32,856 nt of DNA, taken from contig LCGB01000006.1 in assembly GCA_000999465.1 (NCBI GenBank), positions 1-32,856 of the forward strand, read 5' to 3'. The translations under genes were made by a program, and so were the position numbers. The notes below the pieces were generated by a model that saw nothing but the letters and a program-made list of their open reading frames with translations, made no database searches and had not been told where the DNA came from. Of this stretch, positions 1-32,856 are shown one piece after another. Source of the DNA: Candidatus Nomurabacteria bacterium GW2011_GWB1_43_19. GTDB taxonomy: Bacteria > Patescibacteriota > Minisyncoccia > Phycocordibacterales > UBA9973. Within the stretch, counting starts at the first letter, position 1; the number at the start of each line of letters is the position of its first letter.

Positions 1-55
1 AGTTAAGAGGCACGCGGAGCGTGCGCATTGGTTCATTTGATAGGTTTTTAGGAAC

Positions 56-100
56 AATTTTTACTAAAATAGGTTCTAGCTGATTTTAAAAGATACTCCA
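56..100. repeat. 45-nt imperfect direct repeat, copy A (upstream of SH3 gene)
   Basis: AATTTTTACTAAAATAGGTTCTAGCTGATTTTAAAAGATACTCCA aligns without gaps to 1740-1784 at about 35/45. Confidence 0.65.
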
Positions 101-135
101 TAGTTAAGTAGTTTTATTTTTGTTATAATTTAAAT

Positions 136-1701
136 ATGAAACAAGTCAAATTTATGGGTAGTTTTATATTATGTTTTTTACTCATTAGCATAACTTTTTT
201 CACTAAATTATCTTTTGCTCAAACTGACGTTCCTCTCTCTATCACATCCAATTTTTATCTACCTAATGCTATTGCTGGAATGGTTTATGAAACATCCATC
301 AATGCCATCGGTGGCAACGAATCATATCTTTGGAGTATTACTAATGGCTCGCTCCCGCCTAAACTTAATTTAATAACTGCTTCATGTTTTACAACACCTT
401 GCCAAGCACCAATTACTATCTCTGGAATTCCTGAAACTCCGGGAGTATATACATTTTTTATTACTGTTGTTTCCGGCAGGGAGAGCCATACTAAAGATTT
501 TGAGATAATTGTCATTGCAGATACACCTGGGGAAATCCGGGGTTGTACTGCGGACACCTATAGATACCGGCAACCCACCAAAATTCCCGGTTTTACAATT
601 ACAATTGACGGTGAAATCGTGTCGCCGGACAATAACGGCTCATGTTATAAAAAACAGGGATTGTCAGCCGGTTTACATCGCGCGGTCACCACAATACCGT
701 CCGGTTATTCCAACGCTTATTATTGGGCTTGCCGAAACTGTCCAGCCGAAGCGCCAACTAATGGCCATTCTAGTTTTTATTTTCCGGCGCGCATCTCTAA
801 CGACCAAGCGAATATAGATGTTGAAATTTTTCAAGGAGAATATGTGGTTCTGTGGTGGAGATACTTTCCTGAAACACCCATAGGTTGGTTAGATAAATTT
901 GTTCTGGATAACACGGGTTCATTCACAACAGGTTGGGTATTAGACCCCGGAAAAAGTGGCGCTACTCAAAACAGACAAATAGGGGTCACTTTTTATGTTG
1001 ATGGCCCAAAAGAGTTGGGAGTTTATAGTGGGAGGATTGTCGCCAATATTCCGTATTCTGATGTAGAAATGCCATTTGTCGGCGATCATGGATTTTATTG
1101 GCATGTTCCCGATCAGTTTAAAGATGGAAATAAACATGAACTTTATGCCTACGGGGTTGATACCGAAACTGGTACAGAATATGCTTTAACCCAGACGCCA
1201 CAGATTTTTGTGGTCTCATCCAAAAACTCCTTCTCAACACCTTCAACTCAACCGACATCAACACCGACATCTCCTACTTCTCCGGCAATATCTCCGGCAA
1301 TATCAACTGATATACAAGTCCAAGTATCTGCTCTGAACGTCCGTCAAGACGCGGCTTTGAGTGCACCAAAAATGAGTTTAGTATACCGAGGAGAAGTGTT
1401 AAAAAAACTTGAAGAAAAGAATGGCTGGATTAAAGTCCAATTGTTCAATAACCAAATAGGTTGGGTCTTCGGGCAATACACTACTCCTGTCGCAGTCTCC
1501 GCCATTTCAACTTCCCGCCGGGAGGTGATTGTTACAGCTTGGGTTTTAAATGTAAGAAGCGGCTCTGGAATTAACACCGGAGTGATTGCCACGGTTCAAC
1601 GAAATGATGTTTTAGAGAAAATTGATGAAAAAAACGGATGGTTTATGATTATCTTGCCGAATGGTCAAAATGGTTGGGTTCACGGAAAATTTGTAAAATA
1701 A
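136..1701 (+). CDS. Secreted protein with N-terminal putative Ig (He_PIG-like) domain and two C-terminal bacterial SH3 domains
   Basis: Signal-like N-terminus; 'LPNAIAGMVYETSINAIGG...SWSITNGSLPP...ISGIPETPGVYTFFITV' Ig-like pattern; T/P/S-rich linker; two SH3b repeats ('LNVRQDAALSAPKMSLVYRGEVLKKLEEKNGWIKVQL', 'LNVRSGSGINTGVIATVQRNDVLEKIDEKNGWFMI'). Confidence 0.8.
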   Translation: MKQVKFMGSFILCFLLISITFFTKLSFAQTDVPLSITSNFYLPNAIAGMVYETSINAIGGNESYLWSITNGSLPPKLNLITASCFTTPCQAPITISGIPETPGVYTFFITVVSGRESHTKDFEIIVIADTPGEIRGCTADTYRYRQPTKIPGFTITIDGEIVSPDNNGSCYKKQGLSAGLHRAVTTIPSGYSNAYYWACRNCPAEAPTNGHSSFYFPARISNDQANIDVEIFQGEYVVLWWRYFPETPIGWLDKFVLDNTGSFTTGWVLDPGKSGATQNRQIGVTFYVDGPKELGVYSGRIVANIPYSDVEMPFVGDHGFYWHVPDQFKDGNKHELYAYGVDTETGTEYALTQTPQIFVVSSKNSFSTPSTQPTSTPTSPTSPAISPAISTDIQVQVSALNVRQDAALSAPKMSLVYRGEVLKKLEEKNGWIKVQLFNNQIGWVFGQYTTPVAVSAISTSRREVIVTAWVLNVRSGSGINTGVIATVQRNDVLEKIDEKNGWFMIILPNGQNGWVHGKFVK

Positions 1702-1739
1702 TAACAAAAACGGCGGCGGGGCGGCTTCCTTTGTTCAGG

Positions 1740-1784
1740 AATTTTTGATAAAGTAGGTTCGAGCGAAGTCGTAAAGATACTCCA
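1740..1784. repeat. 45-nt imperfect direct repeat, copy B (downstream of SH3 gene)
   Basis: AATTTTTGATAAAGTAGGTTCGAGCGAAGTCGTAAAGATACTCCA; partner of 56-100. Confidence 0.65.
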
Positions 1785-1788
1785 GAAT

Positions 1789-2484
1789 TTAAGAACTCTT
1801 TTTTTTGTCTCCTGCCGAAACTTCTTTTGCCTCCTGAAGCTTGAAGGATTCTTTAATTTTTTCCTCAAGCTCTTCAATGCTTCGGAATCCGGTCAATACG
1901 TCGCCTTCTATGACCACCGCCGGCAGTTTTGTGTCTTCTATTTTGTAAATTTGAAGCATGGACCTGACCGCCGACAGGTCGGTGCTGTAATCGAAGGAAT
2001 AGACACGCAGTTCTGGATATTTTTCCCGAAGAGTGGTAAGCACCAGGCCTTCTTTTTCACATTCGCTGCAATTTTCCGCCGTGGTATAAAAATAAAGAAT
2101 AAAAGCCGACTTTACCTTGCAGCGTTCGGATATTTTTTTTGTCAAAAGATAATCTTTAATCTGCAGTAAAGAATAATATTTTTTCAAATAAGTCACCTCT
2201 TCGTTGGCTCCCAGATTATTTTGACTCCATTCAAGTTTGTTGCCCAATTCCCCCAGCTCCCGGGAAATAACAGAGTCGGAAATATTTTTGCAAGAAAGTT
2301 CGGAGAGCAATGAAAATTGGGTCTCGGAAGAAAGAATATCAATGGATATTTTATCCTGAATTGTTTTTAATTGGTTAATTTTTTGATTGCCGAAATAATT
2401 ACTCAAGTAAATAGCGGTAAAAAAAAGGCCCGTAGTAATCAATAATACAATCAAATATTTTTTCCAATCAATATTATTATTCAT
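1789..2484 (-). CDS. Membrane-anchored thioredoxin-fold protein
   Basis: N-terminal TM segment, 'FILYFYTTAENCSECEKEG' CxxC motif, 'KLPAVVIEGDVLTGF' cis-Pro region. Confidence 0.7.
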   Translation of the reverse strand: MNNNIDWKKYLIVLLITTGLFFTAIYLSNYFGNQKINQLKTIQDKISIDILSSETQFSLLSELSCKNISDSVISRELGELGNKLEWSQNNLGANEEVTYLKKYYSLLQIKDYLLTKKISERCKVKSAFILYFYTTAENCSECEKEGLVLTTLREKYPELRVYSFDYSTDLSAVRSMLQIYKIEDTKLPAVVIEGDVLTGFRSIEELEEKIKESFKLQEAKEVSAGDKKKSS

Positions 2485-2488
2485 ATAT

Positions 2489-3733
2489 CTATCTCCAAGA
2501 CGGTTTTCTCTTTAAAATAGTGTTATAAACCGCCGAAAGAAGCCAGAGTGGAGCAATAATGCTAAAGACGGGAAAGAAATAAAGCATGCCGAAAGAGAAA
2601 CCCCATTTCCCTTCCGCCATCTTCTTCCCGAAAACCATTGAAAATATTATCAAAAAATAAATTACAATAACGAGAAAGGAAAAAGATTGCATGTTAAAGA
2701 AAAACAGGTCAAAATTGGAGGCCTGGGTGGTAAAACGCCATCCCACGGTATCAAAAACTAAAATTTTTGAATACAAAAAATTACCCAAACTATAAATTAT
2801 TCTGCTGAATAAGTAACTTACGGAAAAAATAGAAATTATGCCCATGGGTAAAGTAAAAAAGGAGAAATTTCCGTATTTTCTTTTGAGTAAAACGCCCCGA
2901 TAATCAATCGTATTATTAATAAAACCATAAATCCAGCGCAGTCGTTGTCGAAAGAGGTTTTTAATCGTCTGGGGTGTATTGGTATAAACATAGGCATCAT
3001 TGCAATGCTCTATTTTATAATTATTTTTCTGCATCCGATAAGCAATCTCCATATCTTCCGTATTGTGCCCCTGAGAATACGGACCCAGGTCGTCAAAGAC
3101 CTTCTTGCGGAAAATCGTCAAGGGCCCCGGAGTAACATTGATAGCCCCCAAAAAACCAAGCATTTTTTTTAAATAAACCCCCATGTTATATTCGGCTCGC
3201 TGGGCGTTTTGGACAAAATTTCTGGGATCATGCACTATCACCGACGGAGCAACAGCCATAACATTACCATCTTTTTCAAAATAGCTCATAATGCGAACAA
3301 GGGACTCCGGATCCACAAAAGAGTCGGCATCCAGGCCACCAAAAAAATCTGTTTTCATGTGCTCCAGTCCCAGATTTAAGGCAGTATATTTCCCTCCGTT
3401 TTCTTTGTGAAAAATCTCTATGTTTGAATATTTTTTAAACTTGCGGATAATATTCCAAGTGCCATCGGTGGACCCGTCATCAATCAGCAAGATTTTAATT
3501 TTATCTTTGGGATAATTAAGAGCAAGCAACGACCTGATTGTTTTATAAACGGTTCGTTCTTCATTCCAACATGGCACAACAATCGTTACCGCCGGATAAT
3601 GCCCTAATTTAATTTTTTCCTTTCTGGTAATTATTTTTTTTCTGTTCTCCAAAAAAGTCACAAAGAAAAATACCTGCGCATAAACAGATAAAAAAATTAA
3701 TATGTAAAATATTGCATCCGAAACGGAAAGCAT
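2489..3733 (-). CDS. Family 2 glycosyltransferase, processive type, membrane
   Basis: 'VVPCWNEERTV', 'LLIDDGSTDGT', 'GLDADSFVDP', 'NTEDMEIAYRM', 'RQRLRWIYGF' (QxxRW-like), C-terminal TM helices. Confidence 0.9.
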   Translation of the reverse strand: MLSVSDAIFYILIFLSVYAQVFFFVTFLENRKKIITRKEKIKLGHYPAVTIVVPCWNEERTVYKTIRSLLALNYPKDKIKILLIDDGSTDGTWNIIRKFKKYSNIEIFHKENGGKYTALNLGLEHMKTDFFGGLDADSFVDPESLVRIMSYFEKDGNVMAVAPSVIVHDPRNFVQNAQRAEYNMGVYLKKMLGFLGAINVTPGPLTIFRKKVFDDLGPYSQGHNTEDMEIAYRMQKNNYKIEHCNDAYVYTNTPQTIKNLFRQRLRWIYGFINNTIDYRGVLLKRKYGNFSFFTLPMGIISIFSVSYLFSRIIYSLGNFLYSKILVFDTVGWRFTTQASNFDLFFFNMQSFSFLVIVIYFLIIFSMVFGKKMAEGKWGFSFGMLYFFPVFSIIAPLWLLSAVYNTILKRKPSWR

Positions 3734-3832
3734 ATTACTTACTATTAATATAGCACTTTAGAGATAAAATGTAAACCCCGCCACCGAAATCAAACCCGGT
3801 ACGGGGAAAACAAAAAAATTATTGGGAAAAAA

Positions 3833-3919
3833 TTACATCTTGTTCTCTGTCTCCCTGTCCGAACAGCAAGCTGCGCAGGCAGCCTTGCATTTACTGCATC
3901 GGCAGCCAAAAATTTTCAT
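3833..3919 (-). CDS. Possible 28-aa cysteine-rich peptide
   Basis: Own translation: MKIFGCRCSKCKAACAACCSDRETENKM*; six Cys as CxCxxCxxxCxxCC; same strand as and upstream of the glycosyltransferase; not in the ORF track because of length. Confidence 0.35.
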   Translation of the reverse strand: MKIFGCRCSKCKAACAACCSDRETENKM

Positions 3920-4010
3920 TATTGCCGCAATACCCGCTTCCGCGGAACAAATTTACCCAAACAATCCCCGCCTGGACGACCACTCAGACAGGTTTAATAT
4001 TAATATATCA

Positions 4011-4041
4011 ATTATATCATATTTTAAAAATATGATATAAT
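4011..4041. promoter_or_regulatory. Long perfect palindrome with embedded -10, upstream of DsbA-like gene
   Basis: ATTATATCATATTTT-A-AAAATATGATATAAT: 15-bp perfect arms, 1-nt centre; TATAAT at 4036-4041 lies in the right arm. Confidence 0.6.
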
Positions 4042-4068
4042 AATGTATTATAAATTACAATAGAAAAT

Positions 4069-4755
4069 ATGCAAAATAATAATCAAAATCAGGTAGTCAG
4101 CGCAATAATAATCGCGGGGGTCATAATAGCCGGAGCAATCTTGTTAAAAGGAAGCAATCCTCCGGTAGCAGATGCGCCAACTGCAAATAATAACAATTTA
4201 CCAATTTCAAACATCAGGCCAGTTTCATCAAGCGACCACATCATAGGGAATATAAACGCTAAAATAGTCATAGTGGAGTATTCGGACCTTGAATGTCCCT
4301 TCTGTAAAGTATTTCACGCAACGATGCAGCGAGTGGTTCAAAACAGCGATAGCAACGTTGCCTGGGTTTATCGGCATTATCCAATTCCTCAACTCCATCC
4401 GAAAGCTTTCAGGGAAGCGGAAGCGACCGAGTGCGCCTATGACCAGGGAGGTAATGACGCTTTTTGGAGTTATACCGACCGATTATTTGAAATTACACCG
4501 GCAAACAACGGTCTTGATGCGGCTGAACTTCCCAGGATTGCGGAATATGTCGGACTTAACGTTGCGTCGTTCAATGAATGCCTGGAGAGCGGAAAATTCA
4601 CAAGCAAAGTTCAGGCCGATGTAGACGACGGGGTCAAAGCCGGAGTAAACGGAACACCGTCTTCCTTCATTCTGGTTAAAGGCAAAATAATTGACACTAT
4701 TCCCGGGGCCCAGCCGTACGAAGCGGTAATGCAGAGATTGGACGCAATAAAATAA
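4069..4755 (+). CDS. DsbA-family thiol:disulfide oxidoreductase (membrane anchored)
   Basis: N-terminal TM; 'VEYSDLECPFCKVFHATMQRV' CPFC; 'GVNGTPSSFILVKGKIIDTIPGAQPYE'. Confidence 0.9.
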   Translation: MQNNNQNQVVSAIIIAGVIIAGAILLKGSNPPVADAPTANNNNLPISNIRPVSSSDHIIGNINAKIVIVEYSDLECPFCKVFHATMQRVVQNSDSNVAWVYRHYPIPQLHPKAFREAEATECAYDQGGNDAFWSYTDRLFEITPANNGLDAAELPRIAEYVGLNVASFNECLESGKFTSKVQADVDDGVKAGVNGTPSSFILVKGKIIDTIPGAQPYEAVMQRLDAIK

Positions 4756-4789
4756 AACGAGTAAAAAAAACTCCCAAGTAGAAATCTTT

Positions 4790-5110
4790 TTAGGGACACG
4801 ACGGGCTCAATGGAATACTTGGGGCTCCTGGTATGGTTTGTCCGTAAACCCAAAAAGTATCCACGTTTGAACAAGCTCCCGCACCGCCTTCGCCTTGGTT
4901 TGCGTCCAGCGGTTTTCCTTGCTCTCTTTGAGCAATTATTATTACTTGGACAATCTCACGCATTTCAACTTTAGCTTTAGTTACCCTAGCTTTGTCTCGT
5001 GCGGAATTCAAGCTAGCCAAAACTACTGAAGCCAGAACTCCAATAATAGCAACTACGACAAGAAGTTCTATGAGAGTAAAACCGGCATTATTTTTGCGAA
5101 AGAAAGTCAT
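4790..5110 (-). CDS. Type IV pilin-like / pseudopilin protein
   Basis: 'NNAGFTLIELLVVVAIIGVLASVVLASLNSARDKA' prepilin cleavage/methylation motif. Confidence 0.9.
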   Translation of the reverse strand: MTFFRKNNAGFTLIELLVVVAIIGVLASVVLASLNSARDKARVTKAKVEMREIVQVIIIAQREQGKPLDANQGEGGAGACSNVDTFWVYGQTIPGAPSIPLSPSCP

Positions 5111-5229
5111 TTAGGTATTTTATCAACTATCTACCCCTCACAAGTTCTCTGAAGTGATTATTTACAGATGGTCTATTGCGGCAATTTCGGCAAGGACTCG
5201 CGAACTTCTGAACAAGAACATACAATAGT

Positions 5230-5251
5230 CACGGCCGTTGTTATTATGGTA
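5230..5251 (+). promoter_or_regulatory. 22-nt flanking motif, upstream copy (PaaX-like gene 1)
   Basis: CACGGCCGTTGTTATTATGGTA; reverse complement of 5847-5868 matches 21/22. Confidence 0.7.
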
Positions 5252-5261
5252 ATATATTAAT

Positions 5262-5822
5262 ATGCGTTTAATTGACCAAGAATCAAATTCCGGAAAAATA
5301 ATCCGTGCCCTTGGTATGGGAATAGGTATATCTGTGGCTTTAGGGAACAGGAGAACGAGTTATAAAATGACAAAAACATTGATCAAGAGAATTTTTGGTT
5401 CAAACAAGCAACCCAAAAATTATTCCAGATATTTTTCTAAATTGAGAAAACAAAAGCTTGTATGCATTAAACAAGTTGGCAATGATCATATAATTTCCCT
5501 GACAGAAAAAGGGGGAGATGTTTTGTTGAGGTTTAATTATGAAAACTTGGAAATAACGCAAAAGAAAATTTGGGATAGAAATTTTCGTATGGTTATTTTT
5601 GATATTCCAGAAACAAAAAGAAACGCGAGAGACTCGCTTCGAGCAAAAATTAAAGAGCTGGGTTTGGTAAAATTTAACGATAGCGTTTGGGTATATCCAT
5701 ACCCATGCCAAAAAGAGATTGATTTTATCGCTAACTATTGGGGTATAGGTAAGTATGTGCACTTTGCTTTAGTGAAAAACATAACTAATAGGGACTACTT
5801 GGAAAGATATTTCCATTTATAA
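5262..5822 (+). CDS. PaaX-like regulator with Cas2-like C-terminal fold
   Basis: Winged-helix-like N-terminus plus 'KIWDRNFRMVIFDIPETKRNARDSLRAKIKELGLVKFNDSVWVYPYPCQKEIDFIANYWGI...YLERYFHL'; paralogous to 18069-18674. Confidence 0.75.
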   Translation: MRLIDQESNSGKIIRALGMGIGISVALGNRRTSYKMTKTLIKRIFGSNKQPKNYSRYFSKLRKQKLVCIKQVGNDHIISLTEKGGDVLLRFNYENLEITQKKIWDRNFRMVIFDIPETKRNARDSLRAKIKELGLVKFNDSVWVYPYPCQKEIDFIANYWGIGKYVHFALVKNITNRDYLERYFHL

Positions 5823-5846
5823 ATAAGAAATAAGCATTTTTATAAC

Positions 5847-5868
5847 TACCATAATAACAATGGCCGTG
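5847..5868 (-). promoter_or_regulatory. 22-nt flanking motif, downstream inverted copy (PaaX-like gene 1)
   Basis: TACCATAATAACAATGGCCGTG; reverse complement CACGGCCATTGTTATTATGGTA. Confidence 0.7.
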
Positions 5869-5905
5869 GTTATTAATTACATTTACATTAGTTAACCATT
5901 ATTTA

Positions 5906-7144
5906 CTAATCAAAGTAGTTCTTCAGCCGGGAAATTTTTTCGTGCTGGCGGAGTTTTTCGTGCACCTTGGCTTCAATCTGGCGGATACGCTCGCGGGTTA
6001 CGCCAAACTCTTCCCCAACTCTCTCCAGGGTGTGCTGAATGCCGTCCAGGAGCCCGTAGCGCATTTCCAGAATTTTACGCTCCTTGGGGTTGAGCTCGTT
6101 CAGAACTTCGCGAATCTGGTCGGAGAGAATCCGGCGGGAGGACTCCTGGTCGGGACGTAAAATCTTATCGTCGGGAATAAAATTCTCCAATGTGGATTTA
6201 TCGTCGTCATCCCCGACCGGCTGTTCCAGAGACACTGTCTCTTGTGAAATATTTTCAATTACATGGATTTTTTCCACCGGTATCCCCATCTCGGTGGCAA
6301 TTTCCTCAGCCAAGGGCTCCCGACCCAGGTCCTGGAAAAGTCGTCTGTGCGTCTGTTTGTATTTTGATATTGTTTCCACCATATGGACGGGAATGCGGAT
6401 AGTGCGGGATTGGTCGGCGAGTGCCCGAGTAATGGACTGACGGATCCACCAAGTGGCATAGGTTGAAAATTTATAACCCTTAGTCCAGTCAAATTTTTCC
6501 ACCGCTTTGAACAAACCCAGGTTTCCTTCCTGAATCAGGTCAAGTAGAGTCAAATTGGCGCTGCGACCGACGTATTTCTTGGCGATAGAAACCACCAGAC
6601 GCAAATTGGCGCGAGCCAATAGATTTTTCGCCTCCAAATCTCCGCGCTCAATCCGCTTGGCCAGGTCCTTCTCGTCGCCGGCATGAATCAGCGGGTATTG
6701 TCCGATTTCTTTCAAATACATTTGAATGGAATCGTGCATGCTTCCCTTGTTCAAGTCCTTGTCGTTTAGGTCTAAATCCAGATTGAGCAGATTTCCACCT
6801 TCCAGCACATCAATACCGGCGATTGCGAACTTTTCATAAAGCTCGTCCAAAAATAAAATATTGTTTTCTATGTCCGGAAAAGTTTTTAATATTTCATCGT
6901 AAGTGATAAATCCCCTTTTGCGCCCTTTTTCTATAAGTCCGTTTGAGATATGCGCCAGATTTTCGGCTTTCTTTTCGGCATAAGATAACTTTTTTATTTT
7001 CGCAGTATTTTTTCCCGACGCTTTTGATCGGGATTCCGACCTCTTTAGGCGTCGGGGCCTGGTTTTTTTAACTTTTCTACTTTTTTTCTTCTTTGTAAAT
7101 TTTTTGCTCTTATTTAATTTTTTCTTTTTGTGTTTTTTCTTCAT
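5906..7144 (-). CDS. rpoD: RNA polymerase primary sigma factor (sigma-70)
   Basis: '[79 protein letters not shown]' and '[19 protein letters not shown]'; Lys-rich N-terminus. Confidence 0.98.
7014..7056 (-). repeat. Palindromic element A, copy 1, in frame inside rpoD
   Basis: Minus strand CCCGACGC CTAAAGAGGTCGGAATCCCGATCAAAA GCGTCGGG; 8-bp arms, 27-nt centre; encodes [16 protein letters not shown]. Confidence 0.8.
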
Positions 7145-7149
7145 GTGAT

Positions 7150-8856
7150 TTATCTCTTCAAACGATTATTTTTAATATCTTCTTTCTTTTTATTTAACTC
7201 GTTAATTTCTTGTAAAATCTTTTTACCCGACTCTTCGTTTTGCGCTTGTCGTAAATCCGACATTTTCTTGCTTAATTTTTCGTTTATATTTTCTTCTTCT
7301 AAATTTAAGAACATTTCCCGTATATCGTTTTCTAAATCTTCGTTATCGATATAAAACACCTCCGCCTCAAATATGAGGTCTTCTTTTCTATCTTCATATT
7401 TTTTATAAACCCCCCCCAGTTTTTTAAAAATTGTCTCAAAATCAATAACGGGCTTTGCTATAGATTTTTGCCAAAGAGCGACGCCGAGCAGTTTTTGTTC
7501 AATATAATCTTTCCTGTATGTTACGCCTAGTGTTTCTTTTGCTTCTTCAATTTCCTCCTTCTCGTATTTTAATTCCCGCTCGATTTTTTTTAAATCGTCT
7601 TGCAGGGCGCTCTCTGAAATACCCGACGAATCGCTGATTTTTTTTATAAAGAATGTCTTTTCTATCGAACTCTGAAGTGCGTTCACAAACGGCAAGATTT
7701 TCTCCTTGATTTCCCTGCCAGCTTTGCGCATGTCTCCTTCACAACTTTTCAGGACTTTCAGTAAAAGAAATTCAATAATGTGTCTGGAATTTTTAATGGC
7801 TTCGCGCCAGGCATCTGCTCCGGTTTTCCCGATTAAATCCGCCGGGTCAACATCCTCCGGCATATCTACCACTTTTACGTCCATGCCGAGGGAAAGGGCT
7901 ATTCTGCCCGCCCTGATGGTCGCATTCGCTCCGGCGCGGTCGGCGTCAAAAGCCAGCACAATATTGGGGGAAAGCCGGCGGACCAGTCCCAGGTTAGAAA
8001 CGACGTTTTCCTTAGAAACGGTGGAGTCCGACAAGGCCGTGCCGGATGTCGCCACGGTGTTCCTATACCCCGCCTGGTGCGATAATATCAAGTCCATCTG
8101 ACCTTCAACTAAAACGGAAAAATTGTTTTTGCGAATCGCGTCCTTGGCTTTGTCTATCCCGTAGAGCACGACATTTTTGCTGAAAATGGGTGTTTCCGGA
8201 CTGTTCAGATATTTCGGTTCACCTTCACCTATAATCCTACCTGAAAATGCAATAATTCTTCCGCTTGAATCAGCCATCGGAAACATAATTCTATTTCTAA
8301 AACGATCGTAATATCCTTTTCCTGTTTTTTTAATCAGTCCGGCACGTTCTATTTCTAAATCTGAAAAATTCGGTTTTAAATATTCATATAAGTTCCGCCA
8401 TTCGTTTGGAGTAAAACCAATCCTGAAATCCTTGACGCTTTTTTCATTTAAGCCACGAGTTTTTAAGTAATTTAATACTTCCTTATTTTGGGTTAAATTA
8501 TTACAAAAATACAAAGTGGCCTCCTCCATTATTCTATATGATTTTTCTTTTTCGCTTTCCTCTTTTGGATTATAGTGTTCCAAAGGTATTCCGGCTCTGT
8601 CTGCCAAGAGTTTTAAGGCGCCCTTAAAATCAAGCCCCTCAAATTCTTCTACGAAAGTAAAAATGTCCCCTGAGGCGCCGCAGCCGAAACAATAGTATGT
8701 GCCGCGGTCGGGCGACACGAAAAAGGACGGGGTCTTTTCGTTGTGGAACGGACATTTGGCCTTCAGGTTGGCGCCCGCTTTGTCCAGTTTTATGTAAGAA
8801 GAGACCACTTCTTCAATTGACAGCCTCTCCTTAATTTGTTGAACGGGTGAGAACAT
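7150..8856 (-). CDS. dnaG: DNA primase
   Basis: N-terminal zinc finger '[35 protein letters not shown]', Toprim '[29 protein letters not shown]', '[14 protein letters not shown]'. Confidence 0.97.
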
Positions 8857-8905
8857 AAAGTTTTTTATTTATCATGTTTCTTTTAATCTCTCCTCTAAGA
8901 TAAAA

Positions 8906-9123
8906 TTACTTCTCAGGAGATTCTAAAGTAGACCATCCGCACAATGCTTCCCATTCTCTACGATCAGTGCTATTCATATCCAAGACTTGTTCCAGCGTAA
9001 AATAATCACAATCTGGATACGCACCCCAACCACGATCAATCATAAAATAAAAAAGAGCGAAAAAAACAATAATTACAAATCCCCCTATAAAATCAGCTAT
9101 AAACTCTTTTTTAAGTCTGTCAT
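8906..9123 (-). CDS. Small single-pass membrane protein, apparently needing a -1 frameshift
   Basis: ATG ACA GAC TTA AAA AAG AGT TTA TAG in frame 0; the -1 frame after A_AAA_AAG gives MTDLKK-EFIADFIGGFVIIVFFALFYFMIDRGWGAYPDCDYFTLEQVLDMNSTDRREWEALCGWSTLESPEK*. Confidence 0.4.
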
Positions 9124-9183
9124 AAATTATGCTTTGATTAAGTTAACAATTCAGATTTAATACAAAGATTGTTAATAATTACC

Positions 9184-9285
9184 TTGACATTTTTTTTGTA
9201 TTTGCTAAGATATTAAGTATATCACCAACAGAAGAGGTTTCCCCTTAAGGTTCCGTCCTTAGGGGGTCTTTTCTTTTTTGTACCC
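9184..9285 (+). ncRNA. Candidate short transcript: extended -10 promoter, hairpin, T-rich tract
   Basis: TTGACA (9184-9189)-N16-TAAGAT (9206-9211) with upstream TGC; hairpin CCCCTTAAGG/CCTTAGGGGG, then tcttttcttttttg; runs antisense into the 3' end of the NYN gene. Confidence 0.35.
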
Positions 9286-9768
9286 TAATTTTCCTTTTAA
9301 ATCATTTAAAAACCGTAAATACGGGCGACAGATTTTAAATTTGAGTAAGGCTGAAAATTTCAAACGATTCGGAACGATAATGGCTCGTAATTTTTTTTGC
9401 TCAATTAAATATTTAACTAAACAATAAAAATCCCCGTCGCCTGTTACAATAACAGCTTTTTCATAATTTACATATTCAATCATAGTTTGCAAAACTAATT
9501 CCGCATCGCAGTTTCCTTTAGTAGTTCCGTCTTTGTATTTAAGTGTGGGCTTAAAAATACAAATGAATCCGGCTTCCTGGAGCGACTTATAGAGATCATT
9601 GTTTCCTTCTATGTAACCAATAAATAGAAAAGCTTTTGAAATATTATATTTATCTTTCAGATATATGCGAAAATGTTTGAAATTCAAAACCCAGCCTAAT
9701 TGGCGAATGCTCAAATTAAGATTTTGACTGTCTATAAAAGCATAGTTGTTTTTTAATTTGTTTGACAT
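9259..9768 (-). CDS. NYN/LabA-like PIN-fold nuclease domain protein
   Basis: 'YAFIDSQNLNLSIRQLGW', 'KGNCDAELVLQTMIEYVNYEKAVIVTGDGDFYCLVKYLIEQ'. Confidence 0.85.
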   Translation of the reverse strand: MSNKLKNNYAFIDSQNLNLSIRQLGWVLNFKHFRIYLKDKYNISKAFLFIGYIEGNNDLYKSLQEAGFICIFKPTLKYKDGTTKGNCDAELVLQTMIEYVNYEKAVIVTGDGDFYCLVKYLIEQKKLRAIIVPNRLKFSALLKFKICRPYLRFLNDLKGKLGYKKEKTP

Positions 9769-9841
9769 ATACCCTTAGTTTAATATACTTTATCTACAAT
9801 GGCTTCGGCCTCCGAGAAACCCCCGCAAGGGGGTTTCGTAT
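9762..9841 (+). promoter_or_regulatory. Promoter-like sequence with UUCG mini-hairpin and GC-rich hairpin, between rpoC and NYN gene
   Basis: TTGACA (9762-9767)-N16-TATACT (9784-9789), then ACAATGGCTTCGGCCTCC and AAACCCCCgcaaGGGGGTTT; GC hairpin may also terminate rpoC. Confidence 0.4.
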
Positions 9842-9844
9842 GTC

Positions 9845-12800
9845 TTATTCCTCTTTGGTAGAGTCAAACTTGTTTTTAAATCCGGTTCCGGCCGGAATCA
9901 GTCGCCCGATGATTACATTCTCCTTTAAACCTCTTAGATTGTCCACTCCGCCCTTGATGGCGTTTTCTATCAGCACGCGATTAGTGTTCTGGAAAGACGC
10001 GGCTGAGAGCCAACTCTTGGTGCGCAGTGAAACTTCGGTAATTCCTAAAACCACCGTTTCGGCCTTGGCTTCTTTGCCACCCAAATCGACAACTCTTTGA
10101 TTTTCCTCTATGAAAGCCGTATTTTCCACGATATCGCCGATGGAGAAGTTGGTTTCACCGGCATCTTTGATTTTTCGGCGGGAAAACATCTGGCGGATGA
10201 TAATTTCCGTATGCTTTCTGGAAATTGAGGCGCTCTGCAATTCATAGACCTTGTTTATTTCTTCTATGATGTATCCTTCAACCAGTTCTTTATTGCCCAG
10301 ACGAAACATTTCGGCAATGTCGGCAGATCCGTCGGTCAAGAGTTGTCCTTTTTTCACTTTGTCTCCAGCTTTGACTATCGGAGTTCGGCGGAATGCGACA
10401 AGATATTCCATTTCGTTCTTCTTTCTCGTCTCGCTGTCGCTACGGCGAAGCGGGCCGTCTTCTTTACTGCCCGCCTTGCCCTCAACACCAAGTCGAGGCA
10501 GGTCGGAGAGAACTTTGATTATTTTTTCCTTTCCGTCTTTTGCTTTAATTTCCAACACTTCTCCGTCGGTTTCGGAAATGATCGCCGGATTCTTCGGAAT
10601 CCTTCTTTCGAATATTTCTTCAACGCGCGGAAGACCGGTGGTGATGTCGGTTCCAGCCACGCCTCCGGCGTGGAAGGTGCGGAGAGTAAGTTGGGTGCCC
10701 GGTTCGCCGATGGCTTGGGCCGCGATAATGCCGACGGCTTCGCCCTGCTCCACCAGCCGGTTTCTGCCGAGATCAAGGCCATAGCACTGCACGCAAAGCC
10801 CATGTACTGTTTTACAGGTCAGAGGAGAGCGGACAAATACTTCCGTAAAGCCCGCCCCTTCTATATTATAGGCTTCTTCCTTGGTTATTAGGAATCCCCG
10901 CTTGTAAATTATTTTGCCGTTTTTGTCCTTTAGGTCGCCCGCAAGTACGCGTCCGCGGATATTCTTTGAAAGTGGTATCTCAATTCCGGAAATATTTTCT
11001 CGGGTAACTATTTTTCCTTCCTTGGTGCCGCAGTCCTCTTCGGTTACAACCACGTCCTGCGCCACATCCACCAACCGTCTTGTCAGATATCCGGCCTTGG
11101 CGGTGTTGAGCGCGGTATCAGAGGCGCCTTTGCGCGCTCCGTGGGTAATGACGAAATATTCAATCGGGGAAAGCCCTTCCTGGTAGCAAGGGATAATCGG
11201 AAATTCCAGCGTTTTCCCCTGGTTGTTCTGTATAAGACCTATCATTCCCACCAGCTGGCTCAAGGAACCCATATTACCTCTAGCTTTAGAAGTAAATATA
11301 TCGTAAGTGGAACCGTTTTTATCTAGTGTTTGCGGGAGAATTTTTTCCAGATTTTTCTTTACTTGTGTCCAAATTTCAATAATCTTCTGATACTTTTCGT
11401 CCAAGGAAAGGAGCCCTTCTTTCCATTGCACGATTATGTTTTCCTCCATTTTTTTTCCTTCTTCAATAATTTTTTTCTTTTCCGCCGGAACTTTAACATT
11501 ATCAAGTCCCCAAGTAGTGCCGGACACGGTTGAATACTTAAAGCCAAAGGCCTTGATTTTATCCAAAATAGCCGGAGTATTATCCACGCCGGAATGCACG
11601 ATTATCTCGTCCAGAAGCATTGACAGCCGGTCCTGGGTCATTTCATCGTTCACATAGGAAAAATCATCCGGTAAAATGCTGTTGAAAAGAAGTTTCCCGA
11701 CAGAAGTTCCAAAAACTTCCCCGTCAAATTTCTTGTATTTATATGAGTCAGTGGCCAGAACCTTGATTTTGGCGCGAAGAGACACTATTCCGTAATCATG
11801 AGCGGTAATGGCCGTGTTCGGATTTGGAAAATACTTTCCTTCTCCAATTTCACCGTCAACCGATTTCGTCATCCAATAAGACCCGAGCACCATATCCATA
11901 CGAGGATGCACTATTGGATCACCGTTCTGGGGCTTCAGCAGGTTTTTGTTGGACGCCATCAATTCCTTTGCTTCCCATTGCGCTTCTTCAAGTAATGGAA
12001 CATAGACGGCCATTTGGTCTCCGTCAAAGTCCGCGTTAAATGCCTGACAGACGAGAGGATGCACTTGGATGGCGTTTCCTTCAATCAGAACCGGCTTAAA
12101 GGCCTGGATGCCCAGACGGTGCAAGGTGGGAGCGCGGTTTAAAAGAACATATTTTCCGGCAATCACTTCTTCCAACATTGCCCAGACCACAGCCTCGCGC
12201 TCTTCAATGAGTTTATTGGCTCCGCGGATATTGAAAGCAAGTTCTGCTTGAAGAATTTTAGAAATCACGAACGGCCTGAAAAGTTCAAGCGCCATGTGTT
12301 TCGGCAATCCGCATTGATTGAGTTTGAGCTCGGGGCCGACAACAATAACCGAACGCCCCGAATAGTCCACTCTTTTTCCAAGCAGGTTTTGACGAAAAAG
12401 CCCTTGTTTTGATTTGAGATTATCGGAAAGAGATTTAAGCGGACGCTTCTGTGACTGACTCATAGCCGCGGAATCGTTCTGCTTGGCAATGGAGTTGTCA
12501 ATCAGCGCGTCAACCGCTTCTTGGATAATTCTTTTTTCGTTTCGCAAAATAACATCCGGAGCGTTGATTTCTTTCAATTTCTTCAAGCGGTTATTGCGGT
12601 TTATGACCCGACGATAAAGGTCGTTTAAGTCGGATGTGGCATGTCTGCCTCCGTCTAACGCCACCATCGGGCGCAGAACCGGCGGGATGACCGGGATAAC
12701 GGTCAAGAACATCCATTCCGGCCTGATTCCGGCATAGGTCATGGCGCGAATCAAGGAAAGTCGCTTTTGCAGCTTTTCCTTCTCGGCCGCGCTGGTTTTT

Positions 12801-13516
12801 TCCAGCATCTTTTCGGTCAGGTGCTTCAGTTTGTTCAGGTCAAGATTTTTAAAAATAGAGTAAATGGCTTCAGCGCCGATATTGGCTTCAAAACAGGTTC
12901 CGTATTTCAAAGAATAATGGTGAAAGGAAATTTCATTCAGAACCTTTCCTTCGTAAATTTCTCCGATTTCTTTTTTGGTGATGGAAAGCAGGGTTTTTAA
13001 TTTTTCGCGGGTCTCGTCATCGGCTGAATTTTTCAGTTTATTTTTATATTCCTTGTCCAAACCGGAAAGAATATTTTCTTTCTCGTCTTCGTGAACTTTG
13101 ATAATGATGTATCCGGCAAAATATATCACTTTTTCCAGGTCGGAAACGGATATATTAAGCAGGATGCTCATTCTGGAAGGCACCCCGCGCAAAAACCAAA
13201 TGTGCGAGACCGGGGTTGAGAGCTCAATGTGCCCCATTCTCTCCCGACGCACGATAGAACGAGTAACCTCCACTCCGCATTTCTCGCAGATTATATCTTT
13301 GTAGCGAATTCGGCGATATTTCCCACAATAGCATTCATAGTCCTTTTCCGGACCGAAAATTTTCTCGTCAAAGAGACCTCCGCGCTCGCTTCGGCCGGTG
13401 CGGTAATTTATCGTTTCCGGCTTGGTAACTTCCCCGAAGGACCATTCTTTTACCTGGTCGGGAGACGCCAGGCGGAGCGCGATTTGATCAAATTCAGTTG
13501 TGTTTAAAGTTTTCAT
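9845..13516 (-). CDS. rpoC: DNA-directed RNA polymerase subunit beta'
   Basis: '[15 protein letters not shown]', '[18 protein letters not shown]', zinc-binding '[23 protein letters not shown]'. Confidence 0.99.
10424..10504 (-). repeat. Probable in-frame inserted element inside rpoC
   Basis: Encodes ~27 aa ([27 protein letters not shown]) between 'EKIIKVLS' and '[23 protein letters not shown]'; contains imperfect inverted repeat GGCAAGGCGGGC/GCCCGCTTCGCC. Confidence 0.55.
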
Positions 13517-13517
13517 A

Positions 13518-14156
13518 TTATTTGGTAAATTTAAAGGTAGAGAGAATTTGATTAAATAAATTTTCTGCTGCAGTCTTGTTTTCTGAATTATAAGATAAAT
13601 AACTTATATACCAATCACCGCCTTTTTCAAACTGAACATAAATCTGACTCAGTCCATCCCACATGCCCCCGCTATTATCTTCAACTCTTTCTGCAAAATA
13701 ACCCGCAACTTGAGTGGCTGTTTTAATAACAATAACGCCATCTGTTGCAATTGAAATCTTATTTTTTTGAATTAATAAGTTAAAAGAAACACAGTCCTTT
13801 GGCCACGGACCACCTCCAGTTACAAGAGTTTTGCAAGTAGGTGATTCCATGAAAACTCTCTTTCCTTCTGGTATTTCTTCTGAAAAGTAAATTGAACTTT
13901 CTTTTAGTGAATAATCGCTTGGATATTTAAACTCAAAACCATATTGAGTATTAGTATACGTTTTCCAATTTGCATTATTTGTTTGTGTATTAACAGGTGA
14001 AATTTGAATATTTGATTGTTGTTCTTCATTTCCAACGACAATAGGGGTTTTTGCTTTTTTATTTTGATAAATATATACACCACTACCTAGCACTAATAAT
14101 GCGATAATCGCTAATAACATTGGCACAATGAAACCTTTTTTAGAATTATTTTTCAT
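13518..14156 (-). CDS. Membrane-anchored protein with PsbP-like domain ('YGFEFKYPSDY')
   Basis: N-terminal TM; 'NWKTYTNTQYGFEFKYPSDYSLKES...' C-terminal 'AAENLFNQILSTFKF'. Confidence 0.6.
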   Translation of the reverse strand: MKNNSKKGFIVPMLLAIIALLVLGSGVYIYQNKKAKTPIVVGNEEQQSNIQISPVNTQTNNANWKTYTNTQYGFEFKYPSDYSLKESSIYFSEEIPEGKRVFMESPTCKTLVTGGGPWPKDCVSFNLLIQKNKISIATDGVIVIKTATQVAGYFAERVEDNSGGMWDGLSQIYVQFEKGGDWYISYLSYNSENKTAAENLFNQILSTFKFTK

Positions 14157-14193
14157 ATTTTTTTCTTATTACTAATAAACTTTCTTTTTTCAC

Positions 14194-14308
14194 TTGACAT
14201 ATATTTTGGATTTGCTATACTTCCCATTACAAATGGCTTCGGCCCTCCCCTCTGCAAGGAGGGGTATAAAGAAAAAATCAGGTAAGCAATTGCTTGATTT
14301 TTTCTTTT
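14194..14308 (+). ncRNA. Candidate short transcript: extended -10 promoter, hairpins, terminator
   Basis: TTGACA (14194-14199)-N16-TATACT (14216-14221) with TGC; ACAAATGGCTTCGGCC; CCCCTctgcaAGGAGGGG; AAAAAATCaggtAAGCAATTGCTTGATTTTTTC terminator-like; antisense to mazF-like 3' end. Confidence 0.35.
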
Positions 14309-14688
14309 AATACAATAAAATCTGCCTCACTTATCATGCCAACTTTATACTTCAACCTTTTTGCGTCAAAAAGGCGTACTTGTGAAACAATGGCTACGCT
14401 TTCGCTTTCATTAAGATTAAAAGCAAAATAATATTTTCCTGTCTTTTTTGTATGAGTCAACGGGACCCCAAGAAAAATTTCATTATTAAATTTTTTTGTT
14501 ATTACAACAGGACGCAGAAATTCTTCACCTCGCCCATCTTGTTCGAAACCAACATTTTCCCCAATTGAACAAGAAAAAACATCTCGTATCTGAAAATTTA
14601 TCCGATTCTCTTTTAGCTCTACCTTACTTTTTATTTTGTGCCAATTTATAAAATCTTTCATATATATATAATTTCTAACGGGATTCAT
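14278..14688 (-). CDS. MazF/PemK-like toxin-family protein (start uncertain; M at 14661 plausible)
   Basis: 'IRDVFSCSIGENVGFEQDGRGEEFLRPVVITKKFNNEIFLGVPLTHTKK...SVAIVSQVRLFDAKRLKYKVGMISEADFIVLKEKIKQLL'. Confidence 0.8.
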   Translation of the reverse strand: MNPVRNYIYMKDFINWHKIKSKVELKENRINFQIRDVFSCSIGENVGFEQDGRGEEFLRPVVITKKFNNEIFLGVPLTHTKKTGKYYFAFNLNESESVAIVSQVRLFDAKRLKYKVGMISEADFIVLKEKIKQLLT

Positions 14689-17600
14689 TTTCCCCTTTCT
14701 TTAAATTCACATCCAGCGCTAGACCCCGCAAATAATTGAGGAGCACGTTGAAAGATGCGGGAGAGTTTGGTGGCCGGATTGTTTCATTTTTAATAATAGA
14801 ATCAAAGGTCGCGGAACGTCCGAGTATATCGTCGGATTTAATGGTTAACATTTCACGGAGAGTGTAGGCGGCGCCGTAGCCCTCCAGCGCCCAGACCTCC
14901 ATTTCTCCGAATCTTTGCCCTCCGCCTTGAGCTTTTCCGCCCAAAGGCTGCTGGGTAATGAGCGAATAAGGTCCGATTGAACGCATGTGAATCTTGTCTT
15001 CCACCATATGATGAAGCTTAAGCATATACATATATCCGACAGCTACATCCTGTTCAAAAACTTCTCCGGTGCGTCCGTCAAAAAGTTTTAATTTGCCGTT
15101 TTCCGGAAATCCGGCTTTTTTCAATTCTTCTTTTATTTCTTCGTGCTTGGCTCCCAAAAATGACGGAACAATGGCCTGATATCCGAGAGAGTTGGCGGCC
15201 ATGCCCAGGTGGATTTCCAAAATTTGTCCCAGGTTCATGCGGGAAGGAATACCTAAAGGAGAAAGAATAATGTCGATGGGCGTACCGTCCTCGGTATAAG
15301 GCATATCCTCTTCCGGAAGAACTGTTGAAATAACTCCTTTGTTTCCGTGTCTTCCAGAGAGTTTGTCTCCAACCGAAATATTCCTGATTTGAGCGACTTC
15401 AATCGCGATTTTCTTGATAATACCCGCTTCAAGCGCGTGCCCGAGATCACGGGAAAAAATTTTCACACCGATTATGCGTCCGCGCTTGCCATGTTCCATT
15501 CGCAATGATGTGTCTTTCACATCACGCGCCTTTTCGGCAAAAATTGAACGAAGAAGCCGTTCCTCCGGAGTGAGTTCGGTTTCTCCTTTTGGAGTAATTT
15601 TCCCGACCAGAATATCATTCTCCCTCACTTCGGCGCCGATGCGGACAATGCCGTCCTCATCCAGGTCTTTTAATTTAAGTTCCCCGACATTCGGAATATC
15701 GCGGGTGGTAATTTCGGGTCCGAGTTTGGTATCACGGACTATACAGGTAAACTCTTCCACGTATACGCTGGTGAATTTGCTATTCTTTACTAGCCTTTCG
15801 GAAATAATAATTGCATCCTCGTAAGTTGAACCGGACCAGGACAAAAAGGCCACAAAAATATTCTGTCCGAGAGAGATCTGTCCGTTTACCGTACTCGAGG
15901 TATCTGCCAAGATATCGCCTTTTTTCACCTTGTCGCCGACATTGAGGAGCGGACGCTGGTGAAAGACGGCAAAGTTATTGTTTCGCAGGAAATTGATGAG
16001 CTGGTAGGTTTTTTCCTTTTTTCCGTTGACGACTATTTTCTTCGCATCCAAATAAGATATGATGCCGTCCTCTTCCGCAATGACCAACCGTCCGCCGTCG
16101 CGCGATGCAAGTTCTTCCACTCCAGTTGCCACAAGGGGCATTTCCGGCAGTACGCACGGCACAGCCTGTTTCTGCATGTTACTTCCCATCAGCGCTCGGT
16201 TAGCATTGTTGTGTTCTAAAAACGGAATCATGGAAGTTGCGATGGAAAAGGCCTGGTTGGTAGCCACGTCAATGAAATCCACTTCGTTTCTGGAAACCCT
16301 GCCCGGCTCGGTTTTGATTCTGGCTTCAACTTTTTCTTCGGTTATTTTTCCGTCTTCGTCATAAGGAATTCCGGCATGCGCAATGTTATATTTTTCTTCT
16401 TCCAGTGCATTCAGATAAATTATTTCACCGGTAAGTTTGCCGTTTTTAACTTTTATATAAGGAACCTCAATAATCCCAAAATCATTGATTCTCGCGTAAG
16501 TTGAAAGGTGCAGGATGAGCCCAATGTTCGGCCCTTCCGGAGTGTGAATCGGACAAACTCTTCCGTAGTGCGAAGGGTGCACATCGCGAACTTCAAGTCC
16601 GGCGCGTTCGCGAGTAAGGCCTCCGGGTCCAAGCGCGGAAAGTAGACGAATGTGTTCAATCTCGGCCAGCACATTTTCCTGGTTCATAAACTGAGAAAGC
16701 TGGTTGGTAGTGAAAAATTCTTTAATGCGGGCTTGAAGCGGGCGCTGGTTGATGATGGCAATCGGCATCGCCGTATCCACGTCAATAATGGACATCCGAT
16801 CCTGGATGTTCCTTTTAATCTGCATCATCCCGGTACGTACTTTTTGTTGCAAGATTTCTCCGACAAAACGCACGCGCCTTTGTCCGAGGTGGTCTATATC
16901 GTCCGCTTTTGCTCCCGGAGTATTGTTTAAGAAAATAATGTGCGAGACAACCGTCACCAAATCTTCCTTGGAAATCGTCCGGCGGGCCATTTCTTCCTCG
17001 CCCATTCCTTTCTCAAAGCGTTGGTTGAAACGGAACCGTCCGACCGGAGAAAGATCGTAGCGTTCCGGGGTAAACAGCGAATGAATGAATTCTTTGGCGT
17101 TGTCGGCCGTGGCCATATCGCCGTCCCGCAAACGCTTGTAAATTTCAATATATGCGTCATTTAAGTTTTTTAGTCCGTCTTTGGTCAATAAATTCTTGAC
17201 GGTTTCCGCTACCACTGGGTCTTTGGAGAAAGCTTTAATAAGCATTTCGTCTGTTTCGTAGCCCAAGACGCGCAAAAGCGCGGTGGCTGGGAACTTTCTT
17301 TTTTTGTCTATTCGTATGTAAATTCCTCCGTCGGCCTCCGATTCTATTTCAATCCAGACCCCACGGGCCGGAATAATTTTCGCGCCGAAATATCTACTGC
17401 CCTTAATTTCGGATTCAGTAAAGAAAACCCCGAAGCTTCTGGCCAACTGGGGCACAATGACACGCTCCACTCCGTTGATGATAAAAGTGCCGTGGGAAGT
17501 CATCAAAGGAACATCTGACATAAAAATTTCCTGTTCCTTGACGGTGCCCAGAATTTTGTTGGTCAGCTTGACCCGCGCCTTCAAGGGCCCTTGATAAGAG

Positions 17601-17848
17601 AGCTTGTTTATTTTGGAATTGTTTTCATCGATTTTGGATTCGCTTAAAGAAAAAGAGGTGAATTCCAACTGAAATTTTTTTCCGGAGTAATCGGCAATTG
17701 GAGAAAATTCTTTAAAGACCTCCCCGATACCGGTTTCCACCAGCCATTTGAAGCTTTTTATCTGCGCCTCAATTAAATTCGGAAACTCCACCAGGGGTTT
17801 CTTATATCTTGAAAAATACTTCTTCGGACGAGATGTTATTTTATGCAT
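14675..17848 (-). CDS. rpoB: DNA-directed RNA polymerase subunit beta
   Basis: 'GRVCPIHTPEGPNIGLILHLSTYARIN', 'SVGDKLSGRHGNKGVISTVLPEEDMPY', 'GKAQGGGQRFGEMEVWALEGYGAA'. Confidence 0.99.
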   Translation of the reverse strand: MHKITSRPKKYFSRYKKPLVEFPNLIEAQIKSFKWLVETGIGEVFKEFSPIADYSGKKFQLEFTSFSLSESKIDENNSKINKLSYQGPLKARVKLTNKILGTVKEQEIFMSDVPLMTSHGTFIINGVERVIVPQLARSFGVFFTESEIKGSRYFGAKIIPARGVWIEIESEADGGIYIRIDKKRKFPATALLRVLGYETDEMLIKAFSKDPVVAETVKNLLTKDGLKNLNDAYIEIYKRLRDGDMATADNAKEFIHSLFTPERYDLSPVGRFRFNQRFEKGMGEEEMARRTISKEDLVTVVSHIIFLNNTPGAKADDIDHLGQRRVRFVGEILQQKVRTGMMQIKRNIQDRMSIIDVDTAMPIAIINQRPLQARIKEFFTTNQLSQFMNQENVLAEIEHIRLLSALGPGGLTRERAGLEVRDVHPSHYGRVCPIHTPEGPNIGLILHLSTYARINDFGIIEVPYIKVKNGKLTGEIIYLNALEEEKYNIAHAGIPYDEDGKITEEKVEARIKTEPGRVSRNEVDFIDVATNQAFSIATSMIPFLEHNNANRALMGSNMQKQAVPCVLPEMPLVATGVEELASRDGGRLVIAEEDGIISYLDAKKIVVNGKKEKTYQLINFLRNNNFAVFHQRPLLNVGDKVKKGDILADTSSTVNGQISLGQNIFVAFLSWSGSTYEDAIIISERLVKNSKFTSVYVEEFTCIVRDTKLGPEITTRDIPNVGELKLKDLDEDGIVRIGAEVRENDILVGKITPKGETELTPEERLLRSIFAEKARDVKDTSLRMEHGKRGRIIGVKIFSRDLGHALEAGIIKKIAIEVAQIRNISVGDKLSGRHGNKGVISTVLPEEDMPYTEDGTPIDIILSPLGIPSRMNLGQILEIHLGMAANSLGYQAIVPSFLGAKHEEIKEELKKAGFPENGKLKLFDGRTGEVFEQDVAVGYMYMLKLHHMVEDKIHMRSIGPYSLITQQPLGGKAQGGGQRFGEMEVWALEGYGAAYTLREMLTIKSDDILGRSATFDSIIKNETIRPPNSPASFNVLLNYLRGLALDVNLKKGENESR

Positions 17849-18037
17849 ACTGATTGAGTACGAAAAATTAACGCTTTTTTAAGGCCTTATAATTAAACAA
17901 GATTGCATCCGACACTCAATCAATGAATCTCAACCACCTTACTCTATTCGCGGTTTTTTGTCAACAGTTTATTGGGGATTAAAATAATATTTATGATTTT
18001 TCGTTGTTCTCTAAACTCACCAACGTATAACTTTTCT

Positions 18038-18060
18038 GCATATGCTGATTTCTTATACAT
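18038..18060 (+). promoter_or_regulatory. 23-nt flanking direct repeat, downstream copy (PaaX-like gene 2)
   Basis: GCATATGCTGATTTCTTATACAT; 20/23 identical to 18690-18712. Confidence 0.65.
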
Positions 18061-18068
18061 AGGGCAAA

Positions 18069-18674
18069 TTAAGTTAAATGGAAATGTTTCTTTAATTTTT
18101 CATCCCTTAAAATACTTTCCGTAGTCAGAACTTCCACGCACTTTTCCACTCCAAAAAAGTCAGCAACAAAAATTATTTCATCTTCGCAAGGATAAGGGTA
18201 AATCCAAGCGGATTTTTGAAATTGAAAAAAATTTAACTTCTTCAAATAATACCTCAAGGCTTCTCTCCCCTTTGTAAATCTCATAGGGATATCAAACATT
18301 ACTAACCTCCATTTTCCATCCCACTTTTTGGGTTTTTTAATTTCTATGAGGTCAATAGAAAAAGACTTCAATTTTGCTTCTCCTTTTTTGGTAATTTTGA
18401 CTATTGTTTTTCCATCCTTGTCACAGACATATTCTATAAGCTTTTGGCGTTTAATATTATTAACGGCACTACGAATTTGCCTTTTAGAATATTTCTTGGA
18501 ACCCCCAAATATTTTAAAGCATTGGACTGCGTTTCCTATAGCTCCAACTCCGACAACTAGTACCGGAATTGAGGCGAGAGCAAGTACACAAAGAGCAACC
18601 GTGGCAATCTTGGCTTTAGTGGTATCTGAATTTAAAAAATCTTGTAATTGTTCTTTATATCCTTGTTTGTACAT
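18069..18674 (-). CDS. PaaX-like regulator with Cas2-like C-terminal fold (second paralog, N-terminal hydrophobic segment)
   Basis: 'KWDGKWRLVMFDIPMRFTKGREALRYYLKKLNFFQFQKSAWIYPYPCEDEIIFVADFFGVEKCVEVL...KKHFHLT'; matches 5262-5822. Confidence 0.75.
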   Translation of the reverse strand: MYKQGYKEQLQDFLNSDTTKAKIATVALCVLALASIPVLVVGVGAIGNAVQCFKIFGGSKKYSKRQIRSAVNNIKRQKLIEYVCDKDGKTIVKITKKGEAKLKSFSIDLIEIKKPKKWDGKWRLVMFDIPMRFTKGREALRYYLKKLNFFQFQKSAWIYPYPCEDEIIFVADFFGVEKCVEVLTTESILRDEKLKKHFHLT

Positions 18675-18689
18675 GTGTATAATATACTA

Positions 18690-18712
18690 GCATATGCGGA
18701 ATTTTTATACAT
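18690..18712 (+). promoter_or_regulatory. 23-nt flanking direct repeat, upstream copy (PaaX-like gene 2)
   Basis: GCATATGCGGAATTTTTATACAT in the promoter region of the minus-strand gene. Confidence 0.65.
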
Positions 18713-18765
18713 GTTCCCGGGTTAATACCTTTCATCTTTGGCTGTTGCGGTAGTATAATAGGTTC

Positions 18766-18951
18766 ATGGACAAAAATTCTTTTATACATCTAGCAACAAT
18801 TATATTTACCATAGTGGGAATAATTCATCTATATCGTGGCTTTGCGGGACTACCCCTTACCTTGGGAGCCTGGAAAGCACCTTTATACATATCTTTCGTT
18901 GAAAGTTTTCTGTTCCTTCTCTTTGCATATCTAGGATATCGCCAATGGTAA
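18766..18951 (+). CDS. Small membrane protein, 61 aa
   Basis: Two hydrophobic segments; upstream TATAAT ~10 nt before ATG. Confidence 0.6.
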   Translation: MDKNSFIHLATIIFTIVGIIHLYRGFAGLPLTLGAWKAPLYISFVESFLFLLFAYLGYRQW

Positions 18952-18959
18952 CAATATAT

Positions 18960-19625
18960 TTATGGTCTGCCTTTTGACTTTTTCCACTCTTCAATTTTTT
19001 TATGGTTTCCGGAGAGCAGCACTTTCGGGACTTTGTAATTTTTTCCCCTATATTTAAAAACCTCCGGGCGGGTATAGACCTCGCTGGAGGAAACTCGTTC
19101 TTCTTCCAATGATTCATATTTACCCAGTACTCCCGGAATCTGGCGGGAAATAGAATCTATCAAAACCATTGCCGGCAGTTCTCCGCCGGTTAAGACATAA
19201 TCCCCAATTGAAATTTCTTCGGCTTTTAAAATTTTCTGCATGCGCGCATCTATCCCCTCATAGCGGCCGGAAATTAAGATAATGTCGGTATATTTTTGTT
19301 TAACCAATTTCTTCGCATAAGCCGTATTAAATTTTTTGCCGGATGGAGAAAAAAGAATTACTTTTGTTTTATTTTTCTTGCCCCGCCCTGGCGATGGTAT
19401 TTTAATTTTCGCAAAGGCTTTAAGAAAAAGTTCCGGGCGTAAAACCATGCCGGGCCCGCCGCCGTAGGGCCGATCGTCCACCCGGCGTTTCGGCTCGCAA
19501 AAATCCATTGGATTATAAAAAAGAACTTTAATTTTTTTATAATAGATTGCCCGCCCAATAATTGACTCCTTGAGATAAGAATTAAACATTTCCGGAAATA
19601 TAGTAATAATGTGAAATTTAGTCAT
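18960..19625 (-). CDS. trmD: tRNA (guanine-N1)-methyltransferase
   Basis: 'FHIITIFPEMFNSYLKESIIGRA', 'DDRPYGGGPGMVLRPE', 'ISGRYEGIDARM', 'SIGDYVLTGGELPAMVLIDSISR'. Confidence 0.97.
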   Translation of the reverse strand: MTKFHIITIFPEMFNSYLKESIIGRAIYYKKIKVLFYNPMDFCEPKRRVDDRPYGGGPGMVLRPELFLKAFAKIKIPSPGRGKKNKTKVILFSPSGKKFNTAYAKKLVKQKYTDIILISGRYEGIDARMQKILKAEEISIGDYVLTGGELPAMVLIDSISRQIPGVLGKYESLEEERVSSSEVYTRPEVFKYRGKNYKVPKVLLSGNHKKIEEWKKSKGRP

Positions 19626-19639
19626 AAAAAATTGCTGTG

Positions 19640-19667
19640 CCCGTCCGTAGCTTTAGCGAAGGGGGGT
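19640..19667. repeat. Palindromic element family B, intergenic copy (upstream of trmD)
   Basis: gtCCGTAGCtttaGCGAAGGGGGG resembles the reverse complement of the rnr copy at 20726-20755. Confidence 0.45.
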
Positions 19668-19702
19668 AATAATGTGAAAATGCATGTCTTTAAAGTATAT
19701 CA

Positions 19703-19729
19703 AAAATCCCCCTTACGGGGGATTTTTGT
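19703..19729. terminator. Bidirectional intrinsic terminator after khpA-like gene
   Basis: AAAAATCCCCCttacGGGGGATTTTT with flanking A/T tracts. Confidence 0.85.
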
Positions 19730-20071
19730 TTAAATTCCTTTCAAGTCCTCCATCGCTTGGTCTACCGTCTTAAGTGGATTTTCCGGACCGTGGGAACCCA
19801 TGTGCCCCTCCGGCCTTAAACTGCCGGCCGGCTCGTTGATTTTCAGATTAACCCGGGCATTGTTTTTCATGCCAATGATGCGAAGCAACGTGCGGATGGC
19901 CTTGGCGGTGTTTCCCATCCTTCCGATAATTTTTCCCATATCGGCCGGATTTACGGTTAGCGTTATCAGCACCCCCATTTCGTCCACCGTCCGTTCAATC
20001 TTAACGTCGTTCGGATTGTCCACCAGAGCTTTGACCACGTATTCCAGAAATATCTTGTCAGCTTCTTCCAT
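19730..20071 (-). CDS. khpA: KH-domain RNA-binding protein (KhpA-like)
   Basis: 'LEYVVKALVDNPNDVKIER...MGKIIGRMGNTAKAIRTLLRII'. Confidence 0.85.
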   Translation of the reverse strand: MEEADKIFLEYVVKALVDNPNDVKIERTVDEMGVLITLTVNPADMGKIIGRMGNTAKAIRTLLRIIGMKNNARVNLKINEPAGSLRPEGHMGSHGPENPLKTVDQAMEDLKGI

Positions 20072-20166
20072 AGTGTTTCAGAATGATTTTATTCTTTATA
20101 ATAACGCAGTGTTACGACCGATACTGCTTTCTGTAATTATACTTTACCCCACCGTGGCGGGGCAAG

Positions 20167-20487
20167 TTATTTTTTCGCTTTCAACTCTTTGCGCTTGACC
20201 GTCGGCTGTTTTCTGGGCAAAACATTCACTTTCTTGCCGACAATTACCTGGTCGTGCACTAGAAAATTATGCATGGTGTCGGAACATTTGGCGCCCTGGC
20301 TTATCCAGTATTTTATCCTCTCGGTATTCAGATTTTTTTTCGCGCTGTCGTCCTTGGCTTTCGGGTTATAAGTGCCTAGGATTTCCAAAAATTTTCCGCT
20401 TTTGGTGCTGTTCTTGGAGTCGGTCAAAACGGCCCGGAACGAAGGGTCGTTTTTTCTCCCGATTCTCTGAAATCTTATTTTCAGCAT
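20167..20487 (-). CDS. rpsP: Ribosomal protein bS16
   Basis: 'MLKIRFQRIGRKNDPSFRAVLTDSKNSTKSGKFLEILGTYNP'. Confidence 0.97.
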   Translation of the reverse strand: MLKIRFQRIGRKNDPSFRAVLTDSKNSTKSGKFLEILGTYNPKAKDDSAKKNLNTERIKYWISQGAKCSDTMHNFLVHDQVIVGKKVNVLPRKQPTVKRKELKAKK

Positions 20488-20543
20488 TTAGCGAGTTTAA
20501 CATAAATTATTAAAAAGGCAACTTTCTATGATATAGTGAAAGA

Positions 20544-22643
20544 ATGAAAGGGTCCGCAGGCAAACGCGAGGGCATTATCTCCATATCTTCCAAAGGAACG
20601 GGATATGTGGCTATCGGGGCCGAAAAAAGCAAGGGCGAGGACCCGGAAATTGATTTCCGGCATTTAAATACCGCCCTGCACGGAGACCTGGTTGAGATAA
20701 TTCTCCATCCCAAGGGACGCGGGAGGCCCGCCTCCGCCAAAGGCTACGGTAGGGCAAGGCAAACAGCCGAAGTGACAAAGATACTCTCCCGCGCCAAAAC
20801 CCGCTTCGCGGGGGTACTGGAAGAAGAAAATAAAATGTTCTTTCTGAAACCGGACGACACCAAAATGTATACGGATATCCTGATTCCCAAAGAATCGCTG
20901 AACCATGCCAAAACCGGGCAGAAAGTTTTCGCGGAAATAGTTTCATGGAAAAGCGCGCAAAAGGCCCCGCTCGGAAAAATAATAAAGATCCTGGGCCGTC
21001 CGGGCGACAACGACGCCGAAATGCATTCCATCGCGATAGAGAAGGGGTTTGATTCGGAACTGCCCGGCAAAGTGGAAGAAGAGGCAAAAAAAATAAAACG
21101 GAGCGGAATCAAAGAAACAGATTACAGAGGCCGGCGGGACTTCAGGAAAATTCTTACTTTCACGATTGACCCTTCGGACGCGAAGGACTTTGACGACGCG
21201 ATATCTTTCAGATTCCTCCCCTCCTTAAAAAAGGAGGGGGTAGGGGGTGGTAATTCAAAAGACCACTCCGCCTTCGACTCCCCTCCTCCACAAGGAGGGG
21301 AGCAGTATGAAATAGGAATACATATCGCGGATGTGTCGCATTATGTCCGGACCGGCATGGAGCTGGATAACGAAGCGCGCGAGCGGGGTACTTCGGTTTA
21401 CCTGGTGGATAGGACAATCCCGATGCTGCCGGAGACACTCTCCAACGATTTATGCAGTTTAGTCCCTCACCAGGACCGGCTGACCATGAGCGCGGTTTTT
21501 ATTGTGGATAAAAATGCCAGAGTGCGGGGCGAATGGTTCGGGCGCACGCTGATACATTCAAGAAAAAGATTCACCTACGAAGAAGCGGAACATTCAATCA
21601 AAAAACCGGGAACCCCGTTCCACCGAGAACTTTCTGTTTTGAACAATCTGGCTAAGAAATTAACCAGGGAAAGGTTCTCCCGGGGGGCGATATCGCTCGA
21701 CCAGGAAGAGGTAAAATTCGTGCTGGATTCAAAAGGAAAACCGGTCAGGGTAATAAAAAAGGAGCGGGGCGATTCCAACAGGTTGATTGAAGAATTTATG
21801 CTTTTGGCAAATAAAAAAGTCGCGGAAAAAATTACCCGAGGGCTCAATATAAATAAAGCGAAAGGAAACTCGGCCTTTATTTACCGCATCCATGACGAAC
21901 CCAGTAAAGAAAAGATGGCGGATCTGGCATTTTTCCTGCGAGGCCTGGGACACAAAGTATCCTTGCAAAACGGCCTCATCCCCAATCATGAAATAAACAA
22001 ACTTCTGGGAGGTTTGGCCACGGAAAACGCCAAGGATATAATGAGCGACACGGTGCACCGCGCGGTCATCCGGTCCATGGCCAAGGCGATTTATTCTACC
22101 AAGAATATCGGGCACTACGGGCTGGCTTTTGAATATTACACGCATTTCACCTCCCCGATCAGGAGATACCCGGATATTATGGTGCACCGAATGCTGGCCG
22201 ACTATCTGGCCGGGAAAAGGGTCAGGACAGAAAAACTGGCTGAATACGAAAAAATTGCCATCATCGCCTCCGAGCAGGAAAAGCGAGCGGCCGATGCCGA
22301 ACGGGCCTCCACAAAATACAAGCAAGTGGAGTATATGTCGGAGCATTTGGGAAAAGTTTTTGACGGAGTGGTCAGCGGGATAACCGAATGGGGAATGTAT
22401 GTGGAAGAAACGGAAACAAAGTGCGAAGGATTGGTGCGGGTGCGGGACCTCAACGACGATTTCTATGTTTTTAACGAAAAAAAGCTGGAATTGGTTGGAC
22501 AAGGTAGGAAGTCCCGACGCCCTTCGGGGTCGGGATCCCGGCCGCAAGCGTCGGGAAAAAAATACCGTCTGGGCAGCCGGGTGAAAATAAAGGTCCAGAG
22601 GGTTGACCTGGAGAGAAAAACAATAGATTATGTCCTAGCATGA
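20544..22643 (+). CDS. rnr: Ribonuclease R / RNB-domain exoribonuclease
   Basis: 'LTFTIDPSDAKDFDDAISF', 'YEIGIHIADVSHYVR', 'LVDRTIPMLPETLSNDLCSLVPHQDRLTMSAVF', 'YTHFTSPIRRYPDIMVHRML', C-terminal S1 domain. Confidence 0.97.
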   Translation: MKGSAGKREGIISISSKGTGYVAIGAEKSKGEDPEIDFRHLNTALHGDLVEIILHPKGRGRPASAKGYGRARQTAEVTKILSRAKTRFAGVLEEENKMFFLKPDDTKMYTDILIPKESLNHAKTGQKVFAEIVSWKSAQKAPLGKIIKILGRPGDNDAEMHSIAIEKGFDSELPGKVEEEAKKIKRSGIKETDYRGRRDFRKILTFTIDPSDAKDFDDAISFRFLPSLKKEGVGGGNSKDHSAFDSPPPQGGEQYEIGIHIADVSHYVRTGMELDNEARERGTSVYLVDRTIPMLPETLSNDLCSLVPHQDRLTMSAVFIVDKNARVRGEWFGRTLIHSRKRFTYEEAEHSIKKPGTPFHRELSVLNNLAKKLTRERFSRGAISLDQEEVKFVLDSKGKPVRVIKKERGDSNRLIEEFMLLANKKVAEKITRGLNINKAKGNSAFIYRIHDEPSKEKMADLAFFLRGLGHKVSLQNGLIPNHEINKLLGGLATENAKDIMSDTVHRAVIRSMAKAIYSTKNIGHYGLAFEYYTHFTSPIRRYPDIMVHRMLADYLAGKRVRTEKLAEYEKIAIIASEQEKRAADAERASTKYKQVEYMSEHLGKVFDGVVSGITEWGMYVEETETKCEGLVRVRDLNDDFYVFNEKKLELVGQGRKSRRPSGSGSRPQASGKKYRLGSRVKIKVQRVDLERKTIDYVLA
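20726..20755 (+). repeat. Palindromic element family B, in frame inside rnr
   Basis: GCCCGCCTCCGCCAAAGGCTACGGTAGGGC; encodes RPASAKGYGRA between 'DLVEIILHPK' and 'QTAEVTKIL'. Confidence 0.55.
21218..21300 (+). repeat. Double-hairpin element (family C), in frame inside the rnr catalytic domain
   Basis: CCCCTCCTTaaaaAAGGAGGGG ... CCCCTCCTccacAAGGAGGGG; encodes FLPSLKKEGVGGGNSKDHSAFDSPPPQGGE between conserved 'DDAISFR' and 'YEIGIHIADVSHYV'. Confidence 0.85.
22513..22555 (+). repeat. Palindromic element A, copy 2, in frame inside rnr S1 region
   Basis: CCCGACGC CCTTCGGGGTCGGGATCCCGGCCGCAA GCGTCGGG; 43 nt, same geometry as 7014-7056; encodes SRRPSGSGSRPQASGK. Confidence 0.8.
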
Positions 22644-24592
22644 AACATTTTTCAAACAAAAAAGGAAAAATAAAATTGGTATTGTGGACAATATTTTCCG
22701 TCCTGGTCGGAATATCCCTGGCCCTTTCTCTGTCGTTGACATTCAAAAATATCAAAAATGCGACAATATTCCAGTCAATAAAAAATGTCGCCGCGGTAAT
22801 CCAGCTTATCCCGCCGGAAGGCGCAACCGCCGTTAAAGAACCGGAAAAGCCTCAATATTATTACACCAACAAGGAAACAATTGCATTGCCTAAAATATCC
22901 GCAAAGGCCTTTCTGGTGGGTGATTTGAATACCGGAGAAGTAATACTCTCAAAAAATCAAAATCAAAAATTTCCAATTGCTTCCACCTCCAAACTAATGA
23001 CGGCGCTGGTTACGCAAACAAGTGGAATAGATGAAATTACGCAAATAACCAAAACTGCCATAGCCACGCCAGGCAAGAACGGAGGACTGCAGTTGGGAGA
23101 AAAAATAAAAGTTAATGACTTGATGTATCCCCTTCTTTTGGAATCAAGCAATGATGCGGCTGAAGCCATTGCCGAGCACTTTGGCCGAGAAAGCTTCCTC
23201 GCGAAGATGAACCAAGTAGCCGAAACACTGCTGATGACTTCAACTTCATTTACGGATCCCAGCGGGCTCTCTTCCCAGAACCAATCAACCACCGCTGACA
23301 TGTTTAAATTGGCGGGATATTTGACGCAACAATATCCCGATTTATTTAAAATTACGACTAAAAGAAGTTATTCCAATAAAAAACACAACTGGTCAAACAT
23401 CAGCCAGTTCCTGGGAGAGGAAGGATATTCGGGAGGAAAAAGCGGATACACGGATGCCGCTCGGCAAACGGTTGTTTCCCTCTTTTCGCTGCCTTTGGGA
23501 GAATCGGATTTGCGCCCTATCGCCATTACTCTCCTTAAAAGCTCCGACCGTCAAAAAGACGTGCAAAATATCCTAAAATACCTGAAGAAAAATATCTATT
23601 ACGGCGGGGTGGCAGACGCGAACACTAATTGGGTACAGGAAAAAGTCGGAATGCCCGACATCAAGGACCCGAATTTCGTGACGCTTGCCTTCGGGGGCGA
23701 CATAATGCTTGACCGCGGGGTTAAAAGTTCGGTTATAAGAAATTTCAACAACGATTATTCCGCGCTTTTTGAAAAATCAAAAGAATTATCCGAAGTATTG
23801 AAGAAATCCGACATCACCGCGGCCAATCTGGAAGGTACGGCGTCCGACCAGGGAACCGACCAAAAAAACTTGTATTCTTTCAGAATGGACCCGGCCGTCA
23901 TCCCCGCCCTGAAAGGCGCGGGCATCAGCGTTCTGTCGGTGGCCAACAACCACATCGGGGACTGGGGCCGGCTGGCCTTCATTGATACCCTCTCCCGCCT
24001 CAAGGAAAATGAAATACTTTATACCGGCGGTGGAATGAACAAGGCGGAAGCCGAGGCGCCGGCCATCGTTGAAAAATACGGAATGAGAATCGGCTTTCTG
24101 GGCTTTTCCGACAAGGGCCCGAAGTATATGGAGGCCGGGGAAGAGAAAGCGGGCATCCTGCTCGCCGGCAATCCGCGTTTTGAAGAAATAATCCGGGCCG
24201 CGGCAATGCAGGTTGATTATCTGGTGGTTTATTTCCACTTCGGCGAGGAATACCAAACCCGGCACAACGAACGCCAGGAATACCTGGCGCACAAGGCGGT
24301 GGATAGCGGCGCGAAAATTATTATCGGCAGCCATCCGCATGTTATAGAGGACACGGAGGTTTACAAAGAAAGTTATATCGCTTATTCCCTCGGCAACTTT
24401 ATCTTTGATCAGTCCTGGAGCAAGGCGACAATGCAGGGCATGCTTTTGGAAGTGAAATTAAGTCGGGACGGTTCCATCACGATCAGAAAGGACGCTACGC
24501 AGCTAAATTCCGTTTTTCAGCTGGACAGTATAATCAGGGGCAAAGAAGAAAAGGTAAAATTCCAGGAAGTAAAAACCACATTTATGCCATAA
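22640..24592 (+). CDS. Fusion: D-alanyl-D-alanine carboxypeptidase (PBP) + CapA-like metallophosphatase
   Basis: PBP motifs 'ASTSKLM' (SxxK), 'SSND' (SxN), 'GGKSGYT' (KSG); then 'LAFGGDIMLDRGV', 'SVANNHIGDWG', 'IIIGSHPHVIEDTEVY...SLGNFIFDQ'. Confidence 0.9.
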   Translation: MKHFSNKKGKIKLVLWTIFSVLVGISLALSLSLTFKNIKNATIFQSIKNVAAVIQLIPPEGATAVKEPEKPQYYYTNKETIALPKISAKAFLVGDLNTGEVILSKNQNQKFPIASTSKLMTALVTQTSGIDEITQITKTAIATPGKNGGLQLGEKIKVNDLMYPLLLESSNDAAEAIAEHFGRESFLAKMNQVAETLLMTSTSFTDPSGLSSQNQSTTADMFKLAGYLTQQYPDLFKITTKRSYSNKKHNWSNISQFLGEEGYSGGKSGYTDAARQTVVSLFSLPLGESDLRPIAITLLKSSDRQKDVQNILKYLKKNIYYGGVADANTNWVQEKVGMPDIKDPNFVTLAFGGDIMLDRGVKSSVIRNFNNDYSALFEKSKELSEVLKKSDITAANLEGTASDQGTDQKNLYSFRMDPAVIPALKGAGISVLSVANNHIGDWGRLAFIDTLSRLKENEILYTGGGMNKAEAEAPAIVEKYGMRIGFLGFSDKGPKYMEAGEEKAGILLAGNPRFEEIIRAAAMQVDYLVVYFHFGEEYQTRHNERQEYLAHKAVDSGAKIIIGSHPHVIEDTEVYKESYIAYSLGNFIFDQSWSKATMQGMLLEVKLSRDGSITIRKDATQLNSVFQLDSIIRGKEEKVKFQEVKTTFMP

Positions 24593-24604
24593 CATAGATA
24601 CTAT

Positions 24605-24623
24605 ACACAGGCGTTGCCTGTGT
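24605..24623. repeat. REP-like hairpin, left
   Basis: ACACAGGC GTT GCCTGTGT. Confidence 0.8.
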
Positions 24624-24643
24624 GTTTATGTTATACTATCCGA

Positions 24644-25279
24644 ATGGCTTTAAGGAAACAAAATTTTGCCCCTGGAGAATTTTACCATTTATATAACCGG
24701 GGCACTGAAAAAAGATTGATTTTCTTGGATAAAAATGATTATGATTACTTCTTGTTTTTGATGTATATATGTAATACTCAAAAAAGTATTAAATTAAGAG
24801 ATATTGGAAAAAATTTTAATCGAGAAAAAACCATAGTGGACATAGGAGTGTATTGTCTTATGCCAAATCATTTTCATATTTTTGTGCATGAAAAAACAGA
24901 AGGCGGTATCTCAAAATATATGCTCAAATTAATGACCGGATATTCAATGTATTTTAATAAAAAATATGAACGAACAGGAAAATTATATGAGGGAGTGTTT
25001 AAATCAAACCACGCAAGCAGTGATAGATATTTAAAGTATTTATATTCATATATACATCTTAATCCGGCCAAATTGATAGATAAAAATTGGAAAGAACATA
25101 AAAAAAGGAACTTCCATATTTTATTAAAATATGTTTTTGACTATAAGTATTCAAGTTTGAAAGAATATATGAACTCAAATTTTAAAATCGTAAATCCAAC
25201 ACCATTTCCTACTTATTTTAAAAAACCAAATGATCATAAAAAAGAACTTTTTGAATGGCTTAGTTTTGAAGAACAATAA
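24644..25279 (+). mobile_element. REP-associated tyrosine transposase (RAYT, Y1_Tnp/IS200-like)
   Basis: 'FYHLYNRGTEKRLIFLDKNDYDYFL', 'YCLMPNHFHIFVHEKTEGGISKYMLKLMTGYSMYFNKKYERTGKLYEGVFKS', 'YLYSYIHLNP'; HFH metal motif, candidate catalytic Tyr region. Confidence 0.9.
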
Positions 25280-25297
25280 AATACAAAAGAACAAAAT

Positions 25298-25316
25298 ACA
25301 CAGGCAACGCCTGTGT
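25298..25316. repeat. REP-like hairpin, right (reverse complement of left)
   Basis: ACACAGGC AAC GCCTGTGT, with A/T-extended 12-bp arms. Confidence 0.8.
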
Positions 25317-25336
25317 ATTTTCTGTCTTTAAAATAC

Positions 25337-25384
25337 CGTGTGGAAGGAAAAGTGAAGTTTCGGGAAGTGAAAACGTTTCAATAA
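25337..25384 (+). pseudogene. Relic of a 3' gene end matching the upstream PBP-CapA C-terminus
   Basis: Own translation RVEGKVKFREVKTFQ* versus ...RGKEEKVKFQEVKTTFMP* at 24592. Confidence 0.6.
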
Positions 25385-25385
25385 A

Positions 25386-25904
25386 TCAGAGATATAAATG
25401 CGGGAAAAATGCTTTGGCTACGAAGTGAAAGGCGTCGCCGAATAATTTCGAGTTTTCTTTAAGTTCCTTCTTCAATTCCGCCTCGGTAAAATACCTGCCG
25501 CTTTCGGCTTCATGGCTTAATACCGGCTTCATATCCGAGTAACTTTTATACATTACAAAAAAATGGTTTTCCTGCCGGCTAATTACAAACCGATTAAATA
25601 CTTTCTTGCCGACAAATTCATATTTAAAATCCCCCGCTAACCCAATTTCTTCCTTATTTTCCCGCTTCAGGGTTTCAATTTCCGTTTCTCCGGCGCTAAC
25701 ATGCCCGCCCACCGGAGCAACATACTGCCCCGCATCTTGGCGCCCCTCGGATGGCTTGGTAAGGAACCAGCGCCCTTTTGAATCAATCAGCTGGCTGATT
25801 ACTGTCTTGTGCAGGAGCCCCTTCTCATGCGCTTCTTTCTTGGGCACGACCTTAACAAAGTTCTCGTTCTCGTCAATTATATCTACAGATTCTTCTTGAG
25901 ACAT
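25386..25904 (-). CDS. NUDIX hydrolase (IPP isomerase-like layout)
   Basis: 'GGHVSAGETEIETLKRENKEEIGL' NUDIX box; start chosen at MSQEES to avoid overlap with smc. Confidence 0.85.
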   Translation of the reverse strand: MSQEESVDIIDENENFVKVVPKKEAHEKGLLHKTVISQLIDSKGRWFLTKPSEGRQDAGQYVAPVGGHVSAGETEIETLKRENKEEIGLAGDFKYEFVGKKVFNRFVISRQENHFFVMYKSYSDMKPVLSHEAESGRYFTEAELKKELKENSKLFGDAFHFVAKAFFPHLYL

Positions 25905-25908
25905 ATTT

Positions 25909-28137
25909 TTATTTCGCAATCTGTGTTGCTTCTTCAAACTTCACCGACAGCAACTTAGATGCTTCGTTTGAGCCGATAGTGACGCCATAGAGAACGCCCG
26001 CGCGCGACATCGTCTCGCGATTGTGGGTCACGACAATCAACTGGGAACGCTTGGAGAGTTTTTCCAGCATATCGCCGTATTTCCGGGAGTTGGCTTCGTC
26101 CAGAGCTGCGTCCGTTTCATCCAGCACCAGAAACGGGGGTGGATTGACCTGCGACATGGCAAAAAGAAGAGCGATGGAAGTTAGAGAGCGTTCCCCTCCT
26201 GATAAGGCGTGCAGTTCTTTAACTTTCTTGTGTGGTAATGAAACATTTATTTCTATTCCTTTTTCAATAATGACATCTTCGGCATCTTCCGTTTCCTCGC
26301 CTTCTTCGCTCTCGTCAATTCTCTTCCGCTTGGTCTCGGTGGTAATAGCCAGCGATCCGTGCCCGCCGCCGAACATCAGCGCGAAGAATACTTGAAACTC
26401 CACATTGATTTTTTTCACGCCTTCTTTAAATTCAACGTCTATTTTTTCTTTCAGGTCGGCAATAAGCTTTTCCAACGATTCAATACTTTTACCCAGGTCC
26501 TCCATTTCTTTCGCCAGGAATTGGTCTCGTTCGGAGACCTCCCTGAACTCTTTCATTAGTTCCGCGCCGCTACCCAGGCCGGCATCCTCCAGTTTTATTT
26601 TTATCCGTTCAATTTTTTTTCTCAATTCCTCTTGGTCATGGGCTTCCCCGTTGTTCTCAATTTGGTAGTTCTTGAAGGATAAGGCCTCCTTGCCAATCAG
26701 GGCTTCGCCTTCTTTTATCTCATTTTCAAATGCCTCCTTGCGGTCTTTTAAGTTTCTCTCTTTTATCAAGAGAAACTCCAGTGCACTTTTAAGCTCCTGG
26801 TGCTTGACTTTCCAGGTAAATTTCTCCCGTTCCAGGTCGCGCAGGGTCTCCATCTGTTCATTGATTTCCCGCCTTAAATTTTCCGCCGACTTGGACGCTT
26901 CTTTCTCTTTGTTCTCCAGCTCTTTTATTTCTCTGAGAATTTTTTCCTGGCTTTCCTTGAACTTATCAATCTCGGAACTGCCGGGGACCTCCGCTTTATT
27001 GTCGGGAGAGAATTTTTTCAGGACATTCTTGATGCGCTTCAAAATCGGTTTAACTTCCGCCATATCATTCTTTAAAATGGCCTCGTCAATGGAGTTGTTG
27101 ATCTCGCCGATTACCTGCTTGATTTCTTCCTGCGAAATTTCCACAATTTCGGATTTTTGTTCTCTTCTCCGCTCTTCCATTTCTATCATCCCCTCAATCC
27201 GGCCCAGTTTGCGTTCCACTTCGTTTTTCAAACTGCGGATGGAATTTAAGTTCTCCTCAACTTTCCTCAACTCTTCCAGTTTTTTCTCGCCCTGGGCGGA
27301 AGTGGTGTCTTCGGCGCCGGAGATTTTGTCGGCTACGTTTTTCAGTTCATTTTCTATCTTAGTTCGCTTCGCCGATAAATTATCCTTCTCTCCTTTTAAG
27401 TAAAGGTCTTCCTTTTTCAAGTATTCCTGGTAAAGAGCCCCCAACTCGGTTTGCATCTCCTTGGTTTTTTCAAATTTTTCAACCTGCTTTTTGAGAAAAT
27501 TGAGATGCGGGGCGTTTTCCCTTCGCATTAGGGAGACCTCTTTCATGTTTTCATTCGTCCGTTCCAGTTTCCTCTCGCTTTCCTTTATTTTGTATTGATA
27601 AATTTTAAGCCCCAGAGCATCCTCCACCATCTCTCTCTTTTCCCGCGCGTTCGCGTTTAAAATCCTGTCCGACTCGCCCTGCGAAATAATGTGGTGACCG
27701 GACGAACCGATGTTAACCGAAGAGAGTAGGTTGTGAATGTCTTTCAACCGGACCTCGGAGCCGTTTAAAATATATTTGTTCAGCCCGTCGGAAAAAACCT
27801 CGCGGGAAATTGAAATCGTGTCGTAGTTTAAATTGACGTCTTCTCCCCCGTCGTTGGTTAGTTTAAAAACTTTGTCGGTATTATTGAAATAAATGATAAC
27901 GGCCGCCCGCGCCGCCTTGGACAAATTTTTGGACCCCTTGAAAATAAGATCGGAGCCGCCTTTGCCGCGCATTGATTTCATTGACTGTTCGCCCAGAACA
28001 AAGCGAACGGCTTCCACCACATTGGATTTTCCGGACCCGTTCGGACCGACAATGGCGACAATCGGATTCTCAAACTCCAAAATAGTTTTTTGGGCAAAGG
28101 ACTTAAATCCGTTTATTTCCAATGTTTTGAGCCGCAT
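25909..28137 (-). CDS. smc: SMC-family ATPase, short
   Basis: Walker A 'GPNGSGKSNVVEAVRF', signature 'LSGGERSLTSIALLFAM', Walker B 'PPFLVLDETDAALDEAN'; 742 aa with coiled coil. Confidence 0.93.
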   Translation of the reverse strand: MRLKTLEINGFKSFAQKTILEFENPIVAIVGPNGSGKSNVVEAVRFVLGEQSMKSMRGKGGSDLIFKGSKNLSKAARAAVIIYFNNTDKVFKLTNDGGEDVNLNYDTISISREVFSDGLNKYILNGSEVRLKDIHNLLSSVNIGSSGHHIISQGESDRILNANAREKREMVEDALGLKIYQYKIKESERKLERTNENMKEVSLMRRENAPHLNFLKKQVEKFEKTKEMQTELGALYQEYLKKEDLYLKGEKDNLSAKRTKIENELKNVADKISGAEDTTSAQGEKKLEELRKVEENLNSIRSLKNEVERKLGRIEGMIEMEERRREQKSEIVEISQEEIKQVIGEINNSIDEAILKNDMAEVKPILKRIKNVLKKFSPDNKAEVPGSSEIDKFKESQEKILREIKELENKEKEASKSAENLRREINEQMETLRDLEREKFTWKVKHQELKSALEFLLIKERNLKDRKEAFENEIKEGEALIGKEALSFKNYQIENNGEAHDQEELRKKIERIKIKLEDAGLGSGAELMKEFREVSERDQFLAKEMEDLGKSIESLEKLIADLKEKIDVEFKEGVKKINVEFQVFFALMFGGGHGSLAITTETKRKRIDESEEGEETEDAEDVIIEKGIEINVSLPHKKVKELHALSGGERSLTSIALLFAMSQVNPPPFLVLDETDAALDEANSRKYGDMLEKLSKRSQLIVVTHNRETMSRAGVLYGVTIGSNEASKLLSVKFEEATQIAK

Positions 28138-28148
28138 ATCGTTTTATT

Positions 28149-28844
28149 CTAGTCCGTCCAATTTCTTGCTTTTAACGCCGTTTCGGCCGCTTTTTGCTCC
28201 GCTTCCTGCTTGGACTTGCCTTTGCCTTCGGCAATTAAATCGTTCCCGAAATAAATACCCACGGTAAAATGCTTGTCGTGGTCGGGACCCGACTCGTGCA
28301 AAACTTTGTAGAATGGAGTCACCGAGACGAATTCCTGGGCTTTTTCCTGGACCAGGGATTTGGCGTCGCGCCAGAGCTTTTTATTGACTATTTCCTCCGT
28401 CTTAGGTAAGAGGGTCTCCGCGACAAATTTATCCGCCGCTTCGTAGTCCTGGTCTAAATAAATGGCTCCAATCAGCGCTTCGTAAGTATTGGCCAGAATG
28501 TATTGCCTCGCTTTGCCGTTGTCTTTCGCTTCGCCTTTAGATAAAAGCAGGTAATCGTTCATGCCCATCTTGCCCGCCACTTCGGAGATGATAACGGCAT
28601 TGACCAGAGCGGAACGGAGCGCCGTTAATTCTCCCTCTGTATAGTGTGGATATTTATTATAGAGAAAATCGGTAACAATAAGCTCTAAGACCGCATCGCC
28701 CAAGAATTCCAGACGTTCGTTGTGAAAGAAGGTAACTCCGGGATTTTCGTTGATATAGGAGCGGTGTGTAAAGGCCTGCTCCAGCATCTTTTTGTCCTTG
28801 AAATCAACTTTTATTTTTTTTTCAAAATCTGAAAATTGTATCAT
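28149..28844 (-). CDS. rnc: Ribonuclease III
   Basis: 'NERLEFLGDAVLELIVTDFLY', 'GAIYLDQDYEAADKFV', C-terminal dsRBD 'GKGKSKQEAEQKAAETAL'. Confidence 0.97.
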   Translation of the reverse strand: MIQFSDFEKKIKVDFKDKKMLEQAFTHRSYINENPGVTFFHNERLEFLGDAVLELIVTDFLYNKYPHYTEGELTALRSALVNAVIISEVAGKMGMNDYLLLSKGEAKDNGKARQYILANTYEALIGAIYLDQDYEAADKFVAETLLPKTEEIVNKKLWRDAKSLVQEKAQEFVSVTPFYKVLHESGPDHDKHFTVGIYFGNDLIAEGKGKSKQEAEQKAAETALKARNWTD

Positions 28845-28859
28845 AGTATTGTTTTTTGT

Positions 28860-28898
28860 CCCGACGCTTCAGGGCCGGGACTCCGACTTCGCGTCGGA
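28860..28898 (-). repeat. Palindromic element A, copy 3, covering the nusB-NUDIX stop codon
   Basis: Minus strand TCCGACGC GAAGTCGGAGTCCCGGCCCTGAA GCGTCGGG; same core as copies 1 and 2; supplies residues SDAKSESRP and TGA stop. Confidence 0.75.
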
Positions 28899-29807
28899 GT
28901 TAATAATTTCCACTGCTTTGCTAATTAAGGGAATTATGTCGTTATAAATGCGCAGTTCCGGGATAGCGGAAAGTTCAAACCATCTGGCGCCATCTAACCC
29001 CCCTGACTTTTCCAACACAAGTTCCTTATAGTCGCTTTTTGCCAGAAAGTAAACCACCTTTTTTAAACTTTTACCCTTCTCCGGGTGGCTGGCTACATAT
29101 TCATTTTCCCCCAATTTTTCTTCTATTTTTATATCAAGCCCAATTTCTTTTTTCAACGCTTTGATGGTACCATCTTCTACGTTTTCCCCGAATGTAATTT
29201 TTCCTTTAGAAAGCGTCCAGTAACCGAAAACATCATGCACCAATCCGAATAATATATTTCCTTCTTTTTTTGAATAAACCAACGCGCCGCCTAGGGTTTC
29301 AACGGGCAACTTGGAAATATCCACCGGTTCCTCGTTTTTTTTCTTTTTGCTGATTTGCTCCTTGCCGGGCTCTCCGATTTCCTTGTAGACCGCACCGAGT
29401 ACGCCATTCACGAATTTGCCGGAATTCTCTCCGCCGAAGGTCTTGGCCAGTTCAATGGCCTCGTTAATGGCCACTTTGGGAGGAACTTCCTTGCGGTCGC
29501 CGAAAAGAAGCTCAGTCAGACCAATTCTTAAAATATTCCGGTCAATAATGGAAATTCTGTCTATTGGCCAGTCCGGAGCGGCCTTTTCTATAATTTCATC
29601 AACGGTCGCGCGTTTCTTTAAAACTTGTTCTATAAGCGAAAATGCGAAAGTATCGTCCTCGAAACCGGGAGCAAATTCTTTCAAGTTTCTTTTTAAAACG
29701 TCTCGGACTTCCTCGGGGGTTGGGTTGCTGCCTTTTTTATCGGGCATAAAATCCCATTCAAAAAGGGCCTGGAGAACTATTGATCTGGAAAGGTGCCTAT
29801 TTGCCAT
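28869..29807 (-). CDS. nusB: NusB-NUDIX fusion protein
   Basis: NusB: 'RSIVLQALFEWDF...DRISIIDRNILRIGLTELLF...VAINEAIELAKTFGGENSGKFVNGVLGAV'; C-terminal NUDIX-like 'GGALVYSKKEGNILFGLVHDVFGYWTLSKGKITFGENVEDGTIKALKKEIGLDI'. Confidence 0.9.
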   Translation of the reverse strand: MANRHLSRSIVLQALFEWDFMPDKKGSNPTPEEVRDVLKRNLKEFAPGFEDDTFAFSLIEQVLKKRATVDEIIEKAAPDWPIDRISIIDRNILRIGLTELLFGDRKEVPPKVAINEAIELAKTFGGENSGKFVNGVLGAVYKEIGEPGKEQISKKKKNEEPVDISKLPVETLGGALVYSKKEGNILFGLVHDVFGYWTLSKGKITFGENVEDGTIKALKKEIGLDIKIEEKLGENEYVASHPEKGKSLKKVVYFLAKSDYKELVLEKSGGLDGARWFELSAIPELRIYNDIIPLISKAVEIINSDAKSESRP

Positions 29808-29817
29808 ACATCAGTTC

Positions 29818-29897
29818 AAAGTTATAAAGTTCATAAAGTTCATAAAGTTAAAAGAAAATTCAGAACCTTTCTTCAACTTTACAAACTTTATAACTTT
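29818..29897 (-). repeat. Long inverted repeat between rpmF and nusB
   Basis: AAAGTTATAAAGTTCATAAAGTT (29818-29840) versus AACTTTACAAACTTTATAACTTT (29875-29897): 21/23 complementary. Confidence 0.75.
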
Positions 29898-29909
29898 CTA
29901 CTTTATAAA

Positions 29910-30143
29910 CTAGCTCTTCGTAAGAGCCGCTTTCGCTTTCTTTTGCTTCTTTTCGGTCTTTTTTATTAAGTCCAGAACTTTTTTCCCGCGGTAAAAACCG
30001 CAAGCCGAGCAAACCGTGTGGCGTCTCTTTAGCGCTTTACAATTTCCACACTTGGAAAAACTAGTGCTTTTTATGGCATGGTGCGAGCGCCTGTTTTTCG
30101 TATGCGATTTTGTATGCCTCATCCGTACTACCATAATGTCCAT
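29910..30143 (-). CDS. rpmF: Ribosomal protein bL32
   Basis: 'MRHTKSHTKNRRSHHAIKSTSFSKCGNCKALKRRHTVCSACGFYRGKKVLDL'. Confidence 0.95.
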   Translation of the reverse strand: MDIMVVRMRHTKSHTKNRRSHHAIKSTSFSKCGNCKALKRRHTVCSACGFYRGKKVLDLIKKTEKKQKKAKAALTKS

Positions 30144-30219
30144 ATCCTAGCACATTGAGCGTGAAAAGCAACAAAAGAAGCTTTGAAAATAAGACATTTG
30201 TGTGTTATTATGGTTATCT

Positions 30220-31839
30220 ATGGAAAAGGGAGAAAAATTGAGCAATTTAAGGCATACCCTGGCCCATCTCCTAGCGGCTTCGGTCGGCGACATTTATAAG
30301 TTTGATAAAATCAAGCTGACTTTGGGCCCAGCCGTAGAGAACGGATTTTACTATGACATTGATTTCGGAAGCGAGAAAGTGGCGAACAACGATCTTCAAA
30401 AAATTGAAGACAGGATGCGAAAAAACCTGCCTAAATGGACGGAATGGGCGCATAAAGAAATAACCAAGAATGAAGCGCTGGACTTTTTCAACAATGAATA
30501 CAAGGCGGAGTTGATAAATGAAATCTCGGAGCGCGGGGAGAAAATCACTACCTATACCTGCGGAGGATTCACCGATTTGTGCCGCGGTGGGCACCTCAAG
30601 CACCCGGCAAAGGAAATAGATCCTGGAAGTTTCAAGTTGGACCGCGTTGCCGGGGCCTATTGGCGCGGAAACGAAAGGAATAAAATGCTAACGCGCATTT
30701 ACGGCCTGGCTTTTGAGACCAAGAAAGAACTTGACACCTACTTAAAACAAAAGGAAGAAGCGGAGAAAAGGGATCACCGGGAACTGGGGAAAAAACTGCA
30801 ATTATTTACTTTTGACGAGGAAATCGGGAAAGGTTTGCCCATCTGGCTGCCCAAAGGAAATATCATAAAGGAAGAATTAGAAAACTGGGCCAAAGAGACC
30901 GAGCAGAAATGGGATTACCAGAGAGTGACAACGCCTATCATTACGAAAGAAAACTTATTTTACACATCCGGGCATTTACCACTTTACAAAGAAAGCATGT
31001 ACGCCCCCATTTCAATCGAGGAAGAAAATTATTATATCAAACCAATGAATTGTCCTTTTCATCATAAGATTTTTTCCGCGATTCCCAGAAGTTACAAAGA
31101 ATTACCGCTTCGTTTGGCAGAATACGGGTGGTGTCATAGGTACGAAGATTCCGGGAGTTTGTTCGGATTGATGAGGGTCCGGGGCATGCAGATGAATGAC
31201 GCGCATATTTACGTTACACCGGAACAAGCGATACAGGAATTCGTTGATGTAATAAAACTCCATGAATATTATTATAAAATTCTGGGAATAGAAAAATATG
31301 AAATGGAATTATCGCTTCGGGACCCCAATAAACTTGACAAATATCATGGAGAAGAAGAGGACTGGAAGCTTGCCGAAGAAATGACGGTAAAGGCAATGGA
31401 ATTATCCGGGGTACCGTTTAAAATTGTTCACGAAGGAGCGGCTTTCTATGGACCAAAGATGGATTTTCAAATTTATTCCTCTGTCGGAAGGATGTTTTCC
31501 GCTTCAACCAATCAGCTGGATTTGTATATGGGAAAAAGATTCAATCTTGAATACACAGACAAGGACGGTTCTAGAAAAACACCGTATATAATCCATCGAG
31601 CCCCCCTCGGAACACATGAAAGGTTTATTGGATTTCTAATAGAACACTATGCCGGCGCCTTTCCTCTCTGGCTCTCTCCGGTACAGGTAAAAGTCGTACC
31701 GGTCCGCGATAAACATAATGAATATGCAAAACAAGTTTTTGAATTATTAAAGGAAAATAATATCCGCGCGGAATTGGATGACGCCGACCTGAACTTGGGA
31801 ACCAAAGTCCGCGACGCCAAGAACAACAAAGTCCCCTAA
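30220..31839 (+). CDS. thrS: Threonyl-tRNA synthetase, no TGS domain, C-terminus broken
   Basis: 'LRHTLAHLLAASV', 'TCGGFTDLCRGGHLKHP', 'PMNCPFHHKIF', 'HRAPLGTHERFIGFLIEHYAGAFPLWLSPVQVKVVPV'; stops abruptly at 'AKNNKVP'. Confidence 0.93.
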   Translation: MEKGEKLSNLRHTLAHLLAASVGDIYKFDKIKLTLGPAVENGFYYDIDFGSEKVANNDLQKIEDRMRKNLPKWTEWAHKEITKNEALDFFNNEYKAELINEISERGEKITTYTCGGFTDLCRGGHLKHPAKEIDPGSFKLDRVAGAYWRGNERNKMLTRIYGLAFETKKELDTYLKQKEEAEKRDHRELGKKLQLFTFDEEIGKGLPIWLPKGNIIKEELENWAKETEQKWDYQRVTTPIITKENLFYTSGHLPLYKESMYAPISIEEENYYIKPMNCPFHHKIFSAIPRSYKELPLRLAEYGWCHRYEDSGSLFGLMRVRGMQMNDAHIYVTPEQAIQEFVDVIKLHEYYYKILGIEKYEMELSLRDPNKLDKYHGEEEDWKLAEEMTVKAMELSGVPFKIVHEGAAFYGPKMDFQIYSSVGRMFSASTNQLDLYMGKRFNLEYTDKDGSRKTPYIIHRAPLGTHERFIGFLIEHYAGAFPLWLSPVQVKVVPVRDKHNEYAKQVFELLKENNIRAELDDADLNLGTKVRDAKNNKVP

Positions 31840-31937
31840 AGGTAACTTTAGAGTCCCGCGACAATGGTCAGCTTGGGCAATTGTCTAAAGAAGAACTCCT
31901 TTCAAAATTCTTAGAGGAAATAAAAAACAAGAAATGA
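31839..31937 (+). pseudogene. Out-of-frame C-terminal tail of thrS
   Basis: Own translation in the shifted frame: KVTLESRDNGQLGQLSKEELLSKFLEEIKNKK*, the expected ThrS C-terminus. Confidence 0.85.
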
Positions 31938-32167
31938 AAAAATTTTTTATTATAATCATTGTCACTTTAATAATTGTCACTTTTTTCTACCCAAAGGAAA
32001 GATTCTTTGGTTGTGGGGCTGTATGTATAAAAGAAGCAGTGGAAAAAACAGAAAAAAGGAAAACAGATACTATTTGTTTAGGGTTTGAAGAAAAAATATT
32101 AAACATATCGGATGCCAACGGAAAGCGTTGTTACGGAATGTTTATTAATAAATCTTACTTCCAATAA
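31934..32167 (+). CDS. Small secreted or membrane-anchored protein with Cys residues
   Basis: N-terminal hydrophobic helix; 'FFGCGAVCIKE...TICLGFEEKILNISDANGKRCYGMF'. Confidence 0.55.
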   Translation: MKKFFIIIIVTLIIVTFFYPKERFFGCGAVCIKEAVEKTEKRKTDTICLGFEEKILNISDANGKRCYGMFINKSYFQ

Positions 32168-32175
32168 AAGATTTA

Positions 32176-32226
32176 TTATATATCAATCTCCACCAACCTG
32201 GTGTTGATAATTTTGGCCTTCTTGCT
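32176..32226 (-). pseudogene. Possible relic of a gyrB-like 3' end
   Basis: Minus translation ...AKIINTRLVEIDI* versus gyrB end ...[12 protein letters not shown]; 15-nt identical stretch TATATATCAATCTCC (32177-32191 and 32749-32763). Confidence 0.4.
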
Positions 32227-32250
32227 CACTTCAGTATACTGAAGTATAAT
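32222..32250 (+). promoter_or_regulatory. Promoter with embedded 18-bp perfect palindrome (candidate TrpR-like operator)
   Basis: TTGCTC-N17-TATAAT (32245-32250); ACTTCAGTATACTGAAGT at 32228-32245 fills the spacer; ATG 32258 seven nt after the -10. Confidence 0.8.
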
Positions 32251-32257
32251 GTTGTAT

Positions 32258-32677
32258 ATGCCACACGTGTCACCCCGGCGCTTGAATAAGAAAACATTTC
32301 AAATGCTGATGCGCCAATTTTACAATGCCCTTGAAGAAGCCGACGCGCGAACCAAGGTGGCCTTAATGTTCAAAGAAATCTTTACAAAAACAGAAAAAGT
32401 AATGCTTGCAAAACGAATTACCCTTATTTATCTTTTGTCTAAAGAAATGCCCTTTGAAAAAATCGGAGAAATACTCCATTTGAGTTCCGCTACTATCAGC
32501 AGATATTCAGTCGGTAAAGAGCGGGAAAAATACCGAGAAACCTTGAGAATATTGAGGCGGCGGGGAAAATTTTTAGATATTTTGGAAAAGATCCTCCAGG
32601 CCGGACTGCCGCCGCGTGGCCGCGGCCGCTGGAAAAAAATTTACCGGCTAACCGAAAAAAATATTGACGGAAAATAG
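32258..32677 (+). CDS. TrpR-like (YerC/YecD-type) DNA-binding protein
   Basis: 'MLAKRITLIYLLSKEMPFEKIGEILHLSSATISRYSVGKEREKY' HTH; start revised from 32249 to 32258 on promoter grounds. Confidence 0.85.
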   Translation: MPHVSPRRLNKKTFQMLMRQFYNALEEADARTKVALMFKEIFTKTEKVMLAKRITLIYLLSKEMPFEKIGEILHLSSATISRYSVGKEREKYRETLRILRRRGKFLDILEKILQAGLPPRGRGRWKKIYRLTEKNIDGK

Positions 32678-32684
32678 TATTTTT

Positions 32685-32704
32685 TACTTCAGTATACTGA
32701 AGTA
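32685..32704. promoter_or_regulatory. Second copy of the TrpR-like palindrome, downstream of the gene
   Basis: TACTTCAGTATACTGAAGTA, 20-bp perfect palindrome. Confidence 0.8.
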
Positions 32705-32747
32705 CAGAAAGTTAGATCCACGCATAGCTGTTTCAGTCGGATTTAAA

Positions 32748-32856
32748 CTATATATCAATCTCCGCCAGTTTGGCATTGGACTGGATGAAGGATTTTCGGG
32801 GCGGGACTTCGGATCCCATCAGAATATCAAAAATCTTATTGGCTTCTTCGGCGTCG
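32748..32856 (-). CDS. gyrB: DNA gyrase subunit B, C-terminal end (partial)
   Basis: Minus translation [35 protein letters not shown], GyrB-type C-terminus. Confidence 0.9.

Follow-up and report, generated by a model that had tools for sequence, protein, structure and literature searches.

The DNA analysed here (hereafter the window) is a 32,856-nucleotide contig of the 623-kb genome of a Candidatus Nomurabacteria bacterium (Patescibacteria), which possesses 11 PaaX/Cas2-type genes. One of these, at positions 5262–5822 on the plus strand, encodes a 186-residue protein with a winged helix (wHTH) and a PaaX_M/Cas2-like domain. It lies between two palindromic sites, neither assigned to a strand: one at 5218–5251, with the core ACGGCCGT at 5231–5238, which overlaps the promoter region, and one at 5847–5880, with the core ATGGCCGT, 24 nt past the stop codon. 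The initial annotation had described 22-nt inverted repeats around this gene, and these are real: CACGGCCGTTGTTATTATGGTA is found at 5230–5251 on the plus strand, and its reverse complement, with one mismatch (21/22), at 5847–5868. The match extends to 28 nt (5224–5251 and 5847–5874, 89% identity), with the gene between the arms. Two matches to CACGGCCGTTGTTATTATGGTA with up to three mismatches are seen in the window against 0.01 expected, and none of 100 shuffles contained two, ruling out a chance inverted repeat. Each copy is, however, itself a degenerate palindrome of ~34 bp centred on ACGGCCGT, so that "inverted" as opposed to "direct" orientation means little. In other family members, the upstream and downstream copies match best in direct orientation.

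The -10-like hexamer TAATAT, reported to lie six nucleotides before the ATG, is present as claimed at 5250–5255 on the plus strand. Since a consensus scan found no sigma-70 -35/-10 pair near it, and in the absence of expression data, the leaderless transcription proposed for this gene is plausible only. The neighbouring genes are dsbA-like, rpoD and dnaG; there is no linked aromatic (paa) catabolic operon at the window gene, and the Pfam search of window proteins turned up no cas gene. A pilin-like ORF with an N-methylation motif (4790–5110, minus strand) is located between dsbA and the unit. The three other genomes with a unit at this junction have no pilin-like ORF in the same gap, and it may be a further insertion. 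The window includes a second unit, with a gene of the same family (18069–18674, minus strand; a paralog with 36% identity) and palindromes upstream (18677–18712) and downstream (18025–18060), unstranded and both with the core GCATATGC. Elsewhere, a PemK/MazF-like toxin gene (14278–14688, minus strand) sits between rpoB and rpoC, and overlaps the 3′ end of rpoB (14675–17848, minus strand).

The window protein matches the PaaX_M Cas2-like domain PF20803 (E = 4.9e-20), as do all of the 74 members of the family that were checked, while the Pfam Cas2 model is matched by 31 of these 74; some of the latter may be annotated as Cas2. In the AlphaFold model (mean pLDDT 84.6), an N-terminus of low confidence is followed by a winged helix and a confidently predicted Cas2-like domain. 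Its best match in the PDB is E. coli PaaX (8a39), and PaaX is the best profile match too, but the full-length PaaX equivalog TIGR02277 scores only 21.9 bits, far below its cut-off of 264.55. All 74 homologs compared keep D114, the residue at the acidic position typical of Cas2, which E. coli PaaX lacks in the alignment. In Pfam the family proteins give only PaaX_M, Cas2 and weak wHTH matches, with no signature of an HUH/Y1, DDE, serine or tyrosine recombinase. The winged helix shows distant similarity to the plasmid segregation protein TubR. A strongly hydrophobic 18-residue stretch is present near the N-terminus in 100 of 181 bracketed members, including the second window gene, suggesting membrane contact or a buried helix.

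Most of the 11 family genes in this genome possess a cognate palindrome on both sides. Its sequence varies from paralog to paralog but matches within each unit, the second window gene being an example. I quantified this bracketing by scoring the upstream flank of each gene against its own downstream flank, with the downstream flanks of other genes as the null. Matching palindromes, scoring above the 99th percentile of mismatched pairs, were identified for 177 of 250 family genes overall; separate tallies gave 38/77 in the first set, 32/42 in distant Patescibacteria families and 55/81 in named genomes. The sample was chosen through sequence searches and is not random. The view of gene and repeats as one self-contained unit is thus borne out across the family, and close relatives keep palindromes on both sides wherever they are located. 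Conversely, strict palindromes with the layout of this site are almost confined to family genes: of 137 such palindromes, 119 have a family gene within 150 bp, against 0 in the mirror control. PF20803 itself occurs in 48 of the 145 sampled genomes of the phylum, with 1–11 copies each.

Conservation of the gene without its repeats would have spoken against such a unit. The repeats are kept at the orthologous rpoD–dsbA loci; they are missing in some other members and in one separate lineage, found at G000:C3:86702–87061 and at syntenic loci in most genomes of the same genus. This lineage is single-copy (about one per genome) and vertically inherited, and constitutes an internal control. It may represent a host-adapted form from which the mobile units arose. 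Carriage by viruses was limited to one IMG/VR contig, encoding a distant homolog without a palindrome pair. Bracketed units were also noted on contigs binned outside Patescibacteria, in a Syntrophaceae MAG (L223) and a Thermodesulfobacteriota MAG (L268), reflecting either transfer or mis-binning. No description of this combination of gene and palindromes was found in the open-access PMC literature searched, and while absence there is no proof of novelty, the arrangement of a gene with its own palindromes, found across Patescibacteria, appears to be undescribed.

I then aligned 104 well-defined pairs on their centres, and derived a dyad profile. The profile is alike upstream and downstream: an 8-bp core pairs at 84–99%, a five-base spacer (positions 5–9) at 56–71%, and the arms (positions 10–18) at 75–93%, followed by background. 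The consensus site, of ~36 bp, thus combines 9-bp arms with an 8-bp core from which a loose spacer separates them, and the core centres are mostly CGGCCG, CGATCG, CATATG, CGACCG or CTATAG. Because pairing skips the spacer, which it would not do in a nucleic-acid hairpin, the pattern is that of protein contacts, and suggests a site bound by a protein, with the size of a PaaX operator, rather than an RNA hairpin, although this is inferred from the alignment without binding data. The sequence recognised by E. coli PaaX, TGATTC(N27)GAATCA, measures ~39 bp, and PaaX acts as a repressor of its own promoter (PMC9493321); the outer arms of the palindrome are thus at about the right distance. An RNA hairpin or intrinsic terminator was rejected as the common principle, given the low spacer pairing, T-rich tails in 21–28% only, and the two window copies, whose folding is no better than that of shuffles; L180 and L158 are exceptions, and form perfect hairpins. 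No terminator signature was seen in the downstream sites, as expected for a roadblock but no proof of one.

The two copies differ in promoter elements, a -10-like hexamer being found in 67 of 104 upstream but only 36 of 104 downstream copies; in other members it recurs at +14/+15 from the palindrome centre. In L333 and L163 the upstream copy contains TTGACA and the downstream copy TTAACA, and in L333 the upstream core is flanked by TTGACA and TATAAT. Nonetheless, the downstream copy is kept phylum-wide, and is conserved as well as the upstream one.

The junction between rpoD and the dsbA-like gene is filled in the window genome (G000), G001, G024 and MFVS01 (L201), while in most sampled genomes of the same genus only a short gap, or a different insert, separates these convergent genes. 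Between G000, G001 and MFVS01, the element shows a synonymous divergence (dS) of ~0.9–1.2, with dN of ~0.1, whereas dS for the flanking genes is mostly saturated, and otherwise 1.5 or more. Likewise, the DNA identity is 82–83% for the element, compared to 75–80% for rpoD and 67–69% for dnaG. This lower divergence relative to the neighbouring genes indicates that a gene for a functional protein has moved horizontally. At the ileS–recO and helicase–rpmB junctions, different subtypes of the family are found in different genomes, and some junctions are thus hot spots. There are no near-identical copies of the window element within its own genome.

Target-site duplications, which the initial annotation suggested looking for, are present in some relatives, but none was found at either unit of the window, and they are not specific to the family. 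A perfect 53-nt repeat of the rpoD 3′ end flanks the unit in L201, and comparable duplications involve trmD (L051), recR (L008, in the window's own genome), rpmB (L101), a helicase gene (L046), a kinase-like gene by secY (L376), rnhA (L192) and others, with matches of 42/43 nt in L376 and 48/50 in L377. They span ~28–65 nt, sometimes with an extra ORF inside. In L008 (G000:C3:70000–73170), a short ORF (75 residues) of MazG-like appearance lies, cargo-like, between the unit and the duplicated recR end. In the cases inspected, the duplications never abut the palindromes, from which they are separated by a varying 14–95 bp, and in L377 the end of the insert falls within a NUDIX gene, showing that ends can be arbitrary. 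Moreover, at the same rpoD–dsbA site in G004 (L111 and L441), a REP-type transposase ORF (Y1/HUH-like by appearance) is flanked by ~30 nt of duplicated rpoD end, and the counts show no clear difference between the family (11 non-palindromic cases among 234, by inspection) and control ORFs (2–4 of 115). A transposase with a classical target-site duplication was rejected on both these grounds. As similar duplications surround unrelated ORFs, they mark insertion events but do not show the family protein to be the agent; long repeats of gene ends may be what DNA insertion generally leaves behind in these genomes.

Copies of the palindrome also occur without a gene. Searching for the 34-bp pattern TACCATAATAGNNACGGCCGTNNCTATTATGGTA or its genome-specific variant, I identified ~2 such solo copies in the window genome (one of them at G000:C13:9112–9145), 4 in G001, ~8 in G343, 5 in G346, 4 in G014, and one each in G344 and G351, all of them genomes with a gene of this type. 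Where there were matches, they numbered 1–17 per genome (both strands counted), against 0–1 for the reversed-pattern control. Among genomes lacking the window subtype, G011 and G340 had no solo copy, and G005 just one spurious match in coding sequence. Four solo copies of an unrelated subtype were found in G148; for the L003 subtype there were none in the genome searched, so that not every subtype would form boundaries at other genes. One convergent gene pair has a solo copy common to three genomes. In G346, two paralogs differ in both arms and cores, and the solo copy L437 matches the second exactly outside the spacer. More generally, solo copies match the flank palindromes of their own genome only moderately better than shuffles (7.2 versus a mean of 2.6 and a maximum of 10.3 over 500 shuffles). 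Among the 30 solo sites at gene 3′ ends that could be classified, 19 are convergent, 11 tandem and 0 divergent, while only 16% of background gaps of at least 40 bp are convergent (p ~1e-8 for the excess). This location, with none between divergent genes, led to the rejection of a promoter regulon. In L404 (1440–1525), L414 and L401, solo copies of different subtypes were seen adjacent to each other in the same convergent intergenic gap.

The explanation I favour, tentatively and with confidence a little short of even, is that of a self-contained, horizontally mobile, autoregulated DNA-binding module. It starts from what is observed, namely the anatomy of the unit, the family-specific palindromes, the solo copies and where they lie, and movement over evolutionary time, as seen in presence or absence at junctions and in the low divergence relative to neighbours. 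That the protein binds these sites, represses its gene and acts as a roadblock is inferred, as is the insertion route. The winged-helix/Cas2-fold protein, as a dimer or higher oligomer, would bind the ~36-bp palindrome of its subtype. Binding to the upstream copy, with its promoter elements, would repress its own gene, and binding to the downstream and solo copies would create protein-dependent boundaries, most likely roadblocks for RNA polymerase, insulating the unit and the adjoining, mostly convergent, genes. The unit would pass between species when DNA is taken up and inserted in gaps between genes via a general host route. There are however no binding data, the convergent placing also fits neutral insertion where it is least harmful, and both the moderate solo-to-flank match and the absence of solo copies for L003 weigh against it. 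A simpler proposal, an ordinary autoregulated repressor whose downstream copy is a looping operator and whose solo copies are chance or relics without function, draws on the overlap of the upstream copy with promoter elements, and on the repression by PaaX of its own promoter (PMC9493321). I nevertheless regard it as quite unlikely, given the phylum-wide retention of a downstream copy conserved like the upstream one, the 1–17 palindrome matches (both strands counted) in genomes with matches, against 0–1 in reversed-pattern controls, and the solo copy that three genomes share at one orthologous gene pair.

The main rival is a Cas2-fold REPtron, that is, a transposon in which a Cas2-fold nuclease or transposase moves its own unit along with solo palindromes as non-autonomous copies. 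RAYT transposases are thought to move REPs, and a gene between two cognate palindromes, with solo copies in extragenic 3′ regions, is indeed the RAYT/REP anatomy. The invariant aspartate at the Cas2 position (for which catalysis is inferred only), presence or absence at gene junctions and the long duplications (53 nt of rpoD in L201, 42/43 in L376, 48/50 in L377) are also in its favour. Yet the protein has no recognised transposase or recombinase signature and the element no defined ends; the duplications lie off the palindromes at 14–95 bp, the insert can end arbitrarily (the NUDIX gene of L377), the rpoD-end duplication in G004 surrounds an unrelated transposase ORF, and the window's own genome lacks near-identical copies. 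This reading is possible, but on the unlikely side. Its bolder form, a new class of REPtron in which winged-helix Cas2-fold nucleases acting on their own palindromes spread gene and solo copies without Cas1, I consider improbable. Finally, the dispersed palindromes could be anchoring sites for a chromosome-organising or partition-type protein, as matS is for MatP and parS for ParB. The 2–8 dispersed sites per genome for one subtype, the distant winged-helix similarity to TubR, and the hydrophobic N-terminal stretch (100/181 members), which could anchor to the membrane, would agree with this. But that stretch is of low confidence in the AlphaFold model, and a small genome can hold up to 11 subtypes, patchy among relatives; I regard this reading, too, as quite unlikely.

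Patescibacteria, tiny bacteria of a parasitic type, possess many solo Cas2-like genes of unknown role, to which the analysis adds an anatomy, a predicted binding site per member, and proposed targets on the chromosome where genes end. If, as the module I favour would have it, the sites are protein-dependent transcription boundaries, they would give reduced genomes a new means of terminating or insulating transcription. If instead the protein moves the sites, this would be a mobile element with a Cas2-like protein, bearing on the origin of Cas2.

Several known systems resemble the family in part. It shares the Cas2-like ferredoxin fold and conserved aspartate with CRISPR Cas2, but is fused to a winged helix, with no cas gene among the searched window proteins and no CRISPR array noted (there was no dedicated array search). 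Insertion sequences and casposons are likewise compact single-gene units with end repeats, present or absent at a junction, with duplications in some relatives. Presence or absence at orthologous sites, as required of an insertion sequence, is seen here, but defined ends with an abutting duplication are not; there is no recognised transposase, and the duplications, of ~28–65 nt, lie off the repeats and flank other genes as well. In REPtrons, the RAYT gene is flanked by two cognate palindromes, with more in extragenic 3′ regions (PMC2817692), an arrangement shared by the family, with its flanking cognate palindromes and dispersed copies. The family protein is however no HUH tyrosine transposase, its solo copies number 0–8 per subtype and genome where REPs often exceed 100, and its palindromes, unlike REPs, are split into core, spacer and arm and carry a promoter. 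The PaaX repressors (E. coli, 8a39; Jannaschia, 3l09) possess the same winged helix followed by a Cas2-like PaaX_M domain, with an operator of ~39 bp and autorepression. Compared to PaaX (~300 residues), the 186-residue window protein lacks the PaaX C-terminal domain and a paa operon, and keeps the Cas2-type aspartate, while the family as a whole has its palindrome also downstream and dispersed, and is multi-copy, with different specificities.

Follow-up and report, generated by a model that had tools for sequence, protein, structure and literature searches.

A PaaX/Cas2-fold gene bracketed by its own pair of palindromes, a candidate dispersible unit in Candidatus Nomurabacteria

Introduction

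RAYT genes are always located between two inverted REPs (PMC2817692). The locus described here, from the 623-kb genome of Candidatus Nomurabacteria bacterium GW2011_GWB1_43_19, resembles the RAYT-REP systems (REP-associated tyrosine transposases) in that a single gene lies between two palindromic repeats. In both, gene and repeat diversify together, and palindromes of the same type are dispersed at mostly intergenic positions, this dispersal being seen here for several paralog types and not for that of the query. However, the protein has a PaaX/Cas2 fold instead of that of an HUH Y1 transposase (IS200/IS605-like Y1), each palindrome type has 0-4 solo copies compared with tens or hundreds in RAYT-REP, the palindromic core is uninterrupted and has no GTAG head, and the upstream copy is fused to a promoter. 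An identity of the gene as a RAYT was ruled out by this fold, as the protein has neither a Y1_Tnp match nor a conserved HxH/HUH motif.

The PaaX repressors, such as those of E. coli (PaaX, 8a39), M. tuberculosis (Rv0674, 3kfw), and Jannaschia (3l09), share with the query a winged helix, a Cas2-like domain, and, at the promoter of the gene itself, an upstream palindrome. In contrast to the solved relatives of 234-305 aa, the query protein has 201 aa, and no catabolic operon is linked to it. Further differences are the palindrome on each side of the gene, the rapid change of the sites, and a number of paralogs that reaches 13 in a single small genome. With Cas2 and CRISPR the locus shares a Cas2-like ferredoxin domain and partly palindromic repeats of ~35 nt, but the repeats bracket the gene itself and there is no spacer array. 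No Cas1 was found in the query genome, G000, by a search that was positive in 9 of 14 control genomes, so the locus is not CRISPR; an acquisition module was also ruled out by the presence of only two palindrome copies with the gene between them. The PaaX/Cas2-fold unit is neither RAYT nor CRISPR.

Rickettsia palindromic elements are small mobile palindromes that occur in frame within coding genes. In-frame palindromes in coding genes, for example in miaA, were likewise found here, but they are much shorter (~34-40 nt), a genome holds several types that are each paired with a bracketed gene, and at the two shared miaA sites the palindrome is a substitution without a length change. Literature searches, with subscription journals outside their coverage, returned no paper linking PaaX with Cas2-like proteins and, for the Patescibacteria, no description of this layout.

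Architecture of the query locus

The window, that is the whole stretch of 32,856 nt that was analyzed, contains the query gene between trmD and rpoB (Table 1). The initial annotation had described two 23-nt repeats on either side of this gene, and these were located exactly, with GCATATGCTGATTTCTTATACAT at 18038-18060, GCATATGCGGAATTTTTATACAT at 18690-18712, and an identity of 20/23. No further match with up to three mismatches was found in the window, nor was any found in 100 shuffles. Each repeat turned out to be the right portion of a 34-nt imperfect palindrome of the form GTATAA-N7-GCATATGC-N7-TTATAC, and a whole-genome pattern search at up to three mismatches identified only the two sites of Table 1 in the 623 kb. 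With two copies in the genome, a REP-like abundance of the query palindrome was ruled out. The motif was also confirmed to be unlike that of paralog 1, whose palindromes have a different core.

In contrast, the direct orientation of the repeats could not be maintained as a defining feature. The flanks of the query scored 26/36 in direct and 27/36 in inverted pairing, a repeat finder returned a 35-nt inverted pair, and both direct and inverted flank pairings were present among related loci. Because each copy is itself nearly palindromic, the pair cannot be assigned a direct orientation.

Table 1. Positions of the query unit, neighboring elements, and related features
Feature	Position	Strand	Evidence
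PaaX-like gene, 201 aa	18069..18674	-	PaaX_M E=2.6e-19; AlphaFold2 model; Foldseek
Upstream palindrome GTATAA-N7-GCATATGC-N7-TTATAC over promoter; centre 19 nt before ATG	18677..18710	-	Whole-genome pattern search
Downstream palindrome, arms and core as in upstream copy; 10 nt past stop codon	18025..18058	-	Pattern search, repeat finder
Predicted extended -10, TGC-TAGTAT, inside upstream palindrome	18684..18692	-	Profile, upstream copies of 26 loci
TATATT, ends 6 nt before ATG	18681..18686	-	Sequence
Modelled winged-helix DNA-binding domain (approximate)	18393..18608	-	AlphaFold2 model secondary structure
Modelled Cas2-like domain (approximate)	18105..18329	-	Model, Foldseek, 37-sequence alignment
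rpoB leader TAATCCCCAA...TTGACA, next after the palindrome-gene unit	17959..17981	-	rpoB-upstream comparison, 28 congeners
Paralog 1, PaaX-like, 186 aa; own palindromes ~5217-5252 and ~5846-5881, core ACGGCCGT	5262..5822	+	Profile match, repeat finder
Zinc-ribbon Cys-rich family	L176:14303-17383; L175/L176 (G000:C3:39062-40834); L181:10863-11246		

Fold and conservation of the protein

The query protein matched the PaaX_M profile with 69.5 bits (cut-off 24), while its 20.8 bits were below the cut-off of 264.55 for the phenylacetate repressor equivalog TIGR02277. An AlphaFold2 model (pLDDT 81, pTM 0.65) placed a winged helix at residues ~23-94, composed of helices 23-34, 45-54, and 64-76 and strands 80-84 and 90-94, with residues ~37-45 modelled poorly, followed by a Cas2-like ferredoxin domain of beta-alpha-beta-beta-alpha-beta order at residues ~116-190. 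In Foldseek, the best PDB match of the model was E. coli PaaX (8a39, E=1.3e-4), and the next matches were PaaX-like proteins and several Cas2 structures. Cas2 profiles matched the query weakly and no solved structure was found by direct sequence match, the relation being visible by fold alone. As the profile match, the model, and the Foldseek matches to both E. coli PaaX and Cas2 agree, the earlier assignment to the PaaX/Cas2 fold is supported, and the query is predicted to be a DNA-binding protein of the PaaX type, which probably forms a dimer.

In comparison to six orthologs, the query gene had a dN of 0.11-0.16 and a dS that was either 1.4-2.0 or saturated, and the protein is therefore under purifying selection. 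Additionally, Asp128, positioned where the first strand of the Cas2-like domain ends, was invariant across an alignment of 37 sequences. Both observations would fit a protein that is itself the mover, namely a strand-exchange factor or Cas2-like nuclease that would act on palindrome DNA by cutting or pairing it and would spread both the unit and solo palindromes, which would make it a new kind of palindrome-mobilizing enzyme. However, PaaX proteins, plain regulators among them, share this conserved Asp with Cas2, and catalysis is putative. A search of the protein for known recombinase motifs found none.

Distribution of the family and matching of the flanks

Of 41 genomes searched, 31 contained PaaX_M genes; the 25 congeners had 1-13 copies each, and the query genome had 11. 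Most of these 11 are visibly bracketed by matched palindromes of ~33-40 nt with a gene-specific sequence, the unbracketed or partly bracketed ones being L005 and L011. Flank matching was analyzed for 109 genes from the 31 genomes by comparing each upstream flank with the gene's own downstream flank, where shuffled pairings served as the null at the 99% level. A match above this level was observed for 67 genes, and all of them were among the 84 genes of the expanded clades. The pair of gene-specific motifs initially seen around the query thus recurs around many members of the family.

The maximum-likelihood tree separated the remaining 25 genes, all single-copy, as a clade of their own, in which no gene (0/25) had a flank match above the 99% null, compared with 67/84 of the others. 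In the examples inspected from this clade, the palindrome, where visible, was over the promoter only. The single-copy clade serves as an internal negative control, and it suggests that the family started from an ordinary repressor that regulates itself.

A scan of 84,980 species genomes identified 26 loci related to the query, almost all of them in Candidatus Nomurabacteria. The core GCATATGC was found in both flanks of these loci, and the outer arms vary yet pair. A chance similarity of AT-rich flanks could be argued from the query gene alone, which only reaches the 99% null with a direct/inverted score of 18-19, but its probability is negligible given the contrast of 67/84 to 0/25, the shuffles without matches, and the shared core with matching arms at both flanks of the related loci. 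This ortholog set rules chance out.

Promoter fusion and predicted autoregulation

The palindrome centre is 19-20 nt upstream of the ATG in most of the related loci. For the profile of promoter and core, the distant member L330, in which the upstream core is slightly altered, was excluded. In the 26 upstream copies, the core is continued by TA[GTA]AAT, which yields an extended -10 element, TGC-TA[GTA]AAT, whose T, A, A, A, and T outside the variable position were conserved in 26, 26, 25, 26, and 26 of the 26 copies, respectively. The element was kept much less in the downstream copies of the same loci. In the query, the predicted element reads TGC-TAGTAT, with the -10 at 18689-18684; it is fused to the core and overlaps TATATT.

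The initial annotation had predicted a leaderless transcript from the TATATT before the minus-strand ATG. The position of this hexamer was confirmed in the sequence, but the conserved element is the extended -10 and not TATATT. As the extended -10 is ~20 nt before the ATG in the upstream palindrome, the start of transcription is expected within a few nucleotides of the ATG, and the prediction from the sequence of a leaderless or near-leaderless mRNA stands. A protein bound to the upstream palindrome would cover the -10, which makes autorepression of the query gene through this site probable.

The fusion to a promoter also bears on two alternative readings of the palindromes. In the first, they are intrinsic terminators or mRNA-stability hairpins that occur on both sides by coincidence. 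The downstream copy does follow directly after the stop codon, but the upstream copy overlaps a promoter, the arms match between the two copies of one gene and differ between genes, and the outer arms and the core pair while the N7 stretches remain unpaired, a pattern that differs from a terminator stem followed by a run of T; this reading is very improbable. In the second, the gene encodes a transcription factor that simply regulates itself through two operators, its dimer or tetramer binding both flanks and looping the gene to tighten repression, so that the palindromes are operators only and the variation in copy number is due to ordinary duplication and loss. The PaaX fold, the promoter-fused upstream copy, and the single upstream palindrome of the single-copy clade, as expected of a normal repressor, all favor this second reading, which is weighed below against the distribution of units and palindromes.

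In several relatives (L305-L316), the downstream palindrome carries TGCTAGAAT on the opposite strand, a possible antisense promoter into the gene.

Concerted change of protein and palindromes

In the query clade, the outer arms agreed at 16.2/22 positions between a gene's own flanks and at 11.3/22 between members (permutation p=5e-5), and the direction was the same in every clade tested (p 5e-5 to 0.05). The core hardly differed between members of the query clade. Protein distance was correlated with arm distance (Mantel r=0.35, p=2e-4, shared ancestry uncorrected), and the type of motif followed the protein clade. The two flanks of one gene hence change together, and the covariation of motif and protein across orthologs that had been anticipated from the query and paralog 1 was observed. 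As clade, core, and paired arms change in step, each paralog is expected to be orthogonal. The family provides nearly a hundred natural pairs of a protein and its probable site, in which the core is constant, the arms are variable, and both sites change in step, and with these pairs the way in which orthogonal DNA recognition evolves can be tested directly.

Presence and absence of units

The gap between trmD and rpoB contains the unit in G000 and G001, as well as in G011, where it is further from rpoB. The unit was absent in the other congeners of the rpoB-upstream comparison (28 congeners), and in several of these the conserved leader TAATCCCCAA-TTGACA comes immediately after trmD. Other units also had an empty counterpart between adjacent genes, for example L086 in comparison to G000:C2 and L053 in comparison to G000:C4. 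The empty sites are not precise to the base because the species share ~75-84% DNA identity. A single origin of the rpoB-side position was not supported, as its label required 7 changes on a poorly resolved tree, compared with 7.7 in shuffles, and the pattern may reflect either repeated insertion or repeated loss. An origin from phages was rejected, as no relative was found on viral contigs and no PHROG was matched.

Transposition typically leaves a duplication at the ends, and none was generally seen around the units; the sole case was L316, in which 65 bp of the trmD 3' end recur (78%) from 118 to 54 nt before and from 53 to 115 nt after the gene. In L322, a copy resembling the rpoB promoter is apparently located on the upstream side of the unit.

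Dispersal of solo palindromes

Dispersal was surveyed in stretches totalling 415 kb of the 623-kb query genome. The density of generic palindromes was discarded as a measure for not being discriminating, as terminators and other families dominate it and genomes without PaaX score too, and type-specific matching was used in its place. Palindromes of the paralog types were found away from PaaX genes at 16 sites with a match of at least 26/36 in the 415 kb of own DNA, and at no site by the same threshold in 709 kb of other genomes. The palindrome types of G001, G011, and G002 had no solo copies in small samples of 40-80 kb from their own genomes, while the sample for G000 was large. The query's own type had no solo copies in its genome, and dispersal of the query unit was seen solely as presence or absence of the whole unit.

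Ten of the 17 solo palindromes inspected were at most ~26 nt from a stop codon, and two were inside ORFs, namely miaA and a comEC-like gene. In the miaA of 27 congeners (L210-L236), different palindrome types occupied the same two positions depending on the species, in frame and without a change in length, and in one further species a palindrome was present as an 8-aa insertion. Dispersal of this kind would explain one source of small in-frame palindromes in the genes of streamlined genomes.

These distributions argue against palindromes that are operators only: the solo copies are 3' of stop codons and within ORFs instead of at promoters, the same miaA sites hold different types in different species, and genes that are otherwise neighbors are separated by a whole unit in some genomes and not in others. 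The two-operator reading is accordingly regarded as possible but unlikely. For a protein that actively moves its palindromes, the RAYT-like layout and the specificity of the solos to their own genome are additional points in favor. However, the query type is without solos, and palindromes could be moved by recombination of the host or by another enzyme, for example the Y1 transposase of the window; an active mover is considered improbable.

Two further families were noted during the survey. A zinc-ribbon Cys-rich family with no Pfam domain over the cut-off (NCxNCKxxFTIEPDDFGFYEKIKVPPPTFCPxCR) is represented in the genome by about ten copies or remnants, and in several of them a PaaX-type palindrome is located directly 3' of the stop codon. 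A separate family of near-perfect palindromes, GTCAGACATATGGGAATTCCCATATGTCTGAC, is dispersed in the genome (in G000, for example, at C7:13535, C11:2828, and C2:16744).

Proposed model

The query locus is probably best explained as an autoregulated, dispersible cassette in which 18025-18710 would form a single unit of palindrome, PaaX-like gene, and palindrome. The palindrome GTATAA-N7-GCATATGC-N7-TTATAC would be the cognate site of the protein, and binding at the upstream copy, over the gene's own extended -10 promoter, would shut off its synthesis, while the downstream copy would be a second cognate site that closes the unit. Such units have increased in number and diverged across Nomurabacteria and related families, they are gained and lost between conserved neighbor genes, and gene-less palindromes of several types are dispersed. 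By analogy to RAYT-REP, the most economical account would be a dispersible cassette of one gene whose ends are marked by the palindrome pair. Genes that lie between palindromes of their own form a short list, which would thereby gain a non-HUH protein.

A broader proposal, that the Patescibacteria harbor a class of mobile units in which a non-HUH protein of the PaaX/Cas2 fold recognizes and spreads its own palindrome, and that Cas2-like domains take part in palindrome mobility outside CRISPR, is speculative and rather doubtful. It nevertheless raises the question of Cas2-like domains acting on palindromic DNA outside CRISPR.

Other bracketed genes in the window

Two identical copies of a perfect palindrome, ACTTCAGTATACTGAAGT, lie on either side of a TrpR-like gene (32249-32677; Trp_repressor, E=4.1e-9) within window positions 32228-32703, and only these two sites were found at up to four mismatches in 415 kb of the genome. 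As this gene encodes an unrelated DNA-binding protein with the same bracket, the layout needs no Cas2 fold, a point in favor of the two-operator reading. Additionally, a Y1 transposase at 24603-25318, with a weak match to REP_Tyr_transpos, has 25-nt inverted repeats containing ACACAGGCGTTGCCTGTGT on either side, and one extra copy of this repeat is located at G000:C4:48554, so that a RAYT-like unit is found beside the PaaX units.
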